A stretch of 64,000 nt of DNA, from assembly GCA_019359375.1 (NCBI GenBank), contig JAHHHL010000001.1:62001-126000 (forward strand), written 5' to 3'. This DNA comes from Lyngbya sp. HA4199-MV5 (lineage in GTDB: Bacteria > Cyanobacteriota > Cyanobacteriia > Leptolyngbyales > Leptolyngbyaceae). Below are positions 1-64,000 of the stretch, one piece after another; position 1 is the stretch's first letter; each line of letters begins with the position of its first letter. The notes under the pieces were generated by a model, which saw nothing but the letters and a program-made list of their open reading frames with translations, did no database searches and was not told the DNA's origin. Made by a program: the position numbers and the translations under genes.

Positions 1-549
1 CGTACCAGCACCTGAATTTGTGTCAGATTGCGTTCTCGGTTGAGGAGATGTTTGAGACCCGCCTTGAGGCGCTGTTCGATTTTGGCGTGTAGTCGAGCCG
101 TTCGGTTGATTTTGCTCAACTTGCTGAATTGAGTCACCACCTGTGGTTGCGCCGGGCTGGTTAGCTCCAGACGGATCGTTACTGCCGTTGGGTGAAGAAG
201 GAGTGCCTCTCTGCGTTCCTTGATCTCGACCTTCAACCCGATTGATGGGGTCTGGGTTTGAGGTTGGGTCAGCGTTATCAGCACCAGTACCAGCAGGCTG
301 CCCCGTTGGATTGTTTCGTTGCGTGTTTGAGTCGCTACTGGGCACCCGATTTAAGTTCTCTCCGCCATTGGTGGTGCCAGCATCTCTACCGCCCGGATTG
401 GTAGGTTTCACCGTTGAAGGTACGTCTGGGCTTGTATTTGCTGGAGATTGCTGTGAGAATCCAGGAAGGCTAATCAAAACGCTCAAGCCAGTGACACTCA
501 AAACGCCAGTTGCTTTAAAGAGTAGAGTTCTAACGCTGTTTCTGTTCAT
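1..549 (-). CDS. Secreted low-complexity protein, N-terminal part (truncated by window edge)
   Basis: An open frame of 183 codons runs off the left edge. Its ATG is at 549, preceded by a good ribosome-binding site (AAGGAG at 555-560 on the minus strand). The protein begins MNRNSVRTLLFKATGVLSV and has a clear signal peptide with likely cleavage after GFS/QQS near residue 33. The rest is very rich in Asn, Gln, Gly, Pro, Thr and Ser, with motifs such as NPGGRD and TSPQPRTQSD and almost no hydrophobic core, so it looks like a disordered exported or cell-surface linker. A folded domain may lie beyond the window. I do not recognise the family. The plus-strand ORF over the same bases has no such start signal and is a shadow. 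Confidence 0.7.
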   Translation of the reverse strand, partial: MNRNSVRTLLFKATGVLSVTGLSVLISLPGFSQQSPANTSPDVPSTVKPTNPGGRDAGTTNGGENLNRVPSSDSNTQRNNPTGQPAGTGADNADPTSNPDPINRVEGRDQGTQRGTPSSPNGSNDPSGANQPGATTGGDSIQQVEQNQPNGSTTRQNRTAPQGGSQTSPQPRTQSDTNSGAGT

Positions 550-690
550 TTTTTCTCCTTTTGAGCCTGATCTAAGACGATTGATCGACAACTTCTAAAC
601 AACTAAAACCATGATTACTGTGTGCATTGATGGTGTTCCTTGATACAGGCAACCCGGAGTACACCTTCAATACAAGCGAGCAATGATTGT

Positions 691-722
691 TTCTTACTTG
701 CTAAAGTTCTTACTTGCTAAAG
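691..722. repeat. Perfect 16-bp tandem duplication
   Basis: TTCTTACTTGCTAAAG occurs twice head to tail (691-706 and 707-722) in the gap between the truncated secreted-protein gene and the DUF423 gene. The rest of this gap (550-869) holds no convincing gene. Confidence 0.85.
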
Positions 723-869
723 GTTAGAAGTCCTTCCGCAGTGATTTCTCTGTCTTAGGGATAAGCCCTTACTGTGCCGATCGAGGTAAAAGGAGAATCA
801 AAAACTCTGAGCAACAATCTTGAGGCTTTGGAGACGATCGATCACCTGACCAAAGAGATAAATCAAGGA

Positions 870-1253
870 TTACTGAAGTCGCCATGCGGCGATCGCCACG
901 CAACCCCATCCCAACAGAAAGGCTGCGCCGCCAAGCGGTGTAATGGCACCCAACCATTTGATACCTGTGAGGCTGAGTGCATAGAGACTGCCAGAAAAAA
1001 TGGCAATGCCAGCGATAAAGGCATAGCCTGCGACACTCAATGTTGGCGGCACATTCTCGGCTCGACTTAAAAGCACTGCCACCAAAAACAGAGCCAGCGC
1101 GTGATACATTTGATAGCGTGCAGCCGTTTCAAAGATTTCCAGGGCACGATCGGTCAAACGCTCTTTTAGCGCATGGGAGGCAAACGCTCCTGCGGCAACG
1201 GCAAGCCCTGCAAGAATGGCGGCGACAGTGAGAAAGACACGAGTTAGTAGCAT
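870..1253 (-). CDS. DUF423 family small membrane protein
   Basis: A 127-residue hydrophobic protein with four predicted membrane segments (about residues 5-25, 48-65, 74-92 and 101-122). The N-terminal GAFASHALKE motif followed by YHALALF matches the DUF423/YgdD family of inner-membrane proteins. The length is normal for the family. The biochemical role is not established. It stands alone, followed on the same strand by the 1314-2285 gene's start region about 1 kb away, so no operon is evident. The family call is fairly sure and the function unknown. Confidence 0.85.
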   Translation of the reverse strand: MLLTRVFLTVAAILAGLAVAAGAFASHALKERLTDRALEIFETAARYQMYHALALFLVAVLLSRAENVPPTLSVAGYAFIAGIAIFSGSLYALSLTGIKWLGAITPLGGAAFLLGWGCVAIAAWRLQ

Positions 1254-1313
1254 CTCAAACCTTGAAACAGAATACAGGAGTCAGAAATAGGGACAGTCTA
1301 TAGACCGTCTCTA

Positions 1314-2285
1314 CTAATTTTCGATCACCATGACCACGGCACCGATCGCCTCTAGTTTTTGTTTGCACTGTCGAACCGTTGCTTCGCTTACACCCGTTTG
1401 CAGCGTCGTAGGAGCGGCTTCCACCAGATCTTTGGCTTCCTTTAACCCCAGACCGGTCAGTTCGCGCACGGCTTTAATTGCAGCAATTTTGTGAACGCCT
1501 GGTACGGCTTCTAAAATGACATCAAAGCTGCCCTGGGGAGAAAGTGGCAAACTGGCTGCTAGTCTCTGCTGAGGCAAGATCACTCTCGATTGCGTGTTGC
1601 TGATGCTGACTATGGCGCCGATCGCTTCCAGTTGGTCTTTGCACTGTTGGGCGATCGCCTCGCTCACACTTGTTGTCAGCGGAGTCGGCACAGCTTCCAC
1701 CAAATCCTTCACATCCTTGTATCCCAGTCCGGTCAGTTCGCGTACTACCCTCATTGCCGCAATTTTGTGTACATCGGGTAAGGCTTCTAAAATCACATCA
1801 AAATTACCGTAAGCGGCGATCGGCTGACCAGGAATCACTCGCTTCGTCTTCGGTTGCGGATTGCTACGGCTTTCAGGAATCGTTCCCCCCAAATTGAAGC
1901 GGTAGAACATGTTGCCTTCCTCATCCACATCAAAGTTGGCACTGAACTCTCTGGCTCGTTCATCCAGGTATGCCTTTGCCAATTCGCCTGTGAGTCCGGT
2001 TTCCATCGCAAAGCCTAATGGCGTAATGCGTCCATCTCCCTGCTTGAGCAGCTTGAAAAAAGAGGTTTGGAGGCGATCGTGTTCTTCCTGCTCACTTTTA
2101 CGTCGCCCACCCAAAATGAGCCAACCACCCAGGGCGCTGGGTCCTAACCCAAAAAAACAAATTGCTGCTAAAGCCCCCTCTTTGTTAGTTGACTTTGGAT
2201 TTGCCAAATCAGCTCCCATCCCTAAGACGATCGGCAACCCAATGCCTAATAGTACCCCTGCCGCTATTTTCGTGATTAACCGCAT
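1314..2285 (-). CDS. Membrane protein with two tandem ribosomal L7/L12 C-terminal-like domains
   Basis: A 323-residue protein. Residues 1-60 hold two hydrophobic segments (about 5-25 and 39-60). A charged helical region and a short domain containing [10 protein letters not shown] follow. Then come two near-identical units at about 162-229 and 251-323, each starting FDVILEA(L/V)P and continuing [22 protein letters not shown]. This is the fold signature of the L7/L12 C-terminal domain, which on the ribosome binds GTPase factors. The linker between the units is Gln/Pro-rich. The protein is clearly not L12 itself: it lacks the L12 N-terminal dimerisation domain and is membrane anchored. A role at the membrane in protein-protein contact is inference. 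Confidence 0.75.
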
Positions 2286-2326
2286 AGACCCAGCACGCTT
2301 CCCAACGATGCCGCGATCTTAGCTTT

Positions 2327-2492
2327 TGGAAAGGCTAAAGGCTAAGGGATAAAGGATAAAAGTTAAGAGAGTGGGGAGGGGAGTCAGGAGTCAGAAGCGG
2401 AGGGACAGGGGAAGCAAGGGGGCAGAGGGAGAGCGGTCAGCGGTCAACAGCCTTTTTATCCTTTATCCCTTATCCTTCCTTCCTCCTTCCTC
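2327..2492. repeat. STRR-type heptamer arrays
   Basis: Runs of GGCTAAA/GGATAAA, GGAGTCA, GGGGCAG and (C/T)CTTCCT heptamers fill the gap between the L7/L12-like gene and chlM. The array extends into the 3' end of chlM, so the last roughly ten residues of that protein are encoded by repeat sequence. Confidence 0.8.
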
Positions 2493-3173
2493 CCTCGTCA
2501 CTTCCAGCAAACGCGAAAAATAGAAGCTCGTTTTGGTCATGGCATTACGTTGCACCGTCCAACCCTGGCTTTCCAGAATCTTGACAACATCAGCTTCACG
2601 ATGCAGATACGCACGAGTCGCTTTGCTAGGACCGGGAAAGAAGTCGCCAATCTTTTTCAACAGGCTGTAAGCAAGCGTTTTGGGTGCAAAGCTGAGAATG
2701 AGTCGTGATTCTGCCAGCGAACTGAGATGGCTAATCATCGCCGCTGCTTTATCTTGGGGATAGTGGATCAGCACATCCAGGCAGATAACGGTGTGATAGC
2801 GACCGCTCAAGGTTTCCAAATCCTGCACAGCAAAAGTGGGATTGGTAGATTGTCCCAACGTAGCCTGCGATCGCTCTTTCGCTTCTCCCACCATCTTCTC
2901 GGAAATGTCGCTGGCAAAGACCGTTGCGCCTGCTGCTGCCAGCGGAATGCTGAGACTGCCTACGCCACACCCTGCATCGCAAATGGAGAGTTGCGGTAGA
3001 TTGCCGTCTGCCTGTAGCCAACTCAGCACCGTATCCACAGTTTGCTGGTGCCCGGTACGAATGTCGAGTTGCACTTTGTTGACTTCGCCATCCCCATAAA
3101 TTCTGCGCCAGCGATCGAACCCGGTGGCATTGAAGTATTCGCGTACAACAGTCTTATCGTCAACGGCAGGCAT
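2463..3173 (-). CDS. chlM: Magnesium protoporphyrin IX methyltransferase
   Basis: A 236-residue SAM-dependent methyltransferase. It methylates the ring C propionate of Mg-protoporphyrin IX, an early chlorophyll-specific step, usually at the thylakoid or plasma membrane surface. Evidence is the family N-terminus (VREYFNATGFDRWRRIYG), the SAM-binding glycine motif CDAGCGVGSLSIPLA at about 64-78, ASDISEKMV (about 88-96), and the C-terminal TSFYFSRLLEV shared by ChlM/BchM. The family normally ends soon after RLLEV; here about ten extra charged residues (REEGGRKDKG) come from an STRR array. No partner chlorophyll gene is adjacent. Confidence 0.93.
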   Translation of the reverse strand: MPAVDDKTVVREYFNATGFDRWRRIYGDGEVNKVQLDIRTGHQQTVDTVLSWLQADGNLPQLSICDAGCGVGSLSIPLAAAGATVFASDISEKMVGEAKERSQATLGQSTNPTFAVQDLETLSGRYHTVICLDVLIHYPQDKAAAMISHLSSLAESRLILSFAPKTLAYSLLKKIGDFFPGPSKATRAYLHREADVVKILESQGWTVQRNAMTKTSFYFSRLLEVTREEGGRKDKG

Positions 3174-3292
3174 AGGTTTGGCTTAGATGGTTTTGCTCAC
3201 AGCTTCATCCTATTACTGTGTGGTACAGAAACCAAGAGCAGTAGGATACGATGACGACGAGCAGCAGTCCAAAGGGCGTAAAGAAACTTCAA

Positions 3293-4549
3293 TTACCAAC
3301 TAGCCCAACGAAGGTAGTAGAGGAAGTAAGGATCTGGAATATTCAAAAATTCCTTGTCGTCATCCCATTCTAGAACTCTGTCCTCTCCAAGCTTCTCCGA
3401 AACAGCTTTACCCATCTGTTGAAGCGCTTGTATTATGCCTACGCCGCGAGGTGGATCATTTGGAACTAGAGTCTCAATACGTTCTTTCAACATTGCGTAA
3501 GGTAGAGTCAAAACTGGTTCTTTGCTCGCGATCGCCTTTAAAATCACGTAGTAAACATCTCCAGATTTGCCATCACCCAAATAATGAGTCTTCCGATCCG
3601 TTCCGCGTGGTTTCGGTCCTGTTAGAATGATATCAAATGCAGTCTTACAATTGGCTAAAGAAGTAGTGTTTTTGAATAGAACTCCAACTTGTTCCTGATT
3701 AAGATTAACAGACTCTTCGGCTTCTAGCGTATCTTCACACCCCATATCTCGACAGAATTGTAGGCAAATAGCTTGCATCAATTGGGGCGATGACACACTT
3801 TCTGATACGAACCGATCGATGAGTGTCGATTCTGGTTTGACTTTGAGTAATGGAAAACCCTTCTCAGCAATTACGCTCAACTCTTGGTTTTGCCAATAAG
3901 GAATATCTATGCTGGAAACTCGTCCGCGAAGATCAGGATTCGCACGGATTGTATCATCACTGCGATGTGTAACCGATACCACAACAATTGGAGTACCTAA
4001 TCTTGCAGCTTCTTTAAATTGCTCTGCAAGTGATCGTTGAACAGATTTACTGATGTAATGAAAGTCGTCAACGACTAACGCGTAGCCTTTTTGACCTATA
4101 AATTCAAGTAACTCAGTTCCATTTGGTCCTTCATATTGAGTGAGTTCTCCAGATGAACTTCCTGTACCCAGATTTCCCTCAATTCCTCCTTTTGCATTTA
4201 GCAGCAAAGGCAGTTGCAAACCAGCCTCAGTTTTTCCTGTAAGTTGGGATGAACGGCTTGTTTGACTTGAAACTGATCTAAATGAAGGCAGTTCAATCTT
4301 TTTTCGGATCTTTTGCCAGAATGTTGCCTCATCACTAACGCCGCCACCAGTTACAAGAAGCATCTGGTGTTTACCTATAACACTTTCACATAAAACAGTT
4401 TTGCCGCTTTTAGATGGACCAGAGATGGAACAAATAAAGCCCCTGGTTGTGATTGCATCTAAAAGGCGTTGTTCTAGCCTTAATTCCTCACGTTTATTGT
4501 ATGTAAATTCCGGTAGAAATCCAGGAGTAAAAACAACGTTTGCTTTCAT
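3293..4549 (-). CDS. Solitary P-loop ATPase of unknown function
   Basis: A 418-residue protein starting MKANVVFTPGFLPE (ATG at 4549; a TTG at 4561 is also in frame). It has a Walker A motif GPSKSGKTVL near residues 41-50, a Walker B motif ALVVDDFHY and a sensor-like VVVSVTHRSDD. The C-terminal part is helical and ends in DPYFLYYLRW, the arrangement seen at the end of AAA/STAND-like ATPases with a winged-helix tail. Its codon use is distinctly more AT-rich than chlM and nagA on either side, which suggests acquisition. It could be a defence or NTP-dependent regulatory switch, but nothing here proves a role. There are no partner genes. Confidence 0.6.
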   Translation of the reverse strand: MKANVVFTPGFLPEFTYNKREELRLEQRLLDAITTRGFICSISGPSKSGKTVLCESVIGKHQMLLVTGGGVSDEATFWQKIRKKIELPSFRSVSSQTSRSSQLTGKTEAGLQLPLLLNAKGGIEGNLGTGSSSGELTQYEGPNGTELLEFIGQKGYALVVDDFHYISKSVQRSLAEQFKEAARLGTPIVVVSVTHRSDDTIRANPDLRGRVSSIDIPYWQNQELSVIAEKGFPLLKVKPESTLIDRFVSESVSSPQLMQAICLQFCRDMGCEDTLEAEESVNLNQEQVGVLFKNTTSLANCKTAFDIILTGPKPRGTDRKTHYLGDGKSGDVYYVILKAIASKEPVLTLPYAMLKERIETLVPNDPPRGVGIIQALQQMGKAVSEKLGEDRVLEWDDDKEFLNIPDPYFLYYLRWASW

Positions 4550-4630
4550 TGAGTATTGCAAGAGTCACTATCTAGCCAACAACTATCTTAAATATAGATC
4601 ACGCTTCGTGCCATCTAACTCTTAAAACCT

Positions 4631-5800
4631 TCACAGCCGTTGCCAGATGAGTTCTCCACTACCAGACTGATGCCATCGCAGGAGGTTGGCGGGTTGGCCG
4701 ATGTAGTCTGTAGGCAACCCGATCGCGCGACGAGGGGCAATGGTAGCAAGGGCGATCGCCTGCTCCACCTCACAAATGCCCCATTTCACCAGATTTTGCG
4801 CTCCGACCAAGAGCGGTAAGGTTGTTCCAGAGAGTGTGCCATCAAGTAGACGAGCCGTACCGTTTTTGACTTCAATCTGGCGCGTGTCCCAGGGATAGGT
4901 GCCATCGGGTAAGCCCAACGGCGAAAGGGCATCGCTGACGAGGAAGATGCCACGATCGTACTGACTGGCTCTCAGCAGAATCTCCATCATGATGGGCGAA
5001 ACGTGCTGACCATCAGCAATCAGTCCGCAGTGAATGTTGGGATGGACGATCGCCGCACCTAACAAGCCTGGTTCACGATGATGGAGTGGCGGCATGGCGT
5101 TAAAGGCATGTGTGACCATCGTTGCGCCCTGATCAAATGCTTGCTGTGCTTGAGCCGCTGTTGCTTGCGAATGTCCCAGGCTGACGGTGATGCCGAGCGA
5201 TCGCAAGTAGGGAATCACCGTTCCAGTCGTATCCAGTTCGGGCGCAAGAGTCATCACTTTGACCACGCTGGCATAATCGCCGAGGATGCGCTTAATGGTG
5301 TCGATCGTCAACGGCAGCAGATATTCGGCAGGATGAGCACCACGTTTCGCAGGGTTGAGGCAGGGACCTTCGAGGTGAACGCCAAGCAGTGAGGAGTGAG
5401 GAGTGAGGAGTGAGGAGTGTAGGGTGTGGGGTGTGGAGTGTGGGGTGTGGTGGGAAAGAGTGGTGAGCGATCGCTGGATGTTTTCGATCGAGGTGGTGAC
5501 GATCGTGGGTAGGAAACCATCTACGCTTTGCTGCCAGAGGAATTGACCGATCGCATGCAGCTTATCGCGGTTGTCAGCATTCAAGTCAGGAAAGGCTAGA
5601 CCGAGTGCGCCGTTAATCTGTAAATCAATGCCACCTAATGAAACCCAATCGCCTGCCAGATCAGTACTTTCAACATCAGGGACGGATGCAGGGGCAGCAT
5701 TCATAGGCGCGATCGCTTGGATTATGTTGTCCTCGATCGTCAGTTGATGCAAGCCGTTGTCATTGAGCAACCGGGCATTGATCAGGGTGTGGTGAAGCAT
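4631..5800 (-). CDS. nagA: N-acetylglucosamine-6-phosphate deacetylase
   Basis: A 389-residue amidohydrolase of the NagA family, which removes acetate from GlcNAc-6-P in amino-sugar and cell-wall recycling. Landmarks are the N-terminal beta-sandwich ending in DLQINGALGLAF, the metal/catalytic segment LLGVHLEGPCLNPAKRGAHP, SLGHSQATAAQA, THAFNAMPPLHHREPG and the catalytic Asp in FLVSDALSPLG. Between the helix ending LTTLSHH and LLGVHLEGP lies a repeat-encoded insert of about 20 residues (TPHS.PHTLHSSLLTPHSSL) produced by an in-frame heptamer array. The array sits in a surface loop before the active-site strand, so the enzyme may remain functional. Confidence 0.92.
   Translation of the reverse strand: MLHHTLINARLLNDNGLHQLTIEDNIIQAIAPMNAAPASVPDVESTDLAGDWVSLGGIDLQINGALGLAFPDLNADNRDKLHAIGQFLWQQSVDGFLPTIVTTSIENIQRSLTTLSHHTPHSTPHTLHSSLLTPHSSLLGVHLEGPCLNPAKRGAHPAEYLLPLTIDTIKRILGDYASVVKVMTLAPELDTTGTVIPYLRSLGITVSLGHSQATAAQAQQAFDQGATMVTHAFNAMPPLHHREPGLLGAAIVHPNIHCGLIADGQHVSPIMMEILLRASQYDRGIFLVSDALSPLGLPDGTYPWDTRQIEVKNGTARLLDGTLSGTTLPLLVGAQNLVKWGICEVEQAIALATIAPRRAIGLPTDYIGQPANLLRWHQSGSGELIWQRL
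5388..5455. repeat. In-frame heptamer array inside nagA
   Basis: About five copies of a (T/A)GAGGAG-type heptamer are followed by GTGTGGG/GTGTGGA heptamers. Three heptamers make 21 nt, so the array codes seven-residue units (TPHSSLL, TPHSTPH) without breaking the frame. Confidence 0.85.
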
Positions 5801-5847
5801 AAAACGGCAGGTGGAGCAAAGGACACATTCACAAACTACCCTATAGC

Positions 5848-5960
5848 GCCTGACTCCTGACTCCTAGCTTCTTCTAACAACTAACAACCAAAAACCAAAA
5901 ACTCTCTTGCCTTCTGCCCTCTGCCCTATGTCTTCTGCCTCCTCACTCTCATCCCTCACC
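5848..5960. repeat. Intergenic STRR heptamer arrays
   Basis: Successive short arrays (CTGACTC, CTAACAA, CCAAAAA, CTTCTGC/CCTCTGC, CTCATCC) lie between the start of nagA and the gene at 6093. They are the same motifs as in the other arrays of the window. Confidence 0.8.
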
Positions 5961-5973
5961 CGATCGGTTGAAA

Positions 5974-6060
5974 TGTCAAAAATTGTTTGACATAAAACAG
6001 TTTGTAGATTGATAATAAATTTATCGACAGTTTAGACAATTACTAAACAGGCATCGATAA
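5974..6060. promoter_or_regulatory. Two inverted repeats upstream of the exported-protein gene
   Basis: TGTCAAA (5974-5980) and TTTGACA (5986-5992) form a 7-5-7 operator-like dyad. Downstream, TTATCGA (6021-6027) pairs with TCGATAA (6054-6060), and nested inside GTTTA (6030-6034) pairs with TAAAC (6044-6048). These lie in the AT-rich 120 bp before the start at 6093. A repressor operator or a 5'-UTR hairpin are both possible. Confidence 0.5.
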
Positions 6061-6092
6061 TCTTATTTCAAACCACTATTCGGAGGTTGACC

Positions 6093-6443
6093 ATGAAACG
6101 CTTCATTCTCGCTGGTTTAACCACATTGTCTCTCTGCACAGCAATGGTTTCGACCGCAAACGCAGATCCAACCGCATTCAATCCCTACACGGCTGTTAGC
6201 TCTGCGAACGATCGCATTCCCCCTTCTGATCTTGTCTCAATGGCGCAACGGGGCTACCTGAAGCCACAGGGCATTCCTGGCTACCTCGGCTTGGCTTCGG
6301 CGTATACGCTGGGTCAAATTGGTGCCAAAGAAGTGGTTCAAAGTGCGGTGACGGCTCAATTGCTGCCTGCTGAGGCTGTCAACGACCAGGGCTATCTAAA
6401 CCTGGTGGATGCCCAACTGCAATCGCAGATCAGGGTGCGGTAA
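6093..6443 (+). CDS. Small exported protein of unknown function
   Basis: A 116-residue protein. The ATG at 6093 is chosen because GGAGG (6082-6086) precedes it at ideal distance; a TTG two codons upstream is also in frame. A classical signal peptide (MKRFILAGLTTLSLCTAMVS) is followed by an Ala-X-Ala cleavage site near TANA/DPT. The mature part is about 90 residues with GYLKPQGIPGYLGLASAYTLG and predicted amphipathic helices. No known domain is recognised. The upstream dyads and the hairpin terminator after the stop make this a self-contained transcription unit, probably regulated. Confidence 0.75.
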   Translation: MKRFILAGLTTLSLCTAMVSTANADPTAFNPYTAVSSANDRIPPSDLVSMAQRGYLKPQGIPGYLGLASAYTLGQIGAKEVVQSAVTAQLLPAEAVNDQGYLNLVDAQLQSQIRVR

Positions 6444-6450
6444 TGAAAAC

Positions 6451-6486
6451 AGACCTTCGAGGCTTCAAGACTTCGGAGGTCTTGTT
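6451..6486 (+). terminator. Hairpin terminator
   Basis: AGACCTTCGA (6451-6460) pairs over ten base pairs with TCGGAGGTCT (6473-6482, one G-T pair). It is followed by TGTTT, eight bases after the stop of the exported-protein gene. The tail is weak in T residues. Confidence 0.6.
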
Positions 6487-6544
6487 TAGAACCCGATTGG
6501 ACAGGTTATACAAAGCCTCCAATAGCTTTTAACAATCTTGAGTC

Positions 6545-6985
6545 TTACAAACCGTCCTGCAAATCCCGATGTTTTGGCGGAATCCGAACGGTGAAGAGGC
6601 AACCACTATAAGCCTTGCCATTAGCTAGATTCAAGCTGCTTGAGTAGGTATTCTGACCGTTTTGATCATGAACTTCCACTTTGTAGAACTTTGGACTCAG
6701 AGCAAACTTTTCGTAAGTGGTGTCTGAGGGACACGGCAATGGGGTTGGAGGCTCAGCGGTTAAAATTTGGCACGTTGGGCAGCGGTGGATTCTAACGCTG
6801 TAGACTTTTCCTGTTTCACTTGTCAAGATCACATTCATAAGCTCTGGACTAGCGTTACCAAGTTTGATAGGTACTAAGCCAACTCCACTGGACGGTGGTG
6901 CGGGAATAACGGGCTTTGTCACTTGGGCATAGAACCAAATTCCATAAAGCCCCACCACGAGGAAAAGAATTCGAGCTACTTTCAT
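6545..6985 (-). CDS. Single-pass membrane-anchored protein of unknown function
   Basis: A 146-residue protein with the ATG at 6985 (MKVARILFLVVGLYGIWFYA); a TTG at 7006 would add seven residues. One N-terminal membrane anchor (about 4-22) is followed by a Pro-rich stretch and a small beta-rich extracytoplasmic domain. That domain contains HRCPTCQIL and later TPLPCPSD and SGCLF, so four cysteines could form disulfides. No family is recognised. A hairpin (AAAGCTC / GAGCTTT, about 7004-7033) lies in its upstream region. Confidence 0.65.
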   Translation of the reverse strand: MKVARILFLVVGLYGIWFYAQVTKPVIPAPPSSGVGLVPIKLGNASPELMNVILTSETGKVYSVRIHRCPTCQILTAEPPTPLPCPSDTTYEKFALSPKFYKVEVHDQNGQNTYSSSLNLANGKAYSGCLFTVRIPPKHRDLQDGL

Positions 6986-7176
6986 CAACCTTAGATAAAA
7001 CAACAAAGCTCTCTAACAGTACAGAGGAGCTTTTTAAAGGGCTACCCAAGTTGAGGGATTAACACTAACTCTTTAAATCGTTAAACCGTTCTTGAAGACT
7101 TTTGATGTGTTGTCTAAAGCGTGATTTTGCTAGGCTGGGCACACATCGACCCATTGCGTTTGGCTGCTAAGCCTGC

Positions 7177-9345
7177 ATGAAATTATTGACGAAAAAGCGT
7201 GGTTTGTTGGCAGTGGCGATCGCGCTCTTTCTTGTGATCTGTCACTATGGACAAAGTTGCTCCTTATCCATCGCCATGACTGCCCCTCCCAAACCGTTTG
7301 TCTATCCTCAACCCCGCAAGGCGAATCAGGTCGATAACTATCACGGTACGCAGGTTGCCGACCCGTACCGCTGGCTCGAAGATCCCGATGCGGATGAAAC
7401 CAAAGCCTGGGTTGAAGCAGAGAATAAAGTGACGTTTGGGTTTCTGGAGCAAATTCCCGCGCGCGATCGCCTCAAGCAGCGCCTGACGGAACTGTGGAAC
7501 TATGAAAAGTACGGCATTCCGTTTAAGCAAGGCGACCGCTACTTTTACTTCAAAAACGATGGGTTGCAGAACCAGAGCGTCCTCTACACATTAAAGTCTC
7601 TGGATGATGAACCCGTTGTCTTGCTCGACCCGAACACCTTGTCCGAAGACGGCACCGTTGCGCTATCGGGATTGTCTGTGAGCGAAGATGGACGCTACCT
7701 CGCCTATGGCTTGTCTACCTCCGGTTCCGACTGGCAGGAGTGGAAGGTGCGTGAGGTTGAGAGCGGCAAAGATACGGACGATCGCGTGCAGTGGGTCAAA
7801 TTCTCCGGTGCCGAATGGACACATGACGGCAAAGGCTTTTTCTACTCCCGCTACGATGAGCCGAACGAAAAGTCCAAGCACGAAGACGTTAACTATTTCC
7901 AGAAGCTCTACTACCATCGCCTCGGCACCCCGCAAAACGACGATACGCTGATTTACGATCGTCCCGACCAAAAAGACTGGGGCTTCAACGGTGGCGTAAG
8001 CGAAGATGGACGCTTTTTGATCATCTCCGTCTGGCTAGGCACCGATCCGCGCAATCTGGTGTTCTACAAGGATTTGTCTGTTGCCAATGCCCCGATCGTC
8101 GAACTCATCAATACCTTTGAAGCCAACTACAGCTTCATCGACAATGAGGGCGATCGCTTCTGGTTCAGCACCGATCTGGAGGCACCGCGCAGTCGTGTGA
8201 TTGCGATCGATACTAAAAAGCCCGATCGCGACCACTGGCAAGAAGTCATTCCTCAAGCGGCGGAAACCCTCGAAGGCGTAGGCATTCTCAACAACCAGTT
8301 CGTCGCCTCCTACCTCAAAGATGCTCATAGTCAGGTGAAGCTCTTTGACCTGAACGGCATGCCCATTCGTGAGGTTAACTTTCCTGGATTTGGCTCTGTC
8401 GGCGGTTTTGGTGGTAAACGCCACGACACCGAAACCTTCTACAGCTTCACCAGCTTCACCACTCCCGCCACCATCTATCGCTACGACCTGGTGAAAAACG
8501 AAAGCCGCCTCTTCCGCCAGCCCAACGTAGACTTTAACCCCGACGATTACGAAACCAAGCAAGTCTTTTACCCCAGCAAAGACGGCACCCAGATTCCCAT
8601 GTTCATCGTCCACAAAAGAGGACTGGTGCTGGATGGGAAAAACCCCACCTATCTCTACGGTTACGGTGGTTTTGGGGCTTCCCTGACACCGAGTTTTTCC
8701 GTCAGCGCTCTCGTCTGGTTAGAAATGGGCGGCATCTTCGCGCAACCAAACTTGCGCGGTGGCGGCGAATACGGCGAAGACTGGCATCAGGCAGGCACGA
8801 AGCTGAAAAAGCAGAACGTGTTTGATGATTTCATCGCGGCAGCAGAATGGCTGATTGACCATAAATACACCTCATCCAAAAAACTGGCGATCGCAGGCGG
8901 CAGTAACGGCGGCTTACTCGTCGGTGCCTGCATGACCCAACGCCCCGATCTCTTTGGTGCTGCCCTCCCTGCCGTTGGCGTACTGGATATGCTGCGGTTC
9001 CACAAATTCACGATCGGCTGGGCGTGGATCTCTGACTACGGCACACCCGAAAACCCAGAAGAATTTAAAGCACTCTACGCTTACTCGCCGCTGCACAACC
9101 TCAAAGCTGGGACTGCCTATCCTGCCACGCTGATCACTACAGCCGACCATGACAATCGCGTCGTTCCCGCTCACAGCTTTAAATTTGCTGCGGCCCTCCA
9201 AGCGGCCCATGAAGGTGACGCGCCTGTGATGATCCGCATTGAAACGAAAGCAGGACACGGTGCAGGCAAACCCACTGCCAAAATCATCGAAGAAAGCGCC
9301 GATAAATGGGCATTTTTGGTGAAGGTACTGGCGATCGACAGCTAG
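7177..9345 (+). CDS. Prolyl oligopeptidase (S9A family), probably exported
   Basis: A 722-residue serine peptidase that cleaves short peptides after proline. The beta-propeller N-terminal half contains the family signature DPYRWLEDPDADETKAW. The C-terminal alpha/beta hydrolase domain has the nucleophile in AGGSNGG (Ser576), the Asp region TADHDNRVVP (about 655-664) and the His in KAGHGAG (His694). Residues 1-33 form a hydrophobic leader (KKRGLLAVAIALFLVICHY), so it may be secreted or periplasmic. Its 3' end is echoed by a decayed copy at 9944-10045 on the far side of the toxin-antitoxin pair. Confidence 0.93.
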   Translation: MKLLTKKRGLLAVAIALFLVICHYGQSCSLSIAMTAPPKPFVYPQPRKANQVDNYHGTQVADPYRWLEDPDADETKAWVEAENKVTFGFLEQIPARDRLKQRLTELWNYEKYGIPFKQGDRYFYFKNDGLQNQSVLYTLKSLDDEPVVLLDPNTLSEDGTVALSGLSVSEDGRYLAYGLSTSGSDWQEWKVREVESGKDTDDRVQWVKFSGAEWTHDGKGFFYSRYDEPNEKSKHEDVNYFQKLYYHRLGTPQNDDTLIYDRPDQKDWGFNGGVSEDGRFLIISVWLGTDPRNLVFYKDLSVANAPIVELINTFEANYSFIDNEGDRFWFSTDLEAPRSRVIAIDTKKPDRDHWQEVIPQAAETLEGVGILNNQFVASYLKDAHSQVKLFDLNGMPIREVNFPGFGSVGGFGGKRHDTETFYSFTSFTTPATIYRYDLVKNESRLFRQPNVDFNPDDYETKQVFYPSKDGTQIPMFIVHKRGLVLDGKNPTYLYGYGGFGASLTPSFSVSALVWLEMGGIFAQPNLRGGGEYGEDWHQAGTKLKKQNVFDDFIAAAEWLIDHKYTSSKKLAIAGGSNGGLLVGACMTQRPDLFGAALPAVGVLDMLRFHKFTIGWAWISDYGTPENPEEFKALYAYSPLHNLKAGTAYPATLITTADHDNRVVPAHSFKFAAALQAAHEGDAPVMIRIETKAGHGAGKPTAKIIEESADKWAFLVKVLAIDS

Positions 9346-9435
9346 TGATTTGCCAAGCAAAAAGCGAAGATAGAACAGTGCCAAATTGATGGCATAAACT
9401 GGTGCTATAGATCTCTGCAAAATTGTAAGAGCATT

Positions 9436-9648
9436 ATGGCAACCTCCACGTCTCAACACTTGCTAGATTCCTTTGAGCAACTATCAGACGCTGAAAAGCA
9501 GCAGGTTGCTATTGAGATTCTGCGTCGTACCCTCAGCCTCGACATTCCTGAACTTTCGGCAGACGAATTGACGCTAAGTGCCGAAGCGATTTTCTTGAGT
9601 CTTGACGAAGAAGAGGCAGCCTATGAGCAGCAGTCCGAGTCGAGGTGA
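9436..9648 (+). CDS. Antitoxin of a MazF-type module
   Basis: A 70-residue acidic helical protein (LLDSFEQLSDAEKQQVAIEILRRT) of the addiction-module antitoxin type common in cyanobacteria. It overlaps the downstream toxin gene by 26 nt, the usual toxin-antitoxin arrangement in which translation is coupled. Such antitoxins bind the toxin and often the shared promoter. The identification rests on context and composition more than on a catalytic motif. Confidence 0.75.
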   Translation: MATSTSQHLLDSFEQLSDAEKQQVAIEILRRTLSLDIPELSADELTLSAEAIFLSLDEEEAAYEQQSESR

Positions 9649-9940
9649 AGTCTGGCTGGTTGATCTAGGCTATGTGGCGAAAGTGAGACCGTGTTTAGTG
9701 ATCAGCATTCCGGTTTTGGATCGCGATCGAGCGCTTGTCACGCTGGTGCCTCATACAACGCGAGCAAGAGGATCAAGATTTGAAGTGGATACAGGAGTCA
9801 AGTTTCTACGTGCAGGAGTCTTTGATGCTCAAAATCTGGTCACAATTCCCTACGTGAAGCTGATTAAGAAACTTGGAGTCTTATCATCCGAGCAATTGCC
9901 ACAGGTGGAAGATGTTGTTTGTTTATGGCTTGGTTTGTAA
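9623..9940 (+). CDS. MazF/PemK-family endoribonuclease toxin
   Basis: A 105-residue protein starting MSSSPSRGEVWLVDLGYVAK (ATG at 9623; an upstream start would be out of keeping with the family). Features of the MazF/PemK fold are GEVWLVDLG at the N-terminus, RPCLVIS, the VTLVPHTTRARG strand-turn and the C-terminal DAQNLVTIPYVKLIKKLG. Members cut mRNA. It is paired with the antitoxin immediately upstream. Confidence 0.88.
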   Translation: MSSSPSRGEVWLVDLGYVAKVRPCLVISIPVLDRDRALVTLVPHTTRARGSRFEVDTGVKFLRAGVFDAQNLVTIPYVKLIKKLGVLSSEQLPQVEDVVCLWLGL

Positions 9941-9943
9941 TTA

Positions 9944-10045
9944 GAACCAAAGCAAGACACAGCGAGGCAAACCCACCGCAAAACCATCGAAGAAAGCGCT
10001 AGTAAATGGGCGTTTTTGATGAAAGTGTTGATGATCGAAAGCTAC
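9944..10045 (+). pseudogene. Decayed copy of the prolyl oligopeptidase 3' end
   Basis: Bases 9944-10045 align with the last about 100 nt of the peptidase gene (9241-9345), including AACCATCGAAGAAAGCG and TAAATGGGCGTTTTTG. In translation it reads TIEESASKWAFLMKV against IIEESADKWAFLVKV in the intact gene. It has point changes and a small indel and no start. It lies just beyond the MazF pair, so the pair is bracketed by two copies of the same gene end. Confidence 0.88.
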
Positions 10046-10113
10046 TTTGCTGCAAGTTATAGAGATTCTTCTCATAGAGCTTTGTACCGTACTGATTAGC
10101 AATATGGGGTGAT

Positions 10114-11166
10114 GTGGTGAAATACAGCCATACAGTTATTTATTGGATCAAAGGGCTTTCTCCATCTCAAGCCGAAAATAGCAAAGAGATTATCATCAAT
10201 CTTGCTGTGAATTTCCAATTGGTACTAACAAGTAGCCCAGACACGTACTGCTTTGAAGGTGATCGACACATGGCAGTAGCTGGACTTCTTCTGAATGGTA
10301 TGTTTGGTCTGGCTAATTCAGGTACTTTTGAGGAGCGGCTTGAAGAGACTCTTCTAGAAATCAAAGAATCTCGAAAACAAAAGTTTGGAATAGGAGTATA
10401 TCTTATTTTTCTACGCCGTAGAAAAATAAATACCTTTTCTCCATCTCATGAAAGGGAATTAGAAAGTTTTGTAGTTTGCTTTGATGGAGCGTCAAAACAA
10501 GAAATTCAACTAGATTCAGAACCGAAAATTCAGGCTGCGCTTTCAGCACTTACCCTTGCTATAGATAATGTTTTAGGAATAACAAAAGTTAGTGATTCTG
10601 TTGTATTTTTTCGAGAAGATGGAAAACCGATATATTCTTATACTGGCTTGGCAGGTTCAGCAAAACTTTTTGTCTCACAGCCTATTAGTATAAGCTCAGT
10701 TGAGTCTTTACTACATTGGTACGAGATTGTAGACTCAGACGCTGAACTTGAACGAGTTAATCGTCTCTTGCTATCATCTCTGCAAACAGAAGATGACGCA
10801 CTTCGCTCTTTCCTTTTTGCCTGGAATGCACTTGAAATATTCATCAACAAAATCTTTGGATTTTACGAGCTTAAGTTTTTTGAAGAACTTAATGTCGGCA
10901 ATTATCCAAATGCACGACGAAATTACTTTGAACGAATTCGTACTGTAATGAAGGACAAATATAAATTGGCTGATAAATTCACTTTGGTTGCTTTTATGCT
11001 TTGTTCTGAAGGTGTTGATCAGGATAGCGAAAAATTCAAAAAAATAAACAAGGAACGCAATAACCTATCACACGGTCAAGACGTTGTTGAAACTGCTTTA
11101 CCAGTGGAGGCAACTCAGAAAATGGTTCGCAAGTATCTTCAATTACACCTTGGCTATCTGCACTAG
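10114..11166 (+). CDS. HEPN-domain protein (putative RNase)
   Basis: A 350-residue protein with a GTG start (10114 or the next GTG at 10117). The N-terminal about 200 residues are not recognised. The C-terminal part is helical and carries the HEPN RNase signature in KERNNLSHG (R-x4-H) near residue 326, preceded by FLFAWNALEIFINKI, as in Apea/MAE-type HEPN proteins. The gene is AT-rich compared with the surrounding core genes. It lies between two toxin-antitoxin pairs and converges on, and overlaps by 24 bp, the PIN toxin gene. An abortive-infection or defence role is inferred from family and context only. Confidence 0.65.
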   Translation: MVKYSHTVIYWIKGLSPSQAENSKEIIINLAVNFQLVLTSSPDTYCFEGDRHMAVAGLLLNGMFGLANSGTFEERLEETLLEIKESRKQKFGIGVYLIFLRRRKINTFSPSHERELESFVVCFDGASKQEIQLDSEPKIQAALSALTLAIDNVLGITKVSDSVVFFREDGKPIYSYTGLAGSAKLFVSQPISISSVESLLHWYEIVDSDAELERVNRLLLSSLQTEDDALRSFLFAWNALEIFINKIFGFYELKFFEELNVGNYPNARRNYFERIRTVMKDKYKLADKFTLVAFMLCSEGVDQDSEKFKKINKERNNLSHGQDVVETALPVEATQKMVRKYLQLHLGYLH

Positions 11167-11526
11167 ATGAGGGAAATGGTTGAGTATTTTGCCGTCAAAG
11201 GTATAAAGAGTTGAACAACTCTGACTTTTGGCTGAATGAAAGGCATCTGCAAAATTCAAACCTTGTTCATGCCACTGTAAAACTTGTGCCATTAAGCTTG
11301 CGTTTTCAAGCTGCACATTGGGCAACCCAAAAAGTTTGCTCAACGCTCGGCAGTTTTCATCCGGTTTGAACTGGTAAGCAAACCGTAAAACCCATTCCGT
11401 TTCAAGAATGACTGTATCCGCGATAAAAATGGCTTGCTCTTGAAACAGCTTGAGGCTTTTGTGGTACTGCTGCTCATCGTCTCGCGTCAGCAGGCGTACA
11501 ATCACATTTGTATCAACGGCAATCAT
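11143..11526 (-). CDS. vapC: PIN-domain toxin, VapC type
   Basis: A 127-residue PIN nuclease. The acidic residues of the family are visible in AVDTNVIVRLL (Asp4), ILETEWVLR (Glu43 region) and NFADAFHSAKS (Asp in the third motif), with a terminal TFDGKIL containing the fourth Asp. VapC proteins cut tRNA or rRNA and are held inactive by their antitoxin. It overlaps the antitoxin gene upstream by 14 bp. Confidence 0.9.
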   Translation of the reverse strand: MIAVDTNVIVRLLTRDDEQQYHKSLKLFQEQAIFIADTVILETEWVLRFAYQFKPDENCRALSKLFGLPNVQLENASLMAQVLQWHEQGLNFADAFHSAKSQSCSTLYTFDGKILNHFPHLVQIAKV

Positions 11527-11776
11527 GCCACTGCTCCAGGAAACCCTGCTGCACAGCCTTTTCTATATCATCAAGGCTCTTTGGCTCACCTTGATAGTGC
11601 AAACAGCCTGCAACGTCTGCCAAGGTCGTTTCTTGAAAGGGCTTTTTGGGTTTTAGCAAAATGCCATCACCAAAGGCAGTGGCAATGAGTTCTTGCCCAG
11701 CCTCCCAATTGTGGGCAGCACGTAACGCTTTGGGAATAATCACCTGCCCCTTACTGGATAAGCGAGTGGTTTCCAT
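11513..11776 (-). CDS. vapB: AbrB/SpoVT-type antitoxin, VapB
   Basis: An 87-residue protein whose first half is a swapped-hairpin AbrB DNA-binding domain (TTRLSSKGQVIIPKALRAAH..AGQEL). The C-terminal tail after KPKKPF would wrap the PIN toxin. It is the first gene of the pair, and such antitoxins usually repress their own promoter. Confidence 0.9.
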   Translation of the reverse strand: METTRLSSKGQVIIPKALRAAHNWEAGQELIATAFGDGILLKPKKPFQETTLADVAGCLHYQGEPKSLDDIEKAVQQGFLEQWHDCR

Positions 11777-11980
11777 TGAACGACCTGTAGGGCAAAAAGT
11801 AAGAAAGATGTAAGAATTCTAGCATTGCGATCGTCACCCTTGAAATGACATTGACAGTCAAAATCCCAACATCAGCTTTTTGAACACTAACGTTGTGGAT
11901 CGCCCTCCTCTTTTTTACCGTTCAAATGCCTGCGATCGCTCCATTACAATAGAGGCTGTCGAGGAATCCCTACTATTCCA

Positions 11981-12745
11981 ATGGTTTCACAACCGCTTGA
12001 CACCACCCTACCCAGCACCGAAGAGCTACCTTGCTCTGATGATACGCCCGTGGATAACGAGGATCAGAACTTACTGCCCAACCTGCTGCTGTTTTCGCTA
12101 GCGCTGCTCTGGTCAGACCGCATGGACTGGTATTTTGGCGTGGATATGGCGGTGTATCACACTACCGGAGTTAGTCCCAAAGTGCCTGTCGTGCCCGATG
12201 CCTTTTTGAGCTTGGGCGTGGAGCGCAAGAAAGGGGGCAAGTCGCGCCGCAGCTACGCCACCTGGGAAGAAAACAACACTCCGCCCATGCTGGTGTTAGA
12301 GATGGTGTCGCACCGTCCGAATGATGAGTATGACGAGAAGCTCGCGCTCTATGCCCGGTTAGGCGTACTCTACTACGTGATCTACAATCCAGAGTTCTGG
12401 CAGCGCGATCGCCACCAACCCTTTGAGGTCTATCGGCTGGAGGGAGACACCTATCGATCGCAAATCGGTGAGCCCTACTGGATGCCAGAAGTGGGTTTGG
12501 GTCTCGGTCGTGGTCGGCAGATGATTGGCGGCATTGAGCAAGAAGTGTTGCTCTGGCATGATGCCCAAGGGCGAGCATATCCAATGCCAGAGCAAAGAAT
12601 GAAAGAAATGCAAGATCAACTCATTGCCGAGCGCCAACGCACCGAAGCCGAGCGCCAGCGCACCGAAGCCGAGCGTCAGCGGGCAGAACGTCTCGCGGAG
12701 TATGTGCGATCGCTCGGTGTTGATCCAGACAACTTACCGGAGTAG
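11981..12745 (+). CDS. Uma2-family (DUF820) endonuclease-like protein
   Basis: A 254-residue protein of the Uma2 family, which has a PD-(D/E)XK nuclease fold and is greatly expanded in cyanobacteria. Visible features are VPDAFLSLG, MLVLEMVSHRPNDEYDEKLALYARLGV and YWMPEVGLGLG. The C-terminus is a charged coil made of a repeated AERQRTE unit (three copies), followed by LAEYVRSLGVDPDNLP, typical of this group. The real function of the family is not known. Two further members lie at 45241-45963 and 52124-53065. Confidence 0.85.
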   Translation: MVSQPLDTTLPSTEELPCSDDTPVDNEDQNLLPNLLLFSLALLWSDRMDWYFGVDMAVYHTTGVSPKVPVVPDAFLSLGVERKKGGKSRRSYATWEENNTPPMLVLEMVSHRPNDEYDEKLALYARLGVLYYVIYNPEFWQRDRHQPFEVYRLEGDTYRSQIGEPYWMPEVGLGLGRGRQMIGGIEQEVLLWHDAQGRAYPMPEQRMKEMQDQLIAERQRTEAERQRTEAERQRAERLAEYVRSLGVDPDNLPE

Positions 12746-13032
12746 GAACCGAGCGAACCGAAGAAATTTTAGCCCGTGAAGTTGATCATGTTTCGCGGCT
12801 GAAGTCTTTAGCCAAACAAGCCAAGATAACGGTCATTCTGAACGCCAGACTTTAGCTTTACAAGGGGCTGCGATCGCGCGCGCCTTGCTATATCTTCACG
12901 AGCTTGAGTTCACAAGCAATTTTTCGATGGTGCATCCAGCGTTTGCCAGAAGCATGATCGAGGTTCGGATGGCAGGGTATTGAAGGGTACTATGACGCGA
13001 CCTGTTGTTACAACTGTTGTTGTTTGTTGTCA

Positions 13033-14523
13033 TTAAAAATCAAAGTAAATGTAGGGCAGCGACCCTTTGGGTGCCAGAATCCAAACAGCAAAGAGGCAGA
13101 GCGGTACGAGCATCAGCTTTACATGCCAATTGAGTTGGAGTTTGAGCGCACGATCGAACACATAGGCAGCGCCCATACAAACCATGATTGACCAAAGCAA
13201 CAGGGCAATTTGCAGTAGCCCCAGCCCGATCGCTTCCAGATAAACCTTTTGGGCAAACTGAGCATCGGCAGCATGTCCCCACAAGCGCTGCACCGCCAAC
13301 CAGGAGTCTTTGACATCCGGCAGCCGAAAGAAAATCCAGGTAGTAAACACCATGCTCTGAGTCAACGCCCATGCCAGCACTACGCCAGGTAAACTTTGCC
13401 ATGCATGCTCTAGCCAGGACATTCGCTTTGAGAGCGCTTCTGTCAATCGATGCGCAACCAGCGCAATGCCGTGGAGCACGCCCCACACAACAAAGCCCCA
13501 GGCTGCACCATGCCAGATGCCTGCGATCGTCATAATAATCAGCAAATTCACACAGGTACGCAGCAAGCCCTCCCGTGAGCCACCTAATGGAAAGTACAGG
13601 TAATTGCGTAGCCAGTCGCCCAGCGTTATGTGCCACCGTCGCCAAAAGTCTGCAATGCTGGTGCTGAAATAGGGAAAATCAAAATTCTGCGGCAGGTCAA
13701 ACCCCAGGAGGATGGCACTCCCTCGCGCCATGTCTACATAGCCGCTGAAATCGAGATAAAGCTGAAGCCCATACGCTACAGTCGCTAGCCACAGGTCTGC
13801 GCTACCTGCTCGCTGAAGATTCTGAAAGCTCAGGTCAACCAAAACGCCAAGATTGTCTGCCAGCAAGCCCTTTTTGACGGCACCACAGGTAATGAGCCAT
13901 ATCCCTTCGACCCAGCGATCGACGGTCGGAAAGGTCTGCGTTTGCACCTGTGCTGCCAGCGGATGGTAGCGAGTGATCGGACCACTAATCAGCTTGGCAA
14001 AAAACAATTTGTAGGCAGAGAAGTTAAGAAACTGATGCGCGGCGGGTGCTCCACGATACACATCGACCAGATAGGCAATGCACTCAAAGCAGAAAAAGCT
14101 CAACCCCAACGGTGCAACGAGGTTCGATCGCGTCCACGTCGCATTTGCCTGTAGCGCCGGGTTGCCAACCAGTGCTCCCACTGTAGACAGCACAAAAGGA
14201 ACATACTTAAAACCCAGCAGAAGCAGCAGGTTGACTGCAATACCCAACCACAATAGCCTGAAGCGTTGCCGCTGCCAATCTTGCTGGGCAAACTGCCAGT
14301 CTTCCATACGCCAGTTGGGTGGAACGGCGATCGCCTGTCCCAGTTGAAACGTCACCCACGTCCCAGCCAGCAGCAGTGGAATGTACTGCACCTGAAACGA
14401 TGAGTAGAAAACAATGCTGGCAGCTAGCAATGCCCACATGCGGAGCCACTGCTGCTGCACCGACCAGTAAATGCCGATCACACTCAGCAGAAACAGTCCG
14501 TAGGTGATAGAAATGAAGGTCAT
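13033..14523 (-). CDS. MBOAT-family membrane O-acyltransferase (AlgI-like)
   Basis: A 496-residue polytopic membrane protein with about ten or more hydrophobic segments. The MBOAT core is seen in YFSTSIADFWRRWHITLGDWLRNYLYFPLGG and in IAGIWHGAAWGFVVWGVLHG, whose His is the conserved active-site residue. AlgI-type members transfer acetyl groups to exported polysaccharides or other cell-envelope acceptors. No SGNH-type partner (AlgJ/X-like) is adjacent, so the acceptor cannot be inferred. Confidence 0.87.
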   Translation of the reverse strand: MTFISITYGLFLLSVIGIYWSVQQQWLRMWALLAASIVFYSSFQVQYIPLLLAGTWVTFQLGQAIAVPPNWRMEDWQFAQQDWQRQRFRLLWLGIAVNLLLLLGFKYVPFVLSTVGALVGNPALQANATWTRSNLVAPLGLSFFCFECIAYLVDVYRGAPAAHQFLNFSAYKLFFAKLISGPITRYHPLAAQVQTQTFPTVDRWVEGIWLITCGAVKKGLLADNLGVLVDLSFQNLQRAGSADLWLATVAYGLQLYLDFSGYVDMARGSAILLGFDLPQNFDFPYFSTSIADFWRRWHITLGDWLRNYLYFPLGGSREGLLRTCVNLLIIMTIAGIWHGAAWGFVVWGVLHGIALVAHRLTEALSKRMSWLEHAWQSLPGVVLAWALTQSMVFTTWIFFRLPDVKDSWLAVQRLWGHAADAQFAQKVYLEAIGLGLLQIALLLWSIMVCMGAAYVFDRALKLQLNWHVKLMLVPLCLFAVWILAPKGSLPYIYFDF

Positions 14524-14782
14524 GCGCGAGAAAACGTGACGACAGTTGAAGCAAAGATGAAACGAAGAACAGGCAATGGCGTTGATTATAGTGAAGGTTT
14601 GTCCATTCGCACAGATTCCTTATACAAGGGCGCGATCGTCGTGCCCTCTACAAAAGTCAATTGACCTACAAGCATGGCTCTTCGTCGATCACTACACGCA
14701 TCGATTCAGCAATCAACCAAAATTTGATTGAGCGTGAATCTGGTCGCCCTGTTATGTTAGGATCAATTTCCGTGGGTGAAGT

Positions 14783-14864
14783 GGGTCGATGCCCGAGTGG
14801 TTAATGGGGGCGGACTGTAAATCCGCTGGCTATGCCTACGCTGGTTCAAATCCAGCTCGGCCCA
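14783..14864 (+). tRNA. tRNA-Tyr (anticodon GTA)
   Basis: An 82-nt class II tRNA. Acceptor arms GGGTCGA and TCGGCCC pair over seven positions with one G-T. The anticodon loop CTGTAAA gives GTA, and a long variable arm (GGCTATGCC) and T arm (CTGGTTCAAATCCAG) follow. CCA is not encoded directly after the discriminator A. Confidence 0.95.
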
Positions 14865-14931
14865 TCCACAGGAAAAAGCAAAAGTAAAAAGGCAAAAGGT
14901 AAAGGTAATCTTGCTCCTCTTATCTTCACTT

Positions 14932-15003
14932 GCCCGTGTGGCTCAGTGGTAGAGCACACCCTTGGTAAGGGTGAGGTCACGAGTTCAATCCTCGTCACGG
15001 GCT
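14932..15003 (+). tRNA. tRNA-Thr (anticodon GGT)
   Basis: A 72-nt tRNA. Acceptor arms GCCCGTG and CACGGGC pair perfectly, the D arm reads GCTCAGTGGTAGAGC, the anticodon loop CTTGGTAAG gives GGT, and the T arm is CGAGTTCAATCCTCG. It lies 67 nt after tRNA-Tyr and the two may be co-transcribed. Confidence 0.96.
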
Positions 15004-15036
15004 CTGTTTGGAAACCCTAGAGTTGAAGGCTTTCGA

Positions 15037-15230
15037 GGGCTTTAAAGCAAGCCCTTAACCTCGTGTATTGGGACGAGCGCGACCATGCTTACACCAAAAA
15101 TTTCGGGTGGTGTTCTAGAAATGTTGTTCACGATTTCGTAGGGACGTTACATGTAATGTCCCTGCGATCGCCGACCACACGTTTGAAACACTACCAAAAG
15201 TTTCGGAGCGGAATAGATGACGCGCCCTAG
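15037..15230. repeat. Degenerate copy of the CTAG-ended MITE, interrupted by another repeat
   Basis: The segment GTGTATTGGGACGAGCGCG near 15063 and the end ATGACGCGCCCTAG (15217-15230) match the MITE copies at 36933 and 53602. The middle is expanded by sequence carrying a GTAGGGACGTT palindrome (15138-15164). It lies just downstream of the hmpF stop codon. Confidence 0.6.
15138..15164. repeat. GTAGGGACGTTACAT palindromic repeat
   Basis: GTAGGGACGTTACAT is followed by GTAATGTCCCTGC, a near-perfect inverted repeat of about 27 bp. Relatives lie at 31836-31863 and, more loosely, 56123-56150. Short palindromes of this kind are common dispersed repeats in cyanobacteria. Confidence 0.75.
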
Positions 15231-15246
15231 AAAGTAAATAGACGCT

Positions 15247-17004
15247 TTAAGAGGCAGCGAGTTCTGGGGTGTTGGTGAGGTTAGCAAGGATTTGGCGCAT
15301 TTCGGCGATCGCCTGTCCCTGCGAATCTCCTGCTTCCTGGCATTGAGCCATTGAGCCTGCAATGCCTTCTAACCGTTGCCGCAAGCCGTCTACGTTGTCC
15401 TGGATTGGTTGAAGCATTTCCTGGTAGAGGTTGACACGCCCCCAGGTTTCAGCCGCAGCAGAGCGACGATCGAGCAAGGTTTGCTCTAGCTGCTTTAGCT
15501 CATTGCGCTTGTTTTCCTGTTCTGAGGCTTGAGTATTGACCATGCCTTGCGCCTGGTCGATCGCGCCTCGCATCTGCTCAATCTGGCTCTCCAGCTTTTG
15601 CAGTTCTTCCGCCTGCTGTTGCCGTTGTGCTTCAATCTGGCTCAGGATAGGACCCAGATCGATGTCATTTTCCGGTGGGCTGGCATCAGCATTGCCTTGA
15701 CGACGTAGTAGTACATTGCGATGCTGGCTCAGTAGCCCCTCGCGTTCTCGCAGGTTCCGACGCTGACCCACCAATGTTTCGTTTAGCATCTGGTAGCCGT
15801 CTCGTTCATCCGCCAGTTCGTTTTCCAGGTTGAGGCGATCGTACTCATTCGCTGCCTGAATTTTTGCCTGTAGCTCGTCGATTTCTTGCTGCTTATAGCG
15901 CAGTTCTTCTTCCTGGCTTTCCACAAACTGCGACAGCTTTTGCAAATCGCGTTCCAGGTCGCTGACCACCTTTTGCAGGTCGTCGATCGAGAGCTTTTCC
16001 AGCGCTTCAAGATCGATTTTTTGACCCACTTTAACCTTGTCAGAACTGTCGGCTAAGCCATAAAGCTGCTGGTGTAAATCCTCCTGGTTTTGGATCTGCA
16101 CACCCAGCATCCGGGCATATTCCTGGCGCACGTTGAGCGACGTTTGCTGCACCTTGAGTTCTGCCCGTCCCTGCTCCAACGATTCTTGTGCCTGGTTCCA
16201 ATCTTGCCAGCGCTGTTGAATGTCTTGCGTCTGGCGATCGGCTTCTCCCTGTAGCTCTTGCGCGGTCGAACGCTGCTGCTCCAACGCTTGCCACTGTTGA
16301 TTCAGGTTATTTTGCTGCTGAGACAAAATTTCAAGGGAGGCGTTCAACTGCTCTCGTACTGCCTCGGTTGGCGGCGCAGCGCTTGTTAACCGATTTAGCA
16401 ACTCATGAATGGTACGGGCTTGATCGTCATCCAGAAAGGCGGTCTGCTGAAATTCTGCCTGCCGCTCTTCTAGGCGACGCATTTCACCACGCAGATGATC
16501 CCAGGCACCTTCAAGTTCTTGTCGGTTGCGCTCAAACTCGTCTCGCTGTTGGGTAAATTCATCCCGCAGCGTTTCTACTTCCTGCCGCTGTTGCTCTAGT
16601 TGCTCAAAGTCGTCTTCCATCTGCTGGAGCTGTTCGCGTCGGGCTTCCATTTCCATTTCCCGACGGTTTAGTTCCTGGCTTTGGTAGGTCAGCGATTGCT
16701 TCCACTGCTCAATTTCTTCTTCTTGCGTCTTAAATTTCTCTTGCAGACGCGAAAAGTTTTGCAGGATGCTAACCAGTTGCCGACCCGCTTCTTGGACGCG
16801 CTGCACTTGCTTGTTTGCCGTCAGATCAACCAGTACAAGTGCCCCACCGTTATAGTTGTTTGCCTCGTCGCAGCCCACAAGTTCTTCACCGGGCACAGCG
16901 CTCCAGCTTTGTTCAGATCGCTGGCAGGCGAGCAGTTTTAGCTCTGCTTTTCCACCACCCAGCAAGCCGCCACTTTTCTTTTGTACTTCTGCGAGATACA
17001 GCAC
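15247..17004 (-). CDS. hmpF: Pilus motility taxis protein HmpF
   Basis: A 585-residue protein that is almost wholly coiled coil from about residue 70 to 560, rich in Gln, Glu and Arg. The N-terminal domain (MLYLAEVQKKSGGLLGGGKAE, then LKLLACQRSEQSW and YNGGALVLVDLTANKQVQRV) is the HmpF signature of filamentous cyanobacteria. HmpF is required for type IV pilus-driven gliding and localises dynamically at the cell poles or septa. It is divergent from hmpA-E with about 1.2 kb between, so the whole hmp locus is together here. Confidence 0.92.
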   Translation of the reverse strand: MLYLAEVQKKSGGLLGGGKAELKLLACQRSEQSWSAVPGEELVGCDEANNYNGGALVLVDLTANKQVQRVQEAGRQLVSILQNFSRLQEKFKTQEEEIEQWKQSLTYQSQELNRREMEMEARREQLQQMEDDFEQLEQQRQEVETLRDEFTQQRDEFERNRQELEGAWDHLRGEMRRLEERQAEFQQTAFLDDDQARTIHELLNRLTSAAPPTEAVREQLNASLEILSQQQNNLNQQWQALEQQRSTAQELQGEADRQTQDIQQRWQDWNQAQESLEQGRAELKVQQTSLNVRQEYARMLGVQIQNQEDLHQQLYGLADSSDKVKVGQKIDLEALEKLSIDDLQKVVSDLERDLQKLSQFVESQEEELRYKQQEIDELQAKIQAANEYDRLNLENELADERDGYQMLNETLVGQRRNLREREGLLSQHRNVLLRRQGNADASPPENDIDLGPILSQIEAQRQQQAEELQKLESQIEQMRGAIDQAQGMVNTQASEQENKRNELKQLEQTLLDRRSAAAETWGRVNLYQEMLQPIQDNVDGLRQRLEGIAGSMAQCQEAGDSQGQAIAEMRQILANLTNTPELAAS

Positions 17005-18185
17005 GCTGATAATCCTCTTCTGTGTCTGTGCCCAATCTTGATCGCGTTTACGGTCTCATGTGTAACGGTCTGGTCAAAACTGTTAAACCTAGTGTAGTGA
17101 GACAACCCCAGCAAAACAATCCTTACGACGAATTGCGATCGTACACACCTGTCTACTTACCCTGCTATCAACGCCTCAGTAGTCAGCGCCTTGGTAGTCA
17201 GTTTCCTGACTGTCGCAACAACTCCAGTGCTCGATCGGGGTGCCACTCCAGTCCCAAAATACGGAAAGCACCCTGCCAAGCGGTAAGTCTATCGCTCTGT
17301 AGCCAAGCCACTAAACGCTCAACCAAACACCACTGCTGACTGAACTGGTTGCCGACCCTGCGGGTTGCTGCGCCCATCTGGTTGGAACTATGATGCCCAC
17401 CGTACAGCAATGGTTGCTGCCAGATGATTCACCCTCCAATGCTCAAGCTATCGTCGCCAGGAAACCACTGAGTGCAACCTACAAACCGCTCAACAGGATC
17501 TCACACTGAGATTAGCACTGTGCTCCAGGCAGAACGCCTGCGTTTACCCTGCTATTCTAAGTCAGACTTCTGACTCAAGCAGCCGACTTGCTTTAAAACT
17601 TGCCCAAATTGGACACCGATCGCACCCCTTAACAAAAGTAAACCGAGCGGGATGACATCTGGAACAGGCAGCGCGCTGTCACCGTAGATCGGCAACAACA
17701 TCATTGAGTCGAGCCTTCACAAACTTAACTAAAGGGCTAAAAGCGAATCGATCGCGCCCATTACTGGATGTCAAGCGCCTGCATCCAGTCGGCTCTGGCT
17801 GAGACACACCAATCGGTTTGACCTTTGCTGGCTTCTAATTTAGCACTGCTATCACCAATGCCTGCAAAGAAGTGTAAAGCGATCGGTGCCCGTGTGATGC
17901 CGCCGTCAAGCCGGGTTGCCTTCACTCGATTGGGTGCGAAGCCCGCTCCGATGGAGAGACGGTTGGAGAGACGGTCTCAACCGCTGGGGCGCGATCGTCA
18001 GAGAAAGGTTTCAACCGCAGAAAAACTGAGAGATTCTCGTGATAAACGTGTCAAGGGGAGTATAAAAGTTGTATCAGCCAGCGTTCGCTAGCTGATCAGA
18101 AATTCTTTGCCGAGCAACCACTGTTTTTATAAAGATGCCCGAGCAAAAAGGGTTTTCAAGCGTTTGAGGAGAAGGCTAGAGTTTC
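17005..18185. other. Long divergent intergenic region between hmpF and hmpA
   Basis: About 1.18 kb without a convincing gene. A 70-codon minus frame at 17198-17410 and an 88-codon plus frame at 17825-18091 exist but lack ribosome-binding sites and recognisable content. Short direct repeats of GTAGTCAG occur near 17170-17200. Close to hmpA there is GGGGAGTATAAAAG (18056-18069) and an inverted repeat TCAGCCAGCG..CGCTAGCTGA around 18075-18095. This is a plausible place for several promoters and long leaders of the motility genes, but none can be fixed by eye. Confidence 0.5.
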
Positions 18186-19517
18186 ATGCAGGGTAAGTTG
18201 AATGAAATTGACATTCGCAGCATTCTGCAACTCATTGAGTTGGGGCAACGAACGGGTGAGCTGTTTGTCGAAGCCTATCCCTCACAGCCGAGTGGAATGG
18301 GAAACCCTGGTGTGGTCTATGTGCAGGATGTTCGCTCGTCTAGAGCATTGGCAGAGCAGTATTGGTTTGTCTTTTTTCTCAATGGGCAGATTGTGTATGC
18401 CGCCGATCGCTCGACCAGCTTAGCGCGACTGTCCGATTACCTGCGGCGCTACAAAGCAGAGGCAACGCTAAGCAATCTTGTGGTGCCGTCTGCCAACACC
18501 AATGCGCTGGAGTATGGCTATTTATGGGCGCTGCTCGAAAGCCACACGCTCACCCCCGCTCAGGGGCGCAGCATCATGCAAAGTATGGTGCATGAAACGC
18601 TGTTTGATCTGCTGAGTTTGCATCAAGGGTCGTTTATTTTTGAACTCGGTCCAGCCCTGTCGCCGCAGTTGACGACGCTAGAGATTACGCCGCTGCTGGC
18701 AAAAATTATGACGCAGGTGCAGGAATGGAAGCAGTTTCATCCGCACATTCAGTCCCCCGATCAATGCCCTGCGATCGCCGATCTCGCTGCCCTTCAAGAA
18801 ACCCTCTCGCGACGCACGTTAGCCACGTTAGACCGTTACGCAGATGGCAAAACCTCAATTCGTCAAATTGCGCGTTATCTCAATCGCGATAGTTTAACCG
18901 TCGCGCGGGCAATCTATCCTTACGTGCAGAAAGGGGTGATTCAACTCGTCTATGCTGCCGCTAAAGATACCGAAGCGGGTGGCTTAAAGCCCGTGCGAAA
19001 GGAGTTTGGTGTGTCGCAAGCCCCAAGACCGTTGCGGGTAGCTTGTATTGACGATGGCATCACGGTTCGTGAGACTGTAGAGCACATTTTGCGACATCAT
19101 GGCTACGAAGCCACCGCGATCGGCAACCCGTTAGAGGCACTCAGTCTTGTCTTTCAACTCAAGCCAGATCTGATTCTTTGCGACATTGCCATGCCAGAAC
19201 TGGATGGCTATGAAATCTGCGCCATGCTGCGCCAGACAACTGCCTTTCGCCAACTGCCGATTGTGATGCTGACGGGAAAAGATGGGTTTATCGATCGTGT
19301 CAAAGCAAAAATGGTAGGTGCCACGGACTACCTGACCAAACCGTTTGGTGAAAGTGAGCTTTTGATGTTAGTTGAAAAGTATATTGGCATAGGCACGCAA
19401 CAAGGAGACCGAGCCAGCCTTCTACTCACGAACCAGGCACTAGCAAAGACAGGAGAGAATGGGTTAAAAATTGAGATGACTGATGCCGATTCGACTTCAT
19501 CAGCATCCATTGAGTGA
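18186..19517 (+). CDS. hmpA: PATAN-REC response regulator HmpA
   Basis: A 443-residue protein. Residues 1-260 form a PATAN/DUF4388-type domain (MQGKLNEIDIRSILQLIELGQRTGELFVE at the start, with a winged-helix-like YADGKTSIRQIARYL). Residues about 280-405 form a receiver domain with phospho-acceptor Asp333 in LILCDIAMPELDG and the conserved Lys in TKPFGESE. The architecture matches PatA/PixG and HmpA, the output regulator of the pilus chemotaxis pathway, probably acting on the pilus extension motor. It is the first gene of hmpA-B-C-D-E, with 127 bp to hmpB. Confidence 0.9.
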   Translation: MQGKLNEIDIRSILQLIELGQRTGELFVEAYPSQPSGMGNPGVVYVQDVRSSRALAEQYWFVFFLNGQIVYAADRSTSLARLSDYLRRYKAEATLSNLVVPSANTNALEYGYLWALLESHTLTPAQGRSIMQSMVHETLFDLLSLHQGSFIFELGPALSPQLTTLEITPLLAKIMTQVQEWKQFHPHIQSPDQCPAIADLAALQETLSRRTLATLDRYADGKTSIRQIARYLNRDSLTVARAIYPYVQKGVIQLVYAAAKDTEAGGLKPVRKEFGVSQAPRPLRVACIDDGITVRETVEHILRHHGYEATAIGNPLEALSLVFQLKPDLILCDIAMPELDGYEICAMLRQTTAFRQLPIVMLTGKDGFIDRVKAKMVGATDYLTKPFGESELLMLVEKYIGIGTQQGDRASLLLTNQALAKTGENGLKIEMTDADSTSSASIE

Positions 19518-19644
19518 CAGATTGGCGATACTTTAGCGACAGATCGGGGATACTTTATGGATTACGCGTTTTAGGGTGAATACTAAAGGTGAGTGGCGTT
19601 GGGTCTTCCCGTGAACGTTTCAGTCGGCAAGCAGGGAAAGGAAT

Positions 19645-20010
19645 ATGAGTACAGTCCTGGTCGTAGAAGATAGTGTGACTCAACGAGAGATGATTACCGA
19701 TCTCTTAAAGGGGAGTGGCTTGAGTGTCACCGTCGCGGGTGATGGCGTAGAAGCGTTAGAGCAAATTCAAGGACATCGCCCCGATTTAGTCGTGCTAGAT
19801 ATTGTGATGCCACGGATGAATGGGTACGAAGTGTGCCGTCGTCTCAAAGCCGATCCCAAAACTCAAGACGTACCCGTGGTGATGTGCTCGTCAAAAGGGG
19901 AAGAATTCGATCGCTACTGGGGCATGAAACAAGGAGCCGATGCTTACATCGCTAAACCGTTTCAGCCAACCGAATTAGTGGGAACGGTCAAGCAATTGTT
20001 GCGGGGTTGA
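19645..20010 (+). CDS. hmpB: CheY-like response regulator HmpB
   Basis: A 121-residue single receiver domain starting MSTVLVVEDSVTQREMITD. The acidic pocket EDS, phospho-acceptor Asp52 in LVVLDIVMPRMNG and the Lys in AKPFQPTE are all present. It would be phosphorylated by the HmpE kinase. The gene is preceded by GGAAAGGAA and its stop touches the hmpC start region. Confidence 0.93.
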   Translation: MSTVLVVEDSVTQREMITDLLKGSGLSVTVAGDGVEALEQIQGHRPDLVVLDIVMPRMNGYEVCRRLKADPKTQDVPVVMCSSKGEEFDRYWGMKQGADAYIAKPFQPTELVGTVKQLLRG

Positions 20011-20021
20011 AGCAAACGGCT

Positions 20022-20552
20022 ATGGTAGGTAATCCAGATTTTTTAACCGGCAGAGGGCAAGATCAAGCGCCCGAATTTCAAGAGCTAGAAAGCCCTGAAG
20101 GTGAGCTGCATCTGCGGTTTTACATCACATCAGGCAATGAATTCGCGCTGCCTGCCACGGGGATTCGAGAAGTCCTCTCGCCCTCACCCGATCGGATTAC
20201 ACCCGTGCCTAACGTTTCACCGCTGCTTTTGGGTACTCTTAATGTACGAGGGCGCGTGGTTTGGGTCGCAGACCTGGGACAATTTCTCGGTGATCCAACC
20301 CCGTTGAATACCGACAAGCCAGAAGTGCAGGTGATTGCCGTGGAAGACCAGGACATTATGTTGGGGCTGGCGGTTGATCGCATCGTTGGGATGGACTGGC
20401 TAGATATTGAGGAGGTGCAGATGTCTACGAATGTTCCTGATAGCGTCGCTCCCTTCCTGCGGGGTGAATGGGTTTTGGATGCCCAGTCAAACAAATTTCT
20501 GCGGCTGCTGGATCAGATTGCGATTTTGCGATCGGCTCGATGGGCAGCTTAG
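20022..20552 (+). CDS. hmpC: CheW-like adaptor HmpC
   Basis: A 176-residue protein if it starts at the ATG at 20022 (MVGNPDFLTGRG); a TTG at 20007 overlapping the hmpB stop would add five residues. The CheW fold is evident from LRFYITSGNEFALPATGIREVL, LLLGTLNVRGRVVWVADLGQFLG and LAVDRIVGMDWL. It links the HmpD receptor to the HmpE kinase. The tight spacing with hmpB implies translational coupling. Confidence 0.9.
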   Translation: MVGNPDFLTGRGQDQAPEFQELESPEGELHLRFYITSGNEFALPATGIREVLSPSPDRITPVPNVSPLLLGTLNVRGRVVWVADLGQFLGDPTPLNTDKPEVQVIAVEDQDIMLGLAVDRIVGMDWLDIEEVQMSTNVPDSVAPFLRGEWVLDAQSNKFLRLLDQIAILRSARWAA

Positions 20553-20707
20553 GAGAGAAATTGACGTGAAAAAACTGAGAACTCGCAGTAAAACTGAGGA
20601 ACAAATCACGCGGATTGAATGCGGGGTCGGTAGCAGCCGTTCCGAACGTCGCAACCCCTCCGCTCTGCCTAAGCTACAGCACTCAATACGCAACTGGGAG
20701 GAGGCAC

Positions 20708-23700
20708 ATGGCATCCGGCACTGAATACGCACAGGAATATCAACAGGCTCAAAAAGCTTACGTGCAGGGCAACTATCAAGAGGCTGCCGAGATCGTCGAT
20801 CGCCTCGTCAAAGAATTCCCTGAAGACCCCAGCGCTTCCTTGCTGCGCGGTCACGTTTACTGCTACGGCTTACAGCAGTTTGCCATCGCTAGAGAGCAGT
20901 ACCAATCGGTTTTGGGGCTGACGGCTGATCAAGAATTTATCAACTACGCCAATGATGGGCTGGCGTATATCACCAGTCAGGCTGAAGGTAGCGTTGACGG
21001 CGATGGAGGTGAGTTTGGTGCCGCGATCGCGCCTGAAGAGTACGCGCCATCGGAAACTGACTATGCCTCAGCAAACAACTGGCAGAATGGCGATGCGTTG
21101 GCATTAGACAACGACTTTGACAATGCTTTTGGCACCGATCCGCTTGATTTTGACCCTAACTTCAACGATCCCAGTTTCAACGATGCCAATTTCAACGATC
21201 CCAGCTTTAACGATGCCAATTTCAATGACCCCAGTTTCAACGATGCCAACTTCAACGATGCCAGTTTCAGCCCGGTAGCGGATGAGTATGGAGCCGGAAG
21301 CGAGTTTGATGAGGTCAATGCGTTTGAGCAGAGTTTTGCAGCCCCCGATGACTTTGCACCGTCCAATCCGGAATCGTATGCCAGCCCATTTGCTAATAGC
21401 ACCCATTTTCAAGAGGCTGAAGACGCAGACTCTGAACCTTCAGAGTTAAGCAACCTCGACTCCTTATCCGACCCCTTTTCAGTCGATGAGGTCGAACTGT
21501 CTGCTCTCCCCGAAGACTCTTTCTTGCAAGAAACGTCGCCAGACTTGTCAATGTCTCCAGACGATACGGCTCCGCCCTTTAACTATGGAGCGATCGACGC
21601 TGGCACAAACGCCCATCCAAACGATCAATTTGCCTCAGCTTTAGACGATTTTGACGATGCCTTTGCGCCGCTCGACTTGCCAGAAGCGTCACCCCTGGAG
21701 CAGGCACCGTACACGCTGGAAAGCGATAATCTCACCAGCGATCGCTTTGCGGAACCGCCAAGTGCAGCCCGTAACAGCGCCCCTCGCATCAGCGAAGATG
21801 AAACCCTCTTTATGGGTAGCACGGGTGTCTACGAGGGTGATCAAACGTTTGGGGCTGCCAGGTTTACCCAAGAGCCCGTAGACAGTGCCTATGGCGATCG
21901 TGCCTACAGCGATGTCAACTCTGGGCAAGCCAGTGCCGATTTCTTGGATGAGTTTGATGAATTTGACGATCTGGGCAACCTGGCTGATTTTGACCTTTCG
22001 GAGAATTCGGCAGGTTTTACCAGCCCTGCGGTAGGCACTGGCTTTGATCTGCCCGGTGGAGCGGCTGTGGCGGGTGGAGCAGCCTTAGCCGGTGGAGCAG
22101 CCTTAGCCGGTGGAGCAGCCTTTGCAGGGAGACCCACTACGCGTGACTTCGATTCGATGGACTTCAGCAATGGTGGCACTCATTCCACCATTTCGGATGA
22201 TGAAGTCTTCAGTATCTCCAGCACGTCAGACCAGGTGCCGACGTTTACCCAGGGCGATCAGCAGGTGCTGGAACCGACCCCTAGCGTGGAGCAAGGAGCG
22301 CTGGCGTTTCTGGAGAATGCCCCGATCGAGCGCAAGCAGTTCTACACAGCGATTACAGCAGGCATCTTTTCGGCAGTGGCGGTCGCAGTCGTCAACCTCA
22401 TCTCCACCAGCACCCTTCCTGGAACATCCGCTAACGCGACACCGCAGGAAAAAGAACTCTCCAGCGCTGTCATTTCTCGACTACAAGGGACGGGCTGGGC
22501 GATGGCGTTAGTCGGTGGTCTGTCGGGCGGCATAGCCGCCTTTGCGGTCGGACAGTTTACGGCGAAGAAAATCCGGCAATCGACGGACGACCTGCAAGCT
22601 CAGTTCACGTCGGTTTCGCAAGGTAACTTAAATGCCCGTGCCACGGTCTACACTGAGGACGAATTTGGGCACCTGTCCACAGGCTTTAACCAGATGGCGC
22701 GTGTCATTCTCACTACCACTAGCGAAGCACAGCGCAAAGCCGAAGAGCAAGAACAAGCCAAAGAAGACCTCCAACGTCAGGTGATTCGCCTGCTGGATGA
22801 TGTGGAAGGCGCGGCTCGTGGTGACTTGACCGTGCAGGCAGAAGTGACGGCAGACGTGTTGGGAGCGGTTGCCGACTCGTTCAACCTGACCATCCAAAAC
22901 CTGCGCGAAATTGTACAACAGGTAAAAGTCGCCGCACGGCAAGTCAGCAAAGGCTCCACCGACAACGAAATGTTTGCCCGCAGCCTGTCATCGGATGCGC
23001 TCCGGCAGGCAGAAGAACTTGCCGTCACGCTGAACTCGGTACAGGTGATGACCGACTCCATTCAACGGGTGGCAGAAAGCGCCCGTGAAGCAGAGGAAGT
23101 GGCACGATCGGCATCCGCAACCGCTCTCAAAGGGGGTGAAGCGGTAGAACGCACGGTGGCAGGTATTCTCGAAATCCGTGAAACGGTGGCAGAAACCACG
23201 CGCAAGGTGAAGCGTCTGGCAGAATCGTCGCAAGAGATTTCTAAGATCGTCGCGTTGATTTCGCAAATTGCGTCTCGTACAAACTTGCTGGCACTCAACG
23301 CCAGTATTGAGGCAGCACGGGCAGGGGAAGCGGGTCGTGGGTTTGCGATCGTCGCCGACGAGGTGCGACAGTTGGCAGATCGTGCCGCAAAAGCATCGAA
23401 GGAAATCGAACAAATCGTGCTGCAAATTCAGGGTGAAACGGGTTCAGTCATGACCGCAATGGAGGAAGGCACCCAGCAGGTCATTGAGGGGACGCGGTTG
23501 GCGGAGCAGGCGAAGCGATCGCTCGAAGACATCATTCAGGTCTCCAACCGGATTGACGTACTGGTGCGATCAATTACGGCAGATACGGTTGAGCAAACCG
23601 AAACGTCACGCGCCGTCGCGCAGGTGATGCAGTCGGTTGAGTTGACCGCTCAAGAAACCTCTCAGGAAGCGCAACGAGTGTCTGGCTCACTGCAAAATCT

Positions 23701-23770
23701 GGTAGGGGTTGCCCGCGATCTACTCACCTCTGTAGAACGGTTCCGGGTGGAAACCATCGAACGCAAATAG
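20708..23770 (+). CDS. hmpD: Methyl-accepting chemotaxis protein HmpD with repeat-rich N-terminal region
   Basis: A 1020-residue protein with the start at 20708 because GGGAGGAGG (20696-20704) precedes it. Order: a TPR-like helix pair ([19 protein letters not shown], residues about 8-85); a long acidic, Asp/Ser/Phe-rich region including eight NFND/SFND pentads (about 151-188) and a GGAALA repeat (about 450-475); two membrane helices (about 545-565 and 596-615); two HAMP-like units (about 615-740); and the MCP signalling hairpin with tip [17 protein letters not shown] around residue 860. There is no recognisable ligand-binding domain between the membrane helices, so sensing may be cytoplasmic. 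It works with HmpC and HmpE. Confidence 0.92.
21158..21270 (+). repeat. 15-bp coding tandem repeat in hmpD
   Basis: About 7.5 copies of a 15-bp unit (AAYTTCAACGATCCC / AGTTTCAACGATGCC alternating) encode alternating NFNDP and SFNDA pentads. Third positions vary, so the array is under protein-level constraint or is old. Confidence 0.92.
22055..22129 (+). repeat. 18-bp coding tandem repeat in hmpD
   Basis: Four units of GGTGGAGCAGCCTTAGCC encode GGAALA (the first as GGAAVA, the last as GGAAFA). The second and third units are identical at the DNA level, so this array is young. Confidence 0.9.
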
Positions 23771-24053
23771 CCGTAGACGGCGAGAGTTGGCTGCGGGTGT
23801 CAAATTTAGGTGTATCAGGTACAGTAGAGCAATCCAACAGACTGGTATGCCACACGGCGAAATCCACCCACACGTTTCGCCGCTGATACTTGAATTAAGG
23901 GCTCGCAGCGTCAGGTACCGATGCTGCTCCTGAAACGGTCTTCTCGATACGGTCTTCTCATAACGGTTTTCTCAGTGCCTCTGAGCGATCGATCTGGTCA
24001 CGCACGATGCGCCTCGGTAGCAATCATACGTTTCAAAGGAATGGGACACTGCC

Positions 24054-27000
24054 ATGCAGCCTGAACAGCAACAGCGAATCATGGGCTACTTCATTGAGGA
24101 GGCGAAAGACCACCTCAACACGATCGAGCAAGGCTTGCTCAATCTGCAAAGTACCATCGAAGATCAGGAAATGGTCAACGAACTGTTTCGGGCAGCCCAC
24201 TCGGTCAAGGGTGGCGCGGCAATGTTGGGGCTAAATAGCATTCAACAAGTCTCCCATCGCCTAGAAGACTATTTTAAGATTCTCAAAGAGTCGCCCGTCA
24301 AGGTAGACCAAAAGCTGGAAAGTCTATTTTTGCAGGTCTTTGACGCGCTGCAAGAACTGGTGGGGCAGCTACAAGGACCCTTTGGCTTGACGGATGAAAC
24401 CGCCAACGCGACCGTTTCTGGGGTAGAGCCTGTCTTTGCCGAGCTAGAAAACCACTTAAACGTGCTGGCAAGTGGCGCGGCTCCCGCTTCGTCTCTTGTC
24501 GATCGTCCGGCTACGACTACCACAGCGGCTCAGCAAGACAGCGTCTTCATCTCGCTCTTTCAAACCGATATTCCGCTACGGTTGCGTGAGATGCTGCAAC
24601 TGTTTAAGCAATCTGAGCTGGATGCTGCCAATCGCCAACAGCTTCAAGACCTCTGCCGCCAGTTAATTGGCATGGGTGAGCAGTTCAACCTGCCAAACTG
24701 GTGTCAACTGCTTGAGCAAGCACACGCCGCGATCGGCTATCCCGAAAATGCCTATCGGACGTTGGCTCCGATTGTGATTCGAGACATCAAGCGCGCTCAG
24801 GAACAGGTGCTCTCTGGTCGTGCCGCTGACATTGCACCATGCCCCCAACTGCAAGCACTCCAGCCGCCTGCTCCTTCGATCGCGGTGCCGGACGACGACT
24901 TTGCTGATTTGCTTGCCTCCGATTTGAATGTCTCTACAGATGACAGTGATTGGCTGACCACACCTCACGCGACCACCGACGAGGATGCCTTGTTTGCAGG
25001 GCTAGAAACCGCTGAACCTGCATCAGACTTCAGCAATAGCCTTGACTTCAGCGATAGCCTGGAAGCCGCGATGGTAGATGCAGAAGCTGATGACCAACAA
25101 GGACCAGAAGTGGGGATGGCAGAACTGAACAGTCTGGCTGACTTATTTGAGGGTGAAATGCCTGATCTGGGGTCTACGTGGCAAGAAGAAGAAATTCTGA
25201 CAGAAACCACGCTGCATGCCGCCAACTCAGTCGATACGGATAGCTTGGATGAATCGACCGACTTTTCTGATCTCCTCTTTGATGAAACGGAGATGGGTCA
25301 AGAAGAAGCCTCGACCTCATCGCAGGATGCACTGACCGATCTCTTCAGCGATGATGCACTCACCTCAGATGCACTAATCTCAGAGTCGCCAACAAGTGAG
25401 GACGATCGCGCCCGCGTCCAGAATAGCACTCAATCAGATGAGCTGGATGCGCTCTTTGGAAATTCTGGGACGGCTGACCTTACGGCGGCAACGGCAACGG
25501 GAACAGAAGCCTTTGATGAAGCTGCGTTTGATGACATGTTTGGCGAGTCTGGTTCGGATACGCCCCCCGATGCCGCATCAACCACGACCGCTTTTGGACT
25601 CACATCGACTGCCGATTCGCCCCTCAACAACCTGGGTGAACTCTTTGACGGGATGGACGGTGAGCAGGATTTAGCCTTCTCATCCCTGCCAGGTGGCTCA
25701 GAGAGTACACCCGTCGAACTGGAGCTAGACGAATTGGAGCTAGACAATCTGGATGCTTCTTTGCTGGATGACGCTCCAGGCAAAGGACCAGCAGAGCACA
25801 GCGCAATGCCTTTAATGGCTCCTGATATCAGCGCTACGCCGATCGCCGATCCGTGGGAAGAATTGAACCAGCATTCCGTAGCAGAACCTCCAGTTTCTGC
25901 TGCTCAGCCCACGTCACCCTGGATGGATGAGGCAGTCGTGCCAACTCCAGAAAGCCAGTCTGATTTTGGAACGGGTGATTTCTTTGAGGATCAGTCGTCA
26001 CCAGACGCGATTGAAGAACTGTCCGATCAAGGTGATTTGGATGATCTGGACTTTAGTAGCCTGCTCAACGCCACCGCTGATCAAACCCCAACTGATGCTT
26101 TCTCAGATGCAGAGCCGCTAGTAGAAGAGCTTGCGGATGATAGCGGCTTTGATCCGTCGATCGCATCCCTGTTGGCAGATGACTCAACACCAGGCGATGA
26201 TGCTGACCTGCCAGGGTTTGATCAACTTGTCGCAGAAGATTCGTTCTCTGAGCTGTCAGCCACTACCATCCAGAGCGACTCTGATGATCCCTGGGGCACC
26301 TCGCAGCCACCTCAGACTCAGCTAGCCGATCTGGAGGCTCCCATCGAGACTCTTGATGCAGCGGGCTTAGACCTTGATTTTAACGATATTGACTTTGGCA
26401 ACTCTGAGGATACAGGCGAATCAACTGCTGCTTTGGACGAGAATCTGGACATCGATTTCGCTGGGCTTGATGCCGATAACGCACTGGATGCTAGCCTCTT
26501 AGACACACCCGAAGATTGGCTGGTGCTACATCCTTCAGAGCCAGCGATCGATCCCGTTGCAGCGCTAGAAGAACCATTGATCAATGAAACGGCGATTGAC
26601 GACGCTGGCACACTCCCAAATGCCGATCCGCTCAGCGAATCGCTGGAACCGCCACCGGACTTTGATACCTTTGACTTTGATGCAGCGTCCGCCTCTCTAG
26701 ATGCTTTGTCGGGAGATGCTTTGTCAGGGGCAGAGTCCTCCAACATGACCGATGCTCTGGGCGATTTCTTTGACCAACCAGCTCAATCGGATGACAGCCT
26801 GGAATTACCCGATGACTTACTGGCGATCGGCGTTGAGTCAGACATCCGATCGGGTGACATGCCTCTAGAAGCCCTGAGCGACGATCGTCTCGGTCTCAGC
26901 GATCTGGACAGTATGGATGAGTCGGTGAACGGGCTAGATGAACCCTCGATCGCTGCCGTTGGAGACAACCTGGATTTGGGTGAGATGTTGTCTGCGGACA

Positions 27001-30000
27001 TCCTAGCGGCAGAAGCCCTGAGCGATACGCCCTCGGAGGCGTGGGATCTGTCCTTTGATACAGAGACAGATGCCCCACCCGTTCCAACTGAAACCAACGC
27101 AGAAGAAGAGAGCTTAGACTTTGACACCGATCGGCTCGACTTTGGTGACTTAGCAAATGACGCGCCTCCTTCCATGTCTAGCGCCGAAAATAGCCTTGAC
27201 TTTTGTGATGCTTTAGAGACTGAAAACAGCCTTGACTTGAGTGACACTCCAGAAACCAGTTCGCTAGACTTCGGTGATGACTTCTTTGCGCTACAAACGT
27301 CTGAGAGTTCTGACTTGCAAACGCTTGAGAACCTGGATGCAAGCGATGCACCCCCGGCAGAGGCTAGTACCAGCTTTGACGAGTCTCTCCTCGATTTTGA
27401 CGAACCCAATGAGCGCAATGGTACAACCACAGAAGGCGCGGATAGTGATGCATTCTCGTTAGAGTTCGATCGCTCTGCGTTTGATGCGCTAGGGTTTGAT
27501 TCGACTTCAGAAGACCCTGCAATGGCTTCTACCGACCTGCTGTTTGAGGACGTGGGTGGTGACGACGCTTCCTTCCTGTTCGATCAGGCGACAACAGATG
27601 CACCCGCCGAAGTTGAACCCTTCGAGAGCCATTCCCTGCTGGAGACTGATGCTGCGGCTTCAGCCATGGCTGACTTTGACTGGGAAACTGCCACTGGTGA
27701 GTCTGGGGCGGATGAGCAAGCGTCTGGTGAGCCTCTGCTTGATTTCGATCAGCTACTAGATGAATCGTCTACACCATCGGCGATCGATGCACCTGGAGAG
27801 TTTGATGACTTTCTGAACGAGGGGAATGCGTCAGAAACTACCGACGACCTTGCGTTTAACGATCTGCTAGGTGAAGAAACGGATGAGTTTGCTGATTTGA
27901 ACAGCCTGTTAGAGGATAACGCCACAGATAGCGGTGAATTTTCCGGTCTAGACGCGCTTCTCGACCAAGAGACTCCGAGTGCCGATGCGCTGTCCGATTT
28001 AGATAACCTGCTGTCTGATACACCTGATTCCGATGCAACCCCATCAAGCACATCAACGTTTGAAGCAGTTGCTGGCGGCATGATGGCGTTTGGTGCAGCC
28101 ACCGCCGCGTCATCGCCACTCAACGACTTTTCCGATCTAGAATCGCTGTTACAGGGTGACTCGTTTGAGTCGAATGATGCCGCTACCTCCTCTGACGGCA
28201 CATCGCGCGCTTCTGAGTTTGACGAACTGGATGATTTGCTGAAGGATGCGGAAGAGAAAATGGGCGGTTCACCAACCGTAAAACTTTCTCGCAGCAGCGT
28301 TTCAGCGCAGAACCGTCGCCCCACTCGACCCGGGCGAGTGTTCAGCGAACAGACGATGCGGGTGCCCGTGAAGCATCTGGATAACCTCAGTAACCTGGTT
28401 GGGGAACTGGTGGTGAACCGCAACAGCCTGGAAGAAGACCAGGAACGTCTCCGCCAGTCGCTCGATAATTTGCTCTACCAGGTGCAGCAATTAAGCGATG
28501 TGGGACAACGAATGCAGGACTTGTACGAGCGATCGCTCCTGGAAAGTTCTCTCCTTGCCAGCCGTCAGAGCCACCGCAGCGCCTTCAGTCTGCCGAGTGC
28601 GTCCCGCGATAGCGGCACCGTGGTTCAGGCGGCAAACGGGACGGGGATTGAGTACGATCCGTTAGAAATGGATCGCTTCACCGGGTTTCACAGTCTTTCG
28701 CAAGAAATGATTGAGTTGATTGTGCGAGTGCGCGAATCTGCGTCGGACATCGAGTTCATCGTGGATGAAACCGATCAGGTCACGCGCATGTTCCGCCAGG
28801 TGACGACGCAGTTGCAGGAAGGGCTGACTCGATCGCGCATGGTGCCCTTTGCCCAAACCGCTGATCGTCTGCCTCGTGCTGTCCGCGACATTGCGATGAA
28901 AGTGGGCAAACAGGCAGAACTGAATGTAGAAGGGCGCGAGACGCTGATCGACAAGATGATCTTGGAGCAGTTGTATGACCCCATGACCCATCTGGTGAAC
29001 AACGCCATCACTCACGGCATCGAGTCGCCAGAAGTTCGACGGGCGGCAGGCAAACCCCCAGCGGGACGCATCACCATTCGGGCGTTTCATCAAGGGAACC
29101 AGACCATTATCTCGGTCTCAGATGACGGTGCAGGTATTGACATCGATCGCGTGAAAGCCAAGGCGATCGAGAAGGGCTTGATTTCTGCCACCGAAGCCCA
29201 GAGCATGTCGCGGCTAGACATGTATGATTTGCTGTTCCACGCGGGCTTTAGCACCAAAGATCAGGCAGATGACTTCTCCGGTCGCGGGGTGGGCATGGAT
29301 GTGGTGCGTACCAGCCTGAGCGAGATTCGCGGTGCCATCAATACCGATTCGACCTACGGCAAGGGCACCACGTTCACCATTCGTCTACCGCTCACGCTCA
29401 GTATCTCGAAAGCACTGTGCTGCATCAGCGATCGCGCCCGCATTGCCTTCCCAATGGATGGGGTGGAAGACATGCTGGATGTGCCCAAAGAACGGATTCA
29501 AACCAATGCCGAAGGTCAAGCGTGTATTCCCTGGCGGGATTCTCTGCTGCCGCTACGTCCTTTAAACGATCTGTTGTCTTACAGTCGCCACCTCAGCCGA
29601 GGGAATGTCTACGGCGGCAACCAGGAAGATGATATTGTGTCGATCGTCGTTCTACGCAGTGCTGGCAACTTCCTGGCGCTCCAGGTCGATCAGGTGCTGG
29701 GCGAACAGGAGATTGTGATCAAGCAACTGGAAGGTCCGATTCCCAAACCTGTTGGGGTTGCGGGTGCGACGGTGCTGGGGGATGGTCGCATTATGCCGAT
29801 CGCCGATGTGCTGGAACTGATCGACCTCTCAATGGGTCGCATTCGCCGCGATGTGGGCGGTTCCCTGTGGGAGCAAGGCGGCATCAGCATGGTGCAGGAA
29901 GCGCCGGTCGCCAAGACCGAGCCAACGGTGCTCATTGTGGACGACTCCATCACGGTACGCGAACTGCTGTCGATGACCTTCAACAAGGTGGGCTATCGGG

Positions 30001-30314
30001 TGGAGCAGGCACGCGACGGGCAAGAAGCCTGGGAAAAACTCCGCGCTGGTCTACCCTGCGACATTGTGTTCTGCGACATCGAAATGCCCCGCATGGACGG
30101 TCTGGAACTGCTCTCCCGCATCCAAAAAGACCCCAACCTCAGCCATCTCCCGATCGCTATGCTCACCTCTCGCGGTGCCGATCGTCACCGTCAAATGGCA
30201 GTCTCCCTCGGAGCCAGCGGCTACTTCACCAAACCCTACCTAGAAGAAGCACTCTTAGATGCCGCTCAACGAATGCTCAAAGGCGAAGTCCTCATCTCCA
30301 GCAGCAATGCCTAA
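24054..30314 (+). CDS. hmpE: Giant hybrid CheA histidine kinase HmpE
   Basis: A 2086-residue protein. Order: Hpt domain with phospho-acceptor His49 in FRAAHSVKGGAAML; a second helical domain (about 165-260); a disordered acidic linker from about 280 to 1400, dominated by Asp, Glu, Ser and Leu-Phe pairs (LDFGD, DLDNLL-like motifs); the CheA dimerisation helix from about 1435 (MRVPVKHLDNLSNLVGELVV); the ATPase with N-box HLVNNAITHGIE near 1645 and G-boxes DDGAGID and GRGVGMDVV; a CheW-like domain; and a C-terminal receiver with Asp2008 in FCDIEMPRMDG. It drives the Hmp pathway. The linker of about 1100 residues is far longer than in ordinary CheA. Confidence 0.93.
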   Translation: MQPEQQQRIMGYFIEEAKDHLNTIEQGLLNLQSTIEDQEMVNELFRAAHSVKGGAAMLGLNSIQQVSHRLEDYFKILKESPVKVDQKLESLFLQVFDALQELVGQLQGPFGLTDETANATVSGVEPVFAELENHLNVLASGAAPASSLVDRPATTTTAAQQDSVFISLFQTDIPLRLREMLQLFKQSELDAANRQQLQDLCRQLIGMGEQFNLPNWCQLLEQAHAAIGYPENAYRTLAPIVIRDIKRAQEQVLSGRAADIAPCPQLQALQPPAPSIAVPDDDFADLLASDLNVSTDDSDWLTTPHATTDEDALFAGLETAEPASDFSNSLDFSDSLEAAMVDAEADDQQGPEVGMAELNSLADLFEGEMPDLGSTWQEEEILTETTLHAANSVDTDSLDESTDFSDLLFDETEMGQEEASTSSQDALTDLFSDDALTSDALISESPTSEDDRARVQNSTQSDELDALFGNSGTADLTAATATGTEAFDEAAFDDMFGESGSDTPPDAASTTTAFGLTSTADSPLNNLGELFDGMDGEQDLAFSSLPGGSESTPVELELDELELDNLDASLLDDAPGKGPAEHSAMPLMAPDISATPIADPWEELNQHSVAEPPVSAAQPTSPWMDEAVVPTPESQSDFGTGDFFEDQSSPDAIEELSDQGDLDDLDFSSLLNATADQTPTDAFSDAEPLVEELADDSGFDPSIASLLADDSTPGDDADLPGFDQLVAEDSFSELSATTIQSDSDDPWGTSQPPQTQLADLEAPIETLDAAGLDLDFNDIDFGNSEDTGESTAALDENLDIDFAGLDADNALDASLLDTPEDWLVLHPSEPAIDPVAALEEPLINETAIDDAGTLPNADPLSESLEPPPDFDTFDFDAASASLDALSGDALSGAESSNMTDALGDFFDQPAQSDDSLELPDDLLAIGVESDIRSGDMPLEALSDDRLGLSDLDSMDESVNGLDEPSIAAVGDNLDLGEMLSADILAAEALSDTPSEAWDLSFDTETDAPPVPTETNAEEESLDFDTDRLDFGDLANDAPPSMSSAENSLDFCDALETENSLDLSDTPETSSLDFGDDFFALQTSESSDLQTLENLDASDAPPAEASTSFDESLLDFDEPNERNGTTTEGADSDAFSLEFDRSAFDALGFDSTSEDPAMASTDLLFEDVGGDDASFLFDQATTDAPAEVEPFESHSLLETDAAASAMADFDWETATGESGADEQASGEPLLDFDQLLDESSTPSAIDAPGEFDDFLNEGNASETTDDLAFNDLLGEETDEFADLNSLLEDNATDSGEFSGLDALLDQETPSADALSDLDNLLSDTPDSDATPSSTSTFEAVAGGMMAFGAATAASSPLNDFSDLESLLQGDSFESNDAATSSDGTSRASEFDELDDLLKDAEEKMGGSPTVKLSRSSVSAQNRRPTRPGRVFSEQTMRVPVKHLDNLSNLVGELVVNRNSLEEDQERLRQSLDNLLYQVQQLSDVGQRMQDLYERSLLESSLLASRQSHRSAFSLPSASRDSGTVVQAANGTGIEYDPLEMDRFTGFHSLSQEMIELIVRVRESASDIEFIVDETDQVTRMFRQVTTQLQEGLTRSRMVPFAQTADRLPRAVRDIAMKVGKQAELNVEGRETLIDKMILEQLYDPMTHLVNNAITHGIESPEVRRAAGKPPAGRITIRAFHQGNQTIISVSDDGAGIDIDRVKAKAIEKGLISATEAQSMSRLDMYDLLFHAGFSTKDQADDFSGRGVGMDVVRTSLSEIRGAINTDSTYGKGTTFTIRLPLTLSISKALCCISDRARIAFPMDGVEDMLDVPKERIQTNAEGQACIPWRDSLLPLRPLNDLLSYSRHLSRGNVYGGNQEDDIVSIVVLRSAGNFLALQVDQVLGEQEIVIKQLEGPIPKPVGVAGATVLGDGRIMPIADVLELIDLSMGRIRRDVGGSLWEQGGISMVQEAPVAKTEPTVLIVDDSITVRELLSMTFNKVGYRVEQARDGQEAWEKLRAGLPCDIVFCDIEMPRMDGLELLSRIQKDPNLSHLPIAMLTSRGADRHRQMAVSLGASGYFTKPYLEEALLDAAQRMLKGEVLISSSNA

Positions 30315-30424
30315 GCTTTCCGCTTAGCTAACTGTACGGCGGCTCAACTAACTTTGGGTTGCAATTTAGATCAGTTGCTAGACTGCAATACAGATATGTT
30401 ATGGATTGCCGACAAGAGGGAAAG

Positions 30425-30961
30425 ATGCGTATTTATGCTTACGTCGACAACTCTAATGTGTTCATTGAAGGTCAGAGAACAGCAGCAGTAGAAAGCGGAT
30501 TGGCACTGGACATTTATGATGCAATGAATCGAGGAATTTTCAACTACGCTTGGTATCCCGACTATGGTAAGTTATACCAGTTTTTATTTGGTGATAATGT
30601 AGAAGTGGGCTGTGCAAAACTATGGGGGTCGCCCCCGCCCAAAGATGCTTTCTGGCAAATGGTAGAGCGGAAAGGATTTAAGGTTGTTAAGTTCGATAAA
30701 AGTGTTGCGGGAAAAGAGAAGAAAGTTGATGTAGCTATTGCACACCAACTCACAAAAGATGCTTATACTCTCATCGACAAAGCGGATAGTGAGATTATTC
30801 TTGTTGCAGGTGACAAAGACTTTGTTCCTGTCGTTGAAGATCTTGTCGCCAATGGATTTCAAGTAAATGTGTATTTTTGGAACCACGCAGCAAGAGAGCT
30901 GAAAGAGACAGCAACACGTTTTGTGTCGCTTAATTCTTTCCTCAAGCATCTTACCCGATAG
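30425..30961 (+). CDS. NYN-domain (LabA/DUF88-type) putative ribonuclease
   Basis: A 178-residue protein starting MRIYAYVDNSNVFIEGQR; the ATG at 30425 follows GAGGGAAAG. The PIN-like acidic residues of the NYN fold are visible: YAYVDNSN at the N-terminus, KKVDVAIAHQLT in the middle and ILVAGDKDFVPVVEDL near the C-terminus. NYN proteins are metal-dependent RNases or RNA-processing factors. The composition is more AT-rich than hmpE upstream. It is followed 43 bp later by a small gene of unknown function, possibly co-transcribed. Confidence 0.85.
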   Translation: MRIYAYVDNSNVFIEGQRTAAVESGLALDIYDAMNRGIFNYAWYPDYGKLYQFLFGDNVEVGCAKLWGSPPPKDAFWQMVERKGFKVVKFDKSVAGKEKKVDVAIAHQLTKDAYTLIDKADSEIILVAGDKDFVPVVEDLVANGFQVNVYFWNHAARELKETATRFVSLNSFLKHLTR

Positions 30962-31004
30962 ATACAAGCACAACTAGGAAGAAGTTCCCAATCAAAAAGA
31001 TGTC

Positions 31005-31367
31005 ATGAGTGATTCTATCCAACGATTCAATCTCACTACACCCGAAGGTCGCAGTGAAGCAATTGAGTGGTTTGATAAACATGGAGCGGCAATGTTTTCT
31101 GTTTGGCTTCCATGGAAGATTGGTAGATTTTTGTGGAAGGCGGCAACTTCTGCAACAGCGGATGCAGTAGAAAAGGAGATTGAAGCACCAAAAAAAGCGG
31201 CAATCGATATTATCAAAGCAGGAAAGGAAAATGGTGTAAATGAGCTTGAGATTACAATGTCTGAGAAAGCAGGTTTAAGCCTTGGATCAGGGATCAAAGA
31301 ATTTCCGGTTGAACTAATAGCTGGGACTTCAGGTAATATGACTCTGAAGGTGAAGTATAGGAGTTAG
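31005..31367 (+). CDS. Small protein of unknown function next to the NYN nuclease
   Basis: A 120-residue protein (MSDSIQRFNLTTPEGRSEAIEWF). It has one weakly hydrophobic helix (AMFSVWLPWKIGRFLW), an Ala/Lys-rich helix and a beta-rich C-terminus (LKVKYRS). No family is recognised. It shares the AT-rich base use and orientation of the NYN gene 43 bp upstream, which suggests that the two arrived or work together; that is inference. Confidence 0.6.
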   Translation: MSDSIQRFNLTTPEGRSEAIEWFDKHGAAMFSVWLPWKIGRFLWKAATSATADAVEKEIEAPKKAAIDIIKAGKENGVNELEITMSEKAGLSLGSGIKEFPVELIAGTSGNMTLKVKYRS

Positions 31368-31591
31368 GCAATATTTCACGAACTTGTATTCTACGTTTAA
31401 CAATCTTTAGCAGCAGATCGATTCTCTAGACCTGAGCATGACGCTTCCAATCACTGAATATAGTGTCTTTGTATGCATCGAATCGCCAGACGATTTAGAG
31501 CAATAGCCCGAATTTCTTGAACACGTTCTTGGGCTGTAGTTCTTAGAATGGAGTCAGAGGCAGCGGTCTCATGTCCACTACAAAGTAGCTC

Positions 31592-31813
31592 ATGTTAAAT
31601 CATCTTCGTTGGATTACGATCGCGCCTCAGCCCCTTTCAGAGGCGATCGTGACGTATGCACTGACGCGCGATTTTTACCGTGAAGTGGAGTATCGCGCCG
31701 AATTTGAGGCGTACTGTGATTGGTACTACCGCACGGCAGCCGCAAATCAGGCAGAACTGCAACGCATGCAGGGCGATTTCAATTTCTTTGGCTGGTTTAA
31801 TCGACGGCGCTAA
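31592..31813 (+). CDS. Small conserved-looking cyanobacterial protein
   Basis: A 73-residue protein (MLNHLRWITIAPQPLSEAIV) with an aromatic, helical middle (YRAEFEAYCDWYYR) and a basic end (FNFFGWFNRRR). The frame is consistent with real coding bias, but no domain is recognised. It stands alone and has a palindromic repeat 23 bp after its stop. Confidence 0.5.
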   Translation: MLNHLRWITIAPQPLSEAIVTYALTRDFYREVEYRAEFEAYCDWYYRTAAANQAELQRMQGDFNFFGWFNRRR

Positions 31814-31835
31814 CCACCTGTAAGGAGATTATTCT

Positions 31836-31863
31836 GTAGGGACGTTATATTGTAAGTCCCTAC
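31836..31863. repeat. GTAGGGACGTTATAT palindromic repeat
   Basis: GTAGGGACGTTATAT is followed by TGTAAGTCCCTAC, the same repeat family as at 15138. It could double as a terminator hairpin for the small gene before it, though no T-run follows. Confidence 0.75.
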
Positions 31864-31870
31864 ACACAAA

Positions 31871-32063
31871 TCAAGTGCAGAACATTGGCGATGCATAGTA
31901 GGCATCGAGCAAAACATAGCTGCCAGCACCCATGTAGGTAACACACAACGCTGTCATTTTAGCGACTACCGCTGCAATCCCATCATGCAGTTTGAACACG
32001 ATAGGCACCGCAAGCACCGCAGTCCCAGCCCTCAGCAGCAGACCCGAGACGCTGAAAGCGAGC
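31871..32063 (-). pseudogene. Transposase remnant (DDE type)
   Basis: A minus-strand open frame without a start reads LLLRAGTAVLAVPIVFKLHD, then GIAAVVAKMTALCVTYMGAG and SYVLLDAYYASPMFCT before TGA at 31871-31873. VLLDAYYAS resembles the second catalytic Asp strand of IS4-like DDE transposases. The N-terminal and C-terminal halves are missing, and the frame runs into the 3' end of the FHA gene. The IS family cannot be fixed from this fragment. Confidence 0.65.
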
Positions 32064-32579
32064 CTAGAAACGCTTACGTCTTAACTTCAAACGTCGTGGT
32101 GGAGGCGACTGCTTTGGAATCGACGAGTCTGGCGAGAAACCGTGACGCTGACGGGGAGAGGCATCAGCATCCAGCATCATGCCTGGGCTAATCAACGTAA
32201 TATCAAACTCATCTGACGGCACAGTGACCACTGCATCACGATGGCAGAGGTAGTAAATCGCCCGTACTTGTGGACCAAAGACGATCTCGTCTTCATTTTG
32301 CAAGTTGTGGGTGCGGAGACGATAGCCATTCACCAAAAATCCGTTGGAACTCCGTCTGCCTTCTAAATCACCGTCTACGATACGGTAACAAAAAGTGCCA
32401 TCGCCATTGGGCAACCGTAGAAGCGTTGCATGGCGACGAGAAACAAACAGAGATTCGAGACAGATATCGCAGGATGGATCTCTGCCGATCGAATACTCGG
32501 AACCGTCCAGCACGACACCGCGCCGTCCGTTGTCATCTTCAACAATCAGCAAGTGGCTTTGATGGGGTTCTGAAGACAT
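32064..32579 (-). CDS. FHA-domain protein
   Basis: A 171-residue protein. Residues about 20-110 form a forkhead-associated phosphothreonine-binding domain with the conserved YSIGRDPSCDICL, VSRRHATLL and a core NGFLVNGYRL loop. The C-terminal 40 residues are Pro/Arg-rich and end in a basic KLRRKRF tail. FHA proteins read Ser/Thr kinase signals; no kinase gene is adjacent. The 3' end abuts a transposase remnant, so the basic tail may have been changed by that insertion. Confidence 0.85.
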   Translation of the reverse strand: MSSEPHQSHLLIVEDDNGRRGVVLDGSEYSIGRDPSCDICLESLFVSRRHATLLRLPNGDGTFCYRIVDGDLEGRRSSNGFLVNGYRLRTHNLQNEDEIVFGPQVRAIYYLCHRDAVVTVPSDEFDITLISPGMMLDADASPRQRHGFSPDSSIPKQSPPPRRLKLRRKRF

Positions 32580-32653
32580 GAGGGACCCTAAGAGGCTGCT
32601 AGGTTTGCTTAATCGGTGCGCTTAATAAGGCAGTGCAAAAAGGCTAACCAACG

Positions 32654-35422
32654 CTATAGCAAATGATCAGGCGTTTTAGATGGCTTTGCTACAGGGAAGG
32701 TGAGATACAGCAACAGGGAATTCGTCACGACGCTAACGGAACTAAGTGCCATCATAGCGCCTGCAGCGGCAGGACTTAGCAAAAAACTGGCACTTGGCAA
32801 GAGTAATCCGGCTGCAAGAGGGATGCCCATTACGTTGTAGGCAAATGCCCAAAAGAGATTTTGGCGAATTTTGTTGAACGTGGCGTGGCTGAGTCGGATT
32901 GATTCCACCACATCGATTAGCCGATCGCGCATCAGCACAATGCCAGCGGTTTCAACGGCAACATCAGTACCAGAATGCATGGCAATGCCCACATCTGCCT
33001 GTGCCAGTGCTGGAGAGTCGTTAATGCCATCGCCCACCATCGCTACACGGTGCCCCTGAGCCTGAAGTTGAGCGATCGCCTGCGCCTTACCATCCGGTAG
33101 AATATCTGCCAGAATGTGGTCTGGACTGAGCTTGAGGGGTTGGGCGATCGCCACTGCCGACTCTCGTTGATCGCCCGTCAGCAGCATGATTGTTAGTCCC
33201 ATTGCTTTCAAGGCTGCGACGGCGGCAACGGCATCTGGTCTCAGCCGATCAGCCACAGCAATTAGCCCTACCAGTGTGCCATCCACGGCCACGTAGACCA
33301 CTGTTTTGCCCCTGTGCAGCAGCGCCTGAGTCTCTGTCTCCATTGCAGCGGTCGTCACGCCATGCTGGGCTAACCACGTTTGAGTACCGATCGCAACATC
33401 TAAAGCCGCCGTACCATCTGCCAGAGTCACCGCAGCGGCTACGCCTAATCCTGGTGCGGTCACAAAATTCTTTGCGGGCAAGAGTGGTAACGCCTGTTGC
33501 TGTGCCTGCTGCTGAATGGCGATCGCCAGAGGATGGCGTGTACCGCTTTCAACACTGGCAGCGAGTTGAAGAAGAAGGGAAGGGGTGTGGGGTGTGGGGT
33601 GTGCGGGAAGGGGACAGGGAACAGGGGACAGGGAATAGGGGACAGGGGGCAGAAGTGAGTCAGAAGAAGAAGCGGAGAATGGGCATACAGTTGATGCCGA
33701 TGGCTGACGGCTGACGGCTGATGGGTGATCGCGTTTAAGTACAAGACAATCGGTGACAATGGGTTTGCCTGTCGTTAGGGTACCTGTTTTGTCAAAGATG
33801 ATGGTGTCGAGCTGATGGACGCGTTCTAACACATCACCACCCCGAATGAGGAGTCCCCGTTCGGCACCGATGCCAGAGCCAACCAGAATCGCAGTCGGCG
33901 TAGCGAGTCCCAGGGCGCAAGGGCAGGCAACGACGAGAACGGCGATCGCCAGTTTGAGGCTGAGGACGAGGGGTGAGGGGTGAGGAGTGAGGGGTGAGGA
34001 GTGGGACATGGCGTGTCCGGTGTTCATGGCGATCGAGCCAGCGTGCATGAGAGCATCGCTCCACAGGTGACTGCCGATGACGTACCAAAAGAGAAAGGTG
34101 AGGGTCGCGATCGCCATCACCCCATAGGTAAAGTAACCAGCAACGGTATCGGCTAGTTTTTGGATCGGTGCCTTGCGGGTTTGAGCGTCTTCTACAAGAG
34201 CAATAATGTGTGCCAGCGTGGTTTCGTTGCCTGTACGGGTGGCACGCAGGGCGATCGTGCCTGTCTGATTCAGCGTTCCAGCCGCGACCAGATCTCCTGG
34301 TTGCTTTAACACAGGCATTGGCTCACCTGTCAGCATCGACTCATCCACTGTCGTTTGTCCAACCACCACTTCGCCATCCACCGGAATTTTGTCTCCAGGG
34401 AGCACTTGCAGCCACTCGCCTAGACGGACGCGATCGGCAGGAATTTCGATGAAGTGTGGGGTATGGGGTGTGGGGTGTGGGGTATGGGGTGTGGGGTGTG
34501 GGGTGTAGGATTGGGTCTTTTGGTCTATTTGAAGGGAAGGCTCATCATTGAACCCCTCTCTCCTCTCCTGCTCACTCCTCTCTTCCTCTCCCCTCTCCTT
34601 AATCAACCGCGCCACTTTAGGTTGGAGGGCAAGCAATGACCGAAAGGCACTGGCAGCACGATTTCTTGCTTGCTGTTCTAGAGTGCGCCCCAGCAGAATA
34701 AACCCGACGAGCATGACGGGTTCGTCAAAGAAGCATTCCCAGCCGAGTTGAGGCACTAAGAGTGCGACCAGGCTCGTCAGGTAAGCAGTCAAGGTTCCCA
34801 GGCTAACGAGGGTATTCATGTTGGGGGCGTTACGCCGCAGCCCGTGCCAACCGTCCACAAGCATCGATCGCCCTGGCACGAAGAGTGCGATCGTCGCCAG
34901 CCCGCAGTGAAACCAGATATTAGTCAAGCCGAGCTGAGTTAACCAGGGCAAGCTAAAGCCACTCAACTGGTCGAGATGCCCGATGCCCGAAAAGAGTAAG
35001 AGAAGGGTGGCGATCGCCAACCGCCAAAGCTGCCGCTGCGACTCTGCCCGCCGAACCGCCTGCAAATCAAGCTCACTTGCCGTTTGAGGATCGGCAGCAT
35101 CCAGATCATGGGCAGCGAGGCGGAGTTGCGAAGGAAAGCCCGTTTCAGTCAGCGTTTCTGCCAAAACAGACGGCTTAAGGGCACCCTGCTTGTACTCAAC
35201 CGTTGCCACCTCGGTTGCCAGGTTCACTGTCGCGGCGACGACTCCTGGGCACTGCTTTAATGCCTGCTCTACCGTTCGCACACAGCCTGCACACTTCATC
35301 CCGGTAACGTCCAGGGTGGCAGTTTCTAACGATGGAGCCGCGATCGTGCCAGCGAGGCGAGGCTCCTTCAAGGGGGTAAGTTTCGTCGCGTCTACAAGCA
35401 ATGGACAACCTTCCACAAGCAT
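32654..35422 (-). CDS. Heavy-metal (probably copper) P1B-type ATPase with repeat-encoded inserts
   Basis: A 922-residue transporter. An N-terminal HMA metal-binding domain carries GMKCAGC (Cys44 and Cys47). Eight membrane segments surround the CPC motif in [15 protein letters not shown], the phosphorylation motif is [10 protein letters not shown], and the hinge is [15 protein letters not shown] with a Cys-x2-Cys HMA domain indicates Cu+ transport as in CtaA/PacS/CopA; which of these is uncertain. Three stretches encoded by heptamer arrays interrupt it: in the loop before the actuator domain ([10 protein letters not shown] units), in the loop before the CPC helix ([11 protein letters not shown]), and in the nucleotide-binding domain after the DKTGT region (over 50 residues, Ser/Pro-rich). 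All three keep the frame. Confidence 0.92.
33565..33730. repeat. In-frame STRR arrays in the ATPase nucleotide-binding domain
   Basis: GTGTGGG, GGGACAG/GGAACAG and GGCTGAC-type heptamers run for about 160 bp with no stop in the minus frame. They encode a Ser/Pro/His-rich insert. Confidence 0.85.
33965..34012. repeat. In-frame STRR array before the CPC helix of the ATPase
   Basis: GGGGTGA/GGAGTGA heptamers encode [11 protein letters not shown] in the minus frame. This is the shortest of the three inserts. Confidence 0.85.
34452..34610. repeat. In-frame STRR arrays in the ATPase N-terminal half
   Basis: Eight to nine GTGTGGG/GTATGGG heptamers (34455-34505) are followed by a less regular CTCCTCT-rich stretch. 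They encode a Thr-Pro-His repeat and an Arg/Glu-rich segment between a membrane helix and the actuator domain. Confidence 0.88.
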
Positions 35423-35501
35423 CTACAGGGTTCTCTCTTGAGCGTAGATGAAGTGGAAGGCAATTGGTCAAAAAGTATCAACTTTCTTTAAGCTCAGGCT
35501 T

Positions 35502-35631
35502 CTAGGGCGTGTCATCAATTAGCTCCGAAACCTTGCAATATCAGCAGTGTCACGCCCGTCCCAACACACCGGGCTAGGGGCTGGAACCCTTACTGCAAAC
35601 AATGTGTAGAGTAATTGATGACAGCCCCTAG
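35502..35631. mobile_element. MITE-like element, copy A (reverse orientation)
   Basis: A 130-bp element with CTAG at both ends. It begins CTAGGGCGTGTCATCAATTA and ends with the complementary TAATTGATGACAGCCCCTAG. Inside is a second CTAGGGGCTG/CAGCCCCTAG pairing, so it can fold as a multi-stem hairpin. It carries no coding potential. Further copies are at 36933, 53602, 59090 and 61504. Confidence 0.88.
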
Positions 35632-35647
35632 CGATGCCGTTTGGCGT

Positions 35648-36304
35648 TTAGAGATCGGTCGTAGCAGGGGGCAACCCAACAATATCTGCATAAGCGGCAG
35701 CGAGCGCGCCAACAGACAGAGGGATCGTGATTAACAGCCCAAGACCAAACACCAGCGCACCCGCAATGTTGATCAGCCCCAGCACAAGCAAAAAGCCAAA
35801 AAAGGCAAACCAGTTTTTAGAAATGAGCTTGCGGCTGAGTTCCATCGCGTCCCAAAAGTTCATTTTCTTTTCAAGCACAAACGGCAAGGCAAACGTATAA
35901 GCGACCGCCAAATAAATGCCAGGAATGATGAGCAGTATGAAGCCAAGACCAATGAGTACTCCAGAGACTAAACTAACCAGGAATAATGGCAGATAGTAAT
36001 TGAAGCCTCGAAAGAAATCACCAAATGAGGTCGCACGATCGCGCAAGAGCTTGAAGGCAACGATCAAAAACCCTGCATTCAAAGGACCTGAAATCAGCAT
36101 GCTAATGAGTGAGCCGACAGGCGATGCAGACTGATTAATTTTCGCCAGTACAATATTAATCAAGGCGACGAGAATGGTAAAGCCAATAAAAGGACCTGCA
36201 TTCTTTTTGAAAAGCTCCCAGCCACTACCAATGTATTCACCAATCTTCACCGTATAGGGTTTTTGCAGCAGACCTTCGAGACCCGTCGAGCCATAGCTTT
36301 CCAT
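35648..36304 (-). CDS. Multi-pass membrane protein of unknown function
   Basis: A 218-residue protein with the start at 36304 (MESYGSTGLEGLLQKPYTVK), chosen for the GGAG at about 36313-36316 on the minus strand; an upstream in-frame start at 36355 would lack one. There are five to six hydrophobic segments, with KIGEYIGSGWELFKKNAGPFIGF before the first. This resembles the DUF975-like/glycerophosphodiesterase membrane-domain group, but I cannot assign a function. MITE copy A ends 17 bp beyond its stop. Confidence 0.7.
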   Translation of the reverse strand: MESYGSTGLEGLLQKPYTVKIGEYIGSGWELFKKNAGPFIGFTILVALINIVLAKINQSASPVGSLISMLISGPLNAGFLIVAFKLLRDRATSFGDFFRGFNYYLPLFLVSLVSGVLIGLGFILLIIPGIYLAVAYTFALPFVLEKKMNFWDAMELSRKLISKNWFAFFGFLLVLGLINIAGALVFGLGLLITIPLSVGALAAAYADIVGLPPATTDL

Positions 36305-36932
36305 CGTATTTTCTCCAAAGTGCAAGATTGATGCTCTCGTTTCCAATGAACGCAATAAGTTTCTGAGTGGACTGTGTTGTTGGCTGTTAACTCACTTCGA
36401 CCACTTCACTCAGCCCAGGTTAAAACCATTCCCAATGTACTCTTCAGAAATCCTTGAACAGGATAATCCCTAGAAAACTTAACTCACGAAAAGGTGTGGA
36501 TAGAAGCGTGCAAAAGCGGTAGCACACGAATAGCAGCAAGCCAGAGACATATCATTGCTTACAGCAATAAGACAGTGCGGTCTTAATAGCGGCGACGCTG
36601 CTTTGTAGCTTGAGTCAGAAAAAGCTAACAGTTAAACAGTTCATGAAAGAACCCTATGCACGCATTTGAGCGCTCTCAATCAGCACGATTGGAGGTCAAC
36701 TCGTTTGTTTAATGACTCAGCACTTGAAAAGATTCAGCACTTAGAAAGAGCAATCAGGACTTTTTCTCCTGTTTGAACATTAAGATTGATAAACCCCTGC
36801 CAGTATGAGCTGTATCCACAGAAAGCCCCTGACTTCAGTAAACGCGACATGAAGACGTTTGAAGTTAATAAAAATTTATGTTGAGGTTAATGCTTTTGCT
36901 GTCTTGCAACAGATTCACAAAGACGGCAATTA
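36305..36932. other. AT-rich intergenic region without a recognisable gene
   Basis: About 630 bp between the membrane-protein start and MITE copy B. It includes direct repeats of TCAGCACTT(G/A) (near 36718 and 36735). No ORF with a start signal, tRNA or clear terminator was seen. Confidence 0.6.
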
Positions 36933-37063
36933 CTAGGGGCTGTCATCAATTACTACTACACGTTAGTTGCAGCAAGGGTTACAGCCCCTAGCATCATGTG
37001 TTGGGACGGGCGCGATCATGCCGATACCGTAGGGTTTTGAAGCTAATTGATGACGCGCCCTAG
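36933..37063. mobile_element. MITE-like element, copy B (forward orientation)
   Basis: 131 bp, CTAG to CTAG, with the same outer inverted repeats as copy A but in the opposite orientation. Its last four bases (37060-37063) include the TAG stop codon of the CPBP protease gene on the minus strand. Confidence 0.88.
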
Positions 37064-38571
37064 GTACTGCTTCCTAAAACAAAGAGACTCAGTAGGGTGC
37101 CGCTGTTCCACAGACTATGCAGCAGCATCGACGAGAGCAGATTGCGCGATCGCGAGTAGACAAAGCCCAACACCATACCCAACACCATTAACGGCAGCAC
37201 TTCCGACAGGCTGAGGTGAGCGATCGCAAAGATGAAACTGCTGAGGACGATCGCGCCCCAGGTAGGCATGTAGCGCGTCAGAGATGGCAGCAAAAAGCCG
37301 CGAAACAGGATTTCTTCAAAAAGGGGAGCGGCGATCGCGGCGGTCACAAAAAACAGGATCAGGGCACCGTTGTCTTTGCCTTCCAGGGCGATCGGCAAAA
37401 TGGGATTGCTTCCCCCTTGCCCCTGCCAGATTTTTTGGTTCAGTAGTGAGATGAGAATGACCAATGGTAGCGCTGCAAAGTAGCCGCCAAAGCCCCATAG
37501 CAACCATTTGCTCCGCAGCCGTAGCTGAAACCAACCTTCGGGTAGCGGCAAAAAGGCTTTGATGGAGAAAAACATGACTACCAAGCCACCAGCCGCCAGC
37601 AGCAAGTAATTCAATAGAATGTAAAAGGCTCTCGCACGTTCACCCAGGGTGGCGGGATTAAAACCAGATGCCTGCTGCACAAAACTCAGCGTCAACGGCA
37701 GCAAAATTTGTCCCACCAGGAAGAAACCAAAAATCAAGACCTGCCAGACAATTTCGCCATCCCAGGGCACCGTCCAGGCAGGAATGCCTTCGGGGGCGAG
37801 GAGAGACTGCTTGCGGCGCACTACCCACTGTCCTCCAAGAAACAGCAAAATTCCCACCCCAATGAGGCAACTAATCGTAGGAATGCCGCCCACGATCGCC
37901 AGACTCGTCAAAGCACGTTCTGCTGTCACCTGCTGTTGCGTTTGCAGCTCGGTCAGCGCTTCTTGTCGTTGTTGCAGTTGATAAAGCTGGGAGAGCGATC
38001 GATACCGGAACCAGCTATCCAGGTTTTGCTTCAGCAATAGCTCCGCATCAGGAACCAGGCGCGGAGGCTTACTCCACAAGCCCACCAGCGCACCTGCCGT
38101 TTTGCTCAGTGGCTCCAGGCTAATGTTCTCATCCGATCGCTGGATGACTCCCGCCCAGGTTTTCTGAGCCGTATCGACCTGTCCCTGCTGTGCTTGCAGC
38201 ACCCCCAATCTGAGATCGAGTTCCGTAATAAGCCGCTCTAGCTTCGGTTTCGTCACCTTGAGGGATGGATCACCCGTCGGTGAGGTCAGCAGCATCTCGG
38301 TGCGATCCAAATTCTTTTGCGCCGATTGCCGTAGCTCCTCATACTGCTTTGTCGCACCTTCCACAGGTTCACTACCAATGATCCCCTTACGCACGGATGC
38401 TAAGCCTGGATCATCGCCCTGCCACTCGGTCGCTTGCAGCACCAGATTGGTTTGATACAGCTCTAGCCGACTTTGAAACTGCGGCTGACTCCAGCTTGCC
38501 AGCAGATCTTGACCAATGAGGGCGATCGCCAACAGCGTCAAAATCACCAGAACGACCCGCTTGATTGTCAT
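37060..38571 (-). CDS. CPBP-family intramembrane metalloprotease
   Basis: A 503-residue protein, start at 38571 (MTIKRVVLVILTLLAI) because GGGAGGG precedes it. After one membrane anchor there is a soluble helical region of about 180 residues, then eight or so membrane segments. The CPBP/CAAX motifs are present: APLFEEILFRGFL with the EExxxR glutamates, FAIAHLSLSEVLPL and LLHSLWNSGTLL with the metal-binding His residues. Members cleave prenylated or other membrane proteins; the substrate is unknown. The stop codon lies in the terminal CTAG of a MITE, so the native C-terminus may have been replaced. Confidence 0.88.
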   Translation of the reverse strand: MTIKRVVLVILTLLAIALIGQDLLASWSQPQFQSRLELYQTNLVLQATEWQGDDPGLASVRKGIIGSEPVEGATKQYEELRQSAQKNLDRTEMLLTSPTGDPSLKVTKPKLERLITELDLRLGVLQAQQGQVDTAQKTWAGVIQRSDENISLEPLSKTAGALVGLWSKPPRLVPDAELLLKQNLDSWFRYRSLSQLYQLQQRQEALTELQTQQQVTAERALTSLAIVGGIPTISCLIGVGILLFLGGQWVVRRKQSLLAPEGIPAWTVPWDGEIVWQVLIFGFFLVGQILLPLTLSFVQQASGFNPATLGERARAFYILLNYLLLAAGGLVVMFFSIKAFLPLPEGWFQLRLRSKWLLWGFGGYFAALPLVILISLLNQKIWQGQGGSNPILPIALEGKDNGALILFFVTAAIAAPLFEEILFRGFLLPSLTRYMPTWGAIVLSSFIFAIAHLSLSEVLPLMVLGMVLGFVYSRSRNLLSSMLLHSLWNSGTLLSLFVLGSST

Positions 38572-38579
38572 GAACCCTC

Positions 38580-38930
38580 CCACTAAGCAATTAGCCGCCA
38601 GCCGTTAGCGGTCAGCTACAGACGACTAAACCATGTGCCTTTCCACAGAGATCACAGATCCCGTAGAACGATTGTCGCTTAGATAGCGCAAAGCCTGTGC
38701 GCCAGACGGGGTAAAATTCGGCAGGGGAGAGGAGGTGAGGAGTGAGGAGTGAGGGGGTGAGTTAAGGTTTTGAGTTAAGAGTTTTGAGTTAAGACAGCTA
38801 TCAGCAGTCAGCGGTCAGCTTTTTATCCTTTAGCCTTCATCCCTTGTCTTCCCCCTTCTGCCCTCTGCCTTCTGCCTCCTGCCTTCTAACAACTAACAAC
38901 CAACAACCAACAACTTTCACCGGGAGGACA
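38580..38930. repeat. Intergenic STRR heptamer arrays
   Basis: The gap between the CPBP gene and the histidine phosphatase gene contains arrays of GGAGTGA, GTTTTGAGTTAAGA, CTTCTGC/CCTTCTG and CTAACAA/CCAACAA units. The last array ends about ten bases before the ribosome-binding site of the next gene. Confidence 0.8.
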
Positions 38931-38935
38931 AACCC

Positions 38936-40288
38936 CTGACTACCCGCATCATCCTCGTTCGTCACGGCGAGAGTAGCTTTAACGTTGAACGCCGCGTACA
39001 GGGTCACGGTGACAAATCGACTCTGACGGAAGCAGGGCAGCAGTCTGCTAATCAGGTGGGTGCTGCCCTCAGCGCGTTGTCCTTTGATGCGGTCTATAGC
39101 AGTCCTCTCCGACGTGCCAGAGATACCGCCGATCGCATTCTGGCTCAACTCAAAACCCCACCTGCTAAACCGCTGCAAACCACGGATAAGCTGAAGGAAA
39201 TCAACCTGCCTGTATGGGAAGGGCGACTTTTTACAGAGATCGCGGAGCAAGATCCAGAGGGGTATCGTGACTGGCAAACCCAGCCCCACAAGCTGAAAAT
39301 GTCTCTTCCTGGGGCGGATGGGGCAACGGACTACTACCCGGTGCCAGCGCTGTTTGAGCAAGCGGAAGCTTTTTGGCGCGAAATGTTACCCCATCACGAG
39401 GGGCAAACCGTGCTTGTCGTCGCCCATAGTGGGATCAATCGGGCGCTGATCAGTACCGCGATCGGGCTGTCGAGCGATCGCTACCAGTCCGTGCATCAGT
39501 CCAACTGTGGGATTAGCGTCTTGAACTTTGCGGGCGAGTTGGGCGAAGCGGTGCAAATCGAATCTCTCAACCTGACGGCGCACCTGGGAGAATTGCTACC
39601 AAAACCCAAAAAAGGACAGAATGGACCTCGCTTCTTGCTGGTGCGCCACGGCGAAACGGACTGGAATCGGCAAAAGCGCTTTCAGGGACAGATCGATGTA
39701 CCGCTCAACGAAAACGGACGGGCACAATCGCAACAGGCGGCTGAGTTTCTCAAGCCGATCGCCATTGACTATGCTGTGACCAGCCCCATGCTCCGCCCCA
39801 AAGAAACCGCCGAGATCATCCTGCAATACCACCCGGATGTGCCCTTAGACCTGGAGGATAACCTGAAAGAGATCAGCCACGGGCTTTGGGAAGGCAAGCT
39901 CGAAGCCGAAATTGAAGCCGAATATCCTGGCACCCTGCACCAGTGGCAACGATCGCCTGAAACGGTGCAAATGCCCGAAGGTGAAAACCTCCAGCAGGTG
40001 TGGGAACGGGCGATCGCCGCGTGGGATCACATCGTGCAAACCGCTGCCAGCCGACCCAACCCAGGCACCACAATGGTCGTTGCCCACGATGCTGTGAACA
40101 AAGCCATCCTCTGTTACGTCCTCGGTCTGGGACCAGAGCACTTCTGGAACTTCAAGCAGGGCAACGGAGCCGTCAGCGGCATCGATTATGCCGCCAATAC
40201 CGACATTCAACCCGTCCTGATGGCGATGAATATTACCATTCACCTGTCCGGCAGCATTTTTGACAAAACAGCGGCGGGAGCGCTTTAG
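38936..40288 (+). CDS. Two-domain histidine phosphatase (phosphoglycerate mutase-like), apparent CTG start
   Basis: A 450-residue protein with two histidine-phosphatase domains. The first opens LTTRIILVRHGESSFN and has its second His in VAHSGINRAL. The second opens RFLLVRHGETDWNRQKRFQG (about 225-245) and has VVAHDAVNKAI. No ATG, GTG or TTG lies between the upstream in-frame TAA and the RHG motif. The CTG at 38936 stands seven bases after GGAGGA (38923-38928), exactly where homologues start MTTR. The next standard start would remove the catalytic RHG. The substrate is unknown; in cyanobacteria such proteins act on sugar or other small phosphates. Confidence 0.85.
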   Translation: MTTRIILVRHGESSFNVERRVQGHGDKSTLTEAGQQSANQVGAALSALSFDAVYSSPLRRARDTADRILAQLKTPPAKPLQTTDKLKEINLPVWEGRLFTEIAEQDPEGYRDWQTQPHKLKMSLPGADGATDYYPVPALFEQAEAFWREMLPHHEGQTVLVVAHSGINRALISTAIGLSSDRYQSVHQSNCGISVLNFAGELGEAVQIESLNLTAHLGELLPKPKKGQNGPRFLLVRHGETDWNRQKRFQGQIDVPLNENGRAQSQQAAEFLKPIAIDYAVTSPMLRPKETAEIILQYHPDVPLDLEDNLKEISHGLWEGKLEAEIEAEYPGTLHQWQRSPETVQMPEGENLQQVWERAIAAWDHIVQTAASRPNPGTTMVVAHDAVNKAILCYVLGLGPEHFWNFKQGNGAVSGIDYAANTDIQPVLMAMNITIHLSGSIFDKTAAGAL

Positions 40289-40535
40289 GGTGAGGAGCGA
40301 GGGGTGAAAGGCAAAGGGTAAAAGGCAGTAGGCAGAGGGCAGAGGGCAGAAGGCAAGAGAGTTGTAAAGCCCTATGGGCATACCAGAAAGGTTTTTAGTT
40401 TTTGGCTTTTAGAAGGAGTCAGGAAAAGCTCATGCACTAACAACTAACAACCAACAACCAACAACCAACAACTGGTTTAACTCAAAACTCTCTTTCACCC
40501 CTCTCTCCTTACTCCTCTCTCCTCACCCCTTCCCC
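40289..40535. repeat. Intergenic STRR heptamer arrays
   Basis: GGTGAGG, GGCAGAGG-type, CTAACAA/CCAACAA and CTCTCCT arrays fill the whole gap between the histidine phosphatase and the dihydroorotase-like gene. No promoter or terminator is discernible in it. Confidence 0.8.
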
Positions 40536-41903
40536 ATGCCGACTGAACTGCTTCAACAAGTACGAGTGATCGATCCGGCTTCAGGTACCGATCGCGTGGC
40601 GGATGTCCTAATAGGGGATGGCGTGATCAGCGCGATCGCAGACAGCATCTCCGACTATCCCAGCGACACTCATGTGCAGAACTGTCAGGGATTGATTCTC
40701 GGCACAGGCTTGGTTGATCTCTACAGTCATTCGGGCGAACCAGGCTTTGAAGAACGCGAAACCCTGCAATCCCTTCTCAGTTCAGCAAGTGCGGGTGGCT
40801 TTACGCGCATCACCATCCTGCCAGATACCAAGCCCGCGATCGACAACCCCGGTAGCGTTGCCTGGGTGCGAAGTAGGGGAACTGGGAATAGGGGACAGGG
40901 GACAGGTGCAGGGGAAGCAGAGGGAGCAGGGGAAGCAGGATTACACCCCACACCCCACACCCCACACCCCACACCCCACACCCCATACCCCACTCCCCAC
41001 CTCCACTGCTGGGGCGCACTCACTCAAGACGTTGCCGGACAGCAAATGACGGAACTGGGTGAACTGGCGGCAACAGAGATTGTGGGCTTTGCGGATGGTC
41101 GATCGCTCACAAACCTACTGCTCATTCGTCGCCTGCTGGAATATCTGAAGCCTGTTGCAAAACCGATCGCGCTGTGGGCAGCCGACCCGTTCTTAAGTGG
41201 CAACGGAGTCATGCGAGAGGGTCAGGCATCGCTACAGTTTGGCTTACCGGGCATTCCGACGATCGCCGAAACGGCACCCCTCTCAGCTTTACTGGAATGC
41301 ATTGAGGCGATCGGCACACCCGTTCATCTCATGCGGATTTCAACGGCGCGGGGAGTAGCGATGATTCAGGCAGCAAAAGCGCGTGGCGTGCCCATCACAG
41401 CCAGCACTACCTGGATGCATCTGTTGCTCAATAGTGAAGCGATCGGCGGCTATGATCCCAGCTTACATCTCGCGCCGCCTCTGGGTAATCCTGAGGATCA
41501 GGAGGCGCTGATCCACGCGGTCAAGGAAGGTGTCATTGATGTGATCGCCATCGACCACACGCCCTACACCTACGAAGAAAAGACGGTCGCCTTTGCCGAA
41601 GCACCTCCCGGCGCGATCGGGCTAGAGTTCGCGTTGCCGTTGCTCTGGCAGTCACTGGTCGAAACACGCAAATGGTCAGCCCTGGATCTGTGGCGCTCTC
41701 TCAGCCACCAACCATCTCTCTGCTTGCAGCAAAAACCTGCCACGATCGCCCCCGGTCAACCCGCCGAACTCACCCTCTTCGATCCGCAGCAGGTCTGGAC
41801 AGTAGAACCGCGATCGCTCAAATCCCTCGCTGCCAACACACCCTGGCTTGGACGAACAGTGACAGGGCGCGTAGTAAGAACGTGGATAGAGAAGAAAGGC
41901 TAA
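40536..41903 (+). CDS. Dihydroorotase-like protein lacking the HxH metal motif
   Basis: A 455-residue cyclic amidohydrolase-fold protein. The motif that in active dihydroorotases reads DxHVHxRxPG is DLYSHSGEPG here, so at least one metal-binding His and the substrate Arg are missing. Later motifs are partly kept (TILPDTKPAIDNPG, ASTTWMHLLL, IAIDHTPYTYEEK). It may be a regulatory partner of an active enzyme, as known for PyrC-prime subunits of aspartate transcarbamoylase, or be otherwise diverged. An in-frame repeat insert ([10 protein letters not shown] followed by [12 protein letters not shown] units) lies at about 113-150. The true pyrC lies 1 kb downstream. Confidence 0.8.
   Translation: MPTELLQQVRVIDPASGTDRVADVLIGDGVISAIADSISDYPSDTHVQNCQGLILGTGLVDLYSHSGEPGFEERETLQSLLSSASAGGFTRITILPDTKPAIDNPGSVAWVRSRGTGNRGQGTGAGEAEGAGEAGLHPTPHTPHPTPHTPYPTPHLHCWGALTQDVAGQQMTELGELAATEIVGFADGRSLTNLLLIRRLLEYLKPVAKPIALWAADPFLSGNGVMREGQASLQFGLPGIPTIAETAPLSALLECIEAIGTPVHLMRISTARGVAMIQAAKARGVPITASTTWMHLLLNSEAIGGYDPSLHLAPPLGNPEDQEALIHAVKEGVIDVIAIDHTPYTYEEKTVAFAEAPPGAIGLEFALPLLWQSLVETRKWSALDLWRSLSHQPSLCLQQKPATIAPGQPAELTLFDPQQVWTVEPRSLKSLAANTPWLGRTVTGRVVRTWIEKKG
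40872..41004. repeat. In-frame STRR arrays inside the dihydroorotase-like gene
   Basis: GGGGACA/GGGAATA heptamers, then GGGGAAGCAGAGGGAGCA, then eight CCCCACA/CCCCATA heptamers give a coding insert of about 45 residues with no frame break. Confidence 0.88.
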
Positions 41904-42071
41904 AGGCTAAGGGATAAAGGATAAAAATTCTCAGTCTTTACTATCCTATGCCTTCGGCAGGCTTCGCCAACGGCAAGCAAGCTATAAGCCTTCATCCCTC
42001 ATCCCTCATGTCTTGCCCCCCTTCTGCCTCCTGCCTTCTGCCTCCTGCCTTCTGCTTCCTGCCTCCTGCCT
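41890..42071. repeat. Intergenic STRR heptamer arrays
   Basis: GGCTAAA/GGATAAA, CCCTCAT and CTGCCTT/CTGCCTC arrays lie between the convergent dihydroorotase-like and lepB genes. The first units form the last codons of the former. Confidence 0.8.
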
Positions 42072-42662
42072 CTACTTATAATTCGGCTCTGGCGTAATTT
42101 CGCCCAGGCGATTCATGGGCCAAAAGCGAACAACGGCGCGACCGATAATGTGATCACGCGGCACGAAGCCCCAGTAATGGCTGTCGTAGCTGTTGTTGCG
42201 GTTGTCGCCCAGCACGAGATATTGATCTTGCGGCACGGTGACAGGTCCATACTGGTACTGGGGACGATCAGCGATATAGTCTTCATCCAAAGGCTTGTCG
42301 TTGATGAACACGCGCCCGTCTTTGACTTCCACCTTGTCACCCGGTAGCCCAATCACGCGCTTAATAAAGGCATCGTGGAAGTTCTGCTTCTCTAGCGTAT
42401 CGGTTGGCGAAAACACAACGATATCGCCCCTCTGTGGCGCTTTGAAGTGATAGCCCAGCTTATCGACGATGAGTCGATCGTTAATCTGCAACGTGGGCAG
42501 CATCGAGCCTGACGGAATGTAGCGCGCTTCCGCTACGAACGTCCGAATGCCAAATGCTAACACCGCACTCAGACCGATCGTTTTCAGACCTTCTAACCAG
42601 GGGTTTTCAGCCGTTTTCTGTGGCGGCTTCTCGCCCGATACTTTGCCTTGTACTCGTGTCAT
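42072..42662 (-). CDS. lepB: Signal peptidase I
   Basis: A 196-residue type I leader peptidase that removes signal peptides at the outer face of the plasma or thylakoid membrane. One N-terminal anchor (about 26-44, [19 protein letters not shown]) precedes box B with the nucleophile ([20 protein letters not shown]), box D with the general-base Lys ([20 protein letters not shown]) and box E ([18 protein letters not shown]). The length and motif order are typical. The start is at 42662. Confidence 0.95.
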
Positions 42663-42836
42663 AAAGAGTCAACTATGAAATAATCGCAAGCTTGAGCAAA
42701 CAAGTGATGAACGTGCCATGCCAGCCGTCAGGCGAACCATCACAACATACGTGCAACTTTAAACCATCTCGTCAGTTTATTTCGGAATTTAGTTATTTCA
42801 CAATTTGGCTCATGATGAGAGGGATACCCTCGTTGT

Positions 42837-42898
42837 AACCGACCCACTGCAAAACCGACCCACTGCAAAACCGACTTACTGTAAAACCGACCCAAAAC
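42837..42898. repeat. 16-bp tandem repeat upstream of pyrC
   Basis: CCGACCCACTGCAAAA occurs twice perfectly, then a third time with three changes (CCGACTTACTGTAAAA), then a partial fourth, ending 18 bp before the pyrC start codon. An ATG at 42805 would read through it, but the pyrC start is better placed after it. Confidence 0.88.
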
Positions 42899-42915
42899 AG
42901 TCATCTGGTATTCGT

Positions 42916-44259
42916 ATGGTAGCCAATTCTGCGCTTATAGTCCGTCACGCTCGTATCCTGCTGCCCGATGGCAACTTTATCATAGGCGATGTGCAGGTCA
43001 CTGGCGGGACGATCGTCCGCGTGATCGACGCTAGCAATTCAGCACAACCGATTTCGTCTCCAGGAAATGACACTATCGAGATAGACGCAAGCGGTTTAAC
43101 TTTGTTGCCGGGAGTCATTGATCCCCAGGTGCATTTCCGCGATCCGGGGCTGGAGCATAAGGAGGATCTGTTCACGGCAACCTGTGCCTGTGCCAAGGGG
43201 GGTGTCACCTCCTTTCTGGAAATGCCTAATACGAAACCATTGACAACCACACAGGCAACCCTGAACAGCAAACTGCAACTTGCGGCTCAAAAGTGCTTGG
43301 TGAACTACGGCTTTTTCATCGGCGCCACCCCAGAGGTACTGCCAGATTTGATTCAGGCAAACCCAACACCGGGCATCAAGATCTTTATGGGGTCAATGCA
43401 CGGACCCTTGCTGAATGACCAGGAAGAAGGGCTGGAAAAAATCTTTGCCTATGGCGATCGCCTCATTGCCGTCCATGCCGAAAACCAGGCGCGAATTACA
43501 GAACGGCGGCAGCAGTTTGCAGGCATCACCGATCCCGCGATTCATTCTCAAATTCAAGACAATCAGGCAGCTTTGGAAGCGACTCAACTGGCGATGAAGC
43601 TGTCGAAAAAATATCAGCGGCGACTCCATATTCTGCACATGTCCACGGCTGAAGAAGCCGATTTGCTGCGAGAAGATAAGCCCGCATGGGTAACGGCAGA
43701 AGTCACACCCCAGCATTTGTTGTTGAATACCAGCGCTTACCAAACGATCGGCACCCTGGCGCAAATGAACCCACCGCTGCGATCGCCCCACGATAACGAA
43801 GTCCTCTGGCAAGCCTTGCTGGATGGCGTAATCGACTTCATTGCGACCGATCACGCACCCCACACGCTGGAGGAGAAAGCGCAGACCTATCCCAACTCGC
43901 CCTCTGGAATGCCCGGTGTTGAAACTTCGCTGCCTCTAATGCTCACCCAGGCAATGCAGGGACGCTGCACCGTTGCCCAGGTCGCCAACTGGATGTCTAC
44001 TGCCGTCGCCAAAGCCTATCGCATTCCAAACAAAGGCGCGATCGCTCCTGGCTATGATGCCGATCTGGTACTGGTAGACCTGGACACCTATCGTCCCGTA
44101 TTGCGCGAGGAACTCCAAACCAAATGCAAGTGGAGTCCCTTTGAAGGCTGGAATTTAACAGGCTTTCCAGTCGTGACGATCGTTGGTGGGCAGGTGGTGT
44201 TCGATCGGGGCACCATTCACCCAACCGTGCGCGGTCAGGCTCTCCGCTTTGATGCCTAA
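42916..44259 (+). CDS. pyrC: Dihydroorotase
   Basis: A 447-residue enzyme of pyrimidine synthesis, closing carbamoyl-aspartate to dihydroorotate. The start at 42916 (MVANSALIVRHARILLPDG) follows the tandem repeat. Motifs: LPGVIDPQVHFRDPGLEHKED (with Gln in place of the first His of the usual HxH, a variant seen in one branch of the family), MPNTKPLTTTQATL, the Lys region IKIFMGSMHG, LHILHMSTAEE, TAEVTPQHLLL and IATDHAPHTLEEK. All catalytic elements beyond the Gln are present, unlike the paralogue at 40536. A diverged copy of its 3' end lies at 46518-46594. Confidence 0.88.
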   Translation: MVANSALIVRHARILLPDGNFIIGDVQVTGGTIVRVIDASNSAQPISSPGNDTIEIDASGLTLLPGVIDPQVHFRDPGLEHKEDLFTATCACAKGGVTSFLEMPNTKPLTTTQATLNSKLQLAAQKCLVNYGFFIGATPEVLPDLIQANPTPGIKIFMGSMHGPLLNDQEEGLEKIFAYGDRLIAVHAENQARITERRQQFAGITDPAIHSQIQDNQAALEATQLAMKLSKKYQRRLHILHMSTAEEADLLREDKPAWVTAEVTPQHLLLNTSAYQTIGTLAQMNPPLRSPHDNEVLWQALLDGVIDFIATDHAPHTLEEKAQTYPNSPSGMPGVETSLPLMLTQAMQGRCTVAQVANWMSTAVAKAYRIPNKGAIAPGYDADLVLVDLDTYRPVLREELQTKCKWSPFEGWNLTGFPVVTIVGGQVVFDRGTIHPTVRGQALRFDA

Positions 44260-44329
44260 TCGCTGCTTGTTGATCGAGCATGGTTTTCGACTTTCTACAA
44301 TGAAGTGAAGACAGCAGAGAGGCGCAACG

Positions 44330-44980
44330 ATGGCTCAAGTGAGCGGCGTAACACAAGCGATGACCAATCTCAATGTGGCGCATCGCAAGCTGGGGCTACA
44401 TCCGAGTGATGATCCAGAGTTCTTTGGGGAATGGTTGCAGGGTTTGCCAGAGCTAACGGCAGTGGAGCGGACAATGCTCGATCGCCTGAGGCAACGCTAT
44501 TTCTATTACGCCGCCGATGGGGCAATCACCGAAGGCACGATCGATGTTGTCCTGATATCACCGTTGCTAGAGCTTTTAGGGCTATGTGATTCACCCTATA
44601 AAATTCGTGGCGAAAAACTGGTCAAGATTGAGATTGAAAGCGAAGCAGAGATTTTGGAAGGCTTTATCGATGCGCTGGTGGTGCAGGAGCAATTCTGGCT
44701 GATTTTGATTGAAGAAAAGCGGTATGGGTTTAGTGTGATGCAGGCACTACCGCAAACGTTGGCGTACATGATGGGTCAATCATTGACCGAGACCCCTGGG
44801 TTTGGGCTAATTACAACAGGAGAGGATTACTTATTTGTGAAGGTGGATCGGCAATTGCACACGTATGGTTGGTCCAATAAATTTACGCTCTCGAATCCCC
44901 AACGCAACGAGCTTTACGATGTGGTGCAGGTAATGAAACGGCTGATTGGCTCGGTCAATATCGTTCAAGAAGCATCATGA
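44330..44980 (+). CDS. PD-(D/E)XK restriction endonuclease-like protein
   Basis: A 216-residue protein. The nuclease core is suggested by ILEGFIDALVVQEQFWLILIEEKRYGFS, with the Asp and the ExK spaced as in HsdR N-terminal-like and related PD-(D/E)XK nucleases, followed by QALPQTLAYMMGQ. The N-terminal 60 residues are helical (LTAVERTMLDRLRQRY). Similar stand-alone genes occur in cyanobacterial accessory regions. It is the first gene of the insert between the two pyrC 3' ends. A later start at 44360 (MTNLNVAHRKL) is possible. Confidence 0.65.
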   Translation: MAQVSGVTQAMTNLNVAHRKLGLHPSDDPEFFGEWLQGLPELTAVERTMLDRLRQRYFYYAADGAITEGTIDVVLISPLLELLGLCDSPYKIRGEKLVKIEIESEAEILEGFIDALVVQEQFWLILIEEKRYGFSVMQALPQTLAYMMGQSLTETPGFGLITTGEDYLFVKVDRQLHTYGWSNKFTLSNPQRNELYDVVQVMKRLIGSVNIVQEAS

Positions 44981-45077
44981 GTCCAAGTTAAAGCACTCGG
45001 CGATCGCGCTGCTGTAGCAATTGGCGTTAGTACCAACCCATAACGAGAAACGATCGCACAATGAACCCGCGATCGCA

Positions 45078-45148
45078 TGAAGCAGGATATTGTGTTGGCG
45101 TATCAATCGCCCTATATGCGGCAATTTAGCAAGTTTGCCGTGAGTTGA
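45078..45148 (+). pseudogene. Isolated 3' end of an xisI gene
   Basis: The frame reads KQDIVLAYQSPYMRQFSKFA and VS before TGA, nearly identical to the C-terminus of the intact XisI at 46136-46471 (one Lys for Glu). Upstream xisI sequence is absent. Confidence 0.88.
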
Positions 45149-45240
45149 CGATGCGGCTGACTGGAGTGCTTCACCGCTGCCACCAGGAGTGAGATACGCT
45201 AAACGTGATGACCCAAGCCGTTTGAGAGAGGGCTGAGACA

Positions 45241-45963
45241 ATGGTGAATCAAATCATTTTGGATTGGGAACCGCCCCTACCACCCACAGATCTGATTTTT
45301 GATGATGGAGTCCCGTTGGAGAGCAACCGCCACCGCATTGCCATGAATGTGTTGATTGACTCAGCGCTGCAAGCTTTGTCAAGCCGATCGGACGTTTTTA
45401 CGGGCGGCAATATGTTTGTCTACTACAGCCGCAACCAGGCAATGAACCGGGACTTCCGTGGACCCGATTTCTTTGTAGCGCTGGATGTAGATGGCAGCCG
45501 CGATCGCCGGGGCTGGGTAGTGTGGGAAGAAGAGGGACGCTACCCGGATGTGATTGTAGAACTGATGTCTCCCAGCACGGCCAAAGTCGATCTCGGTGTA
45601 AAGAAAGACCTCTACGAACGAACGTTTCGCACGGCTGATTACTTTGTCTATGACCCCTTTGACTCCACTTCGTTGCAGGGCTGGCATCTGGATGCCGCGC
45701 AACGCTATCAACCGCTGGAACTGAACGATCGCGGTTGGCTCTGGTGCGAAACGTTGCAACTGTGGCTGGGCACCTGGGAAGGCAACATCCAACGGGAACC
45801 ACCCACCGGAACCTGTCCTTGGCTACGGTTCTACGATCGCGATGGAAACCTGGTGCTGTTGCCTGAAGAAGCGGCGCAACGACAGGTTGAACAGGAACGG
45901 CAACGGTCTGATCGACTGGCTAATCGTCTGCGAGAACTGGGTGAAAATCCAGAGGTTCTGTAG
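45241..45963 (+). CDS. Uma2-family (DUF820) endonuclease-like protein
   Basis: A 240-residue member of the Uma2 family. Core motifs are FRGPDFFVALDVDG, the acidic VIVELMSPSTAKVDLGVKKDLYERTF (with the E and later K/D of the PD-(D/E)XK fold) and YFVYDPFDSTSLQGWHL. The C-terminus is a charged helix (QRQVEQERQRSDRLANRLRE). It lies between a stranded xisI 3' end and a truncated xisH, so it appears to sit within a broken-up xisHI region. Function of the family is unknown. Confidence 0.85.
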   Translation: MVNQIILDWEPPLPPTDLIFDDGVPLESNRHRIAMNVLIDSALQALSSRSDVFTGGNMFVYYSRNQAMNRDFRGPDFFVALDVDGSRDRRGWVVWEEEGRYPDVIVELMSPSTAKVDLGVKKDLYERTFRTADYFVYDPFDSTSLQGWHLDAAQRYQPLELNDRGWLWCETLQLWLGTWEGNIQREPPTGTCPWLRFYDRDGNLVLLPEEAAQRQVEQERQRSDRLANRLRELGENPEVL

Positions 45964-46013
45964 CGATCGCCAGAGACGGCACCATGAGTAGGAAACCTGT
46001 CTGGGCTTGAGTG

Positions 46014-46148
46014 ATGTCTGGAAGGGATATTTTTATCTATGAGTCTTTTTTCTCACGACAACTGCCGCAACTGAGCATCCAAGAGTATCAGTTGAAGCTG
46101 CTGGTGTTTGACCCTGAGCCGGAGGTGATTGTGCAATGGCGAAATTAG
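46014..46148 (+). pseudogene. Truncated xisH (3' end only)
   Basis: A 44-codon open frame reads DIFIYESFFSRQLPQLSIQE, then YQLKLLVFDPEPEVIVQWRN, then TAG. This is the C-terminal signature of XisH proteins, which normally have about 135 residues and immediately precede xisI. A TGA at 46008-46010 closes the frame upstream and the N-terminal two thirds is missing. It overlaps the xisI start by 13 nt, as in intact pairs. Confidence 0.8.
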
Positions 46149-46471
46149 ACCAGTATCGGCAAGTGGTGCAGCAGGTGTTATTGCAGCACGCTCAGATTAA
46201 GCCTGCCTATGGTGAGATTGAACGCCAAACGCTCTTTGATGTGGAGCGCGATCATTATCAGGTGGTGAATACAGGCTGGGAAAACCGTCGCCGCGTCTTT
46301 GGCTACCTGATTCATGCGGACATCAAGGGCGAGAAGATTTGGATTCAGTATGACGGCACAGAGATAGGGGTGGCGAATGAACTGGTAGAAGCAGGCATCC
46401 CTAAGCAGGATATTGTGTTGGCGTACCAGTCACCCTATATGCGGCAGTTCAGCGAGTTTGCAGTGAGTTGA
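46136..46471 (+). CDS. xisI: XisI-family protein (fdxN element excision controlling factor)
   Basis: A 111-residue protein of full family length (MAKLDQYRQVVQQVLLQHAQ; FDVERDHYQVVNTGWENRRRVFG; IWIQYDGTEIGVANELVEAG; C-terminal YQSPYMRQFSEFAVS). XisI with XisH was described as controlling excision of the nifD/fdxN elements in Anabaena, but XisH/XisI pairs are scattered widely in cyanobacteria in accessory settings. Here its partner xisH is truncated, so the pair is probably not functional as such. Confidence 0.92.
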   Translation: MAKLDQYRQVVQQVLLQHAQIKPAYGEIERQTLFDVERDHYQVVNTGWENRRRVFGYLIHADIKGEKIWIQYDGTEIGVANELVEAGIPKQDIVLAYQSPYMRQFSEFAVS

Positions 46472-46517
46472 CGATCGCGCTGCGATGCGATGAAAGTTAT
46501 TGCTGACTGTTGCGAAC

Positions 46518-46594
46518 GATCGTGGGTGGTGTTCGATCATGTCACCATCCACACAAACGTGCGCGGTCAGGCTCTCCGCTTTGACGGCTGATCG
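46518..46594 (+). pseudogene. Diverged copy of the pyrC 3' end
   Basis: The frame reads VVFDHVTIHTNVRGQALRFD, Gly, TGA, against VVFDRGTIHPTVRGQALRFD, Ala at the end of the intact pyrC (about 44194-44259). The frame and stop position are preserved. It closes the 2.3-kb accessory insert that begins right after pyrC. Confidence 0.88.
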
Positions 46595-46630
46595 TTTACA
46601 ACGCAAAAAGTTGACTCTAATTTTTAGCTG

Positions 46631-46954
46631 TCAGCTTTCGAGGTCATCCGTGGTCAGTGGCGCTTGAGAAGCGTGGCGCACATACAGTATGTAAACTGTA
46701 GTCTCTCGAATCGTAAAGAGAACCCGATAGACATTTTTGGCTTTCCCATGCAGAAGTTGGCGGACTGCTTCGGGAAAAATCTCGTGTTCAAGGGCTAAAA
46801 CACAGCGATGAGGTTTTTCTTGAAGGGTGGCGATCGCGTTCATCAGGCTCCGAAACCAACGATTAGCAAATTCAGGATTCCGCTCTCGATACCACTGATA
46901 GGCTTGCTCGATTTGGGCTTCGGCGATCGGAGTGATTTCAACCAGAAATGCCAT
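46631..46954 (-). CDS. RelE/ParE-family toxin
   Basis: A 107-residue protein with the ParE-type layout: VEITPIAEAQIEQAYQWY at the N-terminus, FANRWFRSLMNAIATLQEKP, and a C-terminal beta strand with YRVLFTIRETTVYILYVRHASQ. It overlaps the upstream antitoxin gene by 17 bp. Members either cleave mRNA on the ribosome or inhibit gyrase; which one applies cannot be told here. Confidence 0.87.
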   Translation of the reverse strand: MAFLVEITPIAEAQIEQAYQWYRERNPEFANRWFRSLMNAIATLQEKPHRCVLALEHEIFPEAVRQLLHGKAKNVYRVLFTIRETTVYILYVRHASQAPLTTDDLES

Positions 46955-47201
46955 ACTTTTGCTGCATTTCTTGGGCGAATTGGGCGATCGAGCGCGTTTG
47001 ACCCGCGTTGAGTTCCTCGAAGCCTTGTTGGAGTCCGGCGATCGTTTCTAGTTGGTCGATGAGTTGGCGAAGTTTAGCAGGGTCGATGGTGCTGGCATCC
47101 AGAAATGTCACCAGAACTTGTACGCGATCGCCTGTTGTTTGTGGCGGCTCGGTCAGTTCAACTTGACCGTTCTGGTAAATGCCTTCAATGGTTTTCAGCA
47201 T
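46938..47201 (-). CDS. Antitoxin of the RelE/ParE pair
   Basis: An 87-residue protein beginning MLKTIEGIYQNGQVELTEPP, the small beta-barrel N-terminus of the DUF104/AF2212-like antitoxins, with a helical tail (LIDQLETIAGLQQGFEELNA). It is the first gene of the pair and overlaps the toxin. Confidence 0.8.
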   Translation of the reverse strand: MLKTIEGIYQNGQVELTEPPQTTGDRVQVLVTFLDASTIDPAKLRQLIDQLETIAGLQQGFEELNAGQTRSIAQFAQEMQQKYGISG

Positions 47202-47303
47202 AGGATGGCAAAATAGTGAATTGCTTCAATCATAGTAGAGGCGGGTAGCGGAGACGCTCTGATCATCGTAGAGTGTCATGGTCATGGCACTACCAGCAAT
47301 GAG

Positions 47304-47546
47304 TCACGGCATACTTAATGGCATATAGTCACCAAAGTCTTCCAGGTGGGTTTTGTCTTCCGACAGAATGATAAGCGTTCCGATCGCACTACCAGGCTTG
47401 CGGGGTTTGCGATGCGGCTGGATCTCGGCAATCAGTCTAGCGACCGTGCGATCGCCAGAAAAAATCTGCACTTCTTCACCCGGTTGCAGGCTGGCAATCA
47501 GTTCGGGTAAACGACTTTGAGCTTCTGCCAATGGTATCCGTGTCAT
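47304..47546 (-). CDS. Orphan Phd-like antitoxin
   Basis: An 80-residue protein starting MTRIPLAEAQSRLPELIASLQPGEEV, typical of Phd/YefM-type antitoxins of PIN toxins in cyanobacteria; the tail (HLEDFGDYMPL) is the usual toxin-binding segment. No toxin gene follows: 47202-47303 has none and the next gene on the strand is another antitoxin. It looks like half of a broken pair. Confidence 0.7.
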   Translation of the reverse strand: MTRIPLAEAQSRLPELIASLQPGEEVQIFSGDRTVARLIAEIQPHRKPRKPGSAIGTLIILSEDKTHLEDFGDYMPLSMP

Positions 47547-47761
47547 TGCTTTAGGGTGCTCTGCGATCCGTCTTGTTCATTTTACAGGTATCCACAATCA
47601 GCGTAATCCTTTATGCAAGCTGCATTGAGTGGCGTTCGCACTTTTGAAGTTGGCGGCTAACCGAATGACAAAATGTTAGGGGCAATCGCTTAAAAACTTT
47701 GGTGTTGTGTCTTGAAGGTATAGCAGCAGTTAATCAAATATCCAAAAATCAGGTAAATAAT

Positions 47762-47780
47762 TCTTAAGATAGTCTTAAGA
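47762..47780. promoter_or_regulatory. Double palindrome TCTTAAGA-TAG-TCTTAAGA upstream of the ParA-like gene
   Basis: Two identical self-complementary octamers at 47762-47769 and 47773-47780 are spaced 11 bp apart, so both face the same side of the helix. They lie 84 bp before the start of the ParA-like gene in an AT-rich leader (47547-47863) that has no gene. An operator or a small partition-like site for the downstream ParA/ParB-like proteins is plausible. Confidence 0.55.
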
Positions 47781-47863
47781 GACAAGCCAGAGCTTAGTAT
47801 CGAGGCTAACTTGAAACTCTTTACTTACTTCTGAACCTACCTTAGATTTATAGAAATGCCTGT

Positions 47864-48781
47864 ATGCGTGTAATTGCTGTTCATACATCTAAGGGAGGTG
47901 TTGGCAAAACAACTCTAGTTGTTAACATCGCTTATGAGTTAGCTAAGCGAAACTATAGAATTTTAGTAATTGATTTAGATGATCAAGCCAACGCCAGCTT
48001 ATCTTTAGGAGTTAATAGAGCGGATGATTTAGATCGAGTTTCTAGCTTGCAAGACTTCCAAAAAATACTTAACTCTTTCAAAGAAAGGCAAGAATTAATA
48101 AATTTTTTGTATGATTGTGATTTGCCTGAATTTGATTACAAGAATTATCTAAAAGCTTCTCCGTTAAATTTAGATTTAAGAAAAATAATAAATTGCAAGG
48201 GAATGATAGATGTCCTTCCTAGTAGTTATAGAACTCAGGACAAAGCGATTAGTGATCTGATAGATCCACAAAACCGACTCAACACAGCTCTTCAAATGTC
48301 AGGTATATCTGAAGATTATGACTATGTTATTGTTGATACCCCTCCTAGCTCCACTGACATAACGAAAAGCGGACTACTTGCAGCTCATTACTTACTCATG
48401 CCTACTCAGCTGGAATATCTATCAGCTTTTGGCGTAACCGCTCGCTTAGACCTTGTAAGGCAGGTTCAAAGGCAATCCCGAGGAAAGCGTAGTGTGCTAC
48501 TCGGCATAGTACCTATGATGACTCAGAAAAGATCTCGCCTCAATAATATGGTTAGGAAGCTGCTAGAGCGTCAAATAGAAGGTGAGGATATTCCAATCCT
48601 ATCGGAAATTCATCAATCAGATTCTATTAAACAAGCTTCCCACAAACGCCAGCCCATATCTCTCTTGGCAGGAAATCAGCAAAAAGCTAAAGAAGTAGCA
48701 GAGGAGTTTTCCAAGTTGACTCAAGAGTTGTTAGAGCGAATTGAATCAATAGAGACTGATGAGAGGAGAAAAAATGATTGA
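47864..48781 (+). CDS. ParA-like P-loop ATPase
   Basis: A 305-residue ParA/Soj-type ATPase. It has the deviant Walker A KGGVGKTTLVVNIAYEL (Lys at the start as well as in GKT), Walker A-prime ILVIDLDDQANASLSLG and Walker B YVIVDTPPSSTDI. There is no N-terminal DNA-binding extension. Such ATPases position plasmids, chromosomes or protein machines. The codon use is markedly AT-rich. The stop overlaps the start of the next gene by eight bases, and a TCTTAAGA double palindrome lies upstream. It is chromosomal here with no replication gene nearby, so ordinary plasmid partition seems unlikely. Confidence 0.85.
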   Translation: MRVIAVHTSKGGVGKTTLVVNIAYELAKRNYRILVIDLDDQANASLSLGVNRADDLDRVSSLQDFQKILNSFKERQELINFLYDCDLPEFDYKNYLKASPLNLDLRKIINCKGMIDVLPSSYRTQDKAISDLIDPQNRLNTALQMSGISEDYDYVIVDTPPSSTDITKSGLLAAHYLLMPTQLEYLSAFGVTARLDLVRQVQRQSRGKRSVLLGIVPMMTQKRSRLNNMVRKLLERQIEGEDIPILSEIHQSDSIKQASHKRQPISLLAGNQQKAKEVAEEFSKLTQELLERIESIETDERRKND

Positions 48782-49334
48782 AGATATTAGAGGCATTGAG
48801 ACGAAGCCTTATCTTGTTGCTTTGAATGAAATAAAGATTCCTAAATACTCAAAATCTGACTTTTCAAAGTCTAAGCTTAGAAGTATTAAAAGCGTCAATG
48901 AAAGCTTAAAGTCTTGGAAGTTCAACTTTTCCCTTCCGATTGTTTGTTTGAGTGAAGATAAAGGTAAATATGAACTTTTAACAGGTTTGCCTATTTACCA
49001 AGCTTCTGTTGACGCAGAAATTCAACGAATTTGGGTATTTTTGGTTGCAGCTCAACGTTCAGAAACAGACAAGATTGTTGAAGAATTTCTTATTCAATCA
49101 AAGCTCAACGAAGTGATTTTTGAATTAACGGACGACGATATTGAGGAGTTCTTGTCGTTTATCAATAACAAGAATTCAATTCTCAAACGAATTCCGGGAG
49201 TCGGAGATGTTTTTGCGAATCAAATCGCTGCTGGTCGTCCCTATGAGACAAAAGAACAGTTGCAGGAGGTCGGTGGAAAAAATAGATCCATAAACTGGAT
49301 AAAAGCATTTAAACAGGCAGACAAAACCTCTTAA
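48774..49334 (+). CDS. ParB-like N-terminal domain fused to a helix-hairpin-helix
   Basis: A 186-residue protein starting at the ATG 48774 within the end of the ParA-like gene, after GAGAGGAG. Residues about 10-85 resemble a ParB/Srx nuclease-like domain (VALNEIKIPKYSKSDFSKSK; SLKSWKFNFSLPIVCLSEDK; KYELLTGLPIYQASVDAEIQ; IWVFLVAAQ), although the usual GERRY/R motif is GLPIY. Residues about 138-180 form a helix-hairpin-helix, RIPGVGDVFANQIAAGRPYE, as in ComEA-type DNA-binding modules. There is no classical ParB helix-turn-helix. This combination next to ParA suggests a DNA-binding partner of that ATPase. The ParB link is by pattern, moderately sure. Confidence 0.65.
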   Translation: MIEDIRGIETKPYLVALNEIKIPKYSKSDFSKSKLRSIKSVNESLKSWKFNFSLPIVCLSEDKGKYELLTGLPIYQASVDAEIQRIWVFLVAAQRSETDKIVEEFLIQSKLNEVIFELTDDDIEEFLSFINNKNSILKRIPGVGDVFANQIAAGRPYETKEQLQEVGGKNRSINWIKAFKQADKTS

Positions 49335-49476
49335 ATGTGCCAACTGAGTTTGGGTGCTAAGTGGTTTAGACGATACGAGTACCGAAAAGGAATAATCAAA
49401 ATGCGAAAGTCAGGCATGATAAAAGCATAAAAATAGCAAAGACTTTTCTCTCTATACAATATTGAGACTAGGCACG

Positions 49477-51147
49477 ATGAAAGATGAGACACTTGAGCTA
49501 ACTGAAAAGCTAGCTAGTATATTCAATATCAGTCCACCTGATGGTTTTAGAGTAGTAACTTTAGGTAAAATTGCTGACTTGAAGGTGGGCTTAAACTCAA
49601 AAGCTCAAAAGGTAGTAGGGGATGATATTAAACTTATTGAGCCACAAAAATTTTGTTTATTAACACCCAAAAATATTCTTTCTAACGGCAAAGTAGATCT
49701 AGAAAGTGCAAGTAAATTCGACATTCAGAATTTCTCGGAAATATCGGAGACAACACCAGATGATGGGTCAAATGAAAAACTATTGGTGCAAGCTAATGAT
49801 ATTCTTATATCCAGAATTCTTACAAAAACGAATGCTAGCATAGCAATGATTCCGGATGATTTACCAGGCTTAGTTACTTTCGCAGATTCAGTTGTTCGGG
49901 TTCGAGTTAATTCAGCCCAAGCAAGCCCTATATCTGTATTTGAATTTCTTCGATCAGATAGTGGGTGGATTTTACTACAAGGCTTTGCTTCATCCCTTGC
50001 AGGAATGCCTAGAATTTCACTATCAGGTTTGGCTGAGACTCCCATCTTTCTACCAGAAGAACAAACCGGAAGAAGTACTGAAGAGTTGAGTGCTATTGCA
50101 GTTGCAATTCGACGAATCAAAGATGAAATCTTACCTGCTCTACAAAAAGTTGAGTCTGTTAAAGGGGATTCAGATTGTAATGATTCGGTGCTGAGAAATT
50201 CAAATTTGAAATCTGTTGCAGATGAATGTCGCAGATTAGCTTCAAGCCTCACACCTCCACCATTAACTGAGAGAGTTATAGAGAATTACCCTACACCAAT
50301 TGCACTTGCTTATCGACGATTTCACGATTCGAGATTTAATGTTTATGAGCAGGTACAGCGTCTTCGAGATCTCTTTGAATCAACCAGTTTTTTTATTTAC
50401 AACTTAGTTTTATCTGATTTTCTGCGACGACTTGATCCAGAGCAGTTTTATATAAAAGATTCGGGTGCTCGTCGAGCCTATAACACTTTTGCAATGAGTG
50501 GACGAATTGATTTTATCAAAGAGATAGTTAGAATATCCAGCCCTAATCATGGAGCAGACTTGTTTATACCTGAGCTGGTTTCCTCATCGTTTACAGAACA
50601 AGCTGAGAAGCTGAAGGATTTACGCAATCACTTAGCACATACTGCAACAGCTACAGAAAGCAGGCAACGCAAGATACTAGATGAGTCTAAACCTATAGTT
50701 ACAAGCTTATTATCTGAACTAGAATTTCTGACTGATTACCGACTTGTACGTATCCCATCCTTCTACCGCAGACGCGGGCAACTGATATATAGGATGGAGG
50801 TTTATCAAGGAGCAGTTCCTCATTTGGATGAGCAATCTGTTGGTAACGACTCGCAGCTGGAAGAATTGCAGCTAGCTGAGCATGATCATCTTGTAATGTT
50901 AAATAATGCAGGGCAGGTACTTGATCTATATCCTTTATGTCAATTAGTTGATAATGAAGAAACTCAGTATGAGAATCATATGTGCTTCCTCAAGCGATGT
51001 AAAACTCAGGAAAGATTGTTAGAGGGAGAAAGCATTCAGAATTCTGCAATTCTACTATTAGAAGGATTTGATGAGTTTGAAAAAATGAAGGAAAGGATTT
51101 TAGCGGAACCACTAAAGCCTCCAACGAACTCGGTTATGACGCTGTAG
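49477..51147 (+). CDS. HsdS-like specificity domain fused to a HEPN-like domain
   Basis: A 556-residue protein with the ATG at 49477. Residues about 20-200 read like a type I restriction S-subunit target-recognition domain: RVVTLGKIADLKVGLNSKA, a central LLVQANDILISRILTKTNAS, FADSVVRVRVNS, and closing ISLSGLAETPIFLP. A connecting region (200-275) is followed by a helical domain with FNVYEQVQRLRDLFESTSFF and LKDLRNHLAHTATATESRQR, in which RNHLAH fits the HEPN R-x4-H signature. The C-terminal 130 residues are unassigned. There is no hsdM or hsdR nearby. A DNA-reading module joined to a likely RNase suggests a sensor-effector, possibly antiphage. Its start lies 142 bp after the ParB-like gene. 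Confidence 0.65.
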   Translation: MKDETLELTEKLASIFNISPPDGFRVVTLGKIADLKVGLNSKAQKVVGDDIKLIEPQKFCLLTPKNILSNGKVDLESASKFDIQNFSEISETTPDDGSNEKLLVQANDILISRILTKTNASIAMIPDDLPGLVTFADSVVRVRVNSAQASPISVFEFLRSDSGWILLQGFASSLAGMPRISLSGLAETPIFLPEEQTGRSTEELSAIAVAIRRIKDEILPALQKVESVKGDSDCNDSVLRNSNLKSVADECRRLASSLTPPPLTERVIENYPTPIALAYRRFHDSRFNVYEQVQRLRDLFESTSFFIYNLVLSDFLRRLDPEQFYIKDSGARRAYNTFAMSGRIDFIKEIVRISSPNHGADLFIPELVSSSFTEQAEKLKDLRNHLAHTATATESRQRKILDESKPIVTSLLSELEFLTDYRLVRIPSFYRRRGQLIYRMEVYQGAVPHLDEQSVGNDSQLEELQLAEHDHLVMLNNAGQVLDLYPLCQLVDNEETQYENHMCFLKRCKTQERLLEGESIQNSAILLLEGFDEFEKMKERILAEPLKPPTNSVMTL

Positions 51148-51247
51148 AAGTAAATTAATGCCAAACCAAAAACTTCAACATTACTTTTCACTCATCGCCT
51201 TAACTAATTTCGCTACGTCAGAAATCACTGCTTTTGCTGCTTCTGGA

Positions 51248-51291
51248 ACGATCGCGTCTACTACCTACGCGATTTGCCAGTAGATTGAACG
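51248..51291 (+). repeat. Left copy of a 44-bp direct repeat flanking a two-gene cassette
   Basis: ACGATCGCGTCTACTACCTA and the following CGCGATTTGCCAGTAGATTGAACG. In one frame it reads NDRVYYLRDLPVD and then TGA, which looks like the end of a protein. The partner is at 52064-52107. Confidence 0.75.
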
Positions 51292-51375
51292 TGCCTCACG
51301 CTACCAAACTACACGCTTTGAAATTGGTGATCGCCACCCAAGCTAAAATGGAAAGGTCACAACAACGTCAAACTG

Positions 51376-51651
51376 ATGACCATTCGCCAACGACGTTACA
51401 GCAAAGAAGAATTAGCTCGACGCGGCAAAGAACTTTACGAGTCTCAGATTCGCCAGCAGGTTGAGGCAAATCATTTGGGGAAAATCGTCGCCATTGACAT
51501 TGAAACCGGAACCTTTGAAGTGGCTGATGACACATTGGTTGCTTCCGATCGCCTCCTGGAACGATGCCCTGATGCTCAGACGTGGTTTATCCGCATCGGA
51601 CACCGTGGAGTGCATCGCTTTGGTTGGCACGGGTTAGCAGCGAAAGCATGA
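51376..51651 (+). CDS. Small protein paired with an aspartic protease
   Basis: A 91-residue protein (MTIRQRRYSKEELARRGKEL). Its N-terminal half is a basic helix and its C-terminal half is beta-rich (GKIVAIDIETGTFEVADDTL, TWFIRIGHRGVHRFG). It overlaps the downstream protease gene by four bases (ATGA), so the two are translationally coupled. The layout resembles small toxin-antitoxin-like pairs seen in cyanobacteria. No function can be assigned from the sequence. Confidence 0.65.
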   Translation: MTIRQRRYSKEELARRGKELYESQIRQQVEANHLGKIVAIDIETGTFEVADDTLVASDRLLERCPDAQTWFIRIGHRGVHRFGWHGLAAKA

Positions 51652-52022
51652 TTACAGGCACGGTCAATGCAAGTGGCGAAGCGATGCTCCGCATTGTTGT
51701 CGGTGGTTTGGGAACTCAACGAATTGTGGTTGACGCAATCATTGACACAGGCTACACAGGTTACTTGACTTTGCCACCATCCGCAATTGCATCGTTAAAT
51801 CTCCCTTATCGTGGTAGTGAAGAAGGCATTCTCGGTGATGGCAGTGCCCAAGTATTTGATGTCTACTCAGCAGCCATCATTTGGGATGGAGAATTTAAAA
51901 CGATAAAAGTCAACGAATCAGATACAGCCTCATTGCTTGGTGTCGGATTGTTGTATGGTTATGAAGTTTGTATTCAGACCATTAACGGTAGTGCCGTGAG
52001 CATCAAAGCATTGCCCGAGTGA
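51648..52022 (+). CDS. Clan AA (retropepsin-like) aspartic protease
   Basis: A 124-residue single-domain protein starting MITGTVNASGEAMLRIVVGG. The catalytic motif is IIDTGYTGYLTLP (D-T-G), with the second hydrophobic-glycine element in TASLLGVGLLYG. Retropepsin-fold proteins are active as dimers, so a protein this short is consistent. A longer frame from 51582 exists but overlaps the previous gene; the ATG in ATGA is preferred. Substrate unknown. Confidence 0.8.
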   Translation: MITGTVNASGEAMLRIVVGGLGTQRIVVDAIIDTGYTGYLTLPPSAIASLNLPYRGSEEGILGDGSAQVFDVYSAAIIWDGEFKTIKVNESDTASLLGVGLLYGYEVCIQTINGSAVSIKALPE

Positions 52023-52063
52023 CTGGGGTGGTTAAGCTTGCGAACAACACTGAGAGCGACAGT

Positions 52064-52107
52064 GCGATCGCGTCTACTTTCTGCGCGATTTGCCAGTAGA
52101 TTGAACG
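52064..52107 (+). repeat. Right copy of the 44-bp direct repeat
   Basis: GCGATCGCGTCTACTTTCTG and the following CGCGATTTGCCAGTAGATTGAACG; in the same frame it reads CDRVYFLRDLPVD and then TGA. Differences from the left copy are few and mostly conservative. A weaker third relative (SDRIYFLRPL) lies at about 53466-53500. Confidence 0.75.
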
Positions 52108-52123
52108 GGCGATCGTCTCCTCC

Positions 52124-53065
52124 TCAACCATTTCCCGTCCCCTGAACCTGCTCTACCGCTAGCCCCGTCAACTGAGCTACTTGCTCTACCGTCAGCCCTT
52201 GTTGCAACAACTTCAGCGCCACCTGTCGGAGTTGTGTCTCTGCCTGTGTTGCCCGTTCCGCATCCGTTGGCAGCCAGTTTTCCTGGTCGTCATACCAGCG
52301 CAACCAGTGGCGTGTCACACCCTCAAACGCTCCCTGCCATAGTCCTAAACCCAACCCTAATTCTGGAATCCAGAGGCGTGGTTGCGTTGGGTCAAGCGTC
52401 TGTTCTTGATACCGTCCCCCCGTCAATTGAAAGAAACGCACCCGATTTGTATAGCGGCTGAACACGATGTAATAGGGAACCCGCAAGATTTGCTCGTAAA
52501 CGTCCCACTTGCGTGGTGGTGTCTCTCTGGTCGCCCGACCATTCCCCACTGTTGGTACGGCATCCGTTGAGCGACTTGATACAGGAGGTCCCAAACCACC
52601 GTCCTCACCCAAATCTGCGTACTCTCCCAGGTCTTCTTTCTCGGTGCCCGGTGACAGCAACTCCACCACCACAAAGGGATCAACCCCTTCCTGCCAGATC
52701 ACATAGCTCGATCGCAAATCTGTTCCATCGTAGAGACGAGGCACCCCTACCACTAAAAACCAATCTGGACGTTTATACCACTGAGGCTGGCGCACATCAT
52801 AGTAAAGGTTGAGCTCCGTCCCTGTAAAAAGTTGGTCTCGCGCATAACCGCTAAGACGCAGCGTTGCACTCAACAACTGGGGTTGCAGATCGTGAAATTC
52901 ATCCGGCAAACCAGACTCAAACATATTCTCTTTGTCGCAGTTTTGCTGCCAGAGAGAATGTGTTTGTTCAGCGTCTTCACTGGGCAGATCATACATTGTT
53001 GGCAGCGTTTCCCTCGGCGAGAGAGGCGGCTCCACTTGCGGTACAGGGTAAGAACGCTGATTCAT
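52124..53065 (-). CDS. Uma2-family (DUF820) endonuclease-like protein with an internal insert
   Basis: A 313-residue Uma2 member. Core motifs are YKRPDWFLVVGVPRLYDGTD, VVVELLSPGTEKEDLGEYAD, KWDVYEQILRVPYYIVFSRY and RLWIPELGLGLGLWQG. Between EYAD and KWDVYEQ there is a loop of about 35 residues (GLGPPVSSRSTDAVPTVGNG, RATRETPP) that is longer than in the other Uma2 proteins here and looks like a repeat-derived insertion. The C-terminal helical end has LLQQGLTVEQVAQLTGLAVE, a repeated activity-of-helix motif usual in this group. Confidence 0.85.
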   Translation of the reverse strand: MNQRSYPVPQVEPPLSPRETLPTMYDLPSEDAEQTHSLWQQNCDKENMFESGLPDEFHDLQPQLLSATLRLSGYARDQLFTGTELNLYYDVRQPQWYKRPDWFLVVGVPRLYDGTDLRSSYVIWQEGVDPFVVVELLSPGTEKEDLGEYADLGEDGGLGPPVSSRSTDAVPTVGNGRATRETPPRKWDVYEQILRVPYYIVFSRYTNRVRFFQLTGGRYQEQTLDPTQPRLWIPELGLGLGLWQGAFEGVTRHWLRWYDDQENWLPTDAERATQAETQLRQVALKLLQQGLTVEQVAQLTGLAVEQVQGTGNG

Positions 53066-53149
53066 AGGAGAAGTGGGAGGTACCAGACTTAACCTTCATT
53101 GTGCCTTAAGGCTCAAGCAGTTCCAGCGTTTGCTTCAGCATTGATTGCT

Positions 53150-53360
53150 TTCGTTGCAGTCGTTGTAGCTCTGGCTCAAGCGTTTGCTACTAACGTTCAA
53201 TCATTCATAAGGAATGCTTAAACCTTTGCTACTTTTGTTTAAGCATTTGTTGCTTTCATTACAGGTGTTGTAGCTCTGACTCAAGCATTTGCTACTAACG
53301 TTCAATCATTCATAAGGAATGCTTAAGCATTTACAGCATTTACTTAAGTGTTTGTTGCTT
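53150..53360. repeat. Tandem repeats of about 106 bp in an AT-rich spacer
   Basis: The stretch TTGTAGCTCTGGCTCAAGCG and the following TTTGCTACTAACGTTCAATCATTCATAAGGAATGCTTAA (about 53163-53222) recurs at about 53269-53327 with few changes. Within it the shorter word AAGC(A/G)TTTG(C/T)T recurs several times. The whole 53066-53601 spacer upstream of the Uma2 gene and MITE copy C has no credible ORF. Confidence 0.8.
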
Positions 53361-53601
53361 TTGTTCTTTAGCGAGTAAGTCACGTTAAAGCGTTAGCAAC
53401 CCTAGTTCAAAGATTTTGTTATTTTCTTTGAATGGTGTTTTGCAGCCATCCATTGCCAAAGCGATGGGAGCGATCGCATCTACTTCCTGCGCCCTTTGGT
53501 AAAGGAACAATCCTGATTTTGGGAGCCTTGCGTGGCAAAATTTCTAAGCAGGGCAATCTTCTCTGTTGTGTAAGCAGTGGAACGTTTGCCATCATCTTTT
53601 G

Positions 53602-53732
53602 CTAGGGGCTGTCATCAATTACTACTACACATTACTTGCAGCAAGGGTTCCAGCCCCTAGCTTGGTATGTTGGGGCGGGCGCGATCATGCTGATACCGCA
53701 AGGTTTTGGAGTTAATTGATGACGCGCCCTAG
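53602..53732. mobile_element. MITE-like element, copy C (forward orientation)
   Basis: 131 bp, CTAG to CTAG, closest to copy B. It begins CTAGGGGCTGTCATCAATTA and ends TTAATTGATGACGCGCCCTAG minus its first base, with the internal CAGCCCCTAG pairing arm. Confidence 0.9.
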
Positions 53733-53878
53733 TGTAAACTCCTCCGTCTGCATTGCCCATTGCAGCCATCCCACAACCAGCAAGCCAGTTAAACCGTCCT
53801 TTTTGTTGGGTGCGATCGCGCCTCAGTCATCATCAAGTGTTTACCATAGAGGCAGTCAATTACAGTGAGACCTTAGCG

Positions 53879-54310
53879 ATGCGACTCCTTCACACCATGC
53901 TCCGTGTTGGCAACTTAGACGAATCCCTCCAGTTCTACTGCGATGTACTCGGCATGACGCTGCTGCGTCGCAAAGATTATCCCGGTGGCGAATTTACGCT
54001 GGCGTTTGTGGGCTACGGCGATGAAGCTGATCACACCGTCCTGGAACTCACCTATAACTGGGGTACCGATCGCTACGATCTAGGCGATGGCTACGGTCAC
54101 ATTGCGATCGGTGTAGACGATATCTATGCAACGTGTGAAACCATTCGCGATCGAGGCGGCAAAGTCACCCGCGAACCCGGTCCTATGAAACACGGTTCCA
54201 CCGTCATTGCCTTCGTCGAAGATCCTAATGGCTACAAGGTTGAGTTGATTCAACAAAGTAAACAGACGGCAGCAGCAGCAGCACAACAGCCTCAGGCGGC
54301 GAGTGTTTGA
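53879..54310 (+). CDS. gloA: Lactoylglutathione lyase (glyoxalase I)
   Basis: A 143-residue enzyme that converts the methylglyoxal-glutathione hemithioacetal to lactoylglutathione. The start at 53879 ([20 protein letters not shown]) is the usual one; a longer frame from 53753 runs back towards the MITE. Metal ligands are visible as His5, Glu near 56 (VLELTYNWG), His74 (GYGHIAIGV) and Glu122 (GYKVELIQ). The pattern is of the E. coli-like Ni-dependent type. The C-terminus has an added Ala/Gln tail ([14 protein letters not shown]), shaded by repetitive sequence. Confidence 0.94.
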
Positions 54311-54400
54311 GAGAAGGCAGAGGGCAGAGGGCAGGAGGCAGAAGGGAAGCAAAACTCATACCCCTTACTCCTCACCCCTCTCTCCTCACCTCCAATTACC
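54311..54400. repeat. Intergenic STRR heptamer arrays
   Basis: GGCAGAG/GGCAGGA and CTCCTCA/CCTCTCT units lie between gloA and the porin gene. Confidence 0.75.
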
Positions 54401-54477
54401 GTGTAAACTCCTGATAGGGTTCAGCCAGGGCTGTCTTTTTGTACAGGCAGACCTTAAGACCGTGTGAGGAGCGGAGT

Positions 54478-56115
54478 GTGAGTAAAAAAAATTGGCTGGC
54501 TGGCGGGTTGAGCAGTCTGGGAATGCTTTGTCAGGTTTTGCCTGGATGGGCAGCGCCCGTGCAGAGTGATAGCCATGTTCAAGCAGCAACGATTCCAGAT
54601 GCAGTGGAGCCGTTGGACGATCGCGCTGGGTCGCCCTGTGCTACGACCCCGCAACAGATTCAGCCCGATGTCCTGGAAGCAGGGTGCGAATCGGCATTTG
54701 ACGGCTCAATGGCGCAGGTGCGATCGGTGAATGAACTCAGCGATGTGCGCCCTACCGATTGGGCGTATCAGACATTGCAGACGCTTGCTGAACGCTACGG
54801 CGTGGCGATCGGTTATCCTGATGGCACCTTTCGCGGCAACCAGGCGCTGACCCGCAACGAATTTGCGGCGGCACTGTCACGGGTGCTGGATGAGATTTCC
54901 CAGCAGTTTGCGACCGGGCAGGGGAATGTCACTCAACTGAGAGAGGACTTTGCGACGCTACAACAGCTTCAGGCATCCTATGGGACGATCGCCGCTGATT
55001 TGCGCGATCGATCGAACCAGCTTGAGACGCAAATTACCACCCTAGAGCGGCAGGGCTTTTCGACCACCACAAAGCTATCCGGGCAAACGGTTTTAGGGTT
55101 AACGAACGGTTCTAATGCACGCAGCACGGTGCTGGCAAGGACTCGTCTGAGCTTAATCACCAGTTTTGCGCCAAACAGCATCCTCTCAACGCAACTGGAG
55201 GTCGGCAATAACGGTAACGACGCGATCGGGCGTGCCCACAATCGGGGACAAAACCTGCTGGGCACGCTGGGCTTACTAGCCGATGGGGGTGGTTTGAACT
55301 ACGTCGCCGTCGATACTGCCGTGCAGCTACGCAAGTTGTCTTACACGTTCCAGCCTGCCCCTGATTTCAGCCTTACGGTAGGCGCACGTCTGTTGCCACG
55401 AGACTTCATTGACTACAATCGCTTTGCCAACGACGTAGATAGCGATCCGACGAAGAACTTTTCCTCCAGCTTTTTTACCAACAACCCGCTGATTGTGCAG
55501 AATCAGATCGATCGGACGGGGGGTGCAGGAGCCGCCCTGACCTGGAAAGCACCCCAGTTTCCCCTTACGGTACGAGCGCTCTACGTTGCAGCCGATGCTG
55601 AACGACCGAATGGGGGCATTACAGAAGGCGGCTTGTTTGGCGATCGCAACCAGGGCAGCCTGGAAGTGGAGTACGACTTCACTAAAAACATCGTGGCGCG
55701 CCTCCAGTTCACCAAAGCAACGGTGAATAATGTGGATATTTTTGCAGGTGGACTCAACGCTGAATGGGCGTTCAATCGAGATTTTGCAGTGTTTGGTCGC
55801 TTTGCGATCGGCAGCTACAACGGTTTCAATCCCCTGCTCAATCAAACCTTAGACCTCAATCCCAAAAGCTGGTCGATCGGGTTTGTGGCGCGGCGGTTGA
55901 TCATCCCTGGCTCTACTGCTGGGGTAGCGATCGGACAACCCTTCATTGAAAAAGATCTGGGCGATGCGACCCAAACAAACTTTGAAATGTTCTACAGCTT
56001 CTTGCTCAACGACAGCATCAGCGTGACCCCTGCCCTCACCGTCGTCAGCAATCCCAACAACCGCGATCGCGGTACCATCTTTGAATGGTTGCTGCGGCTG
56101 GTGTATTCATTTTGA
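54478..56115 (+). CDS. SLH-domain iron-uptake-type porin (OprB-like)
   Basis: A 545-residue outer-membrane protein with a GTG start at 54478 after GAGGAGCGG. A signal peptide (WLAGGLSSLGMLCQVLPGWA) is followed by an SLH domain that anchors to peptidoglycan-linked polysaccharide (VRPTDWAYQTLQTLAERYG; IGYPDGTFRGNQALTRNEFA), a coiled-coil spacer (about 135-195), and a beta barrel of about 340 residues (TTKLSGQTVLGL onward) ending in VYSF with the terminal aromatic residue. This is the main cyanobacterial porin type, linked to iron and small inorganic ion uptake. Confidence 0.9.
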   Translation: MSKKNWLAGGLSSLGMLCQVLPGWAAPVQSDSHVQAATIPDAVEPLDDRAGSPCATTPQQIQPDVLEAGCESAFDGSMAQVRSVNELSDVRPTDWAYQTLQTLAERYGVAIGYPDGTFRGNQALTRNEFAAALSRVLDEISQQFATGQGNVTQLREDFATLQQLQASYGTIAADLRDRSNQLETQITTLERQGFSTTTKLSGQTVLGLTNGSNARSTVLARTRLSLITSFAPNSILSTQLEVGNNGNDAIGRAHNRGQNLLGTLGLLADGGGLNYVAVDTAVQLRKLSYTFQPAPDFSLTVGARLLPRDFIDYNRFANDVDSDPTKNFSSSFFTNNPLIVQNQIDRTGGAGAALTWKAPQFPLTVRALYVAADAERPNGGITEGGLFGDRNQGSLEVEYDFTKNIVARLQFTKATVNNVDIFAGGLNAEWAFNRDFAVFGRFAIGSYNGFNPLLNQTLDLNPKSWSIGFVARRLIIPGSTAGVAIGQPFIEKDLGDATQTNFEMFYSFLLNDSISVTPALTVVSNPNNRDRGTIFEWLLRLVYSF

Positions 56116-56122
56116 GGGATCG

Positions 56123-56150
56123 GTCGGGACATTGCAGGCAACGTCCCGAC
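56123..56150 (+). terminator. Inverted repeat after the porin gene
   Basis: GTCGGGAC (56123-56130) and GTCCCGAC (56143-56150) form a perfect 8-bp stem with a 12-nt loop, eight bases after the porin stop. It resembles the GTAGGGACGTT palindromes elsewhere and may act as a terminator, though the following T-run is poor. Confidence 0.5.
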
Positions 56151-56217
56151 AGGAGATTCTCGCTATACTGAAAACGCTGGTATACCGCATTTTTACTTAT
56201 CATCTTTAGACTCACAC

Positions 56218-58911
<2,694 letters not shown>

Positions 58912-59089
58912 TCGATCGTGGCACGTTACAGGTTAGGAATGGGAATTAAATAACCTTGACGTTTGGTCGGTTAGGTTGAGTTTACGTAGCTTGCTTCCCG
59001 CAGGATAACCTAACGTCTGCGGGCGTGTTTGGTTTCACGTTGTTCAAGTCAATCGCTACCAAACGTCGATCTGATTGACTTCTCATTGC

Positions 59090-59219
59090 CTAGGGCGTGT
59101 CATCAATTAGCTCCGAATCTTGCGGTATCAGCATCATCGCGCCCGCCCCAACTCACCAGGCTAGGGGCTGGAACCCTTGCTGCAATTGATGTGTAGTATT
59201 AATTGATGACAGCCCCTAG
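59090..59219. mobile_element. MITE-like element, copy D (reverse orientation)
   Basis: 130 bp, beginning CTAGGGCGTGTCATCAATTA and ending TTGATGACAGCCCCTAG. The end at 59216-59219 overlaps the TAG stop codon of the P450 gene on the minus strand. Confidence 0.9.
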
Positions 59220-60601
59220 CCTCTAATGCCCACGGCTGAAGGAGAACTGCGTCGTGCGATCGCGCTGAGCCGAAAGTTTTTGGAGGGCACAAACGTAATG
59301 CCGCGCCGTTCTGGTTTAACGGTACCTTGCGTTGTTGCGACCAACTCATACCGAGCCAGAATCGTTCCGAGCACCAGCTTCATCTCATAGAGCGAGAAGG
59401 CAGCACCAATGCAACTCCGTGAGCCACCGCCAAAAGGTAGAAACTCGGAGGGCGAAAATTTTTGGTGCAGAAAGCGGTCTGGTTGAAACTGATCAGGATT
59501 GGAATAAGTTTGAGCGCGGCGATGCGCCAGGTAAATGCAGGGAATGACAATAGTGCCAGGTTCAAAAGCGTAACCGCCAATTTCCACAGGCTCTTTGACC
59601 TTGCGCGGCTGGGAGATGAGCGCGATCGGGTAAAGCCGCAGGGACTCTTTGCAAACGGCTGTTAAGTAGGGAAGCTGAGCCAGTCGATCGGGGTTGGGAT
59701 CATGTCCCAATGGCTCCAGTTCTTGCCGGAGTCGCTTCAACACCGATCGCTCTTGATGCACCCAATAAAACGCCCAAGAAAGCGCGGATGCCGTCGTTTC
59801 ATGCCCCAACAGCAGCAGCGTCATGAGCTGATCGCGCAGTTCCTCATCGGTCATGCCCTGCCCTGCCTCATCCCGTGCCGCTAGCAGCAAGGTCAAAACA
59901 TCCTCCCGCGAAGGGTCAAACTGCGATCGTCGCGCTCGAATTTCGGCATACACCAACTCATCAATTTGCTGTTGTTGTCGCAAAAACGCACCCCAGGGAC
60001 TCCAGCTACCCAGGTTTTGTTGCAGCAGGGGAAAGAAAAACTGGCTGGAGTAGAGGGGCGATGTCACCGACTCTAGTAGGGTGTGAAGCAATTGCTTGAG
60101 CTGGTGATAACGCGATCCAGGAGTCATTCCAAACACCACGCGCAAGATCACCCGCAGCGAAATTTCAGAGGTAGTATCCCGAATGGAAAAGGGCTGATGC
60201 AGCGACCAGTCTGCAATGACTTGCCGGGTCAGATCGCAGATGAGTTGCCCATAGGTACGCATCCGATCGCCATGTAGCGGCGGCATGAGAAGCTGTCGTT
60301 GCTGTTGGTGTGGCTCACCATCGAGCATCATGAGCGAGCGATCGCCCGTCAATGGTCGAAACACATGAGTGACCTTACCCAACTCAAACCGATCGGCTGG
60401 AGCGGTAAAAATCTGCGCGATCGCGGCTGGATTTCCAGTAAAGACCACAGGCGGCGATTGCCAGCCCAGCACTCTGGTCGTAAAGGTGTCACCATATCGC
60501 TGGGTGCAGCGTTCAAGAAACTCAATAGGCTGAGCAACCAGCGCCAGGGTTTGGAGCAGCGAGGGTTGGTGTAACCCTTCTGGTAAAGTAGTCAAACTCA
60601 T
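59216..60601 (-). CDS. Cytochrome P450, CYP110-like
   Basis: A 461-residue soluble monooxygenase. Motifs: the I-helix LLLLGHETTASALSWAFYWV, EXXR in KESLRLYPIALISQPRKV, and the haem loop FLPFGGGSRSCIGAAFSLYE with the haem-binding Cys397. The N-terminal PEGLHQPSLLQTLALVAQPI and the overall pattern match CYP110, the P450 family widespread in filamentous cyanobacteria, with members acting on fatty acids or terpenes. The last residues (SSPSAVGIRG) run into a MITE whose terminal CTAG gives the stop. No terpene synthase or ferredoxin gene is adjacent. Confidence 0.92.
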   Translation of the reverse strand: MSLTTLPEGLHQPSLLQTLALVAQPIEFLERCTQRYGDTFTTRVLGWQSPPVVFTGNPAAIAQIFTAPADRFELGKVTHVFRPLTGDRSLMMLDGEPHQQQRQLLMPPLHGDRMRTYGQLICDLTRQVIADWSLHQPFSIRDTTSEISLRVILRVVFGMTPGSRYHQLKQLLHTLLESVTSPLYSSQFFFPLLQQNLGSWSPWGAFLRQQQQIDELVYAEIRARRSQFDPSREDVLTLLLAARDEAGQGMTDEELRDQLMTLLLLGHETTASALSWAFYWVHQERSVLKRLRQELEPLGHDPNPDRLAQLPYLTAVCKESLRLYPIALISQPRKVKEPVEIGGYAFEPGTIVIPCIYLAHRRAQTYSNPDQFQPDRFLHQKFSPSEFLPFGGGSRSCIGAAFSLYEMKLVLGTILARYELVATTQGTVKPERRGITFVPSKNFRLSAIARRSSPSAVGIRG

Positions 60602-60663
60602 GAATGAGCGAGGGGTGAGGGGTGAGGGATGAGGGCTAAAGGATGAAGGCTAAAAGGTCAGCG

Positions 60664-61449
60664 ATGGGGTATCGGTTCTATTACAAAATGTACGGTTGTC
60701 GAGATCTGCCAGTGGTGCTGTTTTTGCACGGGTTTATGGGCAGTCATGCTGATTTTGACACAGCGATCGCCCCTCTAGCGTCTCACGTTTGCTGCCTCAC
60801 GGTTGATTTGCCCGGTCATGGTCAGACGATCGTCGAAGGCGATGCTGACCTTTACACCATGCCACAAACCGCAGACGCGATCGTGGCGTGGCTTGATCGT
60901 CTGCACCTTTCGCGCTGTTTTCTAGTGGGTTACTCAATGGGTGGACGGTTGGCGCTTTACCTGGCGCTGCATTTTCCCCAACGCTTCCCAAAAGTGGTGC
61001 TGGAATCTGCCTCTCCCGGTTTGAAAACGGACGTTGAACGAGCGGCGCGGTTACAGCACGATCGCACCCTGGCAGACCAGCTCGAAGCCGATTTCCCGTC
61101 CTTTCTGTCTAATTGGTACAGCCAGCCATTGTTTCAGACGTTGCGTCATCATCCCGCCTTTGAGCAAGTGCAGGCACGACGATCCCAAAACCGTCCTCCA
61201 GAGCTAGCAAAAGCATTACGTCAACTCAGCACAGGGTTGCAGCCGTCTCTGTGGAAATCTTTACCACACCATACGCAACCGCTTTTGCTGCTGGTGGGAG
61301 ACCGCGATCGCAAATTTTGTGCCATCAATCAAGCTATTGCAGACGACTGCCCAGTAGCTCAACTACAGATCATTCCTGCTTGCGGTCACGTTGTCCATCT
61401 GGAGCAGCCACACGCTTTTACAACGTCTGTGCAAGCGTTCTTGCAGTGA
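60664..61449 (+). CDS. menH: 2-Succinyl-6-hydroxy-2,4-cyclohexadiene-1-carboxylate synthase (MenH)
   Basis: A 261-residue alpha/beta hydrolase that removes pyruvate from SEPHCHC in phylloquinone synthesis. The start at 60664 (MGYRFYYKMYGCRD) is preferred over 60643, which lies in a heptamer array. Motifs: VLFLHGFMGSHADFD, VDLPGHGQT, the nucleophile in LVGYSMGGRLALYLAL, LVGDRDRKF with the Asp, and CGHVVHLEQPHAF with the His. These are the MenH hallmarks. No other men genes are adjacent. Confidence 0.88.
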   Translation: MGYRFYYKMYGCRDLPVVLFLHGFMGSHADFDTAIAPLASHVCCLTVDLPGHGQTIVEGDADLYTMPQTADAIVAWLDRLHLSRCFLVGYSMGGRLALYLALHFPQRFPKVVLESASPGLKTDVERAARLQHDRTLADQLEADFPSFLSNWYSQPLFQTLRHHPAFEQVQARRSQNRPPELAKALRQLSTGLQPSLWKSLPHHTQPLLLLVGDRDRKFCAINQAIADDCPVAQLQIIPACGHVVHLEQPHAFTTSVQAFLQ

Positions 61450-61503
61450 GACAAACTGCCCAATGCCACTTTTTAAGGATCGCGGCTTAAATAAGATCGA
61501 ACA

Positions 61504-61634
61504 TTAGGGCGCGTCATCAATTCAGCTTCAAAACCTTTGGTATCAGCATTGTCGCGCCCGTCCTAACACACGGAGCTAGGGGCTGGAACCCTTGCTAAAA
61601 GGTATGTGTAGTCGTAATTGATGACAGCCCCTAG
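61504..61634. mobile_element. MITE-like element, copy E (reverse orientation)
   Basis: About 131 bp. The left end is TTAGGGCGCGTCATCAATTC (one base off the usual CTAG) and the right end is TAATTGATGACAGCCCCTAG. It lies 54 bp after menH. Confidence 0.85.
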
Positions 61635-61850
61635 TCTTCTGGAGGGGCGATCGGTCGTCCGCCCGTACAAGAAAGTAGCGAAATGATTGAATTCTCATTC
61701 CTAAGGTAGGTACAACAAATTTTCAAGCTTCTAAAGAATTTTGTCTGTTTGACCGTCCAGCCAGTCATTTCTTCGGGTAAAACGGTAAGCAGCACGAGAA
61801 TGTCTCAGGAAGCAAAGGCTATTCTGGTTGCATAGGCATGGCATAAACGC

Positions 61851-62393
61851 ATGAAGAAAGTTCTGTTCATCCTGGGTGAACTGGATGATGACGATATTGA
61901 TTGGGTCATTGAAACAGCCGTTCGGCAGGAGGTTGTGGCTGGCACTGTACTCATTCGTGAAGGGCACCCGATCGACACGCTCTACATTTTGCTGGAGGGC
62001 ACGCTCAGCGTTTCAGTAGCTGCAACGGGCGATCGTGAGATTGCAAAACTCTCCAGCGGCGAAGTGGTTGGCGAGATGTCGTTCATCGATACCCGCCCAC
62101 CTTCTGCCACCGTTACAGCAACTCAAAAAGCACTGGTTCTTTCCATTCCTAGAGAACGACTCGCCACAAAATTGCGCCAGGATATTGGTTTTGCATCACG
62201 CTTTTATCGCGCTCTGGCAATTTTTCTCTCTCATCGGCTGCGAGTAACCGTCAATCAACTGGGCTACGGCAGCAACAATCAGGTTGAAACCACTGAACTA
62301 CCTCAAAATGAGCTAACCCAGGACGCACAAGATAACGTGGCGCTGGCAGAAACTCGACTGAATTGGTTGCTGAGACGGTTGAAAGGGCGATAG
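61851..62393 (+). CDS. Cyclic nucleotide-binding-domain protein
   Basis: A 180-residue protein with a CRP/CAP-type cNMP-binding barrel (about 10-125): EVVAGTVLIREGHPIDTLYI, LLEGTLSVSV, SSGEVVGEMSFIDTRPPSAT with the phosphate-binding cassette, and VLSIPRERLATKLRQD. After the barrel there is a helix (FYRALAIFLSHRLRVTVNQL) and a charged tail. There is no helix-turn-helix, so it is probably a signalling or regulatory subunit rather than a DNA-binding CRP. The start at 61851 is the first good ATG. Confidence 0.88.
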   Translation: MKKVLFILGELDDDDIDWVIETAVRQEVVAGTVLIREGHPIDTLYILLEGTLSVSVAATGDREIAKLSSGEVVGEMSFIDTRPPSATVTATQKALVLSIPRERLATKLRQDIGFASRFYRALAIFLSHRLRVTVNQLGYGSNNQVETTELPQNELTQDAQDNVALAETRLNWLLRRLKGR

Positions 62394-62535
62394 GAGACAG
62401 AAGGCAGAAGGCAGAAGGCAGTAGGCAGTAGGCAGTAGGGAGTAGGGCTAAAAAGCTGACCGCTGACCGCTGATGGCTCAATCAACTCTTCACTCTTCAC
62501 TCCTTACCCCTCACTCCTCACCCCTTCCCCGGAAC
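62394..62535. repeat. Intergenic STRR heptamer arrays
   Basis: GGCAGAA, GGCAGTA, (A/T)GACCGC, ACTCTTC and CCTCACT units follow the stop of the cyclic-nucleotide-binding gene. Confidence 0.8.
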
Positions 62536-62585
62536 CTTCTAATCTCTCATCAAGTCTATGAAGCATCTAATGCGGGTGACTCCTT

Positions 62586-63263
62586 ATGGTTAACTTTCGT
62601 CGATGGCAGTCGGGTACTGCTTTTGCAATAGCTCTAAGTATGGCTTCAACTGCGATCGCTCCTCTGGCGATCGCCTCTACCGCTACAGCAACTCCTTCCC
62701 CTTATCGGGTGGCGCAGCTTTTTCCGTCACAACAGTCGCCTCGCCGCCTTGCGATTCCCACTGGCACGCAACTGCCTGTGAGGTATGATGGTGCCGAAAA
62801 AATTGTCGTTTCACCAACCGAAACAAGCCCTCTGACACTGCTGCTTGCCAGAAACATTCGCTCCTCTAACGGGCAGATTCTGGTGAGAGCAGGTAGCCAA
62901 ATTAGAGGGGAATTGAGACCTGTAGACGGAGGGTCGCAGTTTTATGCTCAAGAGATTACGTTGGAAAATGGCACCGTTTTGCCGATCGATGCCACGTCTG
63001 AAGTGGTGACGAAAACCCAAGAGATCGTTCCAGGGACAAACACAGATGCGGTGCTCAAGGGAGCAGCGATCGGGGCAGGGGCGGCTGCCATTATTTCTGG
63101 CGTAACGGGCAAAAAACGCATTACGCTTGGGAAGATTTTGATTGGTGGCGGTGCTGGTGCCCTGGGTGGTTTGATTTTTGGCAAAAAGCGAGCCGATGTC
63201 ATTGTGGTTAATCCTAATAAGGATCTCACTCTGATCTTAAATTCGCCGCTAGCCTTGCCCTAA
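62586..63263 (+). CDS. Exported glycine-zipper protein of unknown function
   Basis: A 225-residue protein starting MVNFRRWQSGTAFAIALSMA with a signal peptide ending near TATA/TPS. A middle domain (IPTGTQLPVRYDGAEKIVVS; SQIRGELRPVDGGSQFYAQE) looks beta-rich. It is followed by a Gly-rich hydrophobic stretch (AIGAGAAAIISGVTGKKRIT and LIGGGAGALGGLIFGKKRAD), a glycine-zipper type membrane-inserting motif. Proteins of this shape are common in cyanobacteria and resemble the TrbI/VirB10-like C-terminal fold only weakly. Function unknown. Confidence 0.7.
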   Translation: MVNFRRWQSGTAFAIALSMASTAIAPLAIASTATATPSPYRVAQLFPSQQSPRRLAIPTGTQLPVRYDGAEKIVVSPTETSPLTLLLARNIRSSNGQILVRAGSQIRGELRPVDGGSQFYAQEITLENGTVLPIDATSEVVTKTQEIVPGTNTDAVLKGAAIGAGAAAIISGVTGKKRITLGKILIGGGAGALGGLIFGKKRADVIVVNPNKDLTLILNSPLALP

Positions 63264-63675
63264 CCGGCATGACTGGAAAGTCTACGCCACGATCGTTGCG
63301 ATAACAGGCTTGAAATGACCTTATGCGCTCTGAAGTCTGCGCTCTAGAAGAGGCGATGGCTAACAGAATTGGGCATCCTCTCACCCCGCCCATACTTGAG
63401 CAAGAACGGTTGTCAAGCGGGTAATAAGTAGCACGTTGCCAGCGATCGCAAACGCTTGCTGCGCTCTTGATACGTCTTCTTGTCCAAGCATGTAGCCCCT
63501 AAATCGTTCTCTATCTTTCGGCTTGAATCGGTTGTGCTAGAGTTCTCTCTGAAGAGAGACTGTTAAAGGCGATTGCTCCTAGTAAATTGTTGGTGTGCTA
63601 GCAGGGATGAAGCGAATTGATCAGTACCTTCGTTCTCAAGTAGCACTTTTTCTAACATCAAAACCGGAGAGTATC
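63264..63675. other. Intergenic region without a recognised gene
   Basis: About 410 bp between the glycine-zipper gene and csbD-like gene. An in-frame ORF upstream of csbD (from 63595) gives 27 extra residues but has no ribosome-binding site. No hairpin terminator or tRNA was seen. Confidence 0.5.
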
Positions 63676-63858
63676 ATGAGCTTAGAAGATAGAATCAAGG
63701 CGACTGCCAAAAATGTTGAAGGTAAGATTCAAGAAGTCGTTGGAGATGTTACCGGCGATCCTCAGGCAAAGGCAGAAGGTCAAGCGAAGCAAGCAGAGGC
63801 TTCAGGACGACACACCGTAGAAAATGTGAAAGACAACGTGAAGAAAATGATTGACTAG
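63676..63858 (+). CDS. CsbD-family stress protein
   Basis: A 60-residue hydrophilic protein (MSLEDRIKATAKNVEGKIQE, then VGDVTGDPQAKAEGQAKQAE). The family repeats AKxxEGKxQEVxGxxTGDxxxxAEGxxxQ are exactly present and the length is standard. CsbD proteins are induced by general stress in many bacteria, with unknown biochemical role. The start at 63676 is preferred to the upstream in-frame codon at 63595. Confidence 0.93.
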   Translation: MSLEDRIKATAKNVEGKIQEVVGDVTGDPQAKAEGQAKQAEASGRHTVENVKDNVKKMID

Positions 63859-63935
63859 AGACCTGTTCTCTGTAAACTTTCGTTTCTTTAAAGCACGTCT
63901 TTGAAGATTCTCACTCCCTGTAACAAGGCTGATCC

Positions 63936-63978
63936 AAGAAGGGTTGAACGCAGATTGTGTTTCAAGCCTTCTTTTTTT
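63936..63978 (+). terminator. Rho-independent terminator after the CsbD gene
   Basis: AAGAAGGGTTGAA (63936-63948) pairs with TTCAAGCCTTCTT (63961-63973) over thirteen positions with one mismatch, followed by a run of Ts to 63978. It lies 78 bp after the stop codon. Confidence 0.85.
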
Positions 63979-64000
63979 GGGTCTGCGGTGCGCTGTCATT

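Follow-up and report, generated by a model that had tools for sequence, protein, structure and literature searches.

Displaced gene tails in a cyanobacterial genus suggest possible entry of small accessory modules by recombination at conserved gene ends

Introduction

In the window, i.e. the 64,000-nucleotide stretch of Lyngbya sp. HA4199-MV5 DNA analysed here, the dihydroorotase gene pyrC is intact at 42916..44259 (+), and a second copy of its 3′ end, stop codon included, stands at 46525..46594 (+), beyond a 2.3-kb segment of accessory genes. How did one gene end come to flank such a segment on both sides? To our knowledge, the spread of transposase-free toxin-antitoxin pairs and Uma2-type genes, to which the question leads, is poorly understood.

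Displaced 3′ end of pyrC

The intact gene encodes 447 aa with a Pfam Amidohydro_1 match, and is the sole full-length copy found. Its last 67 nt (44193-44259, with the stop at 44259) are either the remnant's source or its counterpart: positions 44193-44262 and 46525-46594 form an ungapped direct repeat of 70 nt with 87% identity (BLAST E 3e-16 in a search of 164 kb from this contig). The C-terminal pyrC fragment reported beyond the accessory genes in the first-pass annotation is therefore real. Across 1.33 Mb of own sequence plus 1.19 Mb from relatives, the repeat had no matches other than pyrC ends and the remnant, so that a dispersed repeat was rejected as its identity, and chance similarity was ruled out by the E values together with the copy number. 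A pyrC search of the own genome returned the gene itself, a dihydroorotase-like gene at 40536-41903 (34% identical), the remnant and one marginal match. It showed no other full-length pyrC, which excludes the competing origin named in the annotation, a distinct full-length paralogue.

Preservation of the reading frame, also claimed there, holds only in the literal sense. The remnant keeps 22 open codons, but an 8-nt gap (located by eye) lies directly upstream, and its codon changes comprise five non-synonymous and three synonymous ones, compared with two and six, respectively, between intact pyrC and its relative in genome G006. Given this ratio and the gap, the open frame is no sign of selection; by its relaxed codon changes, the remnant is judged to be decaying. 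The intact end, the remnant and the G006 end are about equally distant from each other (8, 9 and 10 differences in 66 nt). The flank of the remnant is kept in no relative compared, so the native and the incoming pyrC tail are not distinguishable, and no clear switch of affinity between tail and body was seen in the own pyrC or the own peptidase gene described below.

One conceivable source is a second pyrC, duplicated or transferred into the downstream position and later deleted except for its 3′ end. Genome G001 offers a parallel, as its working pyrC, on contig C57, is of a distant type, while contig C28 retains what is left of a broken genus-type gene, about 300 nt of the start and 64 nt of the end; the xisH gene of the window has likewise lost its middle. 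However, near 46.5 kb there is no trace of pyrC beyond the last 70-85 nt, and tails just as short are seen at other genes, which makes this origin quite improbable.

Gene content of the segment

Five features, all on the + strand, occupy the segment. The first is a nuclease-like gene (44330..44980, 216 aa) with a 72% DNA homologue at G000:C88:106027-106639. Its earlier PD-(D/E)XK label is backed by one weak PADLOC PD_DExK match (E 9e-5), while no Pfam or NCBIfam match was obtained, and the label should be taken as tentative. The Uma2 gene (45241..45963; PF05685, E 1e-15) and the intact xisI (46136..46471; PF08869, E 4e-45, positions 1-110 of 110) were both correctly recognized in the first-pass annotation. 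Two further features had escaped it. One is a displaced 3′ end left by an older copy of xisI (45080..45159), in direct repeat with 46403-46482 (80 nt, 88%) and sharing 92.5% identity with FACHB-321 xisI across 67 nt. The other, just before xisI, is an xisH read by eye as carrying an in-frame internal deletion that leaves 44 aa (46014..46148); the two ends of FACHB-321 xisH match the DNA at 45986-46034 and from 46036 onwards, and an intact relative belongs to PF08814. The intact xisI is 93% identical to that of FACHB-321, and for xisHI as a whole the identity is 91% vs 82% for pyrC, a difference that supports gain by recombination.

The genes xisH and xisI belong to cyanobacterial fdxN-type elements. 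The segment resembles these in its intact XisI and in an xisH with matching ends, and differs in having neither an fdxN gene nor a recombinase and in the loss of the xisH middle. No recombinase was detected among ten proteins scanned at 42.1-49.3 kb and six at 49.5-58.9 kb, the weak IstB/TniB matches in the latter interval being located on a Clp ATPase; no methyltransferase was present among the proteins scanned. These scans bear on the possibility of a decayed integrase-borne element with the pyrC 3′ end as its attachment site. A rebuilt gene 3′ end with the old end displaced is the classic outcome of such integration, and the arrangement here is alike in that the gene ends in a new tail and its old one is found on the far side of the insert. 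Nevertheless, the inserts described here are small, are found at many target genes and lack an integrase, and unrelated genes combined with unrelated modules are unlike the work of one site-specific enzyme. We find an element of this kind hardly credible.

Recurrence at other genes

A repeated mode of module gain at gene 3′ ends had been proposed in the first-pass annotation from pyrC and a second case in the same window. There, an intact peptidase gene (7177..9345, +), compared in seven genomes of the genus, is followed by a pair at 9436..9940 (+), consisting of a PemK-type toxin gene (9602-9940; PF02452, E 7e-12) and a small upstream partner (9436-9648) without a Pfam match, and then by a displaced peptidase 3′ end (9945..10044, +; 81% over 102 nt to 9243-9344). 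The order of gene, module and 3′ remnant recurs in the genus, with the PemK pair at the peptidase gene, BrnTA at a yjbQ-like gene, Uma2 at dnaN, and at a WD40 gene. It was seen at the own peptidase gene, at the yjbQ-like, dnaN and WD40 genes of G002, at the peptidase gene of G001 and G006, and at pyrC in Argonema. Direct repeats measure 70 nt at pyrC, 102 at the peptidase gene, 98 at dnaN, 97 at the WD40 gene and 105 at yjbQ. That unrelated genes and unrelated modules show this order supports recombination at gene ends. At pyrC itself the remnant is no widespread trait: a second match turned up at two of 86 loci (own window left out; two or more genomes entered the count twice), one of them internal (L053) and the other a true 3′-end copy, in Argonema antarcticum (L065; 42 nt, E 4e-4, confirmed by eye).

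The peptidase locus also documents change within modules. G001 and G006 have 226 nt in common through the Uma2 end, the remnant and the flank, and in G006 a DUF29 gene has been added and Uma2 is reduced to its end.

The single insert-free site comes from yjbQ. In an alignment of 136 nt (87.5%) that runs unbroken past the stop codon, G006 matches both the remnant of G002 and the adjoining flank, the agreement being 28/32 bases for the remnant flank vs 12/32 for the flank of the intact gene, which indicates that the displaced yjbQ end in G002 is the native one. The intact G002 tail is more similar to G003 (91/105) than the remnant is (82/105), and this is suggestive of a mosaic origin of tail and body; however, the intact tail is almost as near to G006 (90/105).

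A chimeric tail was found at dnaN. G002 is 100% like G003 from -120 to -60, while its last 60 nt are 97% like G004 (58/60) vs 47/60 for G003. G004 carries the same Uma2 after dnaN, with 84% similarity over 809 nt of tail and module and 75% in the dnaN body. Judged from these affinities, the G002 tail differs from the gene body in origin. The last 56 nt of the remnant share 49 positions with G004 and 46 with G003, the supposed native type, and are not clearly native.

Two arrangements do not involve gene ends. In G002, a pair between 103-nt direct repeats of 82.5% identity, presumably of HicA/HicB-like families (assigned by eye), is one; long direct repeats that are no gene ends, around a toxin-antitoxin pair, fit target duplication better. 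On contig C55 (258398-259905), repeats of about 75 nt surround two toxin-antitoxin pairs, with inverted termini visible by eye. In a target duplication, the module would have inserted at a staggered break, by a mechanism of its own or one driven by a nuclease, with about 100 bp of the target, here the pyrC 3′ end, being duplicated, and gene ends would be what we see since insertions inside genes were lost by selection. Duplications on the order of 100 bp, variable and with linked rearrangements, are described for some restriction-modification systems in a review (PMC3874152); the copies here span 60-105 nt, and the inserts contain nuclease-type and toxin-antitoxin genes. Against it, both copies should start identical, yet nearest relatives differ between the intact and displaced tails of yjbQ and of dnaN, and the peptidase remnant of the window resembles G002, G003 and G005 more than it does its own intact counterpart. 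In addition, the remnants of older modules, such as the Uma2 end in G006 and the xisI end here, are no target copies. For pyrC, we regard target duplication as unlikely.

Frequency of displaced ends

A 964-kb sample of the own genome contained displaced 3′ ends at 2/661 genes, both in the window, despite 71 Uma2 matches in that genome. Four of the 661 genes scored 30 or more in the 3′-end/downstream class, including C55 230484 and C88 101122, rejected as neighbouring similar genes on the basis of mid-gene matches; the mirrored 5′-end/upstream class reached three at this threshold, and the random-pair null 2 and 1. The genome-wide enrichment that had been anticipated thus fails in the own genome as sampled, and a strong genome-wide mode is not supported.

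A wider mirror control covered 2,740 ORFs (2,134 + 606). The 3′-end/downstream class comprised 12 rows, six with a match of 60 nt or more and five after removal of L049, an ORF built of simple repeats. Ten rows fell into the 5′-end/upstream class, four of them of 60 nt or more: a 100% tandem repeat 16 nt away, one 22 nt away, neighbouring ORFs at L080 (these last two judged from their rows only), and an SDR-like case with a partial gene copy 596 nt upstream. Copies of 3′ ends upstream gave three rows, the own xisI and two on contig C9 of G002, one of which is the intergenic repeat around the HicA/HicB-like pair; copies of 5′ ends downstream gave four, one of them beyond an HNH-like gene (102 nt, 98%). 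A 3′ bias of displaced copies is suggested by these counts and is unproven. Repeated module gain at gene 3′ ends accordingly stands as a recurrent pattern, in the genus and at Argonema pyrC, and as a rare one in the own genome.

Discussion

We lean towards the view that the 2.3-kb segment is a stack of modules gained at the pyrC 3′ end by recombination with related strains. By analogy with the other loci, incoming DNA composed of a pyrC tail and a module, possibly carried by natural transformation, would pair by homology with the resident pyrC 3′ end. Its far, non-homologous end would be joined illegitimately to the chromosome about 60-105 nt before the stop codon of the resident gene, this being the presumed nature of the right-hand joint. 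The resident gene would then be completed by the incoming tail, followed by the module, and the resident tail would be left downstream to decay. If a later module, again anchored in that gene end, is joined inside the older one, the latter would be cut back to its own 3′ end, as in the xisI remnant here and the Uma2 remnant in G006. Several observations weigh against this view, namely the near-equal distances among the pyrC tails and the absence of the remnant's flank from the relatives compared, the affinities of the intact yjbQ tail to G006 and of the dnaN remnant to G004, the toxin-antitoxin pair in G002 between repeats away from gene ends, and the narrow span of copy lengths (60-105 nt), for which a random right-hand joint gives no explanation.

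Homology-facilitated illegitimate recombination is known from laboratory assays (PMC3240628), whereas in our case it is deduced from sequence comparison. The closest known kind of event is the insertion, with long target duplication, of restriction-modification systems (Nobusato et al. 2000 and Furuta et al. 2010, both as cited by PMC3874152, PMC1643837 and PMC3031569). The cases are alike in flanking a small nuclease- or toxin-type module with direct copies of about 100 bp and in the insert-free site in a relative, here at yjbQ. They are unlike in that the modules here are Uma2, xisHI, DUF29 and toxin-antitoxin pairs rather than restriction-modification systems, and that what is copied is the 3′ end of a gene, with yjbQ and dnaN copies representing different alleles.

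A broader proposal is that gene 3′ ends act as docking sites for small recombinase-free cassettes, which move together with the last 60-105 nt of the host gene and enter that gene's counterpart in a related strain by homologous recombination. We consider it rather doubtful. If true, the host gene would stay whole, and two copies of its tail would let the cassette leave again. Toxin-antitoxin, Uma2, DUF29 and xisHI genes would then be passengers owing their mobility to the homology of gene tails, and the long target duplications known for restriction-modification systems could be the same process.

Taken together, the sequences suggest recombination at conserved gene ends as a route into genomes for small accessory modules. 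Allele differences between intact and displaced tails can separate homologous docking from true target duplication, and the yjbQ and dnaN cases make such a test feasible on public genomes. Displaced gene tails would be a footprint of accessory-module gains.

Organisation of the pyrC segment

The window is a portion of contig C55 of a 6.9 Mb cyanobacterial genome. In it, intact pyrC (42916-44259) is followed by a nuclease-like gene of 216 aa (44330-44980), the 3' end of an xisI whose remainder is absent (45080-45159), a Uma2 gene (45241-45963), an xisH shortened by an in-frame internal deletion (46014-46148), an intact xisI (46136-46471), and a displaced pyrC 3' end (46525-46594). The nuclease, Uma2 and xisI genes reported in the first-pass annotation between pyrC and a second pyrC 3' end are indeed present, at 44330-46471. 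Past this remnant come a ParE-type toxin gene and more variable genes, until a block shared with the congeneric genome G006 begins at ~53.7 kb.

The repeated 3' end comprises 70 nt with 87% identity (E 3e-16 in a search of 164 kb). In the DNA sampled from the own genome and congeners, as in seven whole genus genomes (the own among them), nothing but pyrC ends matches the remnant, the exception being a broken pyrC relic in the congener G001. The remnant differs from the intact end in 9 of 66 nt, with five non-synonymous and three synonymous codon changes, compared with two and six between intact pyrC and its G006 counterpart. On these few sites, protein selection looks relaxed in the remnant. 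The G001 relic (C28:56187-56589) is of the genus type and retains only the start and end of the gene; apart from it lies a working pyrC of a distant type (C57:3973-5325), an apparent gene replacement.

Gene order and xisHI history

Gene order at 37-44.26 kb is kept in the congeners G002 (presumed Tildeniella nuda, and so named below), G003 (presumed Leptolyngbya sp. FACHB-321) and G006. Conservation ends at the pyrC stop codon, downstream of which each carries different content. Read by eye, this block has the opposite orientation to its neighbours in G006; in the own genome it is a larger region that runs opposite to the block at 59-63 kb. Downstream of pyrC, FACHB-321 has what by eye is a GAF-like gene, and after it intact xisH and xisI. 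The xisHI DNA of the two strains is 91% identical over 443 nt, against 82% for pyrC, and among 44 genomes searched, own included, this xisI type (93%) was found only in FACHB-321, other listed matches reaching at most 68%. From this contrast and restricted occurrence, xisHI seems to have been transferred between the two strains more recently than pyrC diverged.

Several further features were observed in the window. A peptidase gene (7177-9345) and pyrC, each with a displaced 3' end, are ~35 kb apart in the own genome; in T. nuda the same peptidase gene is convergent to pyrC, with solely toxin-antitoxin-type genes in between. A dispersed element of ~131-139 nt (35502-35640, 36923-37063, 53601-53732, 59090-59220 and 61501-61637) adjoins ends of rearranged blocks. 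Searching 1.33 Mb of the own genome gave about 80 matches to it, against one in 1.19 Mb of congeners, which points to a lineage-specific expansion. A 46-nt direct repeat (51249-51294 and 52065-52110, 91%), which occurs just twice in the own sample, surrounds a 146-aa ORF without a Pfam match.

Frequency of displaced gene 3' ends

Among 661 own genes (964 kb) scored for a 3' end copied downstream, pyrC and the peptidase of the window were the only cases, after two cases of neighbouring paralogues had been dropped; the same genome has 71 Uma2 and 5 PemK matches. Displaced 3' ends are rare in the own genome, as sampled. In 2,740 ORFs (about 3.7 Mb) of the own genome, congeners and other cyanobacteria, five cases of at least 60 nt remained: own pyrC with its mixed stack, the own peptidase (PemK and a small partner), and in T. 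nuda a yjbQ-like gene (BrnT and BrnA, the BrnA match being below the Pfam cut-off), dnaN (Uma2) and a WD40 gene (an unknown 140-aa ORF). Here yjbQ, dnaN and WD40 are provisional names, given on inspection of the sequences. Targeted comparison added Argonema pyrC (an unknown 136-aa ORF) and revealed a peptidase copy in three of seven genus genomes, namely the own, G001 and G006 (Uma2 in the latter two, with DUF29 also in G006); in the congener G005 the match is 21 nt. The repeated mode of module gain proposed earlier thus recurs in the genus and in Argonema, but is rare in the own genome (2/661).

In all these alignments the copy corresponds to the last 60-105 nt of the gene or a decayed portion of it, in the same orientation and ending near the stop codon. 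True target duplication is possible, and the very uniform copy lengths favour it, as does a HicA/HicB-like pair (by eye) in T. nuda (C9, near 58027-58395) inside 103-nt direct repeats (82.5%) with no evident gene end. A review (PMC3874152) describes insertion of some restriction-modification systems with long, variable target duplications on the order of 100 bp, and movement often linked to rearrangements; PMC1643837 and PMC3031569 contain related statements. A mirrored arrangement, a gene 5' end copied beyond an HNH-like gene (T. nuda C38:45520-45921 and downstream; 102 nt, 98%), probably represents a young insertion.

Resident and incoming gene ends

In G006, no second yjbQ copy was detected within 1.5 kb. 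Its yjbQ end and post-stop sequence align unbroken with the T. nuda remnant and flank (136 nt, 87.5%), and of 32 flank bases in G006, 28 agree with the flank of the remnant and 12 with that of the intact T. nuda gene. This match of an insert-free locus shows that the displaced copy is the resident end in its original position. The toxin-antitoxin pair was gained upstream of it, apparently along with the tail now on the gene. Contrary to this simple reading, the intact tail is about equally close to G003 (91/105) and G006 (90/105).

In dnaN of T. nuda, positions -120 to -60 are 100% like G003, while the last 60 nt are 97% like the congener G004. In G004, too, this Uma2 gene follows dnaN: tail and module together align with 84% identity over 809 nt, compared with 75% for the dnaN body. 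Such a switch suggests a crossover ~60 nt ahead of the stop codon, with tail and module arriving together, although, contrary to the simple reading, the G003-likeness of the remnant is not clear. No clear affinity switch was found at the ends of own pyrC and peptidase.

Layered modules

The order at the peptidase locus is peptidase, Uma2, remnant in G001, and peptidase, broken DUF29, last part of Uma2, remnant in G006, with 226 nt in common (75.7%) through the Uma2 end, remnant and flank. These layouts indicate that in G006 a later module came in at the same gene end and trimmed the earlier one until just the 3' end was left. Such trimming would also fit the xisI remnant at 45080. Outside the window (C55:258398-259905), a sequence of ~75-90 nt whose termini are inverted occurs three times in direct orientation, interleaved with two toxin-antitoxin pairs, one PemK-like and one VapC/PIN-like as judged by eye.

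Proposed mode of module entry

Among open-licence titles on toxin-antitoxin genes with target duplication and direct repeats, and on DUF820/Uma2 in cyanobacteria, none on displaced gene 3' ends was found. PMC4963859 mentions toxin-antitoxin modules and DUF820 genes among the hox genes of Synechocystis, and PMC3240628 deals with homology-facilitated illegitimate recombination. We propose that homology in the 3' end of a conserved gene anchors the recombination, while the far end of the incoming DNA is joined illegitimately. Such homology-anchored entry would account for inserts that follow stop codons, for a gene that is kept whole, for a displaced end that may come from another allele, and for the survival of older modules as 3' ends. 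A 3' bias could also be strengthened by selection, because a gain upstream would separate the gene from its promoter. By analogy, pyrC itself may have acquired its modules by the same route.
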